From contig NZ_VYQE01000003.1 in the NCBI RefSeq assembly GCF_008710275.1, forward strand, positions 558,001 to 622,000: DNA of 64,000 nt, read 5' to 3'. The position numbers and the translations under genes were made by a program. Under the pieces are notes generated by a model. It was given only the letters and a program-made list of their open reading frames with translations. It was not told the origin of the DNA and searched no databases. Numbering within the stretch: the first letter of the stretch is position 1; every line of letters begins with the position of its first letter. This DNA is from Histidinibacterium aquaticum (lineage in GTDB: Bacteria; Pseudomonadota; Alphaproteobacteria; Rhodobacterales; Rhodobacteraceae). Below, piece after piece: positions 1-64,000 of this stretch.

Positions 1-1172
1 AACTCGGCCAGCTCCTTGCGCGACGCCGCGGGCCCGATCAGCATCCCGTAGCCGCCCGAGCCGTGGACCTCCTTGACCACCAGGTCCTTGAGGTTGTCGA
101 GCACGTACTTCAGCGAGTCCGGCTCATTGCAGCGCCAGGTCGGCACGTTCTGCAGGATCGCCTTCTCGCCGGTGTAGAACTCGACGATCTCGGGCATGTA
201 GCTGTAGATCGCCTTGTCGTCGGCGATCCCCGTGCCCGGCGCGTTGGCGATGGTGATGCCGCCCGCCCGGTAGACGTCCATGATCCCTGGCACGCCCAGC
301 GCGCTGTCGGGATTGAAGTTCAGCGGGTCGAGGAAGTCGTCGTCGACCCTGCGGTAGAGCACGTCGATGGGCTGGTAGCCCTGCGTCGTCCGCATGGCGA
401 CGCGGCCGTCCACCACCTGCAGGTCATGCCCCTCGACCAGCTCCACGCCCATCTGGTCGGCGAGGAAGGCGTGCTCGAAATAGGCCGAGTTGTAGATCCC
501 CGGCGTCAGCACGGCGACGGTGGGATCCTCGCCCGCCCCGATCGGCGCGCAGGCGCCCAGCGAGCGGCGCAGGTCGCGCGGGTAGTTCTGGACCGGCTGC
601 ACGCGCGTCCGGCTGAAGAGCTCGGGGAACATCTGCAGCATCGTCTCGCGGTTCTCGAGCATGTAGCTCACGCCCGAGGGGGTCCGCGCGTTGTCCTCCA
701 GCACGAAGAACTCGTCGTCGCCCGTCCGCACGAGATCGATGCCCACGATATGCGTGTAGACGCCGCCCGGCGGGGTCACGCCGCACATCTGCGGCAGGAA
801 GGCCGCGTTGCGCTTGAGCATGTCCAGCGGCACCCGCCCCGCCTTCACGATCTCCTGCCGGTTGTAGATGTCGTGAAGGAAGGCGTTGAGCGCCCTCACC
901 CGCTGCTCGATCCCGCGCGAGAGGCGCTGCCATTCCTGCGCGGAGATGATCCGCGGGATGATGTCGAAGGGGATCAGCCGCTCCTCGGCCTCCGACCTCC
1001 CGTAGACGTTGAAGGTGATGCCGGTGAGGCGGAAGACATCCTCGGCTTCGCGCTGCTTGGCGCGCAGCCGGGAGTGATCCTCGCCGTCGAACCACTCCTG
1101 GAAGGCGGAGTAGGGACCGCGCAGCGAGTCCCCCTTGCCCCACATCTCGTCGAAAGGCGTCGTCTCGGTCAT
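1..1172 (-). CDS. Circularly permuted type 2 ATP-grasp protein (partial, 3' end outside window)
   Basis: The reading frame starts with ATG at 1172 and runs off the left edge, so about 390 N-terminal residues are visible. The protein begins MTETTPFDEMWGKGDSLRG and contains stretches typical of the circularly permuted ATP-grasp (DUF404/DUF407) family, such as the PFDIIPRII, EDNARTPSGVSYM and NYPRDLRRSLGA segments and the glycine-rich KEVHGSGGYGML near the window edge. Family members are peptide-ligase-like enzymes usually encoded beside alpha-E, transglutaminase-like and proteasome-like genes; those partners would lie outside this window. Family proteins are roughly 470 residues long, so about 80 residues are missing. 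The family call is confident, but the substrate is unknown. Confidence 0.85.
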   Translation of the reverse strand, partial: MTETTPFDEMWGKGDSLRGPYSAFQEWFDGEDHSRLRAKQREAEDVFRLTGITFNVYGRSEAEERLIPFDIIPRIISAQEWQRLSRGIEQRVRALNAFLHDIYNRQEIVKAGRVPLDMLKRNAAFLPQMCGVTPPGGVYTHIVGIDLVRTGDDEFFVLEDNARTPSGVSYMLENRETMLQMFPELFSRTRVQPVQNYPRDLRRSLGACAPIGAGEDPTVAVLTPGIYNSAYFEHAFLADQMGVELVEGHDLQVVDGRVAMRTTQGYQPIDVLYRRVDDDFLDPLNFNPDSALGVPGIMDVYRAGGITIANAPGTGIADDKAIYSYMPEIVEFYTGEKAILQNVPTWRCNEPDSLKYVLDNLKDLVVKEVHGSGGYGMLIGPAASRKELAE

Positions 1173-1266
1173 GACACCAGCTTTGCCCCGAAACCCGGCG
1201 AAGACAATGCGTTGCATCGGGGGCCTGCGCCTTTCCCGCGCAATCGCCTAAATTTCAGGCAGCCCG

Positions 1267-1932
1267 TCAGGCCTCGACCGGCTCGATCAGCTCCGGCCCG
1301 CTGGCGCGGTTGGAGTTCACGGCCCGGTCGACCCGGTGAAACCGGAGCGTGTCCTCGGGCGGCGCATGCATGAGCGTCGCCGCCCCGTGCCCGGCCTCTC
1401 CCAGCCAGAGCGGCCAGTCCGCCCGTTCCAGCACCACCGGCATCCGGGTGTGGATGCGGCTCATGGTGGCGTTCGCCCCTGTCGTCACCACCGCGCAGGT
1501 CACCAGCCGCTCGCCGCCCCGCTCCCAGATCTGCCAGACCCCGGCGAAGGCCATCGGATCGCCGTCCGCCCGGGTGATGTACCAGGGAAAGCGCGTGCCT
1601 TCGGCATCCTTGGTCCATTCGTAGAAGCCCGATGCCGGGATGATGCAGCGCCGTTCCTTCGCCGCTGTCCGGAAGGCCGGCTTCTCGACGATCGTCTCGG
1701 CGCGCGCATTGATGAGTAGCGGCCCGTCGGAAGGCGTCTTGTACCAGTGCGGCAGGAATCCCCACCGCATCGGCCCCAGCCGCCGGCTCCCCTCGGCCGA
1801 GACCACGGTGTGCACCGTATCGGTCGGGCAGACGTTGTAGTTCGGCACATCCGGCAGGTCGTTCGCCGGGACGGCGTCGAAGAGCTGCACCATGGCCTCA
1901 TGGGGCAGGGTTATGGCCATGCGTCCGCACAT
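1267..1932 (-). CDS. yedK: SOS response-associated peptidase, YedK/HMCES family
   Basis: A 221-residue SRAP-domain protein that should cap abasic sites in single-stranded DNA through a Cys2 thiazolidine crosslink. I chose the ATG at 1932 because it gives MCGRM, putting the catalytic cysteine at position 2 after Met removal; the frame is open 12 codons further upstream but that would bury Cys2. The expected active-site residues are present: Asn75 (INARAET), Glu105 (ASGFYEW) and His161 (RIHTRMPVVL). Length matches the family (about 220). The gene is divergent from the small lipoprotein gene that begins 44 bp away, so the two probably share a promoter region. No obvious ribosome binding site is seen. 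Confidence 0.93.
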   Translation of the reverse strand: MCGRMAITLPHEAMVQLFDAVPANDLPDVPNYNVCPTDTVHTVVSAEGSRRLGPMRWGFLPHWYKTPSDGPLLINARAETIVEKPAFRTAAKERRCIIPASGFYEWTKDAEGTRFPWYITRADGDPMAFAGVWQIWERGGERLVTCAVVTTGANATMSRIHTRMPVVLERADWPLWLGEAGHGAATLMHAPPEDTLRFHRVDRAVNSNRASGPELIEPVEA

Positions 1933-1976
1933 GGGCCATAAGATGGGCCCGAACACAGCCGGAGTCATCCCCGCCC

Positions 1977-2366
1977 ATGCGCCTCTCCCTGCTTCTCGCC
2001 CCCCTCCTCCTCGGCTCCTGTGTCGCCGGACCGGAGCTGGTGCCGATCGGACAGGGCGCGGGGACCAGCGCGGTGCAGAGCTACTACCGCAGCGCCTTCC
2101 TCGGGACCTACTCCCCCTCCCCCGTCTGCGCGGGCCAGGAACTCCTGGTCGAGATGGCGCCCGAGAGCGTCTACGTCGGGGAGACCGGCTGCAACATCGC
2201 GGGCATCGACCGCTCCGGCGACAGCCTTGCCCTGTCCCTCGCCCAGTGCCGGGCCGAAGGAGCGGCGCAGCCCGACCGGACGCTCACCGCCACCCCGACC
2301 GAGGCCGGCGCCCTGCGCATCTCGGGCGGCGGCGTCGACGCCACCGTCGTCCCCTGCTTCGACTGA
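1977..2366 (+). CDS. Small secreted four-cysteine lipoprotein, function unknown
   Basis: A 129-residue protein with a short hydrophobic N-terminus and a lipobox (LLGSC, lipidated Cys15), so it is probably an outer-membrane or periplasmic lipoprotein. The mature part has four further cysteines at 51, 72, 91 and 127. I do not recognise the family. The next gene (2450-2830) encodes a protein with the same cysteine spacing and the same FxGxY start of the domain, so the two look like tandem paralogs. The start ATG lies 44 bp from the divergent yedK start. A disulfide-stabilised beta-rich fold, perhaps an inhibitor-like domain, is a guess only. Confidence 0.7.
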   Translation: MRLSLLLAPLLLGSCVAGPELVPIGQGAGTSAVQSYYRSAFLGTYSPSPVCAGQELLVEMAPESVYVGETGCNIAGIDRSGDSLALSLAQCRAEGAAQPDRTLTATPTEAGALRISGGGVDATVVPCFD

Positions 2367-2449
2367 TCGCGCCGCGCCAGTGTAGCCGCGTGCGTGAACT
2401 TCCCCCGCAGCCGACGCGTTCGACCGGCAATCGCCGAAGGGAGATCGCC

Positions 2450-2830
2450 ATGTGGAAACCCGTCACGCTCGCCGCCTGCCTCGCCGCTCCGCTCGCCGCA
2501 GGGGCACAGAGCACCGAGGACACCCGCCTGCCCGAGGACGCCTGGCGCACCGAGTTCATCGGCCGCTACGCCGTCGAGGGCGCCTGCGAGGACGACGCCA
2601 GGACCTGGCTGCTCAACGAGAGCCAGGTCCGCTTCGGCTCCGAGTGGTGCACCGCGCTCGGCAAGCTGACCTGGGAGGAGGACGGCCTGGCCGTGCCCAT
2701 GTCGGAATGCCGCGACGGGGCCGTGGAGGCCGATGACCGCAGGCTCGTCTTTTACCAGGCCGAGGATGGCCTGACCGTGGACACCGGCGAGCAGACCCTC
2801 GCCCTCACGGACTGCGGCTCGTCCTACTGA
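2450..2830 (+). CDS. Small secreted four-cysteine protein, paralog of the upstream gene
   Basis: A 126-residue protein with a cleavable signal peptide (residues 1-19, AAGA before Gln20) and no lipobox, so the mature form is predicted to be soluble in the periplasm or secreted. Cysteines at 46, 67, 87 and 122 are spaced 21, 20 and 35 apart, against 21, 19 and 36 in the upstream lipoprotein, and both domains open with FxGxY exactly ten residues before the first cysteine. The upstream gene ends 83 bp before this start. The reading frame is open much further upstream, but the ATG at 2450 follows a GAAGGGAG ribosome binding site and gives a good signal peptide. It is followed by a strong terminator. 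No function is assigned. Confidence 0.72.
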   Translation: MWKPVTLAACLAAPLAAGAQSTEDTRLPEDAWRTEFIGRYAVEGACEDDARTWLLNESQVRFGSEWCTALGKLTWEEDGLAVPMSECRDGAVEADDRRLVFYQAEDGLTVDTGEQTLALTDCGSSY

Positions 2831-2835
2831 CGAAA

Positions 2836-2870
2836 AAAGCGCGCCGGGCGAACCGGCGCGCTTTCGTTTT
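2836..2870. terminator. Bidirectional intrinsic terminator
   Basis: A perfect 12-bp stem (2836-2847 with 2853-2864) has a GCGAA loop. It is flanked by an A-tract on the left and a T-rich tract (CGTTTTT) on the right, so it can end transcription of the four-cysteine gene on the + strand and of the convergent 5'-nucleotidase gene on the - strand. Confidence 0.88.
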
Positions 2871-2889
2871 TCCGAAACCCGAAGGGGCC

Positions 2890-4470
2890 TTACTCGGCCG
2901 CGGTCTCCGGCGCGTTCTCGACGGTGATCCGGCCATCGGTATAGGGCTCGTAGGGCGTGTTCTCGGCGAGATACTCCGCCGTCACGTCCGCGAGGTCCGG
3001 ACCGTAGTCGTAGGCGTTCATGGCATCCACGAACATGGAATAGCCGTCGCCGCCGTTGCGGACGTAGTTGTTGGACACCACGCCGTAGGTCGCCTCGGGG
3101 TCGATCGGCTCACCGCCCACCATCACGTCGGAGATACGGCTGCCCGGCTCGGCCGAGAGATCGGCGGTGAAGGTCATGCCCGCGACCTGCGGGAAGCGGC
3201 CGGCACCGTCTTCCACCTGGCTCACGCCGTTCTCGAGCGCGTCGATCATGGTCTGGCCGGTGACCTGGAAGGTCGAGAGCGTGTTCTGGAACGGCAGGAC
3301 CGTCAGCACCTCGCCCATGGTCACCTCGCCCTCGTCGATGGAGGCGCGCAGGCCGCCGGAGTTGGCGATGGCGATCTGGATGCCCTGGTCGGCCACGCGG
3401 TCGAGCATGGCGTCGGAGACGAGGTTGCCCATCTCGCATTCCATCGCGCGGCAGACCGTGCGGTCGCCCTCGATCGGAGCGCTGGATTCGGCGACGACCT
3501 GGTTGCGGATCTCGTCCAGCGGCCCGGCCAGTTCGCCGATGCGCTCGACGGTGGCCTCGTCCTCGGCGACGGCGGCGTCCATGATGAGCGGCTCGCCCTC
3601 GGCCGACATCACTTCACCCTCGTCGGAGAAGGTGACGTTCAGCTCGCCCAGGAACTTGCCGTAGGCATAGGCCTGCACGATGGCGGTGTTGCCGACCATG
3701 GTCGGATAGGGACCGGCGGCATCCTCCATGTCGCCCAGCAGGGTGTTGGTGTGCCCGCCGACGATCACGTCGACGCCCTCGGTTTCCTCGGCGACGCGCT
3801 GGTCGACGCCGTAGCCCGAGTGGCTGAGGACGATGATCTTGTTCACGCCCTGCTCGGTCAGCGCGTCGACTTCGGCCTGGACCGCCTCGACCGGATCGGT
3901 GAAGACGACGTTCGGGCCGGGGCTGGCGAGCTCGTCGGTGTCCTCGGGCGTGAGGCCGATAAGGCCGATGGTCTCGCCCGCGACCTCGATGGTGGTCGAT
4001 TTCTGGATCGCGTCGGCCAGCAGCTCCTCGTTCGAGACGTCGGCGTTCGACATCAGGACGGGGAAGTTCACCGTGTCGACGAAGCCGCGCAGGACCTCGG
4101 GGCCGTCGTCGAACTCGTGGTTGCCCACGGTCATCGCGTCGTAGCCGAGCTGGTTCATGAACTCGGCCGCCATCTCGCCCTTGTAGTAGGTGTAGAAGAG
4201 CGTGCCCTGGAACTGGTCGCCGCCGTCCACGAGGATCGAGTTCTCGTTGCGCTCGCGGGCGTCCGCGATGGCGGTCACCAGGCGCGCGGTGCCGCCGAAG
4301 CACTCGCCGGCCTCGTTGTCCTCGGGCGCGCAGGTCGAATCGAAGGCGCTGATCGGCTCGAAGCGGGCATGGAAATCGTTGGTGTGCAGGATGGTCAGGT
4401 CGAATTCGGCCTGTGCCGCTCCGGCAGTCAGGGCCACGGCGCTCGCCGTGGTCAGGATGCGGGCAATCAT
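2890..4470 (-). CDS. Periplasmic 5'-nucleotidase / bifunctional metallophosphatase (UshA-like)
   Basis: A 526-residue exported enzyme expected to hydrolyse nucleotides or UDP-sugars in the periplasm. A signal peptide ends at AQA21. The N-terminal calcineurin-like domain carries the di-metal motifs LHTNDFHARF (Asp32, His34), GDQF (84-87), GNHEFD (116-121) and GGHTN (238-242). The C-terminal 5'-nucleotidase domain has NSGGLRASI, LPFQNTL and GGDGYSMF motifs for substrate binding. The start at 4470 is preceded by GGGAGACAAG, and upstream in-frame starts would spoil the signal peptide. The leader contains a striking hairpin at 4502-4532. It is convergent with the small secreted gene on the left and divergent from the DUF952 gene. 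The exact substrate cannot be told from sequence. Confidence 0.92.
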   Translation of the reverse strand: MIARILTTASAVALTAGAAQAEFDLTILHTNDFHARFEPISAFDSTCAPEDNEAGECFGGTARLVTAIADARERNENSILVDGGDQFQGTLFYTYYKGEMAAEFMNQLGYDAMTVGNHEFDDGPEVLRGFVDTVNFPVLMSNADVSNEELLADAIQKSTTIEVAGETIGLIGLTPEDTDELASPGPNVVFTDPVEAVQAEVDALTEQGVNKIIVLSHSGYGVDQRVAEETEGVDVIVGGHTNTLLGDMEDAAGPYPTMVGNTAIVQAYAYGKFLGELNVTFSDEGEVMSAEGEPLIMDAAVAEDEATVERIGELAGPLDEIRNQVVAESSAPIEGDRTVCRAMECEMGNLVSDAMLDRVADQGIQIAIANSGGLRASIDEGEVTMGEVLTVLPFQNTLSTFQVTGQTMIDALENGVSQVEDGAGRFPQVAGMTFTADLSAEPGSRISDVMVGGEPIDPEATYGVVSNNYVRNGGDGYSMFVDAMNAYDYGPDLADVTAEYLAENTPYEPYTDGRITVENAPETAAE

Positions 4471-4501
4471 TCTTGTCTCCCTTGCGCGTTGGACTGGACC
4501 A

Positions 4502-4532
4502 CTTTGAGCCCGCCTCGGGGCGGGAGTCAAAG
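4502..4532 (-). promoter_or_regulatory. Long interrupted inverted repeat in the 5'-nucleotidase leader
   Basis: Two arm pairs are nested: CTTTGA (4502-4507) with TCAAAG (4527-4532), and CCCGCC (4509-4514) with GGCGGG (4519-4524), with a 4-base loop. The element lies 32 bp upstream of the nucleotidase ATG, between it and the divergent DUF952 gene. It could be an RNA hairpin in the leader or a protein-binding site; it lacks a T-tract so a terminator is unlikely. Confidence 0.5.
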
Positions 4533-4624
4533 CTCTCTCCGACCCGGTCCCTAGATCCCGCCCGTGACGCGCACATGACGTGGCGGCCTTGACCGCAAAA
4601 GCGGCAGACGCCATGCGAGGGCCC

Positions 4625-4960
4625 ATGCTGATCTACAAGATATTCCGCGCCCCCGAGTGGCGCGCGCTCCAGGCCGACGGCTCGACCGAGGGCGCCCCCA
4701 TCGACCTCGCCGACGGCTACATCCACTTCTCCACCGCCGAGCAGGCCGAGGAGACGGCCGCGAAGCATTTCGCCGGTCAGGACGATCTCTGGCTGATCGC
4801 GGTCGAGACCGAGGGCCTCGACAACCTCAACTGGGAGCCCTCGCGCGGCGGCGCGCTCTTCCCGCACCTCTACCGCCCCCTGCGGCTGGACGACGTGGCC
4901 TGGGCCGAGCCGCTGCCGCTGGTCGAGGGCGCCCACCGCTTCCCGGAGCGCATGCAGTGA
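4625..4960 (+). CDS. DUF952 domain-containing protein
   Basis: A 111-residue cytoplasmic protein that matches the DUF952 family over its whole length: MLIYKI start, the [10 protein letters not shown] motif near residue 40, a LIAVETEGL segment and the C-terminal [14 protein letters not shown]. The biochemical function is not known; the fold is thought to resemble glutathione S-transferase-independent small enzymes, which is weak support. The stop codon overlaps the GTG start of pyrD by four bases (GTGA), so the two are translationally coupled. The ATG at 4625 was chosen over an in-frame ATG further upstream because family members start with M-[LI]-I-[YF]-K. Confidence 0.88.
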
Positions 4961-6009
4961 GCCTGGCCGAGCGCGCGGGCCTCGCCGTCCTGCGGCGCAT
5001 GGATCCCGAGCGCGCCCACGCCCTCGCCCTCGCCGGCCTGCGGGCCGGGCTCCTGCCCAGGCGCCCGCGCCTTACTTCCGAACGGCTGAAAACCTCGCTC
5101 TTCGGCCTCGACCTGCCGAACCCGCTCGGCCTCGCTGCGGGCTTCGACAAGAACGCCACCGCCCTCGACGCGCTCTACACCCGCACCGGGCTCGGCTTCA
5201 TCGAGGTCGGCGCGATCACACCGCGCCCGCAGGAGGGCAATCCCCGCCCTCGGCTCTACCGGCTGACCGAGGACCGCGCCGCGATCAACCGCTTCGGCTT
5301 CAACAACGAGGGGATGGAGGCGATCGGCCGGAGGCTCGCCGCCCATCCCGGCGGACTGACCGGCATCAACCTCGGCGCGAACAAGGACAGCGCCGACCGC
5401 GCCGCCGACTACGCCACCGTCCTGACACATTGCGGGCCGCACGCGGATTTCGCCACGGTCAACGTCTCTTCTCCCAACACGGAGCGCCTGCGCGACCTGC
5501 AGGGGCCGGCGGCCCTTGCCGCCCTGCTCGCCCGGGTGACCGAGGCCAATGCCGCGCTTAAGCGGCCGCTGCCGATCCTGCTCAAGATCGCCCCCGACCT
5601 CACGGACGACGAACTGGCCGAGATCGCCGGCACGGCGGAGGAGGCGGGCCTCTCCGGCATCGTCGCCACGAACACCACCCTCTCGCGCGACGGGCTGCGC
5701 AGCCCCTTGAAAACAGAGGCCGGCGGCCTCTCCGGACAGCCTCTCTTCGAGCGGTCGACCCGCGTGCTGGCCCGCCTCTCGACCCATACCGGCCTGCCGC
5801 TGATCGGCGTCGGCGGCGTCGCCTCGGCCGAGCAGGCCTACGCCAAGATCCGCGCCGGCGCCTCGGCGGTGCAGCTCTATACCGGCCTCGTCTACGGCGG
5901 CCTCGGCCTGGTCTCCGAGATCCTTCAGGGTCTCGATGCCCTGCTCGCACGGGACGGCTACGCGAGCGTCGCCCAGGCCGTCGGCAAAGGGCGAAATACC
6001 TGGATTTGA
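4957..6009 (+). CDS. pyrD: Dihydroorotate dehydrogenase (quinone), class 2
   Basis: A 350-residue FMN enzyme that oxidises dihydroorotate to orotate in pyrimidine synthesis and passes electrons to quinone at the membrane. The class 2 N-terminal amphipathic helix is present ([15 protein letters not shown]), followed by [44 protein letters not shown] (catalytic Ser region), KIAPDL, NTTLSR, GVGGVAS and LYTGLVYGG motifs for FMN and substrate. The start is taken as GTG at 4957, which overlaps the DUF952 stop and has GGAG about ten bases upstream. Length agrees with class 2 enzymes (about 340-350). Confidence is high for function and moderate for the exact start. Confidence 0.95.
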
Positions 6010-6153
6010 GGGCAGATTCGCCGCCAAGTGCATTGCCTAAAGGACAGGCCGTCCGACATAATGCTGGCGAATTTGACCCCTAGCCCAAGGGTCGTTAACC
6101 GACCGCCCCCCGGCGGTCCGATCCTCAAAACGGGCGGAAGACGATCTGGGCCG

Positions 6154-6807
6154 ATGCTCGAATTCGACAATGTCACCAAGTCCTTCTGGACCGGCAAGAG
6201 CCGCAAGGTCATCCTCGACCGTGCGTCCTTCCGCGTGGACCTTGGGAACTCGCTCGGCATCCTCGCCCCCAACGGCACAGGCAAGACCACCCTCATCAAC
6301 ATGATGGCGGGCCTGGAGAAGCCCGACGAGGGGCGGATCACCCGCAGCTGCCGCGTCTCCTTCCCGCTGGGCTTCATGGGCGGCGTCGTCTCCAAGCACA
6401 CCGCCGTCGAGAACAGCCGCTACATCGCCCGGCTCTACGACCTCGATCCCGACTACGTCGAGGCCTTCTGCCGCTGGCTGGCCGGGCTGGGCGACTACTT
6501 CGACATGCCGCTCGGCACCTATTCCCAGGGCATGCGCTCGCGCTTCACCTTCGCGCTGATGCTCGCCCTCGACTTCGACATCTACCTCGTGGACGAGGGG
6601 ATGCCGCAGACCACCGACGCCGAGTTCAACCGCAAGGCCAGCGCGATCCTGCGCGACCGCCTGGAAAAGACAACGATGATCATCGTCAGCCATCAGCCGC
6701 AGGTGCTGGAGCGGTTCGCGCGCCAGGCCGCCGTGCTGCACAACGGCCGGCTGATCATGTTCGATACGCTGGAAGAGGCGAAACAGCTCTATGACTACGA
6801 AGCCTAA
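6154..6807 (+). CDS. kpsT: Capsular polysaccharide ABC export ATPase, KpsT-like
   Basis: A 217-residue ABC ATPase. It has Walker A APNGTGKTT (38-46), the short signature YSQGMR (123-128) used by polysaccharide exporters in place of LSGGQ, Walker B IYLVDE (143-148) and the switch His180. Size and the IVSHQ and VLHNGRLIMFDT endings fit KpsT/BexA/CtrD ATPases, which energise export of capsule across the inner membrane. The ATG at 6154 is chosen because the alignment of family members begins at MLEFDNV; the open frame extends upstream to 6028. The gene overlaps the following kpsE-like gene by 17 bp. The permease partner (KpsM) is not in this window. Confidence 0.9.
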   Translation: MLEFDNVTKSFWTGKSRKVILDRASFRVDLGNSLGILAPNGTGKTTLINMMAGLEKPDEGRITRSCRVSFPLGFMGGVVSKHTAVENSRYIARLYDLDPDYVEAFCRWLAGLGDYFDMPLGTYSQGMRSRFTFALMLALDFDIYLVDEGMPQTTDAEFNRKASAILRDRLEKTTMIIVSHQPQVLERFARQAAVLHNGRLIMFDTLEEAKQLYDYEA

Positions 6808-8488
6808 GGCCCCCAAGTTCCGCATCCGCCGCGGAGCGGGCACCGCCGCCAGCGCCGCCGAAGACGCCAGGCAGGAGTCGGACGCCCGGCAGGAGGCGCT
6901 CCAGCCCCGCGCCGTCGCCGACGGCACCACCGGAGCCGTCCATGCCGCGGGCGCCGCCTCCTACGAGGGCGATGTCGACAGCGCGGCGCAGGTCGCCGCC
7001 GACTCCGAGATCGACGCCATCCGGCGCGAGGGTCTGACCGGCCGCCAGCTGCGTATGGCCCGCCGCGTCGCGCAGAAGCAGGGGCTCGCGGTCACTTCCG
7101 ACTTCGACGCCGTGCGCCAGCTGCGCCGCATGGGGATCGACCCCTTCCAGCGCTCCACCGTGCTCGAGCTCGTCGTGCCCGACTCCGCCGCCAACGGCGC
7201 GCCCCCTCGCGGCGATGGCGGCGGCGGCCGGCCGCAGCTGCCCCAGACGGTGCCGCAGGGGCGCCAGGGCGGCACCCTGCCCGCCACCGCGCCCGGGCCC
7301 CAGGTCCCCTCGACCGAGACCCGGCCCGATCCCCGCCTGCAGGAGGGCATGGCCGAGATCGGCCGCATCCAGAAGGACCTCGTGCGCCGCCGCCGGCTGC
7401 GCTTCGGCCTGCTGCTGACCCGGCTCGCGATCTTCGTGGCCCTGCCGACCCTCATCGCCGGCTACTACTTCTTCGCCATCGCCACGCCGATGTACGCCAC
7501 CGACTCCGAGTTCGTGATCCAGCAGGCCGAACCCTCCGGCGCCGCCGGTCTCGGCAGCCTGTTCCAGGGCACGTCAATGGCGACCCAGCAGGACTCCATC
7601 GGCGTGCAGTCCTACCTGACCTCGCGCGACGCCATGCTGCGCCTCGACGAGCAGGAGGACTTCAAGGCCCATTTCTCCGATCCCGATATCGATCCGCTCC
7701 AGCGCCTGCCCGAGGGTGCCTCCGACGAGGAGGCCTACGAGATCTACCAGGACCGCGTGAAGGTCAGTTACGACCCCACCGAGGGCCTGCTGCGGATGGA
7801 GGTCTCCGCCGCCGATCCCGAAACCTCCGAGCGGTTCTCCGAAGCCCTTGTCGACTTCGCCGAGGAGCATGTCGACGCCCAGACCCTGCGGCTGCGCGAG
7901 GACCAGATGCGCGGCGCCCGCGAGAGCTACGAGAACGCGGAGTCGCGCCGCCAGGAGGCCCTGCAGGAGCTGCTCACCCTCCAGGAACAGCTCGAGACCA
8001 TCGATCCCGCCGGCGAGACCGCCGCGCGCACCCAGCGGATCGCGACGCTCCAGACCCAGCGCCAGGAGCTTCAGCTCGAGCTGCAGAGCCGCCTTGCCGT
8101 GCGCCGTCCGAACGAGGCCCAGGTCGAGGCCCTGCGTACCGAGATCGCCAATATCGACCGCCTGATCAACGACGTGCAGGCCGAGGCCGTCGACACCTCC
8201 GACGGCGTGAGCCAGGCGCAGAAGAACACCCAGCTGCGCCTCGCCGAAGAGAACTACGCCTTCCAGAACGTGCTGGTGCAGCAGGCCATGCAGTCGATGG
8301 AATCCGCCCAGATCGAGGCCAACCGCCAGGTGCGCTACCTCTCGCTGACCGTGGCCCCGGTGGCCCCGGACCAGCCGACCTATCCGCGCGCCTTCGAGAA
8401 CACCGTGCTCGCCTTCCTGATCTTCGCCGGGCTATACCTGATGGTCTCGATCACCGCCTCCATCCTGCGCGAACAGGTCTCCTCCTGA
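6791..8488 (+). CDS. kpsE: Capsule polysaccharide export inner-membrane protein, KpsE/PCP-like, with extended N-terminus
   Basis: A 565-residue polysaccharide co-polymerase-type protein that bridges the inner membrane and periplasm during capsule export. Two membrane segments frame a periplasmic domain: TM1 at about 206-231 and TM2 at about 535-557, preceded by a proline-rich VAPVAPDQPTYP segment typical of PCP proteins. The periplasmic part from about 370 to 480 is strongly coiled-coil. Unlike the standard KpsE family (about 380 residues), about 200 residues precede TM1: an Ala/Gln-rich start, a helical block at 73-118 (GLTGRQLRMARRVAQKQG and DFDAVRQLRRMGIDPF), and a Gly/Pro-rich linker. The start overlaps kpsT by 17 bp, implying coupling. 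Confidence 0.87.
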   Translation: MTTKPKAPKFRIRRGAGTAASAAEDARQESDARQEALQPRAVADGTTGAVHAAGAASYEGDVDSAAQVAADSEIDAIRREGLTGRQLRMARRVAQKQGLAVTSDFDAVRQLRRMGIDPFQRSTVLELVVPDSAANGAPPRGDGGGGRPQLPQTVPQGRQGGTLPATAPGPQVPSTETRPDPRLQEGMAEIGRIQKDLVRRRRLRFGLLLTRLAIFVALPTLIAGYYFFAIATPMYATDSEFVIQQAEPSGAAGLGSLFQGTSMATQQDSIGVQSYLTSRDAMLRLDEQEDFKAHFSDPDIDPLQRLPEGASDEEAYEIYQDRVKVSYDPTEGLLRMEVSAADPETSERFSEALVDFAEEHVDAQTLRLREDQMRGARESYENAESRRQEALQELLTLQEQLETIDPAGETAARTQRIATLQTQRQELQLELQSRLAVRRPNEAQVEALRTEIANIDRLINDVQAEAVDTSDGVSQAQKNTQLRLAEENYAFQNVLVQQAMQSMESAQIEANRQVRYLSLTVAPVAPDQPTYPRAFENTVLAFLIFAGLYLMVSITASILREQVSS

Positions 8489-8642
8489 GCCCCGCCCGGC
8501 CCCCTGCCGGGCCGGCCCCCGCGACGTCGCCCGCAGGGCGGAGGAGCGCCGCACCCCGGCCAACGATCACGGTCGCCAGCGCCATGAAGACGGCCCACCC
8601 CGACGCGCGGACGTGACACCACCAACACCGTCCTCGCCCAAT

Positions 8643-8668
8643 TGGTTAACAGATCAACGCGTTAACCA
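8643..8668. promoter_or_regulatory. Inverted repeat TGGTTAAC-N10-GTTAACCA
   Basis: Perfect 8-bp arms (8643-8650 and 8661-8668) are separated by 10 bp. The element sits about 120 bp upstream of the kdsA ATG and is followed by ATTTTTC, so it could act as an operator or as a weak terminator for transcripts coming from kpsE. The TTAA cores are 12 bp apart, so it is not a standard CtrA box (N7). Confidence 0.4.
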
Positions 8669-8699
8669 TTTTTCCCTGTCCCTTCAGTCCCTTGCGGCC

Positions 8700-8715
8700 T
8701 GTCCAAACTTGGACA
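8700..8715. promoter_or_regulatory. 16-bp palindrome TGTCCAA-AC-TTGGACA
   Basis: Perfect 7-bp arms flank a 2-bp centre, a typical shape for a dimeric repressor or activator site. It ends 73 bp before the kdsA start. The regulator is not identified; the TGT/ACA spacing (N10) does not fit the PpsR/CrtJ rule (N12). Confidence 0.4.
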
Positions 8716-8788
8716 CCCCCCGAAACCTCTTGATCGCCCCCCGCCCCTGCGGCACTCCGAGGGTCCCAGCCCGCCCGCAGGAGCTCCC

Positions 8789-9622
8789 ATGACGGACGTC
8801 ACCATCGGCCCGGTCACCATCGGCAACGACCGCCCCCTCACCCTCATCGCCGGCCCCTGCCAGCTGGAGACCCGCGACCACGCCCTTATGATCGCCTCCC
8901 GCATGGCCGAGACCTGCGCCCGCCTCGGCGCCGGCTACGTCTTCAAGGCCAGCTACGACAAGGCCAACCGCACCTCGCTCTCCGGCCGCCGCGGCCCCGG
9001 CATGGAGGAGGGCCTCCGCCTGCTCGAGGCCGTCCGCCAGGAGATCGGCTGCCCCGTCCTCACCGACGTCCACGCCCCCGACCACTGCGCCCCGGTGGCC
9101 GAGGTCGCCGACATCCTCCAGATCCCCGCCTTCCTCTGCCGCCAGACCGACCTCCTGCTCGCCGCCGGAGAGACCGGCGCCGTGGTCAACGTCAAAAAGG
9201 GCCAGTTCCTCGCCCCCTGGGACATGGAGCATGTCGCCGCCAAGATCGCCTCGACCGGAAACGAGCGCATCCTGCTCACCGAGCGCGGCACCACCTTCGG
9301 CTACAACACCCTGGTCACAGACATGCGCGCCCTCCCCGAGATGGCCCGCACCGGATACCCGGTCGTGATGGACGCCACCCACTCGGTGCAGCAGCCCGGC
9401 GGCCTCGGCGGCGCCAGCGGCGGCCAGCGCGCCTTCGCGCCCGTCATGGCCCGCGCCGCGGTGGCCCAGGGCATCGCCGCGGTCTTCATCGAGACCCACG
9501 AGGCCCCCGACACCGCCCCCTCCGACGGACCCAACATGATCCCGCTCGAGTCCATGCCCGCCCTGCTCGGTACGCTCATGGAGATCGACCGCATCGCCAA
9601 GGCCGACCCCGTCCGCCTCTGA
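8789..9622 (+). CDS. kdsA: 3-deoxy-8-phosphooctulonate synthase (Kdo-8-P synthase)
   Basis: A 277-residue cytoplasmic aldolase that condenses arabinose-5-phosphate and phosphoenolpyruvate to Kdo-8-phosphate, the precursor of Kdo in lipopolysaccharide and in group 2 capsules. Family motifs are present: LIAGPCQLE (Cys of the metal site region), [67 protein letters not shown] and [17 protein letters not shown]. Having it next to kpsT and kpsE suggests it supplies Kdo for capsule or its lipid anchor; a second kdsA may exist elsewhere. It is followed by a dispersed hairpin repeat. The start ATG is preceded by GCAGGAGCTCCC. Confidence 0.97.
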
Positions 9623-9629
9623 AGCCGCC

Positions 9630-9693
9630 CCTCTTCTGGGGTGAAATACCCCGGGGAGTCCGCGGCCTCGCCGCGGACGGGGCGGAGCCCCCA
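9630..9693 (+). repeat. Dispersed intergenic hairpin repeat, copy 1
   Basis: The copy begins CTCTTCTGGG, continues with GTGAAATACCCCGGGG, then a perfect 8-bp stem GTCCGCGG/CCGCGGAC (9658-9665 with 9671-9678) and a G-rich/C-rich tail ending GCCCCC. The same architecture recurs at 11621-11690 and 39040-39102, all in + orientation. It lies between convergent kdsA and the DUF1801 gene and could serve as a terminator. Confidence 0.75.
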
Positions 9694-9701
9694 CCGCCGG
9701 A

Positions 9702-10130
9702 TCAGTCCGGGTGCACCTCCCAGCGAGACGCGAGGTCCGCGAGCCCCGCCGGCACGATCTCCGACACGACCCCGGCATCCACCGTCTCCAGCCGCCGGAT
9801 GTAGAGACAGGACTTGCCCAGCTTGTGCGGCCCCAGCCGCGACAGCAGCCCGCCCAGGTCGGAATAACCCGGCATGATGTAGAGCACGAGATGGGCCTTC
9901 CGCGGGCTGAATCCCGTGGCGAGGAACTCCCCCTCGCGCCCGCTCTCGTAGCGATACCGGTACCGCCCGTAACCGACGAGGGAGTCTCCCCAGAGACGCG
10001 GCGACCAGCCGGTCGTCTCGCGGAAGAGCGCATCGAGCGCCCGTCCCTCCTCGCGCCGCCGTTCCGGCTCGACGGTCTCGAGAAAGGCCAGCGCCTCGGC
10101 CTCGGTCCCCTGCGTGGTGGTCGCGGTCAT
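9702..10130 (-). CDS. DUF1801 domain-containing protein
   Basis: A 142-residue soluble protein with the YdhG/DUF1801 pattern: an N-terminal helix pair, TGWSPRLWGDSLVGYGRYRY, then FLATGFSPRKAHLVLYI and the KLGKSCLYIRRLETVD region. The family is uncharacterised biochemically. The gene is convergent with kdsA (79 bp gap holding a hairpin repeat) and divergent from the SGNH hydrolase gene starting 60 bp away. No signal peptide or membrane segment is present. Confidence 0.87.
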   Translation of the reverse strand: MTATTTQGTEAEALAFLETVEPERRREEGRALDALFRETTGWSPRLWGDSLVGYGRYRYRYESGREGEFLATGFSPRKAHLVLYIMPGYSDLGGLLSRLGPHKLGKSCLYIRRLETVDAGVVSEIVPAGLADLASRWEVHPD

Positions 10131-10190
10131 CCCGGTGGTCCTCCCTGCGGAGGCACCCTACCATCGCCAGAGCCCCGACCGGAGACCCAA

Positions 10191-10859
10191 ATGATCCGCG
10201 CCGTACTTTTCGCCCTGCTCCTCGCCAGCCCCGCCGCGGCGCAGGAGCGGATCCTGGCCATGGGCGACTCGATCCTCTCCTGGCACGAGGGCCGCGGCCA
10301 GTCGGTGCCCGATGCCGTCGCCCTCCAGCTTCGCACACCGGTCGAGAACCGCGCCGTGGCCGGCGCCCGCATCTCGCATCCCAATGCCCTCGCCCGCCTC
10401 GCCGGCTTCGATATCCGCGACCAGGTGCCCGAGGACAGCTACGACTGGATCCTCGCCAACGGCGGCGGCAACGACCTGCGAGATGAATGCGGCTGCACCG
10501 GCTGCGACGCCACCCTCGACTCGCTCGTCACCGCCGACGGCCGGTCGGGCGAGATCCCGGCCCTCGTGGACCGTCTCCTGCCGCGTACGGACAGGCTCCT
10601 CTGGATCGGCTACTACCCGGTCTCGATCTACGGCGGCCCCTTCGCCGCCTGCGCGGCCGAGCTCGACCAGCTCGCGACACGGCTGCAGGCGATGGCCGCC
10701 CTCCGGCCCCGGGTCCACTACCTCGACACCGGGCGGGCGATGCCCCCGGGCGCGCTCCGGTACTACGCCCCCGATCTCACCCATCCCTCACCCGAGGGCG
10801 CGGCCCGGATCGGCGCGCTCGCCGCCCGCACCATGCGGGAGATTGCCCGGCAGCCATGA
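10191..10859 (+). CDS. Exported SGNH/GDSL-family hydrolase
   Basis: A 222-residue protein with a signal peptide (about residues 1-18, ending AAAQ). The SGNH blocks are present: block I MGDSILSWHEG with the nucleophile Ser, block III GGGNDL with Asn, and a C-terminal PDLTHPS segment with the Asp/His pair. A cysteine cluster ECGCTGC follows block III. Such enzymes act as lipases, esterases or polysaccharide deacetylases in the envelope; the substrate cannot be predicted. The ATG at 10191 has GGAG seven bases upstream. The frame is open far upstream, but that part is antisense to the DUF1801 gene and is not believable. Confidence 0.88.
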   Translation: MIRAVLFALLLASPAAAQERILAMGDSILSWHEGRGQSVPDAVALQLRTPVENRAVAGARISHPNALARLAGFDIRDQVPEDSYDWILANGGGNDLRDECGCTGCDATLDSLVTADGRSGEIPALVDRLLPRTDRLLWIGYYPVSIYGGPFAACAAELDQLATRLQAMAALRPRVHYLDTGRAMPPGALRYYAPDLTHPSPEGAARIGALAARTMREIARQP

Positions 10860-10888
10860 AAAAGGGGCCGGTCCCACGGACCGACCCC
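10859..10888 (-). terminator. Intrinsic terminator of wrbA
   Basis: An 11-bp stem with one mismatch (10864-10874 with 10878-10888) is followed on the - strand by five Ts (the A-run 10859-10863). It lies just beyond the wrbA stop and abuts the convergent SGNH gene's stop. Confidence 0.82.
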
Positions 10889-10915
10889 CGATTCCCTGTC
10901 CTCGACGACCGCTGG

Positions 10916-11509
10916 TCAGGCAGTCAGCTTGGCCGTGAACTCCGTCAGGCGCTTCGCCTGGTAGGCGATGGAGCGCTCGCCCACCTCGTCCAGGGCGCCC
11001 GCCGCGAAGGAATAGCCGTAGGGGTTGCCGCCATCCTCGAACTTCACGGGATCGGCATAGCCCGGCGGCACGATGATCGCACCCCAGTGGATGGCCGTGG
11101 TGTAGAGGCCCATGATCGTGGTCTCCTGACCACCGTGCGGGTTCTGCGCGCTGGTGGTCGCGGTGAAGGCCTTGTTGGCAAGCTTGCCCTCCTGCCAGAT
11201 CGGTCCGAGCGTGTCGATGAAGGCCCTCATCTGGCTCGCGGTCACACCGTAGCGGGTCGGACAGGCCACGAAGTAGCCGTCGGCCCAGACCATGTCGTCG
11301 GGCGTGGCCTCGGGGATGTCGGACATCTTCTCGAGCTGCGCCTTCCAGGCGTCCTGGCTCTCGACGACCTCGCGCGGCGCGGTCTCGGGGGCGCGCACGA
11401 CACGCACCTCCGCGCCCGCGTCGCGGGCCGCGGCGGCGGCGAGCTCCGCCACGCGGTGGTTGTTGCCGTAGGTCGAGTAGAACAGGACCAGAATCTTCGG
11501 TTGAGCCAT
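10916..11509 (-). CDS. wrbA: NAD(P)H:quinone oxidoreductase, WrbA type (type IV)
   Basis: A 197-residue flavodoxin-like enzyme, the usual WrbA length, which reduces quinones by two electrons to limit oxidative stress. The N-terminal FMN phosphate loop is [16 protein letters not shown]. Other family segments are [34 protein letters not shown], the [10 protein letters not shown] loop and a C-terminal [15 protein letters not shown] helix. The ATG at 11509 follows GGGAGGACGATCCCAA, which holds a strong ribosome binding site. It is divergent from the cupin gene, with a 310-bp gap that contains the second hairpin repeat. Confidence 0.96.
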
Positions 11510-11819
11510 TTGGGATCGTCCTCCCGGTCTGGGGTTGATTTCACTCGCGTACGTATTCGTCCCAACGCGCGCGCCAACCTCCCGCAGAGCGGGGCTCCTG
11601 TGCGCCAGCGCAGAGCCGCCCCCTCTTCTGGGTCGAAATATCCCTCGGGGGAGTCCGCGCCCATGGCGCGGACGGGGGCAGACAGCCCCCTCTGCCCGGC
11701 CCCGCGCCAGTGGGGACGGGCGGATCCGGCGCGGGCGCCAGCCCGCACCGCAAGGTCGCGCCCCGAACCGTCCCGCCGGGCGCCGCGTTGCCCGGGCAGA
11801 CACAAGGCCGGAGACGACA
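11510..11819. other. Divergent intergenic region between wrbA and the cupin gene
   Basis: No gene is supported. It must hold the promoters of both flanking genes and contains copy 2 of the dispersed hairpin repeat (11621-11690). Confidence 0.6.
11621..11690 (+). repeat. Dispersed intergenic hairpin repeat, copy 2
   Basis: Starts CCCTCTTCTGGG, then TCGAAATATCCCTCGGGGG, then a 9-bp stem GTCCGCGCC/GGCGCGGAC with a CAT loop (11653-11661 with 11665-11673) and a second stem GGGGGC/GCCCCC (11674-11679 with 11685-11690). It has the same order of parts as copies 1 and 3. Here it lies in a divergent promoter region, so a terminator role is less obvious. Confidence 0.75.
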
Positions 11820-12308
11820 ATGCCCGACGAGATCGAAAGCCTCACCGCCGCCCCGGCAGGTGGCGTCCCCAACCATCCGAAATGGCCCGCGCTCGTGGTG
11901 CGCAGCGGCGCCGCGCCCGAGGACATGGGCGCGACCTTCGCCGCCAACGGCTGGGGCGGCACCTGGGAATGGACGGTCTACGACTTCCATCACTACCACC
12001 CCGAGAGCCACGAGGTCCTGGGCGTCTCGGCAGGGACGGCCACCATCGCGCTCGGCGGCGAGGATGATCGCGCGCTCGAGGTCACGGCCGGTGACGTGAT
12101 GATCCTGCCGGCGGGCTTCGGCCACAAGCGGCTCGCGGCCTCCGAGGATTTCGCCGTCGTCGGGGCCTATCCACCGGGACAGGAGAGCCCGGAGATCGCG
12201 CGCGCCGACGAGGGCCGCGTGAAGGAGGCGCTGGGCAAGATCCGCGCGGTTCCCCGCCCGACCTGTCCGCTGGGACGCGGGATCATCGAGGACCGCTGGA
12301 CGGAGTGA
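11820..12308 (+). CDS. Cupin-domain protein, YjlB-like
   Basis: A 162-residue single-domain cupin. The segment [20 protein letters not shown] provides the two-His and Glu metal-binding pattern of cupin motif 1, and [15 protein letters not shown] is motif 2 with its His. The [12 protein letters not shown] run and the C-terminal Cys-Pro-Leu-Gly segment match the YjlB-type cupins, whose function is not established. No signal peptide is present. The gene stands alone, divergent from wrbA and convergent with the SH3/DUF1236 gene. The ATG at 11820 follows AAGGCCGGAGACGACA. Confidence 0.88.
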
Positions 12309-12332
12309 CCGGCCAGGGCGGACCGACACGAG

Positions 12333-12360
12333 AAAAGGGCCGCTCCTTCCGGAGCGACCC
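12333..12360 (-). terminator. Intrinsic terminator of the SH3/DUF1236 gene
   Basis: A 10-bp stem with one mismatch (12337-12346 with 12351-12360) and a TTCC loop is followed by TTTTCT on the - strand. It sits 25 bp past the SH3/DUF1236 stop codon. Confidence 0.8.
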
Positions 12361-12384
12361 TCTCTGCCATCGTGAAGCGCTGGC

Positions 12385-13062
12385 TTACCGGACGATCCGC
12401 AGGATCGTGCCGCTCTCGGCATCGATGATGACCGGCAGGCCGTTCACGTTCAGGTACTCGTAGCCGTCGGCCGGCAGATCGTAGGTCGTGACCGCACCCG
12501 GCACCTGAGCGCCGACAACCACCTCGCCGTCGAGCGTCACGGCCTCGACCGGGTTCTCGCGGACGTAGGTGACCTGGCGCTCGACCTGGTCCGTCGCCTC
12601 GGCACCGGCGGCCGCGCCGAAGATGCTGGAGGCGATGATGCCGCCCACGGGACCGCCCAGCGCATAGGCCGTCAGGGCACCCGCGGCCGCACCGGCGCCT
12701 GCGCCGACGCGCTGCTCGGTGTCGGTGCCTTCGGTGGTCACCGTCGTGGTCTCCACGGTCTGCGGCTGCACCAGGACGACCGTCTCGGAGGGCTCTTCGG
12801 CCATGTTCTCGGTCAGGTAGCTGCCGTAGGAATAGCCGGTCGTGCCATCGTAGGTGACCTCGCACCAGCCGGTGGTATCGTCGCAGCCGGCGACCGTCAC
12901 GGCGGTCTCGGCGGGGATCACGGTCAGCACTTCGGACGAGTTGCTGGCCTCGGCCCGCAGGTTGAGATCGGTGACCGCGGAGGCCTCCATGGACTGCGCG
13001 AAGGCCGGCGCTGCGGCGGTGAGGGCGATGGCGGACGCGCCAAGGATCATGGTGGGTTTCAT
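12385..13062 (-). CDS. Exported SH3-domain / glycine-zipper / DUF1236 protein
   Basis: A 225-residue envelope protein. A signal peptide ends near AFA22. Residues 26-85 look like a bacterial SH3 domain (LNLRAEASNSSEVLTVIP through WCEVTYDGTTGYSYGSYL) with a Cys60/Cys67 pair. Residues 119-156 form a Gly/Ala-rich zipper (GAGAGAAAGAL, GGPVGGIIASSIFG) that may insert into or lie on a membrane. The C-terminal 40 residues (GYEYLNVNGLPVIIDAESG) resemble DUF1236. The ATG at 13062 has AAGGAAGGACACC in front. It is likely anchored in the envelope and stress-related, but that is inference from the domain types. Confidence 0.85.
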   Translation of the reverse strand: MKPTMILGASAIALTAAAPAFAQSMEASAVTDLNLRAEASNSSEVLTVIPAETAVTVAGCDDTTGWCEVTYDGTTGYSYGSYLTENMAEEPSETVVLVQPQTVETTTVTTEGTDTEQRVGAGAGAAAGALTAYALGGPVGGIIASSIFGAAAGAEATDQVERQVTYVRENPVEAVTLDGEVVVGAQVPGAVTTYDLPADGYEYLNVNGLPVIIDAESGTILRIVR

Positions 13063-13271
13063 GGTGTCCTTCCTTTCTGACAGCGACCCCGGCAACCCGG
13101 AACGGGCACCTCTGCGGGCCGCATCTGCCGCCGGTAATCCGCCGAAAGGACCATTCGTTCCGAGGGGTTGAGCGCCATGCGCCATGTGCCGCCGAATGAC
13201 GCCTGCGCCATGCGCGGAGACCCGCGATGTGCCGATTTGACGTAAGGGCCGGACCGGGAACCGGGCCGGTC

Positions 13272-14930
13272 CTACCCCCGGTCGCGCCAGCCGTTCGCGA
13301 TGGGATAGCGCCGGTCGAGCCAGAAGGCCCGCATCGAAAGCCGGGTGCCCGGCGCCGACTGGAAGCGCTTGTATTCGCTGACGTAGAGCAGGTGCTCGAC
13401 CTTCTCGACGGTCTCCCGCTCGTAGCCCGCGGCCACGCAGTCGGCGATCGAGGCCTCGTCGTCGACCAGCATCGTGAGGATGCCGTCGAGTACCTCGTAG
13501 GACGGCAGGCTCTCGTCGTCGCGCTGGTCGGCCCGGAGCTCGGCCGAGGGCGGCTTGTCGATCACCCGCATGGGGATCACCTCGCCCGGCGGGCCCTGCA
13601 TCCACTCGCGGTGGTGCGTCCCGCGCCAGCGGCAGATGTCGAAGACGCGGGTCTTGTAGAGATCCTTGATCGGGTTGAAGCCGCCGGCCATGTCGCCGTA
13701 GATCGTGGCATAGCCCACAGCCACCTCGGACTTGTTGCCGGTGGTGAGCAGCATCTCCCCGAACTTGTTGGACTGTGCCATCAGCAGCAGTCCCCGGATG
13801 CGCGACTGGATGTTCTCCTCTGTCAGCCCCTCCTCGTACCCCTCGAAGAGCGGCGCCAGCGTCTCGGTCACAGCGTCGCGGATCGCGGTGATCGGCACGA
13901 AGTCGTAGCGGCAGCCGAGGTTCGCGGCGACGGCCTTGGCGTCCTCCAGCGACGCCTCCGAGGTGTATTCGGAGGGCAGCATCACGCAGCGGACGTTCTC
14001 CGGCCCGAGCGCATCCACGGCGATAGCCGCGACCGCGGCGGAGTCCACGCCCCCCGAGAGTCCCAGCAGCACTTTCCGGAACCCCGTCTTGCGCAGGTAG
14101 TCCCGGAGGGAGAGCACCATTGCGTGGTAATCCTGCTCAAGGCTGTCGGGCAGCGGCGCCTCGGCCCCGGGCTCGGCACGCCAGCCGTCGCCCTCGCGGG
14201 TGAAGTCGACCTGGGCCGTCCGCTCCTCGAAGACCGGCATCCGCATCGCCAGGACGCCGTGCGGGTTCAGCACGAAGGAGCCGCCGTCGAAGACCTGGTC
14301 GTCCTGTCCGCCAACCAGGTTGAGATAGACCAGCGGCAGCCCGGTCTCGGTCACCCGGGCGATCATCTTGTTCAGCCGGATGTCGAGCTTGTCCCGGAAG
14401 TAGGGGGAGCCGTTCGGCACCACGAGGATCTCCGCGCCGCTCTCGGCCATGGCCTCGGCCACGTCGGGGAACCAGGCATCCTCGCAGATCGGCGTGCCGA
14501 TCCGCACGCCCTTCACCGAGTAGGGCCCGGAGATCATGCCGGGCTGGAAGACGCGCTTCTCGTCGAAGACGGTGTAGTTCGGCAGGTGGTGCTTGCGCAT
14601 CGTCGCGCGGATCTCGCCACCCTCCAGCACGAAGTAGGCGTTGTGCAGCAGGTCCCCCTCGGCCAGCGGCGCGCCGACCCCGAGAGCCGGGCCATCGGCG
14701 CAATCGGCGGCGAGCTGCATCAGCGCGTCCTGGCAGGCCGCGACGAAGGCGGGTTTCTGCACGAGGTCCTGCGGCTGGTAGCCCGCGAGGAACATCTCGG
14801 GAAGCACCACCATGTCGGCCCCGGCCCGCTTGCCCTCTTCCCAGGCCTCGCGCGCACGCGCGGCATTGCCGGAGACGTCGCCCACGGTGGCATTGAGCTG
14901 CGCCAGGGTCAGGCGGAAACGGTCGGTCAT
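13272..14930 (-). CDS. nadE: Glutamine-dependent NAD+ synthetase
   Basis: A 552-residue two-domain enzyme that makes NAD+ from deamido-NAD+ with glutamine as nitrogen donor. The N-terminal nitrilase-like glutaminase domain has the triad Glu45 (VVLPEM), Lys113 (MRKHHLPNY) and Cys149 (ICEDAW). The C-terminal ATP-pyrophosphatase domain has SGGVDS at 292-297 and later LLTTGNKSE and GDMAGGFNPIKDLYK. Length fits the glutamine-dependent class (about 550). The ATG at 14930 is preceded by GAGAGGTAGCC; upstream extension lacks family similarity. It is divergent from the DUF305 gene, which starts 134 bp away. Confidence 0.97.
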   Translation of the reverse strand: MTDRFRLTLAQLNATVGDVSGNAARAREAWEEGKRAGADMVVLPEMFLAGYQPQDLVQKPAFVAACQDALMQLAADCADGPALGVGAPLAEGDLLHNAYFVLEGGEIRATMRKHHLPNYTVFDEKRVFQPGMISGPYSVKGVRIGTPICEDAWFPDVAEAMAESGAEILVVPNGSPYFRDKLDIRLNKMIARVTETGLPLVYLNLVGGQDDQVFDGGSFVLNPHGVLAMRMPVFEERTAQVDFTREGDGWRAEPGAEAPLPDSLEQDYHAMVLSLRDYLRKTGFRKVLLGLSGGVDSAAVAAIAVDALGPENVRCVMLPSEYTSEASLEDAKAVAANLGCRYDFVPITAIRDAVTETLAPLFEGYEEGLTEENIQSRIRGLLLMAQSNKFGEMLLTTGNKSEVAVGYATIYGDMAGGFNPIKDLYKTRVFDICRWRGTHHREWMQGPPGEVIPMRVIDKPPSAELRADQRDDESLPSYEVLDGILTMLVDDEASIADCVAAGYERETVEKVEHLLYVSEYKRFQSAPGTRLSMRAFWLDRRYPIANGWRDRG

Positions 14931-15064
14931 GGCTACCTCTCGACGTGTCCGGCCCCATGTAGCAGACCACGGGCCGAGGGGAAGCCGAGCCGCGCGCCCG
15001 GAACCTCCCCCCGGCTGCAGCCCGTTTTCCTTACGACACGACACCGTCGGAAGGAGACACGCCC

Positions 15065-15919
15065 ATGTCCTACATCCGCTTCGGACTGATGATCCTGACC
15101 TCGACCCTGGTGATGTTCGCCCTGATGTACCTGAACACCTACGCCTGGGAGCATCTCTTCTTCTCCGAGACCCGCGCCTACATGGCGGTGGTCATGGGGG
15201 CGACCATGGCCGTGATCATGCTCGCCTTCATGCTGGGCATGTACGGCAACCGGACCCTCAACATCGCGATCTTCGCGGGGGCCATCGCGGCCTTCGCCCT
15301 CTTCCTCTGGCTGGTGCGCAGCCAGGTCACGGTCTCCGGACCCAGCTACATGCGCGCGATGATCCCGCACCACTCCATCGCCGTGATGACGTCCGAGCGC
15401 GCGCAGATCGAGGATGCCCGCGTGCGCAAGCTCGCCGACGAGATCATCGCCGCCCAGCGCCGCGAGATCGCCGAGATGCGCTACCTCATCGCCGATGTCG
15501 GCGCGGGCAACGTGGTCGATGACATCTACGAGGACGCGCCGCCCGAGACGGGGACCGTGGACAATGCCGTGGACCGCGCGCTGGTCGCCGCGCTCGACCC
15601 CGCGCCGCTGGAGGCCGAACAGGCCGGAGAGGTCGTCGAGCTGGGCGAGGACGCCTGCCGCTTCCACCGCTCTCCCGAGTCAGACCCGATCCTCTGGGCC
15701 ACGGCCGAAGGCGACGCCGGCGCCATGCTCCTGAACAACGTCATCGTCCCGCTCGAGGGCGACGGGCAGCAGTTCAGCGCGGAGGGCGCGAGCATGACGG
15801 TCCGGGAGCTCGGCGACGAGGCCGACTGGCGCTCCGACGCGGAGCTCGTCTTCGACATGGAAGAGGGCCCGCGGGTCGGCTACCGCGGCTTCTGGAGCTG
15901 CGGCGCGTCCCCCGAATAG
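15065..15919 (+). CDS. Membrane protein with DUF305 domain and extra C-terminal domain
   Basis: A 284-residue protein with three predicted membrane helices (about 5-23, 38-61 and 64-84), then a DUF305 four-helix segment beginning MRAMIPHHSIAVM (96-108) and continuing ADEIIAAQRREIAEMRYL. DUF305 proteins are ferritin-like and often linked with copper handling; the two adjacent His residues are the usual mark. About 110 further residues (175-284) form a separate, probably beta-rich domain with two cysteines (CRFHRSPESDPILW and FWSCG) that I do not recognise. The ATG follows GGAAGGAGACACGCCC. It is convergent with ppk2, only 1 bp apart. Confidence 0.82.
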   Translation: MSYIRFGLMILTSTLVMFALMYLNTYAWEHLFFSETRAYMAVVMGATMAVIMLAFMLGMYGNRTLNIAIFAGAIAAFALFLWLVRSQVTVSGPSYMRAMIPHHSIAVMTSERAQIEDARVRKLADEIIAAQRREIAEMRYLIADVGAGNVVDDIYEDAPPETGTVDNAVDRALVAALDPAPLEAEQAGEVVELGEDACRFHRSPESDPILWATAEGDAGAMLLNNVIVPLEGDGQQFSAEGASMTVRELGDEADWRSDAELVFDMEEGPRVGYRGFWSCGASPE

Positions 15920-15920
15920 G

Positions 15921-16835
15921 TCAGTACTTCGACGGCACGTAGAGCTCGGGCGGCAGAGTCGCCCGCTCATAGTCGGAGTTGTAGACCCGCTCGGGCAGCT
16001 CGATCTCCTCTTGAGGCACTTCCTCGTAGGGAAAGAGCGTCAGGAGGTGATCGATGCAGTTCAGCCGGGCGCGCTTCTTGTCGTTGCCCGGCACGATGTA
16101 CCATGGCGCCTCGGGGATGTTCGTCCGGGCGAACATCTCCTCCTTGGCCTTGGTGTAATCCTCCCAGCGGACGCGGCTCTGCAGGTCCATGGGCGAAAGC
16201 TTCCACTGCTTGAGCGGATCGTGGATGCGCATGAGAAAGCGCATCTGCTGCTCTTCGTCGGTGACCGAGAACCAGTATTTCACCAGCCGGATGCCGGAGC
16301 GCACCAGCATCCGCTCGAACTCTGGCACGTCGCGGAAGAAGTCCTCGACCTGGTCCTCGTCCGCGAAGCCCATCACCCGCTCGACCCCCGCCCGGTTGTA
16401 CCAGGAGCGGTCGAAGAGCACGATCTCGCCCCCCGCCGGCAGATGCGGGACGTAGCGCTGAAAGTACCACTGCGTCTTCTCCCGGTCGGAGGGCGCAGGC
16501 AGCGCGACGGTCCGCACCACGCGCGGGTTCAGACGCTGGGTGATGCGCTTGATGACCCCGCCCTTCCCGGCACTGTCGCGGCCCTCGAAGATGATGACGG
16601 CCTTCTCGCCGGTGTGGACGATCCAGTCCTGCAGCTTGATGAGCTCCGCCTGAAGCCGCAGCAGGGAGTGGAAGTACTCGCCGCGCGGCAGCGTCTCGAC
16701 ATGGGCCTCGCGGTAGATCTCGCGGATCTTCATCGAGAGCTGGGCGTCCTCCAGCTCGATCTCGTAGTCCTCGTCCAGTGTGTCGGCGAGCTCCGCTTCC
16801 AGCCAGTCGCGCCCGCCCTCGTTCTCGTCGTCCAT
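15921..16835 (-). CDS. ppk2: Polyphosphate kinase 2
   Basis: A 304-residue PPK2-family kinase transferring phosphate between polyphosphate and nucleoside diphosphates. Key motifs are Walker A FEGRDSAGKGG, the following IKRITQRLNPR helix, Walker B FDRSWYNRAGVERVMGF, and the lid Arg/Lys region. Length and the C-terminal YNSDYERATLPPELYVPSKY ending fit class I PPK2 proteins. I favour the ATG at 16835, which has AGGGGAT nine bases upstream; a TTG at 16868 would add 11 residues. The gene is transcribed away from a 200-bp gap leading to the small lipoprotein gene. Confidence 0.94.
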   Translation of the reverse strand: MDDENEGGRDWLEAELADTLDEDYEIELEDAQLSMKIREIYREAHVETLPRGEYFHSLLRLQAELIKLQDWIVHTGEKAVIIFEGRDSAGKGGVIKRITQRLNPRVVRTVALPAPSDREKTQWYFQRYVPHLPAGGEIVLFDRSWYNRAGVERVMGFADEDQVEDFFRDVPEFERMLVRSGIRLVKYWFSVTDEEQQMRFLMRIHDPLKQWKLSPMDLQSRVRWEDYTKAKEEMFARTNIPEAPWYIVPGNDKKRARLNCIDHLLTLFPYEEVPQEEIELPERVYNSDYERATLPPELYVPSKY

Positions 16836-17039
16836 CGGTCTGATCCCCTGGTCCTCGGTGGCACTCAATCACGCCCATGTGACGGTTTCATTGCCCCGCA
16901 CGCCCTGACCGTCTTGCGGGGGCGGCATCGAACAGGCATGATCCTGCTACAGGCAAGACGCCCGCGACACCCTCAAAAAATCTGGGGCGCGGTGCGATGA
17001 ATCGGGCACACCAGGGCGGCGGAGTCCGGGGGCAGGACC

Positions 17040-17351
17040 ATGCATCGGCTTATTCTCATTCTGGCAGTTCTCACCTTGAGCTCCTGCGGGGGCGGCGGCG
17101 CGCGACCGACGGGCGCGGTGGGTGAGGCCTGCCTCGCGGCGGGACGCTCGGCGGCCAACCCGCGGGTCTGCGGCTGCATCGACCAGGTCGCGGGCAACAC
17201 GCTCACCCCGGCCGAGCAGCGCGCCGCGGCGAACTACTTCGAGGATCCCGAAGAGCTCCAGGCGATGAAGCTGGACGACCGTCCGGCGGCCGAGCGGATG
17301 TGGGATCGCTACGACAACTTCGTCCAGACCGCGCGGGCGATCTGCAGCTGA
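17040..17351 (+). CDS. Small lipoprotein, function unknown
   Basis: A 103-residue protein with a signal sequence and a lipobox LSSC (Cys16), followed by a Gly-rich linker and a small domain with cysteines at 31, 44, 46 and 102. The pattern EACLAAGRSAANPRVCGC, then TPAEQRAAANYFEDPEE and MWDRYDNFVQTARAIC is helical. The arrangement resembles small conserved Rhodobacteraceae lipoproteins of unknown role. ATG at 17040 is preceded by GGGGGCAGGACC. It is convergent with the four-helix membrane gene, 10 bp between stops. Confidence 0.75.
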   Translation: MHRLILILAVLTLSSCGGGGARPTGAVGEACLAAGRSAANPRVCGCIDQVAGNTLTPAEQRAAANYFEDPEELQAMKLDDRPAAERMWDRYDNFVQTARAICS

Positions 17352-17361
17352 GGCTCGGCCC

Positions 17362-17787
17362 TCAGCGCAGGACGCCGCGCCGGGCCATGGCCCGGGCGTA
17401 GAACAGCAGCCCCGCCGTGATCACGACGATGGCGACCGCGAACCAGGCCTGAACCGCCCCCATCCCGGCGTCGACCTCGGCCCCGGCCAGTCCGTAGGTG
17501 TAGATCGAGTTCACGCCGATGCCGAGCAGCGACAGCGCGAAGGCGGTCCCCGCGAACCGCGAGCGCAAGAGCAGCAGCACCGAGCCGATCCAGGCGCCCC
17601 AGACCCCGAGCGCCCAACCGATCGAGGCCCAGACGGGCAGGCTCTCGAAGAAGCCGAGCTGGGCCTCCGTCAGCTGGCCGGTATAAGCCTCGACGCGGAA
17701 TCGAAGCATAAGGTAGTCGATCGCGCCGCCGCTGTTCCAGAGCAGCGACACGCCGCCCACGACCCAGACATGCCAGGGTGTCTTCAC
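17362..17787 (-). CDS. Small four-helix inner-membrane protein, function unknown
   Basis: A 141-residue hydrophobic protein with four predicted membrane helices (about 5-25, 52-75, 78-98, 107-130). The N-terminal pattern WHVWVVGGVSLLWNSGGAID, the RVEAYTGQLTEAQLGFFESLP loop and WALGVWGAWIGSVLLLLRSR match a widespread uncharacterised alphaproteobacterial family. The start is a GTG at 17787 with the strong ribosome binding site GGGGAGGACACC directly before it. It is divergent from the sirtuin gene (50 bp), so the two may be co-regulated. Confidence 0.78.
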   Translation of the reverse strand: MKTPWHVWVVGGVSLLWNSGGAIDYLMLRFRVEAYTGQLTEAQLGFFESLPVWASIGWALGVWGAWIGSVLLLLRSRFAGTAFALSLLGIGVNSIYTYGLAGAEVDAGMGAVQAWFAVAIVVITAGLLFYARAMARRGVLR

Positions 17788-17837
17788 GGTGTCCTCCCCG
17801 CTAGGCTCCCGGGCAGCAGTCTAGCGGAATTCGCGCC

Positions 17838-18515
17838 ATGAACATCGTCATTCTCACCGGTGCCGGGATATCCGCCGAGAGCGGCCTAGGCACCTTCCGC
17901 GACAAGGGCGGGATCTGGTCCCGTTACCGGATCGAGGACGTGGCCACCCCCGAGGCCCATGCCCGCGACCCGGCCGGCGTCCACGCCTTCTACCGCATGC
18001 GACGGGAAGAGGCGGCCAAGGCCCGGCCCAACGCCGCCCACACGGCGCTCGCACGGCTCCAATCGGACCGGCGGCACCGGGTGACCCTGGTGACCCAGAA
18101 CGTCGATGACCTGCACGAGGAGGCCGGAGCCCGGCCCCTGCACATGCACGGACGCCTCAAGGGCGCCCTCTGCGCCGCCTGCGGCCACCGCTGGCCCGCG
18201 CCGATGGAGATGGACGAGACCACCCCCTGCCCCGCCTGCGGCGAGCGGACTGCCCGCCCGGACGTCGTGTGGTTCGGCGAGATGCCGCACCACCTGGACG
18301 AGATCGATGCGGCGCTCTCGGAGGCCGAACTCTTCGCCGCCATCGGCACCTCGGGACAGGTCTACCCGGCCGCGGGCTTCGTCGAGATGGCCACGGCCTA
18401 CGGCGCGCGCACCGTGGAGCTGACGCTCGAGCCCAGCGGCGCGCCCTTCGACGAACGCCGCCTGGGCCCGGCGACCGAAACCGTTCCGCACTGGGTCACA
18501 GAGCTGCTCGACTGA
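17838..18515 (+). CDS. cobB: NAD-dependent protein deacylase, sirtuin (SIRT5-like)
   Basis: A 225-residue sirtuin. It has the Rossmann motif LTGAGISAESGLGTFRD (6-22), catalytic QNVDDLHE with His104 in MHGRL, and a zinc-binding set Cys112, Cys115, Cys131, Cys134 (CAACGH, CPACGE). Tyr52 and Arg55 in FYRMRR match the Tyr/Arg pair of class III sirtuins that recognises negatively charged succinyl and malonyl groups, so desuccinylase activity is likely. Length is near the family minimum but complete. The start ATG gives the standard beginning of the Rossmann fold. Confidence 0.95.
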   Translation: MNIVILTGAGISAESGLGTFRDKGGIWSRYRIEDVATPEAHARDPAGVHAFYRMRREEAAKARPNAAHTALARLQSDRRHRVTLVTQNVDDLHEEAGARPLHMHGRLKGALCAACGHRWPAPMEMDETTPCPACGERTARPDVVWFGEMPHHLDEIDAALSEAELFAAIGTSGQVYPAAGFVEMATAYGARTVELTLEPSGAPFDERRLGPATETVPHWVTELLD

Positions 18516-18524
18516 GCCGGTCCG

Positions 18525-18875
18525 TCAGTCGACCTCCCAGTCGTCGGAGTACCGCAGCTCGCCGATCGCCTGCCAACCGACGCGCACCCGCGCGATGCGG
18601 CTGTCGCCCCAGGTCCGGAAGACGATCGTGAACCCCTCCGGGGTCACCGCCTCGACGCCGACGTCGGCGCGGGCATTCGCCCCGGCGGCGATGTCCCACA
18701 TGGTCAGCGCCACCTGCACCGAGGGCGGCGCGCGGTAGCTCTCCGAGAAGCGCACCTCGCGGCGCGCCTCGCGCGGACCTTCGCCGGACCACATCGGGCC
18801 GCCGTCGCGGAAATCCTCGAACATCGCCTCCTCGCCGGAATCGATGCCGATCAGGTGGTTGCGCAGTTTCTTCAT
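18525..18875 (-). CDS. H-type lectin domain protein
   Basis: A 116-residue cytoplasmic-looking protein. From residue 38 on it follows the H-type lectin pattern: REVRFSESYRAPPSVQVALT, MWDIAAGANARADVGVEAV, EGFTIVFRTWGDSRIARVRVGW and AIGELRYSDDWEVD, with the PP-x-V and TW-x-D core residues. Such domains form trimeric carbohydrate-binding folds in invertebrate lectins, and bacterial versions have no settled role. No signal peptide is seen. It is convergent with the sirtuin gene, with 9 bp between stop codons. The ATG at 18875 is followed by a Lys-rich start; upstream GGGGACGGGACATG gives a weak ribosome binding site. Confidence 0.75.
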   Translation of the reverse strand: MKKLRNHLIGIDSGEEAMFEDFRDGGPMWSGEGPREARREVRFSESYRAPPSVQVALTMWDIAAGANARADVGVEAVTPEGFTIVFRTWGDSRIARVRVGWQAIGELRYSDDWEVD

Positions 18876-18918
18876 GTCCCGTCCCCCGGGGGACCCTACC
18901 GGGACGGGGCGGCGGAGA

Positions 18919-20136
18919 CTACGGCGTTTTCGGCACCGGACCGGCGCCCGGGCCGGTCAGCCGCGGCAGGAACGGGAGGATGCAGGCGAGCAGCACCGCG
19001 GCGAAGAGGAAGGGCGCCCCCGGCAACCAGAGGCCCTGCCCGTCCGCGTAGGTCTCGAAGACCGCCGTGACGGCCAGCGGCGCGAGCACCGCCGAAACCG
19101 CCGCCAGCGCGGCGATCACCCCCTGCACGAGGCCCTGCCTGTCCTCGCCCACGCGATTGGCGGCAAGCGCCGTCATCGTCGCCGGCGCCATGTCCGCCAG
19201 GCAGGCGAAGGGCAGGAAGACGAAGACCATCCAGACCTCCCGCGTGACGCCGAAGCCCACGAGCGCCGCCAGCCCCGAGAACAGCGCAAGCCGCAGCGTT
19301 CCGCTCTCGCCCAGCAGCCGGATGCAGGGCCGGATCACCAGCCCCTGGGTCACCGCCACGCCCAGGCCGTAGCCCGCGAGGCTCAGTCCGATGGCCGCCG
19401 GGGTCCAGCCGAAGAGCGCGGTGAGCCAGAAGGCCCAGATCGTCGGGTAGACCATGTTGGCGAACTCGAAGACGAAGAGCATGGCGAGCGGCAGGGCCAG
19501 CTCCGGCACCCGGAAGGCGCGGAGGATTGCGGCAAAGGGGTCCAGATCGGCGCGCCGGAAGGGACGGCGGTTCTGGGGCTTAAGGCTCTCCGGCAGGACG
19601 AAGATCCCGAAGAGCGCCGCCGCGCCCGACAGACCCGCCGCGATCCAGAAAGGGGCCGTGACGTGCCAGGTGGCGGCGAGCCCGCCCAGCACCGGCCCCA
19701 GGACGAAGCCCACCCCGAAGGCCGCGCCGATCAGGCCGAAGTTCGCCGCGCGGTCCTCCCGGGCCGAGATGTCGGCGATATAGGCCGTCGCGGTGACGTA
19801 GGTCGCCCCCGACATCCCCGCGAGCGCCCGGCCCAGGAGCAGGAGCCAGAAGGACCCGGCGAGCGCCATGATGACGTAGTCGAGGGCCAGCAGGGCAAGG
19901 GCCGCGACCAGCACCGGCTTGCGTCCCCGGGCGTCCGAGAGCCCGCCGACCGCCGGCGCGAACAGGAACTGGGTGCCTGCGTAGGCGGCCATCAGCAACC
20001 CGCCCCAGACCGAGCCTTCGGCCGTCGACCCAGCCCCCACGCGCATCATCAGCTCCGGCAGGATCGGGAAGACGATGCCGATGCCGATCGCGTCGATCAG
20101 CAGGGTGAGAAGGATGAAGACCATGGGCCGCGACAT
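18919..20136 (-). CDS. Major facilitator transporter, TetA-like drug:H+ antiporter family
   Basis: A 405-residue protein with 12 predicted membrane helices. The N-terminal half has LTLLIDAIGIGIVFPILPEL typical of TetA-type efflux proteins, the loop 2-3 motif GGLSDARGRKPVL, and motif C-like GVGFVLGPVLGGLAA in helix 5. It should export a drug or metabolite in exchange for protons, but the substrate is unknown. The ATG at 20136 is chosen because helix 1 follows directly; the frame is open to 20208. It stands alone on the - strand, with a 538-bp gap upstream. Confidence 0.88.
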   Translation of the reverse strand: MSRPMVFILLTLLIDAIGIGIVFPILPELMMRVGAGSTAEGSVWGGLLMAAYAGTQFLFAPAVGGLSDARGRKPVLVAALALLALDYVIMALAGSFWLLLLGRALAGMSGATYVTATAYIADISAREDRAANFGLIGAAFGVGFVLGPVLGGLAATWHVTAPFWIAAGLSGAAALFGIFVLPESLKPQNRRPFRRADLDPFAAILRAFRVPELALPLAMLFVFEFANMVYPTIWAFWLTALFGWTPAAIGLSLAGYGLGVAVTQGLVIRPCIRLLGESGTLRLALFSGLAALVGFGVTREVWMVFVFLPFACLADMAPATMTALAANRVGEDRQGLVQGVIAALAAVSAVLAPLAVTAVFETYADGQGLWLPGAPFLFAAVLLACILPFLPRLTGPGAGPVPKTP

Positions 20137-20455
20137 GCCAGTCCCATGCGCCCGGGCTTTCCCTGCGTCAAGCTGCGACGCAACGGCGCCGGCCGGCGGT
20201 CGAGGCATTCGTTAACCCGGCCGCGCTAGACCTCTCCGCGATCGATCCGCGGGACTCACACCCCCGCGCCATGTGGACATATCGCGGTCGGCCGGCCCCT
20301 CGGGGCGGGTCCTTTGCGCATCCGACCCTGGAGGGGGTGACGTCCCTCCACGGCCCATACCGTTCCTTCCCGACCGGAACGACAGCGAGATCGGCCCGAA
20401 GGGCCTCCATCCCGGCGCCTCCCAAGGCGACCCGGGCCAAATCCGTGCGCCCTGT

Positions 20456-20489
20456 TCTTCATCTAGCTCCAAATACCTCCGCCGGAGGC
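20456..20489 (+). repeat. Possible diverged member of the dispersed repeat family
   Basis: The segment TTCTTCATCTAGCTCC is followed by AAATACCTCCGCCGGAGG. It shares the CTTC...AAATA-C-C...GG order with copies 1-3 and has its own CCTCC/GGAGG hairpin, but lacks the longer second stem. It is treated as related with caution. Confidence 0.4.
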
Positions 20490-20627
20490 CCCGACGCCAA
20501 CCCTCCCGCCAAACGGCCGAAACAGCGAGAGCGCCCGCCGGGCCTCCCACCGCCCGGGACCGCCGAAGGCGGGCACGGGCTCATCCAGCGCACCGAAGGC
20601 GCACCGCTGTCTCGGACCCCGAACGAG

Positions 20628-20652
20628 AAACGGCCCCCGAGGGGGCCGCTTT
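20628..20652 (-). terminator. Intrinsic terminator of the atp operon
   Basis: An 8-bp GC stem CGGCCCCC/GGGGGCCG (20631-20638 with 20641-20648) is followed by TTTCTCG on the - strand. It lies about 25 bp beyond the atpC stop. Confidence 0.8.
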
Positions 20653-20674
20653 CGTCGCGATCCGGTGGATCGGA

Positions 20675-21112
20675 TCAGAGGTTGGACTGCGAGGGCGAGA
20701 GCCCGATGTGGGTGCCCACTGCGACCATGTCCGAGAGGAGCTTGGCGGCGTCGTCCACCGGGCCCGGCTCGTTCTCGAAGGTCTCCTTGGCCTTCTCGTG
20801 GGCGCGGCGCGCCTCCTCGATCAGGCGGTCGTAGACCTCCTGGGTCATTTCCTCGCGCGGCAGGGCCTGTTCGGCCAGCACGGTGATGCCCGAGGCGCCG
20901 ATTTCGGCGAAGCCCCCGGAGACCACGTATTCGTCGGTACCGCCCGAGTGGACGGCCCGGAGGAGGCCCGGCCGCAGGGTCGTCAGCGTCGGCGCATGAT
21001 CAGGCATCGCCGTCATGTCGCCGTCCGACCCCGGGATCGAGACCTCCGAGACCTCGAGCCGCGCCAGGCGCCGCTCGGGGCTCACGAGGTCGAATGTGAA
21101 TGCGTCAGCCAT
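20675..21112 (-). CDS. atpC: ATP synthase F1 epsilon subunit
   Basis: A 145-residue subunit of the F1 central stalk that links rotor and catalytic head. It has the N-terminal beta-sandwich pattern [33 protein letters not shown] and [20 protein letters not shown], then a C-terminal helical part ([27 protein letters not shown]). It is the last gene of atpHAGDC, starting 9 bp after the atpD stop, and is followed by a terminator. Confidence 0.97.
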
Positions 21113-21121
21113 TTCAGCTCC

Positions 21122-22561
<1,440 letters not shown>

Positions 22562-23443
22562 TTAGAGCGCCTCGGCGCCCGAAATGATTTCGATCAGCTC
22601 GTTGGTGATGACCGCCTGACGGGTGCGGTTGTACTCGATCGTCAGCTTGTCGATCATCTCGCCGGCGTTGCGCGTCGCGTTGTCCATCGCGCTCATCCGG
22701 GCGCCCTGTTCAGAGGCGCCGTTCTCGAGCAGGGCCGAGAAGATCTGTGTCGCCACGCCGCGCGGCAGGAGATCGGCGAGGATCTCCTCTTCGGAGGGCT
22801 CGTAGTCGTAGAGCGTCTGGGTGCCCTGCTCCTCGCCCTCATCGGCCTCGAAATCGGCCGGGATGATCTGCTGCGCCGTCGGCTCCTGCGAGACGACGTT
22901 GTGGAAGATCGAGTAGAAGATCGTGCACACGTCGAACTCGCCGCCGTCGAAGCGGTCGAGCACGTCCTGGGCGATCTCCTGGGCATTCTCGTAGCCCACG
23001 CGCTTCACCTCGGTGAGATCGACGTTGCCGACGAAATACTCGGAGTGGGTGCGGCGCAGCACGTCGCGGCCCTTCTTGCCGACGGTGAGGATCTTCACCG
23101 TCTTGCCCTGGCCCAGCAGTTCGTCCGCCCGCGCCTTGGCGAGCTTGGCGATGTTGGAGTTGAAGCCGCCGCAGAGGCCCCGCTCCGCCGTCATCACCAC
23201 CAGCAGGTGCGTGTCGTCCTTGCCGGTGCCCGACAGCAGCTTCGGCGCGGTGTCGCTGTCGCCCACGGACTTCGCGAGCTGCGCCATCACCGCGTTGAAA
23301 CGCTCGGCATAGGGGCGCGCCATCTCGGCGGCCTCCTGGGCGCGGCGGAGCTTGGCCGCCGCGACCATCTGCATGGCCTTCGTGATCTTGCGCGTCGACT
23401 TGACGCTCTCGATCCGGTTTTTCAGGTCCTTGAGGTTGGCCAT
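22562..23443 (-). CDS. atpG: ATP synthase F1 gamma subunit
   Basis: A 293-residue rotor shaft subunit. The N-terminal helix [21 protein letters not shown] and the C-terminal [21 protein letters not shown] with [20 protein letters not shown] form the coiled-coil shaft; the middle has [20 protein letters not shown]. An acidic insert around [13 protein letters not shown] is typical of alphaproteobacterial gamma subunits. It is located between atpA (9-bp gap) and atpD (18-bp gap). Confidence 0.98.
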
Positions 23444-23452
23444 CTCAGGTCC

Positions 23453-24990
<1,538 letters not shown>

Positions 24991-24991
<1 letters not shown>

Positions 24992-25551
24992 TACCGGGCC
25001 TCTTTCATGCTGTTCTGGAGATGGGCCAGTTTCGACTTGATCGAGGTGTCGATCATCCTGGAGCCCACTTTGATGACGAGACCGCCAATGAGGCTTTCAT
25101 CGACGGTCTGGTTGATCTTGATCTTCGCGCCCACGCGCTCCGCCAGGGTCTTGGAGAGCTTTTCGGCCTGGGTCTTGGTCAGGGCCTTGGCCGAGATCAC
25201 GTCGGCCTGCACCTCGCCACGCTCCTTGGAGAGCATGTCGCGCAGGTCGCGGATCATGTGCGGGACGACGAAGAGACGCCGCTTCTGGGCCATCAGTCCG
25301 AGGACGTTGCGGAGCGTCGCGCTCAGCTCCATCTTCTCGGCGACGGCGATGATCGCCTTCTCCTGCGCCTCGCGCGAGTAGATCGGCGAGCGGATCAGGT
25401 CACGCAGGTCGGCACTTTCGTTGAGCGCGGCCTCGAGCGTGTCCAGATCCCCGGAGAGCTGATCGAGGGCTCCCTCATCCTTGGAAAGCTCGAAGACGGC
25501 GGTGGCATAGCGGTGCGCGATGCCGGTCGAGATCGAAGCTGGTTCGGACAC
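24991..25551 (-). CDS. atpH: ATP synthase F1 delta subunit
   Basis: A 186-residue subunit of the peripheral stalk, connecting F1 to the b subunits. It carries the [19 protein letters not shown] start, a six-helix N-terminal domain and the C-terminal [20 protein letters not shown] signature. I place the start at a GTG (25551), which gives the usual SEPASIS beginning and has GGAAGG six bases upstream; an ATG at 25593 would add 14 unlikely residues. It is the first gene of the operon, and atpIBEF are not in the window. Confidence 0.95.
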
Positions 25552-25902
25552 GTCCACCCTTCCGTATCTTGGCCCGGCCCGGCCCGGCAGCATGTGGGGC
25601 GGTTCAGGCGGTCTGAGCCGCCCGAAAGCCTTCGGGCCGCGAAATCATCGGCCATGTAGCAGAGGCTCATGGGTGGGGCAACCGCCAAGCCGCCGCCGCA
25701 AAGCCTGCGAAAACCCCGTTGCGCAAGGTTATCGCATCGGGGTTCCAAGGTGCGACTCTTTGCACCATCCGGCGGGCATCCGCCCGCCCCCGCGCCCTCC
25801 GATCGGCGGGCCTCCGCTGAGGGCGCTCAGTCTTCCAAATGCCGACAAATTCTCGCCGGGATCCGCTCCTAGCGTCCGGGTCCGACACCAGGAAAGACCG
25901 GC
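25552..25902. other. Divergent intergenic region upstream of the atp operon
   Basis: No gene is supported. This stretch should carry the atpH promoter on the - strand and the promoter of the 216-residue membrane-anchored protein on the + strand. I could not identify convincing promoter boxes; it has only a short GGTGC/GCACC inverted repeat near 25750-25768. Confidence 0.55.
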
Positions 25903-26553
25903 ATGCCATTCGACTCGCTCATCTACGGACTCGTCGCCGCAGGCTTCTGCCTCGCCGCCCTGACAACGCTCCGGCGGATGTCGGGCCGCGCCCCGTCAGG
26001 CGGGCCGCGGGAGGTCCACGAGGAGACGGGTCCGCTGCCCGAGTTCTCGGTTCTCGAGACGGCGCCGCCTAGAGACGCGAGCGCCGCCGCCCCGGCCGAA
26101 CCCGCTGAAACGGTGCTCGCCGAAGAGGTCGAGGAACGGGATCCGCAGGCGGCCGAGGCCTTCAACCTGACGCTCGACATCGATCCCGCCCGGACCGCCG
26201 AGGAGGCCGAGGTCGTCTCCCTCCTCGATCCGCGCGACGTGCTCAGCCTGGAGTTCGCCGACCACCCCTCGGGACGGCTGCACGTGGTCCACGGCAGCGC
26301 CCGGGCCCAGCTCGATACCGGCATCGCCAGCAGCGCCTGGATCGACGTCTATCTCTCCGACCGCGACCGGCTCACGGCGGAGGACGTCGGGCGCTCCGGC
26401 GAGATCCGCGCCGATCTCGCCACCCACATCCTTCGGATCGACCTCGGCAAGCGGCACGAGAAGCGCGACGGCACCGTCGAGGGCGCGATCAACGAGGAGC
26501 CGGAGATCTACTTCGACCGCGAGGTCGCCTCGGAGATCGACCACGCGGTCTGA
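25903..26553 (+). CDS. Membrane-anchored hypothetical protein
   Basis: A 216-residue protein with one N-terminal membrane helix (about 5-24), then an acidic Ala/Glu/Pro-rich linker (about 30-105) and a C-terminal domain starting near [18 protein letters not shown] that contains several beta-strand-like segments ([41 protein letters not shown]). I do not recognise a family. The last 46 bp overlap the end of the convergent methyltransferase gene. The ATG follows CCAGGAAAGACCGGC. It is divergent from the atp operon. Function is unknown. Confidence 0.68.
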
Positions 26554-27302
26554 CGGCGCGAGGGCTCCGGCGCGGGCGTGCCGATCCCTTCGAGCACCTT
26601 GAGCGGACGTTTGACCGCTTCCGAGAGCCCAGGCCGCATGGGCGGCGCGACCTGCTTCGTCGCCTCCACCATCAGCACGCCGCCCGCCTTGAAGACGGGA
26701 ATGTGCCGCCCCACGCCTTCCATCCAGGCCGCCGACTTGCGCCAGCCCTTCCGGACGCTGGGCGGCTGGTAGAGCGTCGAGACCGCCTGCTCGATCTGGA
26801 AGCGGTGGCCGCGCAGCTGGGTCTCCAGCTGGCCCAGCGAATAGGGCCGCCCGTATCCGAAGGGCGTCCGGTCCGAGCGCGACCAGAGTCCCGCCCGGTT
26901 GGGAACGATGGCGACCACCCGCCCCTCGGGGGCGAGCACGCGCCAGGTCTCCTCCAGCACCGCCGTGGGATGCTCCGAGGTCTCCAGCCCGTGAAGCAGC
27001 ACGAGGCGGTCGACCGTCCCCGAGGGAATGGGCCAGAGCGTCTCCTGGCAGAGCACGCTGACGTTGGGCATCCCCGCGGGCCAGGGCATCACTCCCTGCG
27101 GCCCGGGCATCAGCGCCACGACCCGGCGGGAGTCCGACAGGAAGGGCCGCAGAAGCGGAACGGCGAATCCGAAGCCCACGACCGTGAGGCCGGTCCGCTT
27201 GCGCCACATTCGGCAGAGCTCGTCCCGGATCACCCGCTGGGCCGCGCGGCCGAGCGCGCTGCGGTAATAGAAGGCGCGGAGATCGACCACATCGAGATGC
27301 AT
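26508..27302 (-). CDS. SAM-dependent methyltransferase, class I
   Basis: A 264-residue protein with a methyltransferase type 11-like fold: [16 protein letters not shown] near the start (a weakened glycine motif I), [52 protein letters not shown] (motifs IV-V) and a C-terminal region with [12 protein letters not shown]. The substrate is unknown. It is divergent from gloB, which starts 63 bp away; this methyltransferase-gloB pairing looks like a shared promoter. The last 46 bp overlap the convergent neighbour's coding end. Confidence 0.85.
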
Positions 27303-27364
27303 TGCAGGCGGGGCCCCGTCACGTCACGCTGGGCGGGACCATAGCATCGCAGGAGCAGAGCGCC

Positions 27365-28126
27365 ATGACCCTGGACCTCGTCACGATTCCCTGTCGCAGC
27401 GACAACTACGCCTTCCTCGTCCACGACGCCGGAACAGGGGCCACGGCGCTGATCGACGCCCCCGAGGCCGAGCCGATCCAGGCCGAGCTGCAGTCCCGCG
27501 GCTGGACCCTCTCGGAAATCCTTCTGACGCATCACCATACCGACCATGTCGAGGGGCTGGAGCCGCTGCGCCCCGGTGCGCGGGTGATCGGCGCGGGCGC
27601 CGACGCCCACCGCCTTCCCCCACTCGACATCGCGGTCGCCGAGGGCGACACCCTGACCGTCTGCGGCGAGCATGTCGCGGTCCTCGACGTCTCGGGCCAC
27701 ACCGTCGGACACATCGCCTTCCACTTCCCCTCCTCCGGGTACGCCTTCACCGCCGACAGCCTCATGGCGCTGGGATGCGGGCGTGTCTTCGAGGGCACGC
27801 CGGAGCAGATGTGGGGCAGCCTGCGAAAGCTCCGCGCGCTGCCGCCCGAAACCGTGATATGCTCGGGACACGAATACACGGCCAACAACGCCCGGTTCGC
27901 CCTCACTATTGAACCGGACAATCCGCAGCTTATCTCTCGTGCACGGGCCGTCGACGAGGCCCGCTCCCGGAACCAACCCACTGTTCCCTCGACCCTCAAG
28001 GAAGAGCTGGAAACGAACCCCTTCCTGCGCGCCGACGAGCCCGGACTGAAGTCCGCGATCGGCATGAGCGACGCGTCCGACGTCGAGGTCTTCGCCGAAG
28101 TCAGAGCCCGCAAGGATCGCTTCTGA
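27365..28126 (+). CDS. gloB: Hydroxyacylglutathione hydrolase (glyoxalase II)
   Basis: A 253-residue metallo-beta-lactamase-fold enzyme that hydrolyses S-lactoylglutathione in methylglyoxal detoxification. It has the di-metal motif THHHTDHVEG (His56, His58, Asp60, His61), DVSGHTVGHIAFHF (third His), FTADSLM (bridging Asp) and CSGHEYT (His). The C-terminal helical part includes NPFLRADEPGL, matching the glutathione-binding domain. The ATG at 27365 is preceded by CAGGAGCAGAGCGCC. It is about 197 bp upstream of clpA on the same strand. Confidence 0.96.
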   Translation: MTLDLVTIPCRSDNYAFLVHDAGTGATALIDAPEAEPIQAELQSRGWTLSEILLTHHHTDHVEGLEPLRPGARVIGAGADAHRLPPLDIAVAEGDTLTVCGEHVAVLDVSGHTVGHIAFHFPSSGYAFTADSLMALGCGRVFEGTPEQMWGSLRKLRALPPETVICSGHEYTANNARFALTIEPDNPQLISRARAVDEARSRNQPTVPSTLKEELETNPFLRADEPGLKSAIGMSDASDVEVFAEVRARKDRF

Positions 28127-28170
28127 TTCAGGGCTGTCGCAATTTGCGGCAACCTCCACGCCCGCCCCCG

Positions 28171-28201
28171 CGTTCACATGTCCGGGCAGGCGATGTGAAC
28201 G
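28171..28201. promoter_or_regulatory. Inverted repeat upstream of clpA
   Basis: Perfect 9-bp arms CGTTCACAT (28171-28179) and ATGTGAACG (28193-28201) are separated by 13 bp. A small GGAC-A6-GTCC hairpin follows at 28207-28220, and a CTTGAA box at 28220-28225 could be a heat-shock-type -35 element. The position 120-150 bp before clpA suggests a regulatory site or gloB 3' structure. Confidence 0.42.
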
Positions 28202-28322
28202 GCGGCGGACAAAAAAGTCCTTGAAGGATCGCAGTCGAAAGCGAACTTTAAGGTTACGAGGCCACGGTCGGATGGGGCGCCAATTGCCCTGCTCCGACCC
28301 CGAAGCGAAAGGAGCACGCACC

Positions 28323-30653
28323 GTGCCGTCTTTCTCGACCACCCTTGAGCAGTCCATTCACGCCGCGCTGGCGCTCGCCAACGCGCGCCGCCACGAACTG
28401 GCCACGCTGGAGCACCTGCTCCTCGCCCTGATCGACGAACCCGACGCCGCCAGGGTGATGAAGGCCTGTTCCGTTGACCTGGACGAGCTCCGCCGCGCGC
28501 TCGACGAATTCATCGACGAGGATCTCTCGACCCTGGTGACAGAGGTCGAAGGGTCCGAGGCCGTGCCGACGGCCGCCTTCCAGCGCGTGATCCAGCGCGC
28601 CGCCATCCATGTCCAGTCCTCCGGCCGCACCGAGGTGACCGGCGCCAACGTGCTCGTCGCGATCTTCGCCGAGCGCGAGAGCAATGCCGCCTACTTCCTG
28701 CAGGCGCAGGACATGACCCGTTACGATGCCGTTAACTTCATCGCCCACGGGGTCGCCAAGGACCCGGCGTTTGGCGAGAGCCGCCCCGTGCAAGGCTCCG
28801 CCACCGATGCGGAGGACGAGACGGTGGCAAGCTCCAGCGAGGGCGGCGACAAGGAAGAAAGCGCGCTCGGCAAGTACTGCGTCGACCTGAATGCCAAGGC
28901 GCGGCAGGGCGACGTCGATCCCCTCATCGGCCGCGAGCACGAGGTCGAGCGCTGCGTGCAGGTGCTCTGCCGCCGCCGCAAGAACAACCCGCTGCTCGTG
29001 GGCGACCCGGGCGTCGGCAAGACCGCCATCGCCGAGGGCCTCGCCCGCAAGATCGTGGGCGGCGAAGTGCCCGACGTGCTCTCCGGCGCGACGATCTTCT
29101 CGCTCGACATGGGCGCGCTACTCGCCGGCACCCGCTACCGCGGCGATTTCGAGGAGCGGCTGAAGGCCGTCGTCACCGAACTCGAGGAGCATCCCGACGC
29201 GGTTCTCTTCATCGACGAGATCCATACCGTGATCGGCGCCGGCGCGACCTCCGGCGGGGCCATGGACGCCTCGAACCTCCTGAAGCCCGCGCTTCAGGGC
29301 GGCAAGCTGCGCTGCATGGGCTCCACCACCTACAAGGAGTTCCGCCAGCACTTCGAGAAGGACCGCGCGCTCAGCCGGCGGTTCCAGAAGATCGATGTCA
29401 CCGAACCCACGGTCGACGACAGCGTGAAGATCCTGCGCGGCCTGAAGCCCTATTTCGAGAAGCACCACTCGATCAAGTACACCAACGACGCGATCAAGTC
29501 GGCGGTGGAACTCTCCGCGCGCTACATCAACGACCGCAAGCTGCCCGACAAGGCCATCGACGTGATCGACGAGGCCGGCGCCGCGCAGCACCTGGTCGCG
29601 GAATCCAAGCGCCGGAAGACCATCGGTCCGAAGGAGATCGAGGCGGTCGTCGCCAAGATCGCGCGCATCCCGCCCAAGAACGTCTCGAAGGACGATGCGG
29701 AGGTGCTCAAGGATCTCGAGGGCTCGCTCAAGCGGGTGGTCTTCGGCCAGGATCCGGCGATCGACGCGCTCTCCTCGGCGATCAAGCTGGCCCGCGCGGG
29801 CCTGCGCGAGCCGGAGAAGCCGATCGGCAACTACCTCTTCGCCGGCCCCACCGGCGTCGGCAAGACCGAGGTCGCGAAGCAGCTGAGCCAGATCCTCGGC
29901 GTCGAGATGCTGCGCTTCGACATGTCGGAGTACATGGAGAAGCACGCGGTCTCGCGCCTGATCGGCGCGCCTCCGGGCTACGTCGGCTTCGACCAGGGCG
30001 GCCTGCTGACGGACGGCGTGGACCAGCACCCGCACTGCGTGCTCCTGCTCGACGAGATCGAGAAGGCGCACCCGGATGTCTACAACATCCTGCTGCAGGT
30101 GATGGACCACGGCAAGCTGACCGACCACAACGGCCGGACGGTGGATTTCCGCAACGTGGTCCTGATCATGACCTCGAACGCGGGCGCGCAGGAGCAGGCG
30201 AAAGAGGCCATCGGCTTCGGCCGCGACCGGCGCGAGGGCGAGGATACGGCCGCCATCGAGCGGACCTTCACGCCCGAGTTCCGCAACCGTCTCGACGCGG
30301 TCATCAGCTTCGCCCCTCTGCCGAAGGACACGATCCTGCAGGTGGTCGAGAAGTTCGTCCTCCAGCTCGAGGCCCAGCTCATGGACCGCGGCGTGTCCAT
30401 CGAACTGACCAAGGATGCGGCCGCCTGGCTCGCCGACAAGGGCTACGACGACAAGATGGGCGCCCGTCCCCTGGGCCGCGTGATCCAGGAGTACATCAAG
30501 AAACCCCTCGCGGAGGAGCTGCTCTTCGGCAAGCTCGCCAAGGGCGGACTGGTCCGGGTGGCCGTCAAGGACGGCGAGATCGACCTGCAGGTGCAGGAGC
30601 CCGGCCAGCGGCAGCTCTCCTCGAAGAAGCCGCCGCTGCTCACCGCGGACTGA
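28323..30653 (+). CDS. clpA: ATP-dependent Clp protease ATP-binding subunit ClpA
   Basis: A 776-residue AAA+ unfoldase that feeds substrates to ClpP. The N-terminal adaptor-binding repeat domain begins SFSTTLEQSIHAALALANAR. D1 has Walker A GDPGVGKTA (about 227-235) and D2 has GPTGVGKTE (about 508), with the ClpA-type FDMSEYMEKHAVSRLIGAPP segment. The start is a GTG at 28323 with AAGGAG eight to nine bases upstream; the open frame reaches 28221. clpS, its adaptor gene, is not adjacent. A strong terminator follows. Confidence 0.97.
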   Translation: MPSFSTTLEQSIHAALALANARRHELATLEHLLLALIDEPDAARVMKACSVDLDELRRALDEFIDEDLSTLVTEVEGSEAVPTAAFQRVIQRAAIHVQSSGRTEVTGANVLVAIFAERESNAAYFLQAQDMTRYDAVNFIAHGVAKDPAFGESRPVQGSATDAEDETVASSSEGGDKEESALGKYCVDLNAKARQGDVDPLIGREHEVERCVQVLCRRRKNNPLLVGDPGVGKTAIAEGLARKIVGGEVPDVLSGATIFSLDMGALLAGTRYRGDFEERLKAVVTELEEHPDAVLFIDEIHTVIGAGATSGGAMDASNLLKPALQGGKLRCMGSTTYKEFRQHFEKDRALSRRFQKIDVTEPTVDDSVKILRGLKPYFEKHHSIKYTNDAIKSAVELSARYINDRKLPDKAIDVIDEAGAAQHLVAESKRRKTIGPKEIEAVVAKIARIPPKNVSKDDAEVLKDLEGSLKRVVFGQDPAIDALSSAIKLARAGLREPEKPIGNYLFAGPTGVGKTEVAKQLSQILGVEMLRFDMSEYMEKHAVSRLIGAPPGYVGFDQGGLLTDGVDQHPHCVLLLDEIEKAHPDVYNILLQVMDHGKLTDHNGRTVDFRNVVLIMTSNAGAQEQAKEAIGFGRDRREGEDTAAIERTFTPEFRNRLDAVISFAPLPKDTILQVVEKFVLQLEAQLMDRGVSIELTKDAAAWLADKGYDDKMGARPLGRVIQEYIKKPLAEELLFGKLAKGGLVRVAVKDGEIDLQVQEPGQRQLSSKKPPLLTAD

Positions 30654-30676
30654 GGTCCGGCACCGGTCTGAACGAC

Positions 30677-30705
30677 AAAAGCCCCCGCCATCGGCGGGGG
30701 CTTTT
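30677..30705. terminator. Bidirectional intrinsic terminator
   Basis: A perfect 13-bp stem AAAAGCCCCCGCC/GGCGGGGGCTTTT (30677-30689 with 30693-30705) with a 3-base loop. It sits between clpA and the convergent MotB-like gene and suits both strands. Confidence 0.95.
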
Positions 30706-30729
30706 CTTTGTGCGGGTCGTGACCCTGCC

Positions 30730-33492
30730 CTAGCGCTCGGTCAGCTTCAGCTCGATCCGACGGTTCGCCTGGCGCGCCGCGGCGCTGTCGCCCTCGACCA
30801 GCGGCTGGTACTCGCCGAACCCGTTGGCGGCGAGCCGTTCGGGCGGGAAGCCCAGGAAATCCTCCATATAGCGCACGACGGCGAGCGCCCGGGCCTGGCT
30901 AAGTTCCCAGTTGTCCTCGTAGGCCGCGCCGGGGTTCAGCGGCACGTCGTCGGTATGCCCGTCGACGCGGATCACCCAGTCGATGTCCGGCGGGATCTGG
31001 TCGGCGATGTCGCGTAGCAGGTCCGCGATCCCCGCGATCTGCTGGCGGCCCGCCTGGCTGAGTTCGGCGCCCGCGGGCGGGAAGAGAACCTCGGAGGAGA
31101 AGACGAAGCGGTCGCCCTCGATCCGCACACCTTCGCGGTCCTCGAGCAGGGCCCGAAGTTCGCCGAAGAAGTCCGAGCGATAGCGCTCCAGGCTCTCCGC
31201 CTCCTGCGCCAGCCGCGCCGCCTCGGCCTCGGCCAGCCGCCGGGCCTCCGCCTCGGCCTCGCGCTGACGGCGTTCGGCCTGGGCGGCGCGGGCGAGCGCG
31301 GTGTTGAGCTGCTGCCCCAGTGCCTCGAACTGCACGTCGGCGGCGCGGTCCTCTTCCTCGGCCATGTTGAGCAGGGTCTGGAGCGAGCCAACCTGGTCGC
31401 GGAGCTGGGCCACCTGCTCGTTGAGCAGAGCGACCTGCCGCTGGGATTCGGCCGAGAGCGCCTCTTCCTCGGTCAAGGCGCGGTTGGCCTGCGCCAGCAG
31501 GCGCTCGCGGCGCTCGGCGTCGGTCAGCCGGCGCTCGGCGAGACCCTCGGCCTCTTCGGCGCGCGCCAGCGCATCGGAGAGGCGGGCGCGAAGATCGTCG
31601 CTCCGGGCCTCGGTCTGGGCGACGGCCTCCTCGGCCTGCGACTGCGCGAGGAGCGCCTCGGCCAGGCGGTCCTCCAGCGTGGCGCGGTCGGTGCGGCGGT
31701 CGGCTGCCTCGGTGCGGGCCGCCTCGAGCTCGGCCTGCAGCGCCTCGCGGGCCATGACGGCGGAGGCGAGCCGCTGCTCGACCTCGGCGATCTCCGTCTC
31801 GCTGTCGGCCAGCGCCTCTTCCAGCGCGGCGCGGGCGGCGTCCAGATCGGCCTCGGCGGTTTCCTGAGCAGTCAGCGCCGCGGCGAGCCGGGTGGAGAGG
31901 TCCTGGACCCGTGTCTCGGTCGTGGCCTGAAGCTCCGCCACCTCCTCCTGCGCCGCGTCGCGCTCCGCGGCGAGTTCGGTCGCGCGGGCCTCGCTCGCGG
32001 CGAGGGCGGCGGTGAGCTCGGCCTCGGCGGTCTGGCGGGCAAGCAGTGCGTCGGCGAGACGCTCCTGCATCTCGGCCTCGGTCGCCTCCGCTTCGGCCAG
32101 CGCCTCGTCGAGGGCGGTCCGGGCGGCCTCCAGCTGGTCCTCCGCCGTCGTGCCCTGCGCCAGCGCGGCGGCCAGCCGGACCGAGAGGGACTCGGCCTCG
32201 GAGCGGGCCGCCGCGAGTTCCTCCTGCATCGCTTCCTGCCCGGAGACGGCGGCGGCGAGACGGGCATCGAGATCCTCCACCTCCGCCTCGGCGCTCTCGG
32301 CGCGGCTCACGGCCTCCCGCTGGGCCAGCAGCGCAGTTGCGAGGCGGCTGTCGAGATCGTCCCTGCCGGACCGCATGGCGGCGAGGGACTCTTCGGCGGC
32401 GGCCAGCTCTTCCTCGGTCGAGTCCACGAGGTCGAGGGCCGCCAGCAGCCGCGCGTCAAGCCGGTCGCGGTCCTCGGCAACCGCAGACATGCGCTCGCGC
32501 AGTTGATCCTGCAGCACCATCGCCGCGGCCAGTTCTTCGTCGACCTCCGCCTTGGCGGACTCGGCGGCCGCGAGGAGCGTCAGGGTCTCCTCGGCCTCGC
32601 GGCGCTGTTCCTCCAGCGCCAGGGTCATCGCGGTGAGTTCTTCGTCGGCGTTCGCGAGCCGTTCGCGCAGGGCCTCCGCGGCGGCGGCTTCTGCCAGCCG
32701 CTCTTCCTCCAGTTCGGTCAGACGCTCGGCATCCTCGGCGCGAGCGGTGCGCAGCTCGGCCAGGGCCTCGTCGCTCTGGGACTGTTCGCGGCGCAGGTCC
32801 TCGACCAGCGCCTGAAGCGCCTCGCGGCGGGCAGCGGCGAGACGGGCCGCCTCGGTGCTCTCGTCGATCTCGTCGCGGGCCTGGGCCAGGGCGAGGTTCA
32901 GCTGCTCCTGTTCGGAGAGGAGCTCCTCCTGCCGGGCCTCGGCGGTCTCGGCCCGTTCTTCCAGCGCCGCGATCCGGTCCCGGGCGTCGGAACGGTCGGC
33001 GAGCAGCCCCGCCACCTCCGCCTCGAAGGCGGTGATCTGCTCGGCCTGCTCGTCCACCGTGGCCTGCGCCGTGTCGCGTTCGCGGCGAAGTCCGGCGACC
33101 TGGGCCTCGAAGCCGGTGATGCGGGAGCGCGCCTGCTCCAGCGCCTCGGCGCGGTCGGCGAGGTCGGACTCCAGCGCGGCGATCCGAGACTGCGCGGCGT
33201 CCCGCGCCTCTCCGGCGGCGTCGAGCGAGGTCGTGAGGCTGCCAACCCGTTGCGCGAGGCCGGCGGAGCGGTCGCGCTCGAGTCCCAGCGCGTTTGACAG
33301 CGAGGCGACCTGGTCGGTCAGTTCCGAGATCCGGTCGTCCTGGCCGGTGATGGTCTCGCGCAGGGTGAACTGCAGGACCATGAAGATCGTGATGACGAAC
33401 ATCAGGACCAGTAGAAGGCCGGTCATCGCGTCGACGAAGCCCGGCCAGATCGACGCCTGGAACCGTGCGCCCGATCTGCGGCTGAGCGCCAT
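30730..33492 (-). CDS. MotB/OmpA-like protein with a giant coiled coil
   Basis: A 920-residue protein. The N-terminus has one membrane helix (about 19-41) starting WPGFVDAMTGLLLVLMF; Asp21 occupies the place of the proton-carrying Asp of MotB. Residues about 50-780 are almost entirely Glu/Ala/Arg/Leu-rich predicted coiled coil, with an R-L-x-x-A-[LV] motif recurring at residues 348, 383, 411, 439, 478, 535, 574, 609 and 637. The last 138 residues are an OmpA-type peptidoglycan-binding domain (VDGHTDDVPL, NWELSQARALAVVRYM, NRRIELKL). It starts 3 bp after the MotA/ExbB-like gene, so the two form a coupled pair. It is most likely a stator-like complex; its task is unknown. Confidence 0.85.
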   Translation of the reverse strand: MALSRRSGARFQASIWPGFVDAMTGLLLVLMFVITIFMVLQFTLRETITGQDDRISELTDQVASLSNALGLERDRSAGLAQRVGSLTTSLDAAGEARDAAQSRIAALESDLADRAEALEQARSRITGFEAQVAGLRRERDTAQATVDEQAEQITAFEAEVAGLLADRSDARDRIAALEERAETAEARQEELLSEQEQLNLALAQARDEIDESTEAARLAAARREALQALVEDLRREQSQSDEALAELRTARAEDAERLTELEEERLAEAAAAEALRERLANADEELTAMTLALEEQRREAEETLTLLAAAESAKAEVDEELAAAMVLQDQLRERMSAVAEDRDRLDARLLAALDLVDSTEEELAAAEESLAAMRSGRDDLDSRLATALLAQREAVSRAESAEAEVEDLDARLAAAVSGQEAMQEELAAARSEAESLSVRLAAALAQGTTAEDQLEAARTALDEALAEAEATEAEMQERLADALLARQTAEAELTAALAASEARATELAAERDAAQEEVAELQATTETRVQDLSTRLAAALTAQETAEADLDAARAALEEALADSETEIAEVEQRLASAVMAREALQAELEAARTEAADRRTDRATLEDRLAEALLAQSQAEEAVAQTEARSDDLRARLSDALARAEEAEGLAERRLTDAERRERLLAQANRALTEEEALSAESQRQVALLNEQVAQLRDQVGSLQTLLNMAEEEDRAADVQFEALGQQLNTALARAAQAERRQREAEAEARRLAEAEAARLAQEAESLERYRSDFFGELRALLEDREGVRIEGDRFVFSSEVLFPPAGAELSQAGRQQIAGIADLLRDIADQIPPDIDWVIRVDGHTDDVPLNPGAAYEDNWELSQARALAVVRYMEDFLGFPPERLAANGFGEYQPLVEGDSAAARQANRRIELKLTER

Positions 33493-33495
33493 CGC

Positions 33496-34656
33496 CTACC
33501 CTTCCCGTTCCGTCGCGCGGCCTCTCATCGAGCGGCCCAGCGCCGCGAGGTCCGTGCGCAGGTCCTCGACAACCTCCTGACGGCCGGCGGCCATCTCCTC
33601 GAGGATGCGCAGGAGCTGCACGTCGATGCTCCTTAGCCGCATCCGGCTTTCCGCGTCGATCCCCTCGATGCCGCTGTCGGAGATCACTTTAATGAGACGC
33701 TCCTGCCCTTCGGCCACGCGTCCGAGCTGGTCGGAGAGGGTCGTGCCCGCCTCCATCTTCTGGGCCAGCGCCTCCATCGAGGCGGCGAGATCGCCCAGAC
33801 GCTCGTCGACCGCCGCGCGGCCGATGTCGGTCTGGGTGAACATCATCTGCAGCGCTTCCATCTGCTCGGCGAGGTTGTCGATCACCTGGCCCATGACCCC
33901 GGCCTCGCCGCCGCCCTCCTCGCCAGAGATGCCGACGCGGGTGATGGTGGAGAGCCATTCCTCCAGCTCGCGGTAGAAGCGGTTCTGCCCGTGGCCGGCC
34001 AGCAGCTCCAGCAGGCCGAGGACCAGCGAACCGGCGAGGCCGAGCAGCGAGGAGGCGAAGGCCACGCCCATGCCGCCCAGCTGCGTCTGCAGCCCGTCCT
34101 GCAGCCGGTTGAAGATGTCCGCGCCGCTCTCGCCCTCTTCGGCGGAGAGCGAGCCGATGGTCTGCACGAGCCCGGGCACGGTCGTCGCGAGCCCGTAGAA
34201 GGTGCCCAGAAGACCGAGGAAGATCAGCAGGTTGACGATATAGCGCGAGATCTCGCGGTCCTCGTCGATCCGCTGCGCCACGGACTCCAGGATCGAGCGT
34301 GAAGAGGTCGCCGAGAGCTGCATCCGCGCGCCCCGTGATCGCAGGAGCGTCGCGAGCGGCGCCAGCAGGCCCGGCGGCGAGGTCAGGTCGTGTCCCGGAC
34401 GTTCCGCCGCGAAGCCCTCGATCCAGCGCACCGACTGGATGATCTGCGCGACCTGCAGGAAGACGTAGCCCACGCCCACCACGAAGACGAGGCCGATGAA
34501 GCCGTTGAGGTAGGGGTTCGCGGCGAAGACCGGCCCCACCCGCGGAAGGGCGAACCAGACACCCACGGCGACGAGCGCCAGCACGATCAGCATGAGCGTG
34601 ACCGGGCGACGGGGCTGTGAAAACTGCGGCTCTGCCTCGGGGGACCGTTTGGCCAT
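33496..34656 (-). CDS. MotA/TolQ/ExbB-like proton channel protein
   Basis: A 386-residue inner-membrane protein with four predicted helices (about 19-37, 49-73, 143-170, 190-220). The pair of helices in NLLIFLGLLGTFYGLATTVPG and QLGGMGVAFASSLLGLAGSL matches the pore helices of the MotA/ExbB family, including the conserved GT-F-GL and Gly-rich turns. A long C-terminal cytoplasmic helical tail (about 225-386) ends in an amphipathic segment. The start at 34656 gives MAKRSPEAEPQ; the frame is open upstream but without features. It is followed after 3 bp by the MotB-like partner. No flagellar or Tol genes are nearby. Confidence 0.85.
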   Translation of the reverse strand: MAKRSPEAEPQFSQPRRPVTLMLIVLALVAVGVWFALPRVGPVFAANPYLNGFIGLVFVVGVGYVFLQVAQIIQSVRWIEGFAAERPGHDLTSPPGLLAPLATLLRSRGARMQLSATSSRSILESVAQRIDEDREISRYIVNLLIFLGLLGTFYGLATTVPGLVQTIGSLSAEEGESGADIFNRLQDGLQTQLGGMGVAFASSLLGLAGSLVLGLLELLAGHGQNRFYRELEEWLSTITRVGISGEEGGGEAGVMGQVIDNLAEQMEALQMMFTQTDIGRAAVDERLGDLAASMEALAQKMEAGTTLSDQLGRVAEGQERLIKVISDSGIEGIDAESRMRLRSIDVQLLRILEEMAAGRQEVVEDLRTDLAALGRSMRGRATEREG

Positions 34657-34735
34657 GCGGGACGGGTCCTCGGGTAATCGAATTGCGGGCGAGCATAGTT
34701 GCCCGCCGGGGGAAACTAAATGCCGAATATGGGGG

Positions 34736-35275
34736 TCAGGCGCCCCCTGAGCCCGATATGTCGCGCACGCGCGCCACCAGCCAGTCCATGTCGGGATCAT
34801 GAATGCCGAGTTCGGTCAGATGCGAGGCTGTATTGGTCAGGTACTCGTCGTTCGGCCCCCGCCCGCCGCGGGCCCGCGCGATGAGCCGCGCCTGCCGTTC
34901 GAGGTCGTATTGCACGTACTGCCGGTGCTCGGGATCGATGACGTAGGCCAGGGCCGGCACCTCGCGCCCGTCGGTGAGCGAGAGGGTCACGCCGGTCTCG
35001 TAGTAGGCCGAGGAAATCAGCTCGCGCTCGCGCAGGTAGGCCAGCACCTGCTCTTCCTCCTCGGCCCGGACCTTGAGCGCCAGCCCGGTGCAGGAGGCTC
35101 CCTCCTGCAGGTCGAGCGCGAGGACGAGGCCCGGCTCCTCCTCGGTGCCGCGGTGATGGACCGAGAGCATGCAGAACGAACGGTGATAGCCCTCGAGCCG
35201 GGCGAGCACCGACTCCTCCGGCGTGAAGCCGGGGTTCCAGAGAAGGGATCCGTAGCCGAAGACCCAGAGTGTCAT
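34736..35275 (-). CDS. Gamma-glutamylcyclotransferase, ChaC-like
   Basis: A 179-residue enzyme of the ChaC family, which cleaves glutathione or gamma-glutamyl peptides to 5-oxoproline. The substrate-binding loop FGYGSLLWNPGF is at 6-17, followed by GYHRSFCMLSVHHRGTEEEPGLVLALD, the catalytic Glu region SAYYETGV and ALAYVIDPEHRQYV. No signal peptide. It lies 79 bp from the MotA-like gene on the same strand, perhaps independent, and is divergent from the DUF2125 gene. Confidence 0.93.
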   Translation of the reverse strand: MTLWVFGYGSLLWNPGFTPEESVLARLEGYHRSFCMLSVHHRGTEEEPGLVLALDLQEGASCTGLALKVRAEEEEQVLAYLRERELISSAYYETGVTLSLTDGREVPALAYVIDPEHRQYVQYDLERQARLIARARGGRGPNDEYLTNTASHLTELGIHDPDMDWLVARVRDISGSGGA

Positions 35276-35407
35276 GGTGCCTTACCCATCCGTGTAACGA
35301 GGCTCCTCCTATCAGCCTGCGCGCCGGAGCGACACCGCGTCCTTCCGCCTCTTTGCCGCCCGCCGCGTCGGGCCGTAGAAGGGGCGCGGGCCACGCAAGG
35401 AGCGCCG

Positions 35408-36112
35408 ATGAAACGCCTGATCGCCATGATCCTCGTCTTCGCCGTGGCATGGTCCGCGCTCTGGCTCTGGACCTCCCGCGCGACCCTTCGGGAGGCGCGG
35501 GCGCTGGCCGGTGACCTGCGCGCCGCGGGCTGGGAGATCGACTACGCGGACCTCAACGTCCGCGGCTTCCCCTCCCGCCTCGACCTGACGGTCGACGAGC
35601 CGCGGGTGACCACGCCGCAAGGGGCCGAATGGCGCGCGCCCTTCGTCCAGCACCTCCAGCTCACCTACCAGCGCGACCGGGCGATCATCGCCTTCGCCGA
35701 CAGCCAGACGCTCGTGCTCGACGGCACGGAAGTCCGGGTGAGCGACACCGGCCTGCGCGCGAGCCTATACGAGGGCCGCTTCACGGCAGAGGCCGAGGAC
35801 ATGGTCTTCGACTGGGAGGGCGGCCGGCTCACCGCCGGCCCCATCCTCGCGGCGCTGCGCCCGAACGGCGAGCCCGGCCGCTACGACCTCTTCCTCGAGG
35901 CGCAGAACGCCTCCGCCGACGAGACCCCGCTCGGCACCGTCACAATCGAGGCCGTCGCCCGCCTCGCGGCGCCGCTCGACCGGGACGAGCCGCCCCGCCT
36001 GGAAGGCGTCGAGGTGACGGCGCTGACGGTGCCCCGCAACCCCGAGGCGCTGGAAGAGACGCTGACCACGCTCTCGGCCGATACGGCCGAGGCGCTCGCT
36101 CAGCGGCAGTAG
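35408..36112 (+). CDS. DUF2125 domain-containing protein
   Basis: A 234-residue protein with an N-terminal membrane helix or uncleaved signal (about 4-22), then a domain with the DUF2125 features LAGDLRAAGWEIDYADLNVRGFPSRLDL and VQHLQLTYQRDRAIIAF. The family is an alphaproteobacterial envelope protein of unknown role. The 3' end overlaps the end of the convergent extensin-like gene by 13 bp. ATG at 35408 follows CAAGGAGCGCCG. I cannot judge whether the C-terminus is full length compared with other members. Confidence 0.82.
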   Translation: MKRLIAMILVFAVAWSALWLWTSRATLREARALAGDLRAAGWEIDYADLNVRGFPSRLDLTVDEPRVTTPQGAEWRAPFVQHLQLTYQRDRAIIAFADSQTLVLDGTEVRVSDTGLRASLYEGRFTAEAEDMVFDWEGGRLTAGPILAALRPNGEPGRYDLFLEAQNASADETPLGTVTIEAVARLAAPLDRDEPPRLEGVEVTALTVPRNPEALEETLTTLSADTAEALAQRQ

Positions 36113-36978
36113 CTTCCTGACCGGTAGCTCGCCGTATCGAAGTGGAAGTGGTCGCGGTGCGCGGCGTTCGAGTCGGGGCCCAGAACGGTCCCGAAGATGC
36201 CGCAGGCCGACCGGTGCATCTGCCGCAGTTGCGCGCCGTCGTCCCGGGTCGACCAGCCGCGCAACACCGAGATCGACGAGCCGTCCGCGAGACGGATGCC
36301 GCCGATGTCGATGGCCCGGCCGAAGGAGTGCTCGCTGAGCCGCGCGGTCGAGACGCCGTTGCGGCCCCGGCAGATGTAATCGGCCATCACCCGCATCTCG
36401 ACGGGCCCGCCGCCCTCGTTGCCCACGGCGGGCTTGAGCCCGCTCTCCACCCAGCTCTTGAGCGCGCGGGCGGTATTGCAGTCGAGCGTCGCGGGACTGG
36501 AGAGCGCGACGCCGGCCACCGAGCGCACGCGCACCGCGCCCTCGATGCCGCAGGCCCCGTTGCCCGGTACGCGACCGACGCGCTCGCCCTGGATCGCCGG
36601 ATCGCCGCAGACCGCACCGCGCCGCCGCTGGTCTGCGAGCGCCGTGGCCCGCGCGAGGATGGCGGGCGGGCGCAACGTGGGCCGTTCCGTCCGGGCCGGG
36701 GCGAGGGCCGAGATCTCGACCTGGTACCACTCGGCGCGCGCAGCGCCTCCGGTGATCGTGACGGGATCGATCGGATCGCGCATCTCGGGGCGGAGTGACG
36801 ACCCCGGAGCGATCTCGGACACGTTGTACCAGGGGGCCTGGGAGGTGGAGGTCGTGACCGTGGCGTGCGGCGGGGCATCGGCGGCCGACCGCGCCTCGGG
36901 CCGGATCGAGCGGTCCGGAGCCTCGGCCCCGGCGGTTCCCGCGAGAACGAGAAGGGCGAGCGCCAGCGCAGCCCTCAC
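36100..36978 (-). CDS. Extensin-like D-Ala-D-Ala peptidase-related exported protein
   Basis: A 292-residue protein with a short signal peptide (about 1-18). After a low-complexity region, the extensin-like C-terminal domain (from about residue 140) contains GNGACGIEGAVRVRSV, LDCNTARALKSWVESG, SEHSFGRAIDIGGIRL and HRDHFHFD: the His/Asp/His set of LAS-type (VanY-like) peptidases, with paired cysteines. It probably works on peptidoglycan in the periplasm. The start is a GTG at 36978 that overlaps the tyrA stop by four bases (GTGA), so it is co-translated with tyrA, which is an unusual operon partner. Confidence 0.85.
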   Translation of the reverse strand: MRAALALALLVLAGTAGAEAPDRSIRPEARSAADAPPHATVTTSTSQAPWYNVSEIAPGSSLRPEMRDPIDPVTITGGAARAEWYQVEISALAPARTERPTLRPPAILARATALADQRRRGAVCGDPAIQGERVGRVPGNGACGIEGAVRVRSVAGVALSSPATLDCNTARALKSWVESGLKPAVGNEGGGPVEMRVMADYICRGRNGVSTARLSEHSFGRAIDIGGIRLADGSSISVLRGWSTRDDGAQLRQMHRSACGIFGTVLGPDSNAAHRDHFHFDTASYRSGSYCR

Positions 36979-37892
36979 CGCTTCGGCCCCCGCCCGAAGT
37001 CCGGGGCGTCGGTGTCCTGGCCCGCCTCGACGATGCCGCGACGGATGGCGCGGGTCCGGGTGAAATAGTCCTGCAGGTGCGCCCCGTCGCCCAGCCGGAT
37101 CGCCCGCTGTAGCGCGAAGAGCTCTTCGGTGAACCGGCCGAGAATCTCCAGGGTCGCCTCCTTGTTCGTCAGGAACACGTCCCGCCACATGACGGGGTCC
37201 GACGCCGCGATCCGGGTGAAGTCGCGGAAGCCTGCCGCGGAATACTTCACCACTTCCGAGTCGGTGACGCGCCTCAGGTCGTCCGCGACGCCCACCATCG
37301 TGTAGGCGATAAGGTGCGGCGTATGGGAGGTGACCGCAAGCACCAGGTCATGGTGATCGGCGTCCATCCGCTCGGTCAGGGCGCCAAGCTCGCGCCAGAA
37401 CGCCTCGAGCCGCTCGACCGCCGCCTCGTCGCTGCCCTCCACAGGGACCAGCAGTGACCAGCGGTTATCGAAGAGCTCCGCGAAGCCCGACCGCGGTCCC
37501 GACTGCTCGGTCCCCGCCAGCGGGTGGGCCGGGACGAAATGCACGCCCTTGGGAACGAAGGGGCCTACCGCCTCGATCACCGCCTTCTTGACCGAGCCAA
37601 CGTCCGAGACCGTCGCCCCCGGTTTCAGAACGGGGGCGATCTCCTCGGCGACGAGCCCCATGGCGCCCACCGGCACGCAGAGCACCACGAGGTCCGCCCC
37701 CTCCGCGGCCTCGGCCGCGCTCTCGCAGACCACGTCGCAGAGCCCGATCTCCCGCGCCGTCTGGCGGGTCTCCTCGGAGCGGGCGTAGCCGCGGATTTCA
37801 CCCACGTTGCCGGCCCGCTTCATGGCCCAGGCCATGGACGAGGCGATGAGCCCGAGCCCGATGAGGGCGACCTTGTCGTAGGTGGGGCTCAT
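36975..37892 (-). CDS. tyrA: Prephenate/arogenate dehydrogenase
   Basis: A 305-residue enzyme of tyrosine synthesis. It has the N-terminal Rossmann fold [18 protein letters not shown], then [35 protein letters not shown] and a C-terminal helical domain with [13 protein letters not shown] and [16 protein letters not shown]. It uses NAD(P)+ to convert prephenate or arogenate; the precise substrate cannot be told. It is coupled to hisC by a 4-bp ATGA overlap and to the extensin-like gene by a GTGA overlap. Confidence 0.94.
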
Positions 37893-38974
37893 GCCGTGCC
37901 CTCCCGCCAGTCGCGGATCGCGGCGATCACCCGGTCGCAGTCGGCGTCAGTGCCCACGGTGATCCGAAGGCACTGCGGCAGCCCGTAGCCCGCCACCTTG
38001 CGCACCAGGATTCCCGCGCCGCGCAGGTGCGCCTCGCAGGCTTCCGCCTCCGCGGCATCGGCGAAGCGGGGCAGGATGAAGTTGGTCTCCGAGGGGTCGG
38101 AGGGCAGCCCGAGCTGCGCCAGCGCCCCGGCGAGCCGCGCCCGGTTGCGGGCGTTCGCCGCCCGTTCCGCCGCCACCCAGTCGCGGTCGCGCACCGCCGC
38201 CTCGGCCGCCGCCAGCTGGACGCCCGAGAGGTTGAAGGGCGCGCGCACCCGGTTCAGCACGTCGATCACCTCGGGGGCGCCGTAGCCCCAGCCAATGCGC
38301 AGGCCGCCGAGGCCGTAGATCTTCGAGAAGGTCCGGGTCATGACCACGTTGGGCCGGCTTTCGGCGAGCGCCGCCCCGCCGTCGTAGCCCTCTGCATACT
38401 CGGCATAGGCCCCGTCCAGGATCAGCAGGCAGCTCTCCGGCAGCCCCTCGGCCAGCCGCGCCACCTCGGCGTCGGGCAGGCGCGTGGCGGTGGGGTTGCC
38501 GGGGTTCGTCAGGAAGACGATGCGCGTCCGCTCGGTCACGCCCGCGAGCAGCGCGTCCACGTCGACCACACGGTCGCGCTCGGGCACCGAGACCGGCGTC
38601 GCGCCGACGGAATGCGCGAGGATCGGATAGAGCGAGAAGCCGTGCTCGGTGTGCAGGATCTCGTCGCCGGGCCCGGCGTAGGATTGCACGAGAAAGACAA
38701 AGACCTCGTCGGAGCCCGCGCCGCAGATGATCCGCTCGGGGTCGAGGCCGTGCGCCTCGCCGATGGCCGCGCGGAGGTCGGCGTGATCGGTGGGCGGATA
38801 GCGATGGAGCCGGGCCGCGGCCTCGGTCACCGCCGCCATGGCGGAGGGCGGAGCGCCGCGGGGATTCTCGTTGGAGGAAAGCTTGAGAACGTCGGAGCGC
38901 CCGGGCAGCGTCGAGGCGCCGCCCTGGTAGAGCGCGATCTCCATGATCCCCGGCTGCGGCGCGATCCGTCCCAT
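37889..38974 (-). CDS. hisC: Histidinol-phosphate aminotransferase
   Basis: A 361-residue PLP enzyme of the aminotransferase fold type I, acting on histidinol phosphate and possibly also on tyrosine and phenylalanine precursors. Motifs: [61 protein letters not shown] and the lysine segment [19 protein letters not shown]. The linkage to tyrA supports a broad aromatic role. The start ATG at 38974 is followed by [12 protein letters not shown], typical of alphaproteobacterial HisC. Confidence 0.95.
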
Positions 38975-39039
38975 GATGCCACCCCTCTCGGTCCCGCCGC
39001 GCTCATACTAGCCGGGCCCCGGGTTGACCAGACGGCCCC

Positions 39040-39102
39040 CTCTCTTCTGGGGAGAAATATCCCGGGGGGCCGCGGCCCAGCCGCGGCGGGGGCAGCGCCC
39101 CC
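39040..39102 (+). repeat. Dispersed intergenic hairpin repeat, copy 3
   Basis: Starts CTCTCTTCTGGGGAGAAATA and continues TCCCGGGGG, then the stem GCCGCGG/CCGCGGC (39069-39075 with 39081-39087) and the second stem GGGGGC/GCCCCC (39088-39093 with 39097-39102). It lies in the hisC upstream / homospermidine synthase downstream gap, in the same + orientation as copies 1 and 2. Confidence 0.75.
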
Positions 39103-39156
39103 TCCCCGGCCGGAAATCCGGGCGCGCAAGAGGTTTGCTTGAACCTCTTGCCCGGC

Positions 39157-40578
39157 TCAGGAGGCCAGCACGTTACGGAAGAGCCAGGGGTCGCTCTCGT
39201 CGATGTCCTCGGGGAAGAGCTCCCAGCGGTCCTGCAGCGGTGTCCAGTCGGTGTAATGGGCCTCGACCGGGCCGAGGTAGGGACGCTGGATCTCGAGGCA
39301 GCGGGCGTGATCCATCTCGTCGGCCTCGACGATACCCGCCTCAGGGTTCTCGAGCGCCCAGACCATGCCCGCGATCACCGCCGAGCTCACCTGGAGGCCG
39401 GTGGCGTTCTGGTCGGGCGCCAGCGACTTGGTCTCCTCGTTCGACAGCCGAGAGCCGAACCAGAGCGCGTTCTTCTCGTGGCCGTAGAGCAGCACGCCCA
39501 GCTCGTCGATGCCCTCGACGATCTCGTCCACGTCGAGGATCTCGTGCTCGGTCTGCTGCCGGCCGGAGCCGAACATCTCGTGCAGGCTGAGCACCGCGTC
39601 GTCGCTGGGGTGGTAGGCGTAGTGGCAGGTCGGGCGGTACTCGGGATCGTCGCCCTGCCCCACGGTGAAATAGTCGGAGATCGAGATCGCCTCGTTGTGG
39701 GTCACGAGGAAGCCGAACTGCGGCCCCGGCGTCGGGCACCAGGTATGCACCCGGGTGATCGCGCCGGGCCGGTCGAGCCAGATCGACGCGCGGCAGCCGT
39801 CCTCGTGGCGGTGGCCGTTCTCGGGGAACCAGGTCTCGTGGGTGCCCCAGCCCAGCTCGGCGGGCTGGAACCCCTCTGCGATAAAGCCCTCGACCGACCA
39901 GGTGTTGACGAAGACGCCGCGCGGGCGCGGCTTCCGCCGGGCCTGGGTGTCGCGCTCGGCGATGTGGACCCCCTTGACGCCCAGATCGCGCATCAGCGCC
40001 GCCCAACCCGCGCGGTCGCCGGGCGCGTTCGCGTCGCGGCCGGTATCCGCGGCCAGCGTCAGCAGGGCCTCCTTCACGAACCAGCTCACCATGCCGGGGT
40101 TCGCGCCGCAGCAGGAGACGGCGGTCGTGCCGCCCGGGTTGGCCGCCTTCTCGTCGCGCACGGCCTGGCGCAGGGCGTAGTTCGTCCGCAGCGCGTTGTC
40201 GCGGTCCTCGAAGTAGAAGCCCGCCCAGGGCTCCACCACGGTGTCGATGTAGAGCGCGCCGAGATCGCGGCAGCAGCGGATGAGGTCGAGCGAGGCGACG
40301 TCGACCGAGAGGTTCACGCAGAACCCGCCCTCCTCGCCGAAAAGGCGGCCCAGAACCTCGCGATGATTGTCCGGGGTCAGCGCCAGGTTCTCGAAGGCGA
40401 TGCCCTTGGGCGCGAGGTAGTCCCCGACCTTGGGGTCGGGGTCGATGACGACCATCCGGCTCTCGTCGTAGTCGAAGTGGCGCTGGATCAGCGGCAGGGT
40501 CCCCTTGCCGATGGATCCCATGCCGACGATGACGACGCGGCCGTCGATGCGGCCGTGGACAGGTTGATCGGGGGACAT
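39157..40578 (-). CDS. Homospermidine synthase
   Basis: A 473-residue saccharopine-dehydrogenase-like enzyme that makes homospermidine from putrescine. It begins with a Rossmann fold (VVIVGMGSIGKGTLPLI), and has VVIDPDPKVGDYL, YIDTVVEPWAGFY, AVSCCGANPGMVSWFVKEAL, FVNTWSVEGFIAEG and YGHEKNALWFGSRLS segments typical of bacterial homospermidine synthases. Homospermidine often replaces spermidine in alphaproteobacteria. I chose the ATG at 40578 because GGAG lies seven bases upstream; ATG at 40584 would put it only two bases away. It is divergent from the channel-like gene. Confidence 0.94.
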   Translation of the reverse strand: MSPDQPVHGRIDGRVVIVGMGSIGKGTLPLIQRHFDYDESRMVVIDPDPKVGDYLAPKGIAFENLALTPDNHREVLGRLFGEEGGFCVNLSVDVASLDLIRCCRDLGALYIDTVVEPWAGFYFEDRDNALRTNYALRQAVRDEKAANPGGTTAVSCCGANPGMVSWFVKEALLTLAADTGRDANAPGDRAGWAALMRDLGVKGVHIAERDTQARRKPRPRGVFVNTWSVEGFIAEGFQPAELGWGTHETWFPENGHRHEDGCRASIWLDRPGAITRVHTWCPTPGPQFGFLVTHNEAISISDYFTVGQGDDPEYRPTCHYAYHPSDDAVLSLHEMFGSGRQQTEHEILDVDEIVEGIDELGVLLYGHEKNALWFGSRLSNEETKSLAPDQNATGLQVSSAVIAGMVWALENPEAGIVEADEMDHARCLEIQRPYLGPVEAHYTDWTPLQDRWELFPEDIDESDPWLFRNVLAS

Positions 40579-40684
40579 GGGCATTCTCCGCTGGCAGGCT
40601 TGGATCGGATCAGCGTTCGTTTGCATGACTGGCCCCCGCGCCGCAACCCGGGAACCGGGATGCCGCCCGGCCGGTTCGGGCGGC

Positions 40685-41503
40685 ATGCAATCACTGCCTC
40701 TCGTCGCCGCGGGCCTCGCTCTCCTCGTCCTGACCAGCGTGGATTTCGCCCTGACCACCCTCGGGGCGACCGCCAGGCCGCGGCTCTCCGGCGCCGCCGC
40801 GCGAACGACCTTCGCGCTGCTGGACCTCGGCTCGCGCGTTCTGCCACGGGGACCCTTGGCGCGGCTGGCGGGGCCGGCCGTGATGCTCTCGGTCGCCGGC
40901 GCCTGGATCGCCGGCTTCATTTTCGGCTGGGCGCTGCTCTACGCGGGGCTGGGCCGGACGGTGACGGTCGAAGGAAATGCCACGCCGGGCTTCTGGGACA
41001 TCTGGGCCCACGTCGGGCACCTGCTCTCGACCCTGGGCGGAGCGACAACCCAGCCCAACGGCACGCTGTGGAACGCCATGGATGTTCTGATCGGGGTGAA
41101 CGGGATGGCGGCGCTGACACTGACCATGAGCTTCCTGCTCTCGACCACTCAGGCCGTGAATGCCTCGCGTGCCCTGGCGCGGCGCGTGCTGCTGGATGGC
41201 CGGCCGGAGGACCCCCTGGGCTACGAGGCCGAGATCGCCCAGATCGTGTCGCAAATCCAGGCCGCGCCCTTCGCGCTCTACTACTCGCACCCCGACCCGG
41301 CCACGCGCTTCCCCGCGGCGCTGGAGCAGCTGGCCGTCGCCGCCGAGGCGAGGGACGCGGCGACGGCCCGGCGCATGGCCGGGCTGGTGGCCGGTCTCCC
41401 GGGCCTTCCCACCGACGCGGAGACCGGCGACTTCAGCGGATGCGTGCGTCGGTGGCACGGGCGCTACACGCTCGGCCGCGATCCGATCACATCGCCTCTT
41501 TGA
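40685..41503 (+). CDS. Membrane protein resembling a two-pore/two-helix potassium channel with degenerate filter
   Basis: A 272-residue protein with helices at about 6-26, 66-88 and 133-156. The order of helix (FIFGWALLYAGLG), a re-entrant-like segment HVGHLLSTLGGATTQPNGTLW and a following helix (IGVNGMAALTLTMSFLLSTTQ) resembles bacterial ion-channel proteins, but the usual T-x-G-Y-G filter reads T-L-G-G-A (116-120). The C-terminal 110 residues are cytoplasmic and helical (LALARRVLL-like start, then EALEQLAVAAEARDAATA). The start ATG at 40685 follows a GGGCGGC context. The end overlaps the convergent DUF4396 gene by 17 bp. The channel function is uncertain. Confidence 0.65.
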   Translation: MQSLPLVAAGLALLVLTSVDFALTTLGATARPRLSGAAARTTFALLDLGSRVLPRGPLARLAGPAVMLSVAGAWIAGFIFGWALLYAGLGRTVTVEGNATPGFWDIWAHVGHLLSTLGGATTQPNGTLWNAMDVLIGVNGMAALTLTMSFLLSTTQAVNASRALARRVLLDGRPEDPLGYEAEIAQIVSQIQAAPFALYYSHPDPATRFPAALEQLAVAAEARDAATARRMAGLVAGLPGLPTDAETGDFSGCVRRWHGRYTLGRDPITSPL

Positions 41504-42221
41504 CGCCCTTGCGGATCAGCCACCAGTTGACCGGGTAGGAGGTCAGGAACCCGCAGATCATCGCGATCTGCATCATGAACCAGAATTCCACCGAGGCTGT
41601 GTGCAACTCGGCGCCAAGGAGATGACCGAAGATCCAGAAATGGGCGACGGCCATGAAGCCGTACATGCCGACCTGCCAGGCGGTGAGCGACAGCACATCG
41701 GCCTTGACCGCCTCGATCACCCCCTTGCCGGGGGAGAGGCCGCGCATCGGCACAATGGTGAAGTACTGGAAGGCCACGCCGAAGGTGAAAGCGAAAATGT
41801 AGTCGAGGATCCAGACGGCGAAGATCTTGTTCTGGAAGATCGACTCGTAGCCAAGCCAGACCGCGATGACGGGAAACAGCACCGCCAGCCACTCGGCGCA
41901 GATGTCGCCCAGGGTGCAGCCGGCGCCGCAGTGCGAGGCGCCCTTGCCGACCTTGGTCGGAAAGCTGGTCTGCGCCGTGTGGGGCGGCGTCTCGCCCTTC
42001 TCCATCGCGGCGTGCGCCTTGGCGTGTTCGGCCAGCCGGCCGACCCGGTAGTAGGCCACCAGCGCCGCCACATGCGCGAAGAGCGCGACCAGCGGCCAGA
42101 CCAGGTTCATGATCCACATGTGCTGCGGGTGGCGGCGCAGGTCGAAGATGACGATCGCGGCCGAGACGAAGCCGGCGAGCAGCGAGACGATGGCTAGCAG
42201 CTCCAGCCAGTAGGGAACCAT
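41487..42221 (-). CDS. DUF4396 domain-containing membrane protein
   Basis: A 244-residue protein with about six predicted membrane helices. DUF4396-type features are the conserved middle SHCGAGCTLGDICAEW with paired cysteines (metal- or redox-related), FAVWILDYIFAFTFGVAFQYFTIVPM and PVNWWLIRKGVKEAM at the end. The family has no defined activity. It is preceded by tandem CGGTA-like pentamers (42234-42248) and lies 149 bp upstream of the rpsD end. The ATG at 42221 is preceded by the GGAGAG sequence. Confidence 0.88.
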   Translation of the reverse strand: MVPYWLELLAIVSLLAGFVSAAIVIFDLRRHPQHMWIMNLVWPLVALFAHVAALVAYYRVGRLAEHAKAHAAMEKGETPPHTAQTSFPTKVGKGASHCGAGCTLGDICAEWLAVLFPVIAVWLGYESIFQNKIFAVWILDYIFAFTFGVAFQYFTIVPMRGLSPGKGVIEAVKADVLSLTAWQVGMYGFMAVAHFWIFGHLLGAELHTASVEFWFMMQIAMICGFLTSYPVNWWLIRKGVKEAM

Positions 42222-42233
42222 GGAAAAACTCTC

Positions 42234-42248
42234 CGGTACGGTACGTTA
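42234..42248. promoter_or_regulatory. Three tandem pentamers CGGTA-CGGTA-CGTTA
   Basis: The direct repeats lie 13-27 bp upstream of the DUF4396 start codon, inside its probable leader or promoter. Overlapping GTAC palindromes make a repressor site possible, but there is no other support. Confidence 0.25.
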
Positions 42249-42312
42249 CATGTTCCGTTCCGAACGCGTCCGGCGGCGCCGAAGTTCAGACGCGGGCCTG
42301 GCTCCGCACAGC

Positions 42313-42347
42313 AAAAAGGCCGCGTCCCCCCAGGAACGCGGCCCTTT
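42313..42347 (-). terminator. Intrinsic terminator of rpsD
   Basis: Stem AAAGGCCGCGT (42315-42325) pairs with ACGCGGCC-CTTT (42336-42347, one bulge). On the - strand the stem is followed by TTTTTGC. It is 24 bp beyond the rpsD stop. Confidence 0.85.
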
Positions 42348-42370
42348 GCTTCGTCCGGAACTCTGCTGGA

Positions 42371-42991
42371 TCAGTTCTGGGCGTAGAATTCGATGACGAG
42401 GTTCGGTTCCATCATGACCGGATACGGCACGTCGCCCAGGGTCGGGGTCCGCACGAAGGTCGCGGTCATCTTGTTGTGGTCGGCCTCGATGTAGTCCGGC
42501 ACGTCGCGCTCGGGCAGCTGGGTGGCCTCGAGGATCGCGGCCATCTGCTTGGACTTTTCGCGGACCTCGATGACGTCGCCCTCCTTCACGCGGTAGGAGG
42601 GGATGTTCACGCGCTTGCCGTTCACCAGGACGTGGCCGTGGTTCACGAACTGGCGGGCGGCAAAGATGGTCGCCACGAACTTGGCGCGGTAGACGACCGC
42701 GTCGAGGCGGCGCTCGAGCAGGCCGATCAGAAGCTCACCGGTGTCGCCGCGGACCCGCTCGGCCTCGGCGTAGATGCGGCGGAACTGCTTCTCGGTGATG
42801 TCGCCGTAGTAGCCCTTGAGCTTCTGCTTGGCGCGGAGCTGCAGGCCGAAGTCGGACATCTTGCCCTTGCGGCGCTGGCCGTGCTGGCCGGGGCCGTACT
42901 CGCGGCGGTTGACCGGGGACTTCGGGCGGCCCCAGATGTTCTCGCCCATGCGGCGGTCGATCTTGTACTTGGCAGAGGTGCGTTTGGTCAC
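42371..42991 (-). CDS. rpsD: 30S ribosomal protein S4
   Basis: A 206-residue primary 16S rRNA-binding protein. It shows the [20 protein letters not shown] start, [21 protein letters not shown], the S4 RNA-binding core [37 protein letters not shown] and the C-terminal [11 protein letters not shown]. The start is a GTG at 42991 with AAGGAG eight bases upstream; the extended frame upstream is not S4-like. Here it is a single gene, not in the alpha operon, with its own promoter (43155-43183) and terminator. Confidence 0.97.
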
Positions 42992-43337
42992 CGTCTGATC
43001 TCCTTCCTGTGCGGGCCTCATCCGCGCGACGCGCGACTTCGGCCGATGAAGGGCGTTGTCCTTTGCCACGGGCCCGACGCCGCGCGTCGCGCGGAGGAGG
43101 GCCACGGGCCGACAGGCATCCCCTTGCGGGGGCCGCCAACACCAATGAGCGCGCGCCATACGCCGCGCCGGGGGGCCTGTCAATGGCCGCCTGCGTTGAC
43201 ATCGGGGCGCGGCCCGTCCGACGCCGGGTCACGTCCACAAGGAGGAACAGCCCGTGCGACGCGTCCGGCCCTGACCGTCCTCGCCGCGGGGCCCGCGCAG
43301 GCGCGGGACGAATCCCCTCACGCTGGTCCTATGACCC
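42992..43337. other. Intergenic region upstream of rpsD
   Basis: No gene is supported. It holds the rpsD promoter (43155-43183) and a GC-rich leader of about 155 bases with a direct repeat CCACGGGCC (about 43068 and 43103). The part beyond the promoter contains nothing I can interpret. Confidence 0.6.
43155..43183 (-). promoter_or_regulatory. rpsD: Sigma-70-type promoter of rpsD
   Basis: On the - strand: TTGACA (43183-43178), a 17-bp spacer and TATGGC (43160-43155). The -35 box is a perfect match and the spacer is optimal. Transcription would start near 43148, leaving a leader of about 155 bases before the GTG. Confidence 0.7.
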
Positions 43338-44390
43338 TCAGGCGGCGATGAGGATCGCCGCCTCGGGCGCGCTCAGCATCCGGCGCGCGAAGGGTCCGAA
43401 GGCGCTCAGGTCGTGCGCGAGCTCCGGGACGAGGTCCAGCAGCCGCTGCCGATCGGCGTCACCGAGCGCGCCGAGGCCGACCGAGGCCGGGTGGAAGCTC
43501 TCGCAGGGCACGCCGTTGGCGAAGACGATCTCGTGCCGGTCCAGGGCCAGGTGAATGTAGCGCACCTCGCGCAGTCCGCGGTCGGGCCGGATCCGCGCGT
43601 CGTCGACGAGATCGGCCGCGCGGACCAGCACCTCCGGCGCATTGAAGAGACTCTGCGCCCGCCTGCCCCGCAGAAGGACCCTGTGGTCGGGCGAGAGCAG
43701 CAGGCCCGTGTCGGGAACGGCGTCGCCGAGTGCGCCCGCGCGCATGCGGATCGGAGCGAGGTCCGGCAGGGCGTGGAGCCGCGCGCCGGTGATCCGGCGC
43801 TGTCCGGTCCAGAGAACCGGGCAGCAGCCGTTGTCCATCGTCTGCACCCGGTCCCCCTCCGACAGGCTCTCGACCGGACGCGCCCCCGTCGCGGTGCGGA
43901 TCAGCGTGCCGGGGGTGAAGCAGAGGACCGAGCGCGCGGGGCCCGTGTGGTCCGGCTCTCGCGCGCCGAGGCTTGCCTCGGTGATCCAGAGGTCGGTCTC
44001 CCGCGGGGGGACCTGGCCCAGCGCCAGGCAGAGAGCGGGACGGCGCGGCCCCGCCTCGATGACGGCGATGGGCCATTCGTGCCATCCGTCCGTGACCGTG
44101 AAACCCTGTTCGAAGGCCGGCGTCGCGTCGTCATCCAGTGAAGCGGCCGGCGTTTGGACGGACCGTACGAGACGGCGCACGGCCCGCGCCGCGCGTCGCC
44201 GCATCTCCGGCATTCCCTCCGCGGGCCCCAGGGGCATCACGCCCTGCGGCCCGTCGACCCTCACCGCCTCGCCGTGCCAGCGCCAGGCGGCGCCGGGACG
44301 GATCGCCCGGCGGACCGGCGCGCTCTGGCCGTCCGTCGCGGTCTGGGTCCAGGAAATGACGAACGTGCCCGTGAAGCCGTTCTTCGTCAC
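43338..44390 (-). CDS. Hint (Hedgehog/intein) domain protein
   Basis: A 350-residue protein. The N-terminal 150 residues (GFTGTFVISWTQTATDGQ, then WRWHGEAVRVDGPQG and EQGFTVTDGWHEWPIAVIEAG) are an extracellular-type beta-rich domain found with Hint modules in Rhodobacteraceae. The Hint domain begins with the nucleophile Cys157 in LCFTPGTLIRT, then ARPVESLSEGDRVQTMDNG, LLSPDHRVLLRG, and a C-terminal IHLALDRHEIVFANGVPCESFHP segment. The expected action is autocatalytic processing. The start is best taken as a GTG at 44390 (VTKNGFTGTF), the usual beginning of the family; the frame is open to 44477. No classical signal peptide. Confidence 0.85.
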   Translation of the reverse strand: MTKNGFTGTFVISWTQTATDGQSAPVRRAIRPGAAWRWHGEAVRVDGPQGVMPLGPAEGMPEMRRRAARAVRRLVRSVQTPAASLDDDATPAFEQGFTVTDGWHEWPIAVIEAGPRRPALCLALGQVPPRETDLWITEASLGAREPDHTGPARSVLCFTPGTLIRTATGARPVESLSEGDRVQTMDNGCCPVLWTGQRRITGARLHALPDLAPIRMRAGALGDAVPDTGLLLSPDHRVLLRGRRAQSLFNAPEVLVRAADLVDDARIRPDRGLREVRYIHLALDRHEIVFANGVPCESFHPASVGLGALGDADRQRLLDLVPELAHDLSAFGPFARRMLSAPEAAILIAA

Positions 44391-44510
44391 TGACCGAAAC
44401 CTGCCTTTGCCTCGCGCCCCTCTCTTTGCCGGAGGGATCGCGCCGGTCAGGGTGACGCGGGGACGGCCCCTGATCAACCCGCACGCGGCCCTATCGGACG
44501 GCGGTGTTGC

Positions 44511-45410
44511 CTAGAAGCTGACGTTCAGCTTGAGCGAGCCGGTGACCTGGCCCTCCTCCTGACCCTCGAATTCCTCCGAGAGCCATGTGGCGCCGTAGAA
44601 GAAGGAGACGTCCGGCGCGACCTGCCAGTGAACCCCGCCGTGCAGGCGGGTGCTTTCGGGGAGGAGGTCGGCCGTACCATCTTCGGGCAGGTAGAGGCTG
44701 CTCTCGACACGGGCGATATCGCCGCCGAGAACGAGGGCCAGGCCGGTCTCCGGGCCTTCCACCGCGCGGATCAGGTGGCCCGTGACGTGATCCCGGGTGA
44801 GGAGGTTGCCCTCTCCCACGGGGCCCCAGAGGAGGTCGGCCCCGGTGCGGAGGATGGTTTCCGTCCCGGCCTGCGCCTCGACGAAGGGCCGGAAGGTGAC
44901 CCCGCCACTGCGGATCGGCCAGGCCACCTCCGCCGTGCCGTGCGGGAGGGTGCGGTTCTCGATCTCGTTGCCCTCCTGCCGCACACGCGGCGCGTCGGTG
45001 CGCTCGTGCACCTCGGCCTGGAGCGCGGACCAGCCGGTCTGCGGCCCGAGGAAGACGAGATCGGCGCCAAGCGAGATCTCGGCCGCGCCCGCGGTGGCGT
45101 GGGTATGGGCCCCCGCCGCGAGCAGGCCGACGTAGAGCCGCGACCGCGAGCCCTCGCCGTTGAGCCGCGTGGGCGAGATGATCTCGGAGCGGAATCGGTA
45201 TTCCATGACCCGCCCCGCCTCGGGAGGCCGCGTGCCGGTCCAGCCTGGGCCGCGGACCAGGGACCACTGGTAGCTGCCGGAGCGCCAGCGATCGTAGCCG
45301 TCGCCGATGAGGTCGTTGGTGAAGAGCCGGCCGAAGCCCAGCGTCTCTCTCGCCTGTGCCGGGGTTCCGACGGCGAGCAGAAGCAGCATGGCTGCAGCGA
45401 TGGCGCGCAT
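44511..45410 (-). CDS. LpxR-like outer-membrane lipid A deacylase family protein
   Basis: A 299-residue exported protein. A signal peptide ends AQA20. The early segment FTNDLIGDGYDRWRSGSYQ places Asn32 and Asp33 like the catalytic Asn/Asp of LpxR, and LQAEVHERTD gives Gln131 and His135 with the same four-residue offset as the LpxR Gln/His. The rest alternates hydrophobic residues as in an outer-membrane barrel, ending LKLNVSF with the terminal Phe expected of such proteins. It would remove 3'-acyloxyacyl chains from lipid A. It lies upstream of the Hint gene by 120 bp and beside MATE and thioesterase genes without obvious linkage. Confidence 0.8.
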   Translation of the reverse strand: MRAIAAAMLLLLAVGTPAQARETLGFGRLFTNDLIGDGYDRWRSGSYQWSLVRGPGWTGTRPPEAGRVMEYRFRSEIISPTRLNGEGSRSRLYVGLLAAGAHTHATAGAAEISLGADLVFLGPQTGWSALQAEVHERTDAPRVRQEGNEIENRTLPHGTAEVAWPIRSGGVTFRPFVEAQAGTETILRTGADLLWGPVGEGNLLTRDHVTGHLIRAVEGPETGLALVLGGDIARVESSLYLPEDGTADLLPESTRLHGGVHWQVAPDVSFFYGATWLSEEFEGQEEGQVTGSLKLNVSF

Positions 45411-45494
45411 TCGATGGGTCTCCCTGTCTTCGCCCCCGTCTCTCTACCTTGCAGGGCGGAGAGCGGCAGCGGGCGGCGCGCGGCCGGGCCGGAC

Positions 45495-46844
45495 CTATTG
45501 CGCGGGCGACACACCGGGGCGCTCGGCCTGCCGCTCGAGCGCCGGGTAGCGGAGGCCCAGGGTCAGGCCGCGCACCGCGAAGCTCAGCAGCAGCCCCGCC
45601 CAGAGGCCGTGGTTCCCGAAGGCCGCCATCAGCGGGTAGACGGCGACGAAGTAGAGGACCGCCGAGACGATCATCATGTTTCGCATATCCGCCGTCCGCG
45701 TCGCTCCGATGAAGATGCCGTCGAGCATCCAGGGCGCGAGCCCGACCAGCGGCGCCGCCACCATCCACGGCAGGTAGAGACGTGCCGCGGCGCGCACGCC
45801 CTCGTCCGTGGCCATGAGGTCGATGATCGCCGTCCCTGCCAGCGCGAAGAGGGCCGAGAGCAGGACACAGGTCCCCAGCCCCCAGAGGCTCGTGAGCCAT
45901 GAGGCGCGGCGCAGCGTATCGCGCCGGTAGGCGCCGAGCGCCTGCCCCACCAGAGCCTCGGCCGCGAAGGCGAAGCCGTCGAGGGCGAAGGCGGTGATGT
46001 GCAGGAACTGCAGCAGCACCTGGTTCGCCGCGAGCGGCACGTCGCCGAAGTCCGAGCCGTAGAGGAGGAAGCTCACGAAGATCGCCTGCAGGAGGACCGA
46101 GCGGATCAGGATGTCGGTGTTCACCCGCACCATGTTCACCACCCGCTCCCGGTCGAAGACCCGCCCCCAGTCGCGCCAGGCGGGCACGCCGAAGGCGTCG
46201 CGGCAGAGCCAGAGGCCGAGGGCGAAGCCCGACCACTCGGCGATGACCGTGGCGATGGCCACGCCCTGCACGCCCCAGCCGAAGCCCAGCACGAAGATCA
46301 GGTCGAGGCCGATGTTGAGCGCGTTCATGGCGACCTGGATCGCCAGCACGCCCCGTGTGCGCTCGGCGGCGATGAGCCAGCCGGTGATGCCGTAGATCGA
46401 GATCAGCGCGGGGGCCGACCAGACGCGGATCTGCATGTAGTCGCGGGCCAGCGCCTCGACTTCCGCCGAGGCGGGAGAGATGGCGAAGGCGCCCAGGAAG
46501 AGCGGCCACTGCAGCAGGATGATGCCCAGTCCGCCGACGACGCCGACCATGAGGACACGGGTCAGCAGGGCCGCGACCTCGGCGCTGTTGCCCTGCCCCG
46601 CCGCTTGCGCCGCGAGACCGGTCGTGCCCATGCGCAGGAAACCGAAGATCCAGTAGATCGCCGTCAGGATCACCGCCCCGACGCCCACCGCCCCGATGGG
46701 CGCGGCCTCTCCGAGCTGTCCGACGACGCCGGTGTCCACTGCGCCGAGGATCGGCACGGTCGCGTTCGACACGACGATGGGCACCGCGATGGCCAGCACC
46801 CGGCGGTGCGTCAGCGCCTCCGGGACCGGCGGCGCGTCAGTCAT
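45495..46844 (-). CDS. MATE family efflux transporter
   Basis: A 449-residue protein with 12 predicted membrane helices in two related halves. Typical MATE features are RRVLAIAVPIVVSNATVPILGAVDTGVVGQLG at the N-terminus (first helix and Asp), ATVIAEWSGFALGLWLC, and the second-half repeat with ALVGQALGAYRRDTLRRASW. It belongs to the DinF-like branch by general appearance and exports drugs or metabolites using Na+ or H+ gradients. The start overlaps the end of the preceding thioesterase gene by 8 bp, indicating an operon of two thioesterases and this pump. Confidence 0.92.
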   Translation of the reverse strand: MTDAPPVPEALTHRRVLAIAVPIVVSNATVPILGAVDTGVVGQLGEAAPIGAVGVGAVILTAIYWIFGFLRMGTTGLAAQAAGQGNSAEVAALLTRVLMVGVVGGLGIILLQWPLFLGAFAISPASAEVEALARDYMQIRVWSAPALISIYGITGWLIAAERTRGVLAIQVAMNALNIGLDLIFVLGFGWGVQGVAIATVIAEWSGFALGLWLCRDAFGVPAWRDWGRVFDRERVVNMVRVNTDILIRSVLLQAIFVSFLLYGSDFGDVPLAANQVLLQFLHITAFALDGFAFAAEALVGQALGAYRRDTLRRASWLTSLWGLGTCVLLSALFALAGTAIIDLMATDEGVRAAARLYLPWMVAAPLVGLAPWMLDGIFIGATRTADMRNMMIVSAVLYFVAVYPLMAAFGNHGLWAGLLLSFAVRGLTLGLRYPALERQAERPGVSPAQ

Positions 46845-47322
46845 CGGACCGTGGCATCAGGAAGTGCCCGGTGGCCTGCGCGAAGAGGCGGGAGCGGTTG
46901 TCCTGCCAGCCCTCGACGTGGACGCTGGCGTAGCGCCGGCCGGAGCGGTTGACCGTGGCGCGGGCATAGGCGTCGCGCGGCAGGCCGGAGCGGAGGTAGT
47001 CGACGGTGAAGTCGATGGTCTTCGGCCAGCGCGGCCTGGGCGCCTCTGCGCCCTCGCCCTCCATGTCCTGCCACATCAGGCCCCAGGCGAGCTCGACCAG
47101 GGAGGCGGTCTCGAGGAAGGCCGCGGTAACGCCGCCGTGGATCGCCGGAAGGACCGGGTTGCCGATGAGATGGTCGGAATAGCGAAGGACCGCCGTCAGC
47201 TCGTCGCCGCGCCGGTCGAAGTCGATCCCGAGAAACCGGATGTAGGGGACGTCCTCCAGCAGCGAGGCGAGCGCCGCGTCGCGCCGCTGCTTGACCACCT
47301 GGACGGGTTCGGGCCGCTTCAT
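46837..47322 (-). CDS. PaaI-family hotdog thioesterase (second of pair)
   Basis: A 161-residue hotdog-fold protein. Features are FLGIDFDRRGDELTAVLRYSDHLIGNPVLPAIHGGVTAAFLETASLVEL, with the conserved H-G-G catalytic loop (62-64) and KTIDFTVDYLRSG. It likely hydrolyses an acyl-CoA or acyl thioester, substrate unknown. The start overlaps the upstream thioesterase stop by four bases (ATGA), and its 3' end overlaps the MATE gene start by 8 bp. It is only distantly similar to its upstream partner. Confidence 0.9.
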   Translation of the reverse strand: MKRPEPVQVVKQRRDAALASLLEDVPYIRFLGIDFDRRGDELTAVLRYSDHLIGNPVLPAIHGGVTAAFLETASLVELAWGLMWQDMEGEGAEAPRPRWPKTIDFTVDYLRSGLPRDAYARATVNRSGRRYASVHVEGWQDNRSRLFAQATGHFLMPRSDD

Positions 47323-47762
47323 GAGACCCCCTGCACGGTGAAGGCGCCCGAGGCCGCGGCGATCAGCCGGTCGCCCTGCCGGGCCTCGGCCCGCACGAAG
47401 GCCACGGTCCGGGTGATGTGGTAGCACTCCGCCGCCGCCGTGAGCCCCTCGCCTGGCGCGGCGCCGCGCATATAGTCGATGCGCAGGTCGAGCGTGGCGG
47501 TGGAGGCCGGGCCGCGCTCGTGCGCCATGACCGCGGCGCCGGAGGCGGTGTCGATCAGGGTGGAGACCGCGCCGCCGTGGATCACTCCGGTCGCCGGGTC
47601 GCCGACGAGGCGCGCGTCCCAGGGCATCTCGATCACGGCGCGGCCCGCGCCGATCTCCGAGATCGCCATGCCCAGCGCCTGCGCGTGGGGAATCGCCTCG
47701 ATGAACTGCCGCGCGATGGTCTCGGTCCGAGACGGCTCGCGGGGCGGGTCGGCCTGAGCCAT
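47319..47762 (-). CDS. PaaI-family hotdog thioesterase (first of pair)
   Basis: A 147-residue hotdog-fold thioesterase. ALGMAISEIGAGRAVIEMPW and LVGDPATGVIHGGAVSTLIDTASGAAV give the H-G-G loop; TATLDLRIDYMRGAAPGEGLTAAA follows, as in PaaI proteins acting on phenylacetyl-CoA-type thioesters. It is the first gene of a three-gene unit (thioesterase, thioesterase, MATE). The ATG at 47762 is preceded by GGAAGGAGGGCGT. It is divergent from the first MerR gene with a 133-bp gap. Confidence 0.92.
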   Translation of the reverse strand: MAQADPPREPSRTETIARQFIEAIPHAQALGMAISEIGAGRAVIEMPWDARLVGDPATGVIHGGAVSTLIDTASGAAVMAHERGPASTATLDLRIDYMRGAAPGEGLTAAAECYHITRTVAFVRAEARQGDRLIAAASGAFTVQGVS

Positions 47763-47895
47763 ACGCCCTCCTTCCGGCCGGTTTCTCGGCCTCTGCCGAA
47801 GGAGTGCGACGACGGCCGCGGATCCGCAAGCCGCCAATCGCGTTGTGCTTGACGCCTGCGGCACCTAGGTTCGGGGGCATCAGGAGCGGGAGCCC

Positions 47896-48264
47896 ATGTC
47901 CGAGCCCAGACTGTCCTTCAAGGAGATGTGCGCGAAGTTCGACGTCACGCCGCGGACGTTGCGCTACTACGAATACATCGAACTGCTCTCGCCCGAGCGC
48001 GAGGGGCGCTCGCGGTTCTACGGCCCGCGCGAGATCGCGCGGATGACGCTCATCCTGCGGGGCCGGCGCTTCGGCTTTTCGCTGGAAGAGATTCGGCAGT
48101 GGCTGATGATCTACGACCACGAGGGCACCCAGCCGCAGATGCGCGCCTTCGTCGAGATGGCCGACCGCCAGCTGCTGACGCTGGACGAGCAGCGCACCCA
48201 GCTCGAGGAGACGATCCAGGAGCTGACCGAGCTCCGAGAGAGGACCTCCAAAGACCTGCAATAG
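47896..48264 (+). CDS. MerR-family transcriptional regulator (first of tandem pair)
   Basis: A 122-residue regulator with an N-terminal winged helix-turn-helix: LSFKEMCAKFDVTPRTLRYYEYIELLSPEREGRSRFYGPREI, then a signature [11 protein letters not shown] and a C-terminal coiled-coil dimerisation helix. There is no Cys metal-binding loop, so it is not a metal sensor of the MerR/CueR type. A paralog follows at 48446 and the cluster beyond encodes beta-oxidation enzymes, so it probably senses a fatty-acid or amino-acid-derived CoA ester. Confidence 0.92.
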   Translation: MSEPRLSFKEMCAKFDVTPRTLRYYEYIELLSPEREGRSRFYGPREIARMTLILRGRRFGFSLEEIRQWLMIYDHEGTQPQMRAFVEMADRQLLTLDEQRTQLEETIQELTELRERTSKDLQ

Positions 48265-48350
48265 CGCCTTTACGAGGTTGCTTTCTTTCACCTCGACCCG
48301 TGTCACATTTCGCGACGTTTCGTCAGCGAAGAAATGACGCCGCGTTCCAT

Positions 48351-48365
48351 TTACGTCACCGTGAC
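48351..48365. promoter_or_regulatory. Palindromic operator-like site upstream of the second MerR gene
   Basis: TTACGTCACCGTGAC includes the odd palindrome GTCAC-C-GTGAC (48355-48365). It lies about 80 bp upstream of the second MerR gene, within the AT-richer gap between the two MerR genes, where an autoregulatory site would be expected. The regulator is inferred only from position. Confidence 0.4.
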
Positions 48366-48445
48366 ACTTCCTTGTAAGCTTCGATGGAAACTTGCACCTG
48401 CCCGTCCGTTGAGCCCGACACAGCGACGCGACGGAAGCGATAGGA

Positions 48446-48832
48446 ATGACCGAACAGACAATGACGATCCGCCAGATGTGCGATGCCTTCGAGGTAACTC
48501 CGCGCACCCTGCGGTTCTACGAGGCGAAAGAGCTGCTGGCCCCGATCCGCGAGGGACAGAAGCGTCTCTTCACCCGGCGTGACCGGGCCCGGCTCAAGCT
48601 GATCATGCGCGGCAAGCGCTTCGGCTTCAGCCTGGAGGAGATCCGGCAGCTCCTCGACCTCTACGACATGGGCCGGACCAAGGAGCAGCTCGAACGCTCC
48701 GTGGAACTGGCCGAACACCACCTGGCCGAAATGCAGGCCCGGCGGGACGAGCTGAACGACGCGATCTCCGAACTGAGCGAACAGCTCCAGTGGGGTCGCG
48801 CGGAACTGAAAAAGAGCGGAGAGGCGGCCTGA
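48446..48832 (+). CDS. MerR-family transcriptional regulator (second of tandem pair)
   Basis: A 128-residue regulator that closely parallels the gene before it: [51 protein letters not shown] is the winged helix-turn-helix, followed by the same [10 protein letters not shown] signature and a long coiled-coil tail ending in KSGEAA. It sits 34 bp upstream of the acyl-CoA dehydrogenase gene and is likely its co-transcribed regulator. MerR relatives of LiuR type control fatty-acid and branched-chain amino-acid degradation in proteobacteria. Confidence 0.93.
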
Positions 48833-48866
48833 CTGCTGCCCTCCGAAATACCGAGAGGGGAGACAG

Positions 48867-50645
48867 ATGCCGACCTACACGCCGCCCGCCCGTGACATGG
48901 AATTCGTGCTGCACGATCTGCTGAAGATCGAGGCCGCCGACATCCCGGGCTACGCCGATCTCGACCGCGAGACCACCCGCGCCATCATCGACGAGGCCGG
49001 CAAGATTTCCGCGGAGGTTCTGGCTCCTCTCAACAAGACCGGCGACGAAGAGGGTTGCCGGCTCGAGAACGGCGTCGTGCGCACGCCGAAGGGCTTCAAG
49101 GAAGCCTACGACCAGATGCGCGCCGGCGGCTGGATGGGCCTCGACACGGACGCCGAGTACGGCGGCCAGGGGATGCCATATCTCACCTATGCCATCACGG
49201 GCGAGATGTTCGTCTCGGCCAACATGGCGTTCAACATGTACCAGGGCCTGACCCACGGCGCGATCACCGCGCTGCAGGCCCACGGCTCGGAAGAGCAGAA
49301 GCAGACCTACCTGCCGAAGATGAACTCGGGCGAGTGGTCCGGCACCATGAACCTGACCGAACCGCACTGCGGCACCGACCTGGGCCTGATCAAGACCAAG
49401 GCCGAGCCGCAGGAGGACGGAACCTACCGGATCTCCGGCCAGAAGATCTGGATCTCGGCGGGCGAGCACGACCTGACGGACAACATCGTCCACCTCGTGC
49501 TGGCCAAGATCCCCGGCGGGCCCGAGGGCACCAAGGGCATCTCGCTCTTCATCGTGCCGAAGTTCATGGTGAACGAGGATGGCAGCCTCGGCGACCGCAA
49601 CGCGGTCTCCTGCGGCGGGCTGGAGTCCAAGATGGGCATCCACGGCAACGCCACCTGCGTGATGAACTACGACGGCGCCACCGGCTTCCTCGTCGGCGAG
49701 AAGCACAAGGGCATGCGCGCCATGTTCACGATGATGAACGAGGCCCGTCTCGGCGTGGCGCTGCAGGGCTTCGCCCAGGGCGCCGTGGCCTACGAGAACG
49801 CCCTCGGCTTCGCCCGGGACCGGCTCCAGGGCCGCGACGTGACCGGGACCAAGAACCCCGACGGCCCGGCCGACCCGATCATCGTGCACCCCGACGTGCG
49901 CCGGAACCTCATGGACCAGAAGTCCTTCGTCGAGGGCGCGCGCGCCTTCGTCTACTGGGGCTCGATGCTCAACGACCGCGCGGTGCGCTGCGAGGACGAC
50001 GAGGCCGAGGGCTTCATCTCGCTGCTGACGCCGATCCTGAAGGGCTTCCTGACGGACAAGGGCTTCGAGACGGCGGTGCTCGCGCAGCAGACGCTGGGCG
50101 GCTCCGGCTTCACCCGCGAATGGGGGCTGGAGCAGTTCGTGCGCGACGCCCGGATCACCATGATCTACGAGGGCACCAACGGCATCCAGTCGCTCGACCT
50201 CGTGGGCCGCAAGCTGGGCTCCGGCGGCGGCAAGCACGTCATGGCCTACTTCGAGATGATCAAGTCGTGGTGCAAGGAGAACGCGGGCGACCCCGAGTTC
50301 GACGCGGCCTTCATCGAGCCGCTCAAGACAGCCTCGAAGCAGCTGCAGCAGGCCGGCATGTACTTCATGCAGAACGGCGCGAAGAACCCGAACGCGGCAC
50401 TCTCGGGCTCCTACGACTTCATGCACATGATGGGTCACGTGAGCCTGGGCTACATGTGGGCGCGGATGGCCAAGACGGCGGCCGAGGCGCTCCAGGCCGG
50501 CGCGGGCGACACCGAGTTCTACGAGTCGAAGATCGCCACCGGCCGCTACTACATGGCGCGGCAGCTGCCGATGGTGGGCACCCACCTCGCCCGCATCGAA
50601 AGCGGGGCGGAACCGGTCATGGCGCTCGACGCGGCGAACTTCTAA
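48867..50645 (+). CDS. Acyl-CoA dehydrogenase, large C-terminal-extended type
   Basis: A 592-residue FAD enzyme for the first step of beta-oxidation. It has [38 protein letters not shown], and the catalytic-base segment [13 protein letters not shown] with Glu435, then a long C-terminal domain. This size class includes long-chain FadE-like proteins and DmdC (3-methylmercaptopropionyl-CoA dehydrogenase of the DMSP pathway), so the substrate is open. The neighbours (thiolase, FadB-like) favour a general fatty-acid role. The ATG at 48867 follows GAGAGGGGAGACAG. Confidence 0.93.
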
Positions 50646-50709
50646 GGTCGAGGGGTCGCTCGTCCGCCCGACGGGCGACCTCGCACGCGTGCCGCAGACC
50701 GGAGGGGTG

Positions 50710-50922
50710 ATGCCCAAGCGTTTCCGCCTGACCCGCCGCTTCAACGTCGCCATGACCGAGGACGGCTATCGCCGACTGCGCCGCTTCGCGCAGGAGTCGG
50801 GACTGGACGAGGGCGAAGCGCTGTCCTTCCTCTTCGAGCATTTCGACAGCGTCATCGACGACGACACCTTCGGCCACCGCCTGCGGCTCTTCAATTCGGA
50901 GCTGGAGTCGCGGAAGCGATGA
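50710..50922 (+). CDS. Small ribbon-helix-helix-like protein
   Basis: A 70-residue basic-then-acidic protein: a basic strand-like start KRFRLTRRFNVAMTEDGYRRLRRFAQESGLDEGEALSFLF is consistent with a ribbon-helix-helix DNA-binding fold, followed by an acidic helix. It starts right after GGAGGGGTG, a very strong ribosome binding site, so I regard it as a real gene although small. It lies between the acyl-CoA dehydrogenase and the glutathione transferase genes, probably in the same operon. Function is unknown. Confidence 0.68.
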   Translation: MPKRFRLTRRFNVAMTEDGYRRLRRFAQESGLDEGEALSFLFEHFDSVIDDDTFGHRLRLFNSELESRKR

Positions 50923-51060
50923 CCCCGGCGGGGCCCGAGAGTCGGGCCTTCGCCACGTGCGGCGCTTTCGGCACGGGACGTCACGGTTGATCGCCCGGGG
51001 CCGAGAGGCTCCTATCCGCCCGAGACCAGAGACCTTGAACACCCCCGAGGGAGAGCGCGC

Positions 51061-51690
51061 ATGGTGATGAAGCTCCACTGCTTCGGCGAGAGCGGGAACG
51101 CCTACAAGTGCGCGCTGGCGCTGGAGCTCGCGGGCGAACCCTGGGAGCCGGTGCACGTCGATTTCTTCCGTGGCGCCACGCGCGCGCCCGCGTTCCGCGC
51201 GCTCAACGTCATGGGCGAGGTGCCGGTGCTGGAGGACGGCGAGACGGTGCTCACGCAGTCCGGCGCGATCCTCGACTACATCTCGACCGTCACCGGCAAG
51301 CTCGGCGGAAAGCTCGCGGCCGACCGCCGCGAGGTCCTGCGCTGGATTCTCTTCGACACGCAGAAGGTCTCGGGCATGGCCGGGCCGCTGCGCTTCCAGA
51401 TGAACTTCCTGCCCGAGGAGAAGCGCGACCCGGCGGTCGCGGCCTTCCTCTCCGGCCGGCTCCATTCGGCGCTCAAGATCATGGAGACCCACCTCGCCGA
51501 CCGCGAATGGCTGGTGGGCGACGGCGTGACGATCGCCGACTGCGCCTGCTGCGGCTACCTCTACTACGACGAGGATTTCACCTTCGACCGGGTCCAGTAC
51601 CCCGCCATCGACGCCTGGCTCTCGCGCCTCTCCGCGCTGCCCGGCTGGAAACACCCCTATGAACTGATGACCCGGGCCTTCCCGGGCTGA
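51061..51690 (+). CDS. Glutathione S-transferase family protein
   Basis: A 209-residue two-domain GST. The N-terminal thioredoxin-like half starts LHCFGESGNAYKCALALELAG (Ser in the activation position) and has MGEVPVLEDGETVLTQSGAILDYI, the conserved cis-Pro and Ser that bind glutathione. The C-terminal helical half includes REWLVGDGVTIADCACCGYLYY. Two start codons are close (51061 and 51067). It lies 10 bp before the thiolase gene in a fatty-acid cluster, suggesting detoxification of reactive lipid products, which is inference. Confidence 0.92.
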   Translation: MVMKLHCFGESGNAYKCALALELAGEPWEPVHVDFFRGATRAPAFRALNVMGEVPVLEDGETVLTQSGAILDYISTVTGKLGGKLAADRREVLRWILFDTQKVSGMAGPLRFQMNFLPEEKRDPAVAAFLSGRLHSALKIMETHLADREWLVGDGVTIADCACCGYLYYDEDFTFDRVQYPAIDAWLSRLSALPGWKHPYELMTRAFPG

Positions 51691-51700
51691 CGGAGGACCA

Positions 51701-52912
51701 ATGACCGACGCCTATATCTACGACGCCATCCGCACCCCGCGGGGCAAGGGCCGGGCCGACGGATCGCTGCACGAGGTCACCTCGCTGCGCCTCTCGGCCG
51801 TCGTGCTGAACGAACTCAAGGCCCGCAACGGCCTCGAGGGAAGCGCGGTGGAGGACGTGATCTGGGGCAACGCGACCCAGGTCAAGGAACAGGGCGGCTG
51901 CCTCGCGCGGAGCGCGGTTCTAGCCTCCGACCTCGACGAGAGCATCCCGGGCCTTTCGATCAACCGCTTCTGCGCCTCCGGGCTCGAGGCCGTGAACCTC
52001 GCCGCCAACCAGGTGCGCGGCGGGGCGGGCGAGGCCTATATCTCGGGCGGCGTCGAGTGCATGAGCCGCGTCCCCATGGGCTCTGACGGGGCGGCGGTGG
52101 CAGTCGATCCGACGGTCGCGATGGAGCACTACTTCGTGCCGCAGGGCATCTCGGCCGACATCATCGCGACCCAGTACGGCATCAGCCGCGACGACGCCGA
52201 CCTCTACGCGGTCGAGAGTCAGAAGCGCGCGGTGGCCGCCTGGGAAGACGGCCGCTTCGGCAAGTCCGTGGTCCCGGTGCGCGACGTGAACGGCCTGTCG
52301 ATCCTTGAGAAGGACGAGGCGATCCGTCCGGGCACCGACATGCAGGCCCTCGGCGCGCTCAAGCCCTCGTTCAAGGAGCAGGGCGAGACCATGCCCGGCT
52401 TCGACAAGGTGGCGCTGATGAAGTACCCGCATCTCGAGCGGATCAACCACGTCCACCACGCCGGCAACTCCTCGGGCATCGTCGACGGCGCGGCGGGGGT
52501 CATCGTGGCCTCCAAGGAATGGGGCGAGGCCCGCGGCCTGAAGCCGCGCGCGCGGATCAAGGCCACCGCCAAGATCGGCACCGATCCCACGATCATGCTC
52601 ACCGGCCCCGTGCCCGTGACCCAGAAGATCCTGCGCGAGAGCGGCATGGAGATCGGCGACATCGACCTCTTCGAGGTGAACGAGGCCTTCTCCTCGGTCG
52701 TCCTGCGCTTCATGCAGGCCTTCGACGTGGACCACGGCAAGCTCAACGTGAACGGCGGCGCCATCGCCATGGGCCACCCCCTGGGCGCCTCGGGCGCCAT
52801 CATCCTCGGCACGCTGCTGGACGAGATGGAGCGCACGGACCGCGAGACCGGTCTGGCCACGCTCTGCGTCGCCTCCGGCATGGGTGCGGCCACGATCATC
52901 GAACGCGTGTGA
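51701..52912 (+). CDS. fadA: Acetyl-CoA C-acyltransferase (thiolase)
   Basis: A 403-residue thiolase that cleaves 3-ketoacyl-CoA at the end of beta-oxidation. Active-site residues are Cys91 in RFCASGLEAV, His359 in MGHPLGASGA and Cys389 in LCVASGMGAATI, plus NEAFSS and the ISGGVECMSRVPMG segment. The long loop and the size fit degradative thiolases of the FadA class. It follows the GST gene by 10 bp and precedes the FadB-like gene by 13 bp, forming an operon. Confidence 0.95.
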   Translation: MTDAYIYDAIRTPRGKGRADGSLHEVTSLRLSAVVLNELKARNGLEGSAVEDVIWGNATQVKEQGGCLARSAVLASDLDESIPGLSINRFCASGLEAVNLAANQVRGGAGEAYISGGVECMSRVPMGSDGAAVAVDPTVAMEHYFVPQGISADIIATQYGISRDDADLYAVESQKRAVAAWEDGRFGKSVVPVRDVNGLSILEKDEAIRPGTDMQALGALKPSFKEQGETMPGFDKVALMKYPHLERINHVHHAGNSSGIVDGAAGVIVASKEWGEARGLKPRARIKATAKIGTDPTIMLTGPVPVTQKILRESGMEIGDIDLFEVNEAFSSVVLRFMQAFDVDHGKLNVNGGAIAMGHPLGASGAIILGTLLDEMERTDRETGLATLCVASGMGAATIIERV

Positions 52913-52925
52913 GGGAGAGACGACA

Positions 52926-55130
52926 ATGACCGATTTCCGCATGGAAAAGGACGGCGACGTCGCCGTCATCACCTGGGACGCCGAAGGGCGCTCCATGAAC
53001 GTCATGACCCGCGCGGGCTTCGAGGAGCTGGACCGGCTCTTCGACGAGGCGCTGGGGGACGAGAGCGTCAAGGGCATCGTCATCACCTCCGCCAAGAAGG
53101 ACTTCGCGGGCGGCATGGACCTCAACGTCCTCGCCAAGGTCCGCGAGGAAGCGGGCGACGCCCCTGCGCAGGCGCTCTTCGACTTCACCATGTCCGGCCA
53201 CCACGCGCTGCGGAAGATCGAGCGCGCGGGCATGGACCCCAAGACCAACAAGGGCGGCAAGCCGGTCGCCTGCGCCATCCCGGGCACTTCGGCCGGGATC
53301 GGCACCGAGATCGCGCTCGCCTGCCACCGCCGGTTCATGGCCGACGGAAAGGCCAAGATCGGCCTGCCCGAGATCATGGTCGGGCTCTTCCCCGGCTCCG
53401 GCGGCACCACGCGCTACTCGCGCATGGTGGGCGCCATGCAGGCGGCGCCGGTGCTGCTCGAAGGCAAGATGATGGATCCCAAGGCGGCGAAGAACGCGCA
53501 GCTGGTGGACGAGGTCGTCGCCCCCGAGGCGCTGCTCGACGCGGCCAAGGCCTGGGTGCGCGAGGCCACCGACAAGGACATCGTGAAGCCCTGGGACGAG
53601 AAGGGCTGGAAGATGCCGGGCGGCGCGCCCTACCACCCCGCGGGCTTCATGACCTTCGTGGGCGCCTCCGCGATGGTCCACCACCAGACGCAGGGCGTCT
53701 ACCCGGCGGCCAAGGCCCTGCTCTCGGCGATCTACGAGGGCGCGCAGGTGCCCTTCGACACGGCGCTGAAGATCGAGGCGCGCTGGTTCACCAAGGTCCT
53801 GATGGACCCGACGTCCTCGGCCATGATCCGGTCGCTCTTCCTCAACAAGCAGGCGCTGGAGAAGGGGGCGAACCGCCCCGAGGCTCCGGACCAGACCGTG
53901 AAGAAGGTCGGCGTGCTGGGCGCGGGCATGATGGGTGCGGGCATCGCGCTGGTCTCCGCGCAGGCCGGGATCGAGGTCGTGCTGCTCGACCAGTCGAAGG
54001 AGTCCGCCGAGAAGGGCAAGGCCTACACCGCGGACTTCACCGCCAAGGGCGTGAAGCGGGGCAAGACCACGCAAGAGAAGGCCGACGCCATGCTCGCGGC
54101 GATCACGCCGACCGATGACGTCGAGGACCTGAAGGGCTGCGACCTCATCGTCGAGGCGGTCTTCGAGGATCCGGGCGTGAAGGCCGAGATCACGGGGCGC
54201 GTCGAGGCCGTCGTGGGCGAGGACTGCATCTTCGCCACCAACACCTCGACCCTGCCGATCACCGATCTCGCCAAGGCCTCGAAGCGGCCCGAGCAGTACA
54301 TCGGCATCCACTTCTTCTCGCCGGTCGAGAAGATGGCTCTGGTGGAGATCATCAAGGGCAAGGAGACCGGCGACCGGGCCGTGGCCAAGGCGCTCGACTA
54401 CGTGCGCCAGATCCGCAAGACGCCGATCGTGGTGAACGACGCGCGGTTCTTCTACGCCAACCGCTGCATCATCCCCTACCTCAACGAGGGCGCGCGGCTG
54501 GTAACGGAGGGCGTGCAGCCCGCGCTGATCGAGAACGCCGCCAAGCTGCTGGGCTTCCCGCTGGGACCGCTGCAGCTGATCGACGAGACCTCGATCGACC
54601 TTGCGGTGAAGATCTCCAAGGCCACGAAGTCGGCGATGGGCGACGCCTACCCCGCCGACATGGCGCCGGTGGACGAGCTGATGTTCTCAATGGCCGACGA
54701 GGGCCGGCTGGGCCGCAAGGCCGGCGCGGGCTTCTACGCCTACGACGAGAAGGGCAAGCGCACCGGTCTCTGGTCCGGCCTCGCCGAGCGCCACGCGCCG
54801 GTCTCGGAGCAGCCGGACCTGCAGGAGGTGCAGCACCGCCTGATGTTCGCGCAGGTGCTCGAGGCCGTGCGCGCTCTGGAAGAGGGTGTGCTCATGGACA
54901 TCCGCGAGGGCGACGTCGGCGCGATCCTCGGCTGGGGCTTCGCGCCCTGGTCCGGCGGTCCGTTCTCCTGGCTCGACATGATCGGCGCGCCCTACGCCGC
55001 CGAGCGCTGCGACCACCTCGCCTCGACCTACGGCGAGCGGTTCGAGTGCCCCGCCTTGCTGCGGGAGATGGCCGAGAAGGGTCAGAGCTTCTACGGCCGC
55101 TTCGGGCCCGAGGAGAGCGCGGCAGCCTGA
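52926..55130 (+). CDS. fadB: Multifunctional fatty-acid oxidation protein (enoyl-CoA hydratase / 3-hydroxyacyl-CoA dehydrogenase)
   Basis: A 734-residue two-part enzyme that does the hydration and second oxidation of beta-oxidation. The crotonase half has GTSAGIGTEIALA (Glu128) and GLPEIMVGLFPGSGGTTRYS (Glu149), the two general acid/base residues. From about residue 325 the dehydrogenase half has GVLGAGMMGAGIA, NTSTLPITDLA, IGIHFFSPVEKMALVEII with the catalytic His, and the C-terminal domain. It follows the thiolase directly. The ATG at 52926 has GGGAGAGACGACA in front. It forms a trifunctional complex with FadA in related bacteria. A terminator lies downstream. Confidence 0.95.
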   Translation: MTDFRMEKDGDVAVITWDAEGRSMNVMTRAGFEELDRLFDEALGDESVKGIVITSAKKDFAGGMDLNVLAKVREEAGDAPAQALFDFTMSGHHALRKIERAGMDPKTNKGGKPVACAIPGTSAGIGTEIALACHRRFMADGKAKIGLPEIMVGLFPGSGGTTRYSRMVGAMQAAPVLLEGKMMDPKAAKNAQLVDEVVAPEALLDAAKAWVREATDKDIVKPWDEKGWKMPGGAPYHPAGFMTFVGASAMVHHQTQGVYPAAKALLSAIYEGAQVPFDTALKIEARWFTKVLMDPTSSAMIRSLFLNKQALEKGANRPEAPDQTVKKVGVLGAGMMGAGIALVSAQAGIEVVLLDQSKESAEKGKAYTADFTAKGVKRGKTTQEKADAMLAAITPTDDVEDLKGCDLIVEAVFEDPGVKAEITGRVEAVVGEDCIFATNTSTLPITDLAKASKRPEQYIGIHFFSPVEKMALVEIIKGKETGDRAVAKALDYVRQIRKTPIVVNDARFFYANRCIIPYLNEGARLVTEGVQPALIENAAKLLGFPLGPLQLIDETSIDLAVKISKATKSAMGDAYPADMAPVDELMFSMADEGRLGRKAGAGFYAYDEKGKRTGLWSGLAERHAPVSEQPDLQEVQHRLMFAQVLEAVRALEEGVLMDIREGDVGAILGWGFAPWSGGPFSWLDMIGAPYAAERCDHLASTYGERFECPALLREMAEKGQSFYGRFGPEESAAA

Positions 55131-55153
55131 TCGAAGCCACGTCTCGACACATC

Positions 55154-55184
55154 ACGCCCCTGCAGTCCGCTGCGGGGGCGTTTT
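55154..55184 (+). terminator. Intrinsic terminator after the fad cluster
   Basis: A 12-bp stem with one mismatch (55154-55165 with 55170-55181) has a TCCG loop and is followed by TTTTCG. It ends transcription of the fatty-acid operon before the convergent GNAT gene. Confidence 0.88.
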
Positions 55185-55196
55185 CGTATTCGGGGA

Positions 55197-55646
55197 TCAG
55201 TCGGTGAGCGGCTTCTCGAAGTAGACCCGGCGAAAGCCGTCCTCGATCCTGCGTCCGGTCTCGCGGTAGCCGAGCCGGGGGTAGAGCGTGAGGTTCGCGG
55301 TCATCGCCTCGTTGGTATAGAGCGTGACCGCGCGGCATCCGCGCGCGCGGGCCGTCTCCTCGCAGAAGGCGATGAGGTCGCGCCCGATCCCCTGCCCTGC
55401 CGCCTCGGGGCGGACGGCGACATTCTCCAGCAGCATGGCGTCGCCCTCGGGCCGAAAGACGATGAAGCCGCGCATATGGCCTTGCTCGTCACTCTCGACC
55501 CAGACCTGCCCGGCCGCGACGAGGGCCCGATAGTCGGCACCCATCGGCGCGGGCTCCCGGCCGATCCGCGTGACGTAGGGGGCGTAGGCACTTCGGGCAC
55601 AGGCGCGGAGGCCGTCCGCGTCGGCGGCGGTAGCAATGCGTATCAC
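55197..55646 (-). CDS. GNAT-family N-acetyltransferase
   Basis: A 149-residue GCN5-type acetyltransferase. The acetyl-CoA loop is EAAGQGIGRDLIAFCEE, preceded by LLENVAVRP and followed by GCRAVTLYTNEAMTANLTLYPRLGY and a YFEKPL end. It may acetylate a small molecule or a protein N-terminus; no substrate can be named. The start at 55646 leaves 6 bp before the map stop codon, so the two are in one operon. Confidence 0.92.
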   Translation of the reverse strand: MIRIATAADADGLRACARSAYAPYVTRIGREPAPMGADYRALVAAGQVWVESDEQGHMRGFIVFRPEGDAMLLENVAVRPEAAGQGIGRDLIAFCEETARARGCRAVTLYTNEAMTANLTLYPRLGYRETGRRIEDGFRRVYFEKPLTD

Positions 55647-55652
55647 GCAGGC

Positions 55653-56402
55653 TCAGCCCGGACGGGTGACGACGATGGGCTGCCGGTCCGTGGCGACGAC
55701 CGTATGCTCGTACTGCACGACCGGTGCGCGGGGCTCGCTGTAGAGCGTCCAGCCATCCTCGCCCTCGGTGGCCCAGAGCCCGCCGTTGGAGAGGAAGGGC
55801 TCCACCGTGATGACCTGCCCCTTGCCGATGCGGCGGCGGTCTCCGCGCGTGGGCCATGTCGCGATCTCGCCGGGCTCCTCGTGAAGCGCCCGGCCCACCC
55901 CGTGGCTCGCGAGACTCCGGATCAGGGTGTAACCGCGCTCGGAGGCGAAGCGGCCGATGGCCTGCCCGATGCCCGCGAGCGGGCGGTCGCTGCCGACCTG
56001 CGCGATACCGATTTGCATGGCGCGCCTGCCGTCCCGGCAGAGACGCTCCATCGATTTGTTCACCGGCGGTACGCGAAAGGTCGCGCCCGTGTCGGCGAAG
56101 AAGCCGTCCTTCGAGGCGGAGACGTCGATGTTCACGAGGTCGCCCGCCGCGATGACGCGCGGCCCGGGGATGCCGTGGGCGATCTCCTCGTTCACGCTGA
56201 TGCAGGTCGCGCCTGGAAAGCCGTAGGTGGACCGTGGCGCGGAGACCGCGCCCTCCTGCTCCAGCAGGGCGGCACCGATCCCGTCGAGTTCGGCCGTCGT
56301 CATGCCGGGCTCCATGGCCGCCGCCATTGTCTTCATCGTGTTGGCCACGATGCGGCCGATCTCCTTGAGACCGTCCAACTCGTCTTCGTGCGTGATCGTC
56401 AC
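55653..56402 (-). CDS. map: Methionine aminopeptidase, type I
   Basis: A 249-residue di-metal enzyme that removes the initiator methionine. Metal ligands are Asp93 (VNIDVSA), Asp104 (FFADTGATF), His167 (SHGVGRALH), Glu201 (VEPFLS) and Glu232 (YEHTVV), with the substrate-binding His76 (EIAHGIPG). I place the start at a GTG (56402), giving TITHEDELDGLKEIGR, the usual beginning; an ATG at 56444 would add 14 residues without similarity. This may be a second map gene besides a housekeeping copy elsewhere; that cannot be checked here. Confidence 0.92.
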   Translation of the reverse strand: MTITHEDELDGLKEIGRIVANTMKTMAAAMEPGMTTAELDGIGAALLEQEGAVSAPRSTYGFPGATCISVNEEIAHGIPGPRVIAAGDLVNIDVSASKDGFFADTGATFRVPPVNKSMERLCRDGRRAMQIGIAQVGSDRPLAGIGQAIGRFASERGYTLIRSLASHGVGRALHEEPGEIATWPTRGDRRRIGKGQVITVEPFLSNGGLWATEGEDGWTLYSEPRAPVVQYEHTVVATDRQPIVVTRPG

Positions 56403-56472
56403 GTCGGCCCCCCGCGTCCGCTTCCGGTCCCTTCTAGCGGCCATCGCCCGCGATGTCCCACGCCGCAGACGG

Positions 56473-56501
56473 AAAGGGCGCGCCCGCCGAGGGACGCGCC
56501 C
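56473..56501 (-). terminator. Candidate terminator downstream of the second Hint gene
   Basis: Stem GGGCGCG (56476-56482) and CGCGCCC (56495-56501) with a 12-base loop, followed on the - strand by TTTCCG. The T-run is short, so it may be weak. Confidence 0.5.
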
Positions 56502-56537
56502 GGGTGACGCTCATGGGAGAATGGGCGTCGAGTGCCG

Positions 56538-57203
56538 TCAGGCGACGGCGAAGCTCGCCTGGGAGGTCTCGGTCGGGGTAAACCCCTCTTCCGCGATCAG
56601 CGCTTCGACCAGCGCGTCGGCCTCGCCCATGCTGAGAACCTGGTACCGGGCTTCGGCCATGGCGGCCTGCAGCATGCTGCCGCCCACCGGGACGTGGAAA
56701 AGCGCGCCGAGGTTGCCGAAGACGATCTCCTCGCGGCCGGACTCGAAATCCAGGGTCACGATCCGCACGCTGCGGGTCGGCTTCACCCGGCTGATCCCGC
56801 GGTACATCTCCAGCGCGGCGGCCGGCAGCAGGGCGAAGGGGTCGCCGAAGACGTCCTCGGCGATGTCGCTCTCGATCAGCACGGCCTGGCCGGGGAGGAT
56901 CGTGATCTCCTCGCGGTTGCCGAGCGCGCCTTCGGGCACGCGGAGCGGCCAGAGGTCGACGTCGTTCTCGGCCCCTGCCCAGACGTCGAAGACATGCACC
57001 CCGCGCAGGCGCTGAAGGCCCCCGTCGAAGGTCAGGACCTCGTCACCGGATTTCAGGTTTTCGACGGCGGTCCAGCCGCGGCCGGTCGCGACCTTCGTGC
57101 CCGCGAGAATGCCGGCCGTGCCCGGCTCGAGACGGTACTCGGTCTCGGGCCCGGTGCGCTCGTTCTCTCTGCGGTCTGTCGTCTCGGCGATCCAGCGGTA
57201 CAT
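56538..57203 (-). CDS. Short Hint-domain protein without the nucleophilic cysteine
   Basis: A 221-residue protein. It has a Hint-type module (AGTKVATGRGWTAVENLKSGDEVLTFDGG) aligned with the other Hint gene in the window, but the residues before GT read GIL-A, with Gly31 where the nucleophile Cys157 of the other protein (CFTPGT) is expected. The rest contains ALGNREEITILPGQAVLIESD and REEIVFGNLGALFHVPVGG. No signal peptide is visible. It may be a structural or inactive relative. The ATG at 57203 gives MYRWIAE; the frame is open to 57287. Its job is unknown. Confidence 0.75.
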   Translation of the reverse strand: MYRWIAETTDRRENERTGPETEYRLEPGTAGILAGTKVATGRGWTAVENLKSGDEVLTFDGGLQRLRGVHVFDVWAGAENDVDLWPLRVPEGALGNREEITILPGQAVLIESDIAEDVFGDPFALLPAAALEMYRGISRVKPTRSVRIVTLDFESGREEIVFGNLGALFHVPVGGSMLQAAMAEARYQVLSMGEADALVEALIAEEGFTPTETSQASFAVA

Positions 57204-57344
57204 GGCAGTGTCTCCGGCGTGCTTCAGAAGCAGCGGGCATGATTCCCGAGACCGGTTTTGGAGCACTTCGCGGCAATATTGGGGCATCGTCGCGGATCTG
57301 AGGGAAATCGGTCGGATAGCGGACGACTGTCCTCAAATGGACGA

Positions 57345-57998
57345 TCAGTACACGTCAAAGGTGTAATCGAAGCGCTCGATATCTCCAAAAGTTAGCCTCT
57401 CGACCCGCTCCGCGTCCGAATCACTGTAGCAGGATCGCCAGTCCTCCGGCCGGTCGCTCGCGTTGGCCCGACCGATGCCCGGATCGAAGCCGAGGTGGTC
57501 CCGGAGGGGCGCGAGGTCCTCCTCGAGGTGCTCGAGCCGGATGTAGAGGTCCGCGCGCTCGCGCCCCGCGCCGTCCGTCATGTAGCTCGAATAGGGGCTC
57601 GCCCGGAGCGATGCCTCGGTCTGCGGGTGGGCGAGGAAGGCGCTGAAGTCAGTCCGCCGGGCGAGGGCGACTGCGGGATGGTCGAAGCTCTGCGCCCGCA
57701 GCCAGTGATAGTAGCTCACCATCCGGGCCCAGGGATTGCGGACGAGGGTGAAGACGAAGAGCCCGTCGAGCTCGTCGCGGTCGTAGAGCCCCTCGGCCTC
57801 GGCCACCGTCGAGTGCTTCCAGAGCCGGCCGGCGGTGCGGACCCCCTTCAGCCGTCCCTTGCGGCGTCGGGCCTTGGGCGTGTCGCCGACGAGCAGGTCG
57901 TCCGCCATGGCCCGCTTTTCCAGAGCCAGCGCCATGGAGGTGCCGCCGGTCTTGGGGATGTGGACGAAGAGATAGCGCCGCCCGCGGGAGAGGATCAT
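57345..57998 (-). CDS. Sulfotransferase-like protein
   Basis: A 217-residue protein with the PAPS-binding signatures of sulfotransferase family 2: FVHIPKTGGTSMALALE (5'-PSB loop with Lys) near the N-terminus and FTLVRNPWARMVSYYHWL (3'-phosphate loop with Arg and Ser). It should transfer sulfate from PAPS to a glycan or other acceptor in the cytoplasm or Golgi-like equivalent, i.e. to a cell-surface polysaccharide precursor. It follows the glycosyltransferase-like gene by 7 bp, so both are probably co-transcribed and modify the same glycan. Confidence 0.88.
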   Translation of the reverse strand: MILSRGRRYLFVHIPKTGGTSMALALEKRAMADDLLVGDTPKARRRKGRLKGVRTAGRLWKHSTVAEAEGLYDRDELDGLFVFTLVRNPWARMVSYYHWLRAQSFDHPAVALARRTDFSAFLAHPQTEASLRASPYSSYMTDGAGRERADLYIRLEHLEEDLAPLRDHLGFDPGIGRANASDRPEDWRSCYSDSDAERVERLTFGDIERFDYTFDVY

Positions 57999-58005
57999 CG
58001 CGCGG

Positions 58006-58878
58006 TCAGAACCATTGCCCGGGCTCCATCAGCCCGAGGTCGAGCAGCTGCCGCGACTCCCAGGAAAAGGCCGCGGAGTTGCGCCAGTGAAAATCGGGGA
58101 TGTCGAAGGTCGAGCCGGGATTGCGCTTCAGCGCCTTCGCCGTGCGGAAGGAACAGACCGCTGCCGTCGGGCTGTGATGCCAGGGACAGGCGTAGGTGTT
58201 CATCTCCTCGTCCGAGAGCCGGTGGTCGGGCAGCAGCGTCAGCCCCGGCTTTGCGCGGAAGAGGGAAATGCGGTCGATGCGGCGGCGGTTCTTCGGGATG
58301 TGCTCCTCGAACCGCCAGCGCAGACCGCCGAAGAAGTCCATCTGCCGGTCGAGCCAGGCGTCGTCGCGGCCGGTCCGGTTCAGCGCGTAGTAGCCCGCCA
58401 CATCGAGATGCGCGTCCTGGATGGAGACGGCGGAGGGATGGGCCTGCAGGTCGCGGGCGTAGAGGTCGACGACATAGGTCAGCACGGACTCGCGCCGCTC
58501 TTCCGTCGCGAAGGCGGCGAGTTCGCCCACGGTGCGCGTCTCGCAGAAGGGATAGAAGAGGTACTCGGCATTGTAGCCGTAGTGCATCCAGGTGCCGGGT
58601 GCGGCGGCGATGCAGGCGTTGACCACCCCGGTCAGCGCGTCCTCGGCCAGGGTGTCATGGTCGACCCGGTGCAGACGCTCTGCCTCCTGCGCCGAGATCC
58701 CGGCGCCGAAGTCGAAGGCGGGCGGGGCGAAGGCGACGATCGTCCGGAAGCCACGCGCGAGGTGATGGCGGAGCGTGCTGTCGACCTCGACCTCGTCCTC
58801 GACGAGGACGAGCGCCACCGGCCCCTGCTTCAGCGCGCCCGAGCGCAAAAAGCTCCTCAGATCCTCGTGATGCCGCAT
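58006..58878 (-). CDS. Glycosyltransferase family 2-like protein
   Basis: A 290-residue protein. The N-terminal [36 protein letters not shown] resembles the NExxxL/IxxHL-type start of family-2-like glycosyltransferases (Glyco_tranf_2_4), where a short nucleotide-binding strand is followed by a loop. Later segments contain [31 protein letters not shown] and [31 protein letters not shown]. The substrate and donor are not predictable. It is followed by the sulfotransferase gene 7 bp later and is divergent from miaB, 107 bp away. A role in surface polysaccharide decoration is inference. Confidence 0.68.
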
Positions 58879-58985
58879 CTGCCGCCCGCGTTCCCCGTCC
58901 GCGCGGGAGGCTGCCCCGCCCGCCCCCGCATTGCAAGCGCGCGGCCCCTTCGGTAGAGACGCGCGGTGATTGCGGAGGACCGGAC

Positions 58986-60287
<1,302 letters not shown>

Positions 60288-60372
60288 CCACCTGACGTCG
60301 CGGCGGGATCGCGTCAGAAATCTGTCCTTTTTGAGGCCGGCTTCTGGATAGAGGCTCCGAGTCCTTGGGGTT

Positions 60373-60404
60373 GTTTCCCTTAAGTATACAATATCAAGGG
60401 AAAC
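60373..60404. promoter_or_regulatory. Inverted repeat GTTTCCCTT-N14-AAGGGAAAC
   Basis: Perfect 9-bp arms (60373-60381 and 60396-60404) surround a 14-bp AT-rich centre containing GTATAC. The element lies about 100 bp before the OmpA-like gene in the miaB-OmpA gap. It is unusual in this GC-rich window and has the shape of a dimer-binding site or a leader hairpin. Confidence 0.45.
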
Positions 60405-60504
60405 TTCTTTCAATGTGACCGGATTTCGTTAAAGGTCCGAACCCGGAGGCTCTCCCGATCGTGATCGGGAAGCCGATGACGAAAACGGATACGGGGTCGG
60501 AGCA

Positions 60505-61089
60505 TTGGTCACATTCTTTACGAAACTGGCTGCGCGCACGGCGGCGCTAACGGCGGCCGCGGCGCTCGGGCTGGCGGCCTGGGCCGGCACCGCGGCGGCG
60601 CAGGATCGCATCACCGTGACCGGGCAGATCGAATGGGGCGTCTATGTCGACATGGACGGCTGCATGCACTGGTGGGCCGACGGCGGGCTCGAGGGCTACA
60701 TGGTCACCCGCTTCCATCCGGAGACCGGCCGGCCCTACTGCCTCGACCGCAACACCTGCATGGTCGAGAACACAGACACGCTCTTCGCCACCGACAGCCA
60801 CACGCTGACCCACTCGGGCCGCGCCCGGCTGGAGCAGTTCTTCCGCACCGCCAACGCCTTCTCCTATGCCATCTACGGGCATACCGACGAGCGGGCGAGC
60901 ATGGAGTACAACCAGGCGCTGTCCGAGCGGCGCGCCCGGTCGGTGGCCGAGGTCGCCCGCTCCGTCGGTGCGGTCGTCGAGCGCCAGATCGGCTTCGGCG
61001 AGACCCGCCCCGTGGCCCAGGGCCACAACGAGCATGCCTGGCGGCAGAACCGCCGGGTCGAAGTCGTCTGCTACCGTCTGCCGGAGTAA
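60505..61089 (+). CDS. OmpA-family protein with an unnamed N-terminal Cys module
   Basis: A 194-residue exported protein. A signal peptide (about 1-32, AAAQ) is followed by a module of 35 residues (45-79) bounded by Gly45 and Cys79 with cysteines 53 and 79, then the OmpA C-terminal domain from about residue 93: TLFATDSHTLTHSGRARLEQFF, YGHTDERASMEYNQALSERRARSV and NRRVEVVCYRLPE. The domain should bind peptidoglycan. The start is a TTG (60505) with GGAG close by; no other in-frame start exists downstream of the upstream stop at 60430. The next gene encodes a lipoprotein with the same module. Confidence 0.82.
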   Translation: MVTFFTKLAARTAALTAAAALGLAAWAGTAAAQDRITVTGQIEWGVYVDMDGCMHWWADGGLEGYMVTRFHPETGRPYCLDRNTCMVENTDTLFATDSHTLTHSGRARLEQFFRTANAFSYAIYGHTDERASMEYNQALSERRARSVAEVARSVGAVVERQIGFGETRPVAQGHNEHAWRQNRRVEVVCYRLPE

Positions 61090-61093
61090 TAGA

Positions 61094-61411
61094 ATGCGCA
61101 TTGCACTCATCACGTCGCTTCTGCTGACCGCGGTAGCCGGCTGTACCGCCCAACCCGCGGAGGGTCCGCGCCTCATCGCGGTCGCCACGGACAGCGCCAT
61201 CGTCAACCGCGACACGCTCGAGGACGAGCCCTTCGGCATCGCGGTGCTTCCCGACGGCTGCCAGGCCTGGATCGGCGACAACGCCGCCGAAGGCTACGCC
61301 GCGAACCGCTTCGATCCGCAGTCCGGCCTCCCGGTCTGCTCCGACCGGCTGCCGCCCGGCGCCGTGATCGGCAACATCCAGCAGACGGGCTTCCCCGACA
61401 TCCTGCCGTAA
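61094..61411 (+). CDS. Small lipoprotein sharing a module with the OmpA-like neighbour
   Basis: A 105-residue protein with signal sequence and lipobox AVAGC (Cys17). Residues 48-82 align without gaps to residues 45-79 of the OmpA-like protein, sharing 16 of 35 residues (for example D-G-C, W, E-G-Y, R-F, P, G, P, C), followed in both by x-D-R. The gene starts 4 bp after the OmpA stop, so they are co-translated. Both proteins probably reach the outer envelope and may bind each other or the same ligand. A strong terminator follows. No known family is recognised. Confidence 0.8.
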   Translation: MRIALITSLLLTAVAGCTAQPAEGPRLIAVATDSAIVNRDTLEDEPFGIAVLPDGCQAWIGDNAAEGYAANRFDPQSGLPVCSDRLPPGAVIGNIQQTGFPDILP

Positions 61412-61433
61412 GGTCGGAGGGAAATCCGAGATC

Positions 61434-61461
61434 AGGCCGCGGCATCGTCCGCGGCCTTTTT
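61434..61461 (+). terminator. Intrinsic terminator after the lipoprotein gene
   Basis: Perfect 9-bp stem AGGCCGCGG/CCGCGGCCT (61434-61442 with 61449-61457) with a CATCGT loop, followed by TTTTTC. It separates the miaB/OmpA/lipoprotein transcripts from phoH. Confidence 0.9.
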
Positions 61462-61553
61462 CATGCCGGTCGCGTGACAATCCGCCGTCCTCGCTTGCGC
61501 CCCCCTTCGCGAGTTGCGAACATGCACCCGAGGCACGAGCTCTGGAGACCCGT

Positions 61554-62549
<996 letters not shown>

Positions 62550-62554
62550 ACGCC

Positions 62555-63043
62555 ATGCCGGTTGACGTCATCGCCGAGGACGACCGCTGGGCGGCCATCC
62601 CGCTGGAAGAGATCTCCGAGCGCGCCGCCAGTGCGACCCTGGAGCGCCTCGGCCTGGAGCCCTCGGCCTGGGAGGTCGCGCTGCTGGCCTGCGACGATGC
62701 CCGCATCGCCGATCTCAACGGCCAGTTCCGCGGCCGGGCCGCTCCGACCAACGTCCTCTCCTGGCCGAGCGAAGAGCGGGGCGCAGCCATTCCGGGCGAG
62801 ACCCCGCACGCGCCTGACCTGACCGACCCCGAGCTCGGAGACATCGCCATGGCCTTCGAGACCTGCGAGCGGGAAGCCCGCGAGATGGGCAAGGACCTGC
62901 CCACGCATGTGACGCATCTTGTCGTTCATGGGATTTTGCATCTTTTGGGCTACGATCACGTCCGTGACGAAGATGCCGCTCTGATGGAGGGGCTCGAATC
63001 AGAGATACTTGGCAAACTGGGGTTGCCGGACCCATATGGGTGA
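62555..63043 (+). CDS. ybeY: Endoribonuclease YbeY (rRNA maturation)
   Basis: A 162-residue metal-dependent RNase for 16S rRNA 3'-end maturation and ribosome quality control. The zinc site is HLVVHGILHLLGYDH (His125, His129, His135). The N-terminal part has ADLNGQFRGRAAPTNVLSWP. It follows phoH after 5 bp and precedes the CorC-like gene by 54 bp, which is the conserved order of this operon. Confidence 0.96.
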   Translation: MPVDVIAEDDRWAAIPLEEISERAASATLERLGLEPSAWEVALLACDDARIADLNGQFRGRAAPTNVLSWPSEERGAAIPGETPHAPDLTDPELGDIAMAFETCEREAREMGKDLPTHVTHLVVHGILHLLGYDHVRDEDAALMEGLESEILGKLGLPDPYG

Positions 63044-63097
63044 CGATGTTTAGGCAGGTCTCGGGATTGGCCCGGGCCCGCATGATGGTAGGAGACA

Positions 63098-64000
63098 ATG
63101 GGAGATACGACCGAAGGGTCGCCTGGTGCGGCGCAGAGCGCGCAGCCCGACCCTGACAGCGGAGCCGACGACGCGCAGACGCGCGGCTTCTTCGCCCGCA
63201 TTTTCGAAGCGCTTTCGCCCGGTGACGACGCGTTGGCGCCCTATTCCAACGGACATGGACTGAGCGCGGCCGCCGGCCCGATCCTCGGCATGGCGAACCT
63301 TCGCCGCATGAGGGTCGAGGACGTGTCGATCCCGCAGGCGGACATCCATGCCGTCTCGATCGAGGCCACGAAGGACGAACTCGTCGCCGCCTTCCGCAAG
63401 AGCGGCAAGACACGGCTTCCGGTCTTCGAGGGGACGATCGATACGCCCGTGGGCATCGTGAACCTCAAGGACTTCGCGTTGAAGTACGGCTTCAACGGCA
63501 ACGGGCAGGAGATCGACCTCAAGGCGATGCTGCGCCCGCTCCTCTATGTCCCGCCCTCCATGCCGCTCGGCGTTCTCCTGCAGAAGATGCAGGCCGAACG
63601 GATCCACATGGCCCTGGTGATCGACGAGTACGGCGGCACCGACGGGCTGGTGACGATCGAGGACCTGCTCGAACAGGTCGTCGGCGACATCGAGGACGAG
63701 CACGACATCGACGAGGCCCGTCAGTGGACGCGCGAACGCGAGGGCGTCTACCTCGTCCGCGCCAAGACCCCGCTGGACGAGTTCGAGTCCGAGATCGGCC
63801 TGAGCCTCACCGACCACGAAGAGATCGACGAGGAAGAGATCGACACGATCGGCGGTCTCATCTTCATGCTCGCCGGACGGGTCCCCGCCCGGGGCGAGGT
63901 CGTGCTGCACCCCACAGGGGTGGAATTCGACGTGATCGACGCCGATCCGCGCCGGATCAAGCGGGTCCGTGTCCGCCTCCCCGAGGCACGGGACCACTGA
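63098..64000 (+). CDS. Hemolysin/CorC-family CBS-domain protein
   Basis: A 300-residue cytoplasmic CorC/HlyC-type protein, reported as a magnesium/cobalt efflux-associated factor (YbeX). It has tandem CBS domains from about residue 70 ([40 protein letters not shown], then [35 protein letters not shown]) and a C-terminal CorC_HlyC domain ([21 protein letters not shown]). The TGA stop is the last codon of the window. In related genomes lnt comes next; it would lie outside. Confidence 0.93.

Follow-up and report, generated by a model that had tools for sequence, protein, structure and literature searches.

The 64,000-nucleotide stretch of Histidinibacterium aquaticum DNA analysed here (the window) contains two adjacent genes, A and B, whose products resemble the two subunits of a stator complex, and the coiled coil of B would be longer than the periplasm is wide. 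What is this pair related to, and how could such a protein be accommodated in the cell envelope? No function has been assigned to the pair in the literature searched, and one study (PMC6570709) probably concerns it. The parts of the locus are collected in Table 1. In the counts below, "Rhodobacteraceae" refers to the family of the window, "class" to Alphaproteobacteria, and "outside" to loci that are not from Rhodobacteraceae.

Parts and kinship of the gene pair

Table 1. Features of the A/B locus, with positions in the window.
Feature	Position	Strand	Basis
A subunit, 386 aa, MotA/TolQ/ExbB/ZorA-type membrane protein with helical C-terminal tail	33496..34656	-	translation, ZorA models, predicted helices and fold, invariant residues
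A C-terminal helical tail, residues 251-385	33502..33906	-	predicted helices; cytoplasmic side taken by analogy with ZorA
B subunit, 920 aa, PRK09039-type MotB-like protein	30730..33492	-	translation; NF006542 750 bits vs cut-off 388
Codon of B Asp21, candidate ion-binding residue of the transmembrane helix	33430..33432	-	conservation
B coiled-coil rod, residues 49-769, proline-free	31186..33348	-	heptad models; monomer model is a helix with three breaks
B OmpA-type peptidoglycan-binding domain, residues 803-911	30760..31086	-	PF00691 2.8e-17; PomB/MotB best solved structures
ChaC-like gene, 79 bases upstream of A	34736..35275	-	PF04752 7.6e-44

The stop codon of A and the start of B are separated by 3 bases. 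Asp21 of B lies within the motif WPGFVDAM, where the single predicted transmembrane helix starts, and all 77 credible B ORFs outside Rhodobacteraceae share this Asp (C-terminal model; the 1175 aa ORF of L217 was taken as a shadow frame and left out of the count). The motif reads WPGxVD in 74 of these ORFs and WPSFVD, WPAFVD or WPGFID in the other 3. The A residues T152, T159 and S203 are invariant in 26 sequences and are compatible with a Ser/Thr ring of the type described for ZorAB in the portion of PMC11890865 that was available. Helices are predicted in the tail of A at residues 251-302, 307-327, 335-356 and 361-385 (pLDDT about 50-65). The original prediction of a stator-like MotA/ExbB and MotB-like pair, in which B retains a transmembrane Asp21 and a C-terminal peptidoglycan-binding domain, is borne out by both subunits and by these parts.

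The same prediction regarded the pair as a possible new device of the envelope; B already falls in a named NCBI family. B scores 750.4 bits against a cut-off of 388 for NF006542 (PRK09039, NCBIfam), and by sequence it is a long member of this family, which is named without a stated function. PRK09039 ('peptidoglycan -binding protein', NF006542 to NF006546) shares with B the N-terminal transmembrane helix with its Asp, the coil and the OmpA domain, and long coils are already present in its 627-position model. B differs in its length of 920 aa, and the pairing with A, the third gene X and the length rule described below are not contained in the family's name.

The A subunit is more divergent. 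It falls below the Pfam MotA_ExbB cut-off (14.5 vs 22.9 bits), and its structural matches are headed by TolQ, ExbB, ZorA and MotA chains. TolQ and ExbB chains come first for the fold (Z up to 11.6), in a range that overlaps with that of unrelated helical bundles (up to 9.7). No Foldseek match under E 1e-3 was found for A, and a profile search of the PDB with A (A1) gave only matches of coiled-coil type, to the tail. Of the rows tested, ZorA is closer to A than TolQ, ExbB and MotA are, with A and ZorA on one branch; as judged from sequence, ZorA is the nearest known relative of A.

Comparison with Zorya, flagellar and Tol systems

The B subunit of the Zorya ZorAB complex (8qyd, 8vvn; PADLOC ZorA3) likewise has a transmembrane Asp and a wall-binding domain. 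In Zorya, however, the long coiled part belongs to the cytoplasmic tail of ZorA, whereas here it belongs to B; defence-type ZorA has a long cytoplasmic tail, while A has only 386 aa in total, and ZorB is short (at 8 of 9 loci it has 208-225 aa, and at the remaining one the ORF, of 444 aa, overlaps ZorA). The best PADLOC ZorA score for A is 41 bits, compared with 787-1293 bits for nine real ZorA3 proteins, none of the 10 neighbouring proteins matches a Zorya model (PADLOC, E 0.01), and the effectors zorC, zorD and zorE were not seen beside A/B. Membership in Zorya was consequently rejected. A Zorya-like anti-phage role, toward which the matches of A and B to ZorA and ZorB models and the shared branch of A and ZorA would point, is very improbable given these neighbours, the placement of the long coil in B, and the presence of A in 59 of 61 Rhodobacteraceae genomes in conserved surroundings.

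PomB and MotB are the best solved structures for the OmpA-type end of B, and B shares this type of end and the transmembrane Asp with the flagellar MotAB/PomAB stators. In contrast to these stators, the A/B pair does not need FliG: 74 of 189 A carriers have no FliG match (some of these genomes are incomplete), and A and FliG are not associated (115, 74, 55, 45; p = 0.38). The score of A with E. coli MotA is very low, at 7 bits. Membership in the flagellar system was rejected on these grounds, and the reading of the pair as an auxiliary flagellar stator is hardly credible, even with the MotB-type wall-binding domain and the FliG matches in the genome of the window.

The TolQR/ExbBD systems resemble the pair in the fold of A and differ in that B has an OmpA domain, a domain reported absent from generic TolQR/ExbBD-like B subunits in the accessible part of PMC12505986. 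Among the neighbours matched by Pfam there is no tolA, tolB or pal, and both PF01618 matches of the genome lie on another contig, as does its TolQ-like match; Tol membership was likewise rejected. The statement that no flagellar, Tol or Zorya genes are nearby thus agrees with what was found among the neighbours searched (10 proteins with PADLOC, and the Pfam neighbours).

A counterpart may be MotA and MotB of Komagataeibacter hansenii, which are encoded by adjacent genes (348 and 321 aa, with an OmpA-like MotB) in a host without flagella, and for which a polar position and an influence on cell length are reported (PMC6570709). These proteins are probably a short form of the A/B family described here, differing in the short rod of MotB.

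A is present in 189 of 289 class genomes, in line with the conserved pairs that were to be looked for in Alphaproteobacteria, and the pair belongs to the ordinary gene complement of this class. Outside Rhodobacteraceae, a third gene, X, which encodes an OmpA domain, is located directly before A in 56 of 80 loci. A search for X in 21 genomes matched 11; all 5 strong matches were outside Rhodobacteraceae, two of them in genomes in which A was not found (G062 and G064). The genome of the window has one weak match (4.1e-6), which is probably Pal since it lies about 3.4 kb from a TolQ-like gene. A link between absence of X and a long B was considered and rejected: X is missing at L203 and L204 (B of 883 and 911 aa), but B is shorter at 20 other loci that also lack X. 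In Rhodobacteraceae the ChaC-like gene is the constant neighbour (79 of 80 loci), and no part in function is claimed for it. The surroundings also include a HAGH-type hydrolase, a ClpA-type ATPase, an extensin-like protein, prephenate dehydrogenase and others, with Pfam matches of a housekeeping nature. No Rfam match was found in the window.

The coiled-coil rod and its length across relatives

A coiled coil of about 730 residues and about 110 nm had been predicted for B, and the analysis gives closely similar values: 721 proline-free residues with heptads in every segment, or about 107 nm if straight (0.1485 nm per residue). A heptad HMM trained only on 71 outside loci gives z = 21 for this stretch (30 shuffles). 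The five coil segments reach z values of 6.0 to 13.0 each with the outside-trained model and 5.4 to 14.9 with a Rhodobacteraceae-trained model from which the window and L051 were excluded, and 0 of 200 shuffles attained the real heptad score in any segment. The learned core has I/V/L at a and L at d. The core is weaker in the Ala-rich middle, as the windowed heptad score against the coil's own composition is near zero there; 48% of 28-residue windows score above 0. Three or four phase breaks occur in the coil, at positions that vary with the model. The strongest self-similarity lag is 28, and 8 of the 12 top lags are multiples of 7; an exact 35-residue repeat, an idea that some of the lengths had prompted, was rejected on this basis. 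Tandem DNA arrays in the coil were also rejected, the search yielding only four short low-score rows.

What is new here is that the length of the rod varies greatly among relatives yet moves mostly in whole heptads. Rod length is 16-143 nm overall, 16-107 nm (median 30) outside Rhodobacteraceae, and 40-143 nm within this family, where long coils are the rule. Modulo 7, the outside lengths share one common phase in 52 of 71 cases and are one stutter off in 18 and two in 1; in Rhodobacteraceae the main phase accounts for 24 of 75, one stutter off for 37, and neither for 14, the window among them. Of 50 indels between close pairs, 30 have a length divisible by 7 and 19 leave a remainder of 3 or 4. 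No modulo-7 rule is seen in the two controls, the length of X and that of a portion of A (the latter measurable in 23 loci only). Proline-free coils were found in 77 of 77 Rhodobacteraceae proteins and in 37 of 39 measured outside, and per-protein shuffles of 38 of the 77 gave z of at least 11.5.

In these counts, distinct lengths do not amount to independent events. The 80 outside loci were hand-picked among the matches listed (76 belong to the class, 4 to a different one), and 8 were left out because B was missed by motif or ORF choice (L161, L162, L199, L207, L221, L222, L224, L240); an HMM finds B in five of these 8, and partially in L240. Of 80 Rhodobacteraceae loci, 76 have a complete B, 3 are cut off and 1 (L104) lacks a partner by motif. 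Counting the window, 75 of 77 Rhodobacteraceae proteins have the end motif, L060 and L065 being dropped; outside, 71 of 72 have it, without L167. An earlier end motif, which missed nine proteins, gave the main phase in 35 of 39 outside and 26 of 77 inside.

The original prediction held that so long a coil must fold back, bundle or run along the wall. In the first case the coil would form an antiparallel helical bundle and the periplasmic part would be compact. The single-chain AlphaFold model of B offers some support, with the helix broken at 277-283, 446-450 and 625-630 (pLDDT 62.8, pTM 0.30; low confidence), as do the Ala-rich middle and the off-phase lengths in Rhodobacteraceae. The heptads, however, stay in phase across all three predicted breaks, and a bundle's loops would accommodate any length, whereas the lengths and indels observed keep to heptads and stutters. 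This length rule speaks for a single continuous parallel rod rather than fold-back. For a parallel dimer there are the heptads and the I/V/L and L core; against it there are the monomer breaks, the phase breaks and the off-phase length of the window. In view of the length rule, the core and the absence of proline, folding back is unlikely and bundling not favoured, and the rod would then run along the wall or bend.

Whether the length itself is selected is a separate matter. It stands at about an even chance that length changes by drift, as heptads are gained and lost, and that nothing but the register and the two ends is important, a reading that is compatible with a motor. In Rhodobacteraceae B ranges 2.5-fold, from 462 to 1157 aa (76 complete proteins), while A remains at about 380-440 aa, and between the window and L051 B has 920 vs 796 aa with A 87% identical. 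Length hardly follows GC (rho 0.23, p 0.05, in Rhodobacteraceae; 0.05 outside), a weak relation on which GC-driven growth of the coil was rejected. On the other hand, none of 75 measured Rhodobacteraceae coils is under about 40 nm, so a lower limit may exist. The lengths of A and B are correlated (rho 0.38, p 0.001, uncorrected for kinship). The arms of SMC proteins, although unrelated, provide a precedent for a force-transmitting coil of constrained length with continuous heptads, with modes of about 100 residues according to the part of PMC5344682 available.

Proposed mechanism and significance

A proton-driven mechanical device is inferred from the conserved Asp and the kinship of the pair. 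The alternative, that the pair has no motor activity and serves as a passive tether or spacer linking the inner membrane to the wall, would suit an architecture with a wall-binding end, but it is rather improbable in view of the conserved transmembrane Asp, the invariant Thr/Ser residues of A and the full A subunit kept beside B. The reading proposed here, for which the balance is about even, is that of an inner-membrane motor of non-flagellar type that is driven by ions and anchored to the wall, has a rod-like B dimer and shares kinship with ZorAB and MotAB. Against it count the helix breaks of the monomer model, the off-phase rods of Rhodobacteraceae, the Ala-rich middle of the core, the overlap of the Z scores of A with those of unrelated bundles, and the two genomes that have X but in which A was not found. 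By analogy with those complexes, two B helices would be seated in an A pentamer (a putative 5:2 stoichiometry) with Asp21 carrying the ion. Beyond the membrane both B chains would run together in a single uninterrupted parallel coiled coil, a rod at whose end the OmpA-like domains would grip peptidoglycan. With B fixed by the wall, ion flow may rotate A together with its tail relative to the rod, or put the rod under torsion. Either effect would act on the envelope, with poles or division sites as plausible places, as suggested by the one Komagataeibacter study. The Rhodobacteraceae rod would exceed the width of the periplasm and must therefore lie along the wall or bend.

A more specific version, possible if doubtful, is that the pair is a housekeeping sister of the Zorya motor with its long coil outside the cell, in which a register-locked B-dimer rod passes torsion or force along the wall over distances of up to about 140 nm, equal to several widths of the periplasm, and the phase between motor and anchor is under selection. 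Dependence on rod register is made simple to test by the heptad rule. A stator-like pair occurs in roughly two thirds of the sampled class genomes, and a rod that exceeds the width of the periplasm makes it a question how such a motor would lie in the envelope; the kinship with ZorA also bears on the origin of Zorya.

Architecture and Kinship of the Gene Pair

A, a MotA/ExbB-like membrane subunit, precedes B, its MotB-like partner, with 3 bases between the two genes. The original prediction of a stator-like pair in which B combines a transmembrane Asp21, a long coil and an OmpA end was borne out by the features tabulated below and by a heptad HMM whose training set was 71 loci from outside the Rhodobacteraceae (z = 21 for the B coil, 30 shuffles). 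Following division of the coil into five segments, each segment scores z 6.0-13.0 with this model and z 5.4-14.9 with a model from the Rhodobacteraceae minus the window and its close relative L051, and the real value was reached by 0 of 200 shuffles in every segment. The heptads require three or four phase breaks, the positions of which vary with the model, and the windowed heptad score of the Ala-rich middle is about zero against the stretch's own composition.

Features of the A/B pair and of a nearby gene in the window
Feature	Position	Strand	Description
A	33496-34656	minus	386 aa
B	30730-33492	minus	920 aa
B transmembrane Asp	Asp21		in WPGFVDAM
B rod	residues 49-769		721 residues, proline-free; about 107 nm as a straight coil
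B OmpA domain	residues 803-911
Extensin-like_C protein	36100-36975	minus	PF06904

B scores 750 bits against NCBIfam NF006542 (PRK09039 'peptidoglycan -binding protein'), exceeding the cut-off of 388, and this family carries no stated function. A falls below the Pfam MotA_ExbB cut-off, and its best named matches are ZorA models. Scored with an A-core HMM, 19 family members reach 110-213 bits, nine ZorA 34-47 and six proteins from a further small group 15-32. The 17 TolQ/ExbB-type rows that PF01618 retrieved score 6-13, TolQ, ExbB and MotA of E. coli 7-8, and L002, the MotA-like protein of the window's genome, less than 0. As PADLOC ZorA3 models score the nine ZorA at 787-1293 bits, the comparison of A is with type III. 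A 55-row, 129-column tree, in which type III is the only Zorya type, groups A with ZorA on one branch (98/96), apart from TolQ, ExbB and MotA; ZorA forms a single clade (100/100) beside or inside the A family, which is recovered intact in 11% of bootstraps. Structural alignment of predicted A (pLDDT 71, pTM 0.52) ranks TolQ and ExbB best (Z to 11.6), followed by ZorA (10.3) and MotA (9.4), and unrelated helical bundles reach Z 9.7, overlapping the stator-type scores.

Length and Register of the Rod

Rod length was taken as the distance between WPG and the RSEFFG-type motif ahead of the OmpA domain. Rods span 16-107 nm (median 30) in 71 of 72 proteins outside the Rhodobacteraceae and 40-143 nm (median 65) in 75 proteins within it. 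The periplasm is about 20-30 nm wide, too narrow for the long rods to be upright. Very long rods were also seen in a second lineage, in one outside family (L203 and L204, where B has 883 and 911 aa).

Outside the family, length modulo 7 is 5 in 52 proteins, 2 in 11, 1 in seven and 6 in one, while 0, 3 and 4 occur in none of the 71. The 39 distinct lengths are similarly distributed (26, 9, 3 and 1, respectively; binomial p = 1e-13 for the main phase, although related rows are not independent). When all divisors from 3 to 22 are compared, a signal is seen only for 7 and multiples of it, and control lengths of X (56; an OmpA-domain gene described below) and of a portion of A (23) show no preferred phase modulo 7. 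Phases 2 and 1 are those that one four-residue stutter in either direction would give. Furthermore, 50 indels in 21 close pairs (sharing members) comprise 30 multiples of 7, 10 that leave 3, nine that leave 4 and one that leaves 1. The rule is loosest in the Rhodobacteraceae, where rods are longest: phase 5 in 24 proteins, 1 in 18, 2 in 19 and others in 14, with the window's rod at phase 0. Constraints on length and register have a precedent in a coil that transmits force (PMC5344682, in excerpt).

No proline occurs in 36,397 residues of 77 Rhodobacteraceae coils. Mean self-similarity is highest at lags that are multiples of 7, which make up 13 of the 14 top lags in 74 family coils and all 14 in 52 coils from outside. 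In the learned core, position a favors I, V and L and position d favors L, a combination that, from work on GCN4, suits a parallel dimer. Evidence against a continuous rod comes from a monomer model of B (pLDDT 62.8, pTM 0.30), in which the helix is interrupted at 277-283, 446-450 and 625-630. The heptads cross all three breaks in phase, and the model is of a single chain without its partner; fold-back is the less likely alternative.

Distribution and Neighborhood

A occurs in 59/61 Rhodobacteraceae genomes and in 189/289 genomes of the class (162/235 of good quality); most named relatives are from Rhodobacteraceae, which identifies the class as Alphaproteobacteria. In a phylum sample, 84/299 match A, 59 in the family or class and 25 outside (5 strong, 20 weak); 16 weak matches were examined, giving nine ZorA3 and seven of a different small group. 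The pair is real, widespread and stator-like, and the window carries a long form. FliG matches 170/289 class genomes: 115 have both FliG and A, 74 have A alone, 55 have FliG alone and 45 have neither (p = 0.38). The pair is not linked to flagella.

Six loci (L246, L247, L249, L252, L254, L255) encode a different A-like protein of 331-357 aa, followed in L246, L249, L252 and L254 by a MotB-like gene (260-276 aa, one cut off; start near EVFSDMALL or EIFSDMALL) with no match to the B end model; this group is another stator-like pair. In the divergent L240:3211-5736, order and proportions differ, as a 255-aa B-like gene, lacking an end-domain match, precedes a 563-aa A. In L043 (G162), the first search found one in-frame TAA within the A frame; the larger stretch L172 holds an ORF of 379 aa, and the start probably lies downstream.

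ChaC accompanies 79/80 Rhodobacteraceae loci and ClpA 54/67 with full flanks. The Extensin-like_C protein, near the pair in 44/80 family loci, has H..G.A.D and H.H motifs that, by eye, recall wall peptidases. At 80 outside loci (76 of the class, four of another), the genes frequently located ahead of the pair are, as we read their sequences, fba, thiE, efp and suhB. In 56 of these loci (L161-L240; e.g. L164:2746-3978), the gene immediately upstream of A, in the same orientation, is X; its product combines a proline-rich central region with an OmpA domain (PF00691 in 3/3 tested) and, by eye, looks secreted. The window's genome has a single weak match to X. Two genomes in which no A was detected (G062, G064) also contain X, so that X counts as no more than a candidate partner.

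Proposed Mechanism and Role

In MotAB and ZorAB, five A subunits surround a B dimer, and ions passing the aspartate drive rotation of one relative to the other. By analogy, a B dimer in an A pentamer would be driven to rotate relative to it by ion flow past Asp21. The rod would anchor B in the wall, leaving either A with its tail to rotate or the rod to be put under torsion. A long cytoplasmic tail is described for ZorA (PMC11890865, in excerpt). We give about even chances to such a wall-anchored, ion-driven motor with the two B chains as one continuous parallel rod, confidence being lowered by the loose phase rule in the window's own family and by the occurrence of X without A.

Among the matches listed, with most subscription journals outside the scope, no mechanism for the pair was found. 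The excerpted PMC12505986 divides motors into flagellar (OmpA-type B) and generic (B without OmpA), whereas the pair combines a non-flagellar nature with an OmpA-type B. In flagellum-free Komagataeibacter hansenii, overexpression of MotA (348 aa) and MotB (321 aa) gave longer cells, chains and wider colony spread, with polar GFP fusions and unchanged E. coli shape (PMC6570709, in excerpt); their sizes, OmpA domain and adjacency fit the A/B family, of which they are putative short members. With low confidence, the pair may have a role at the pole or in division.
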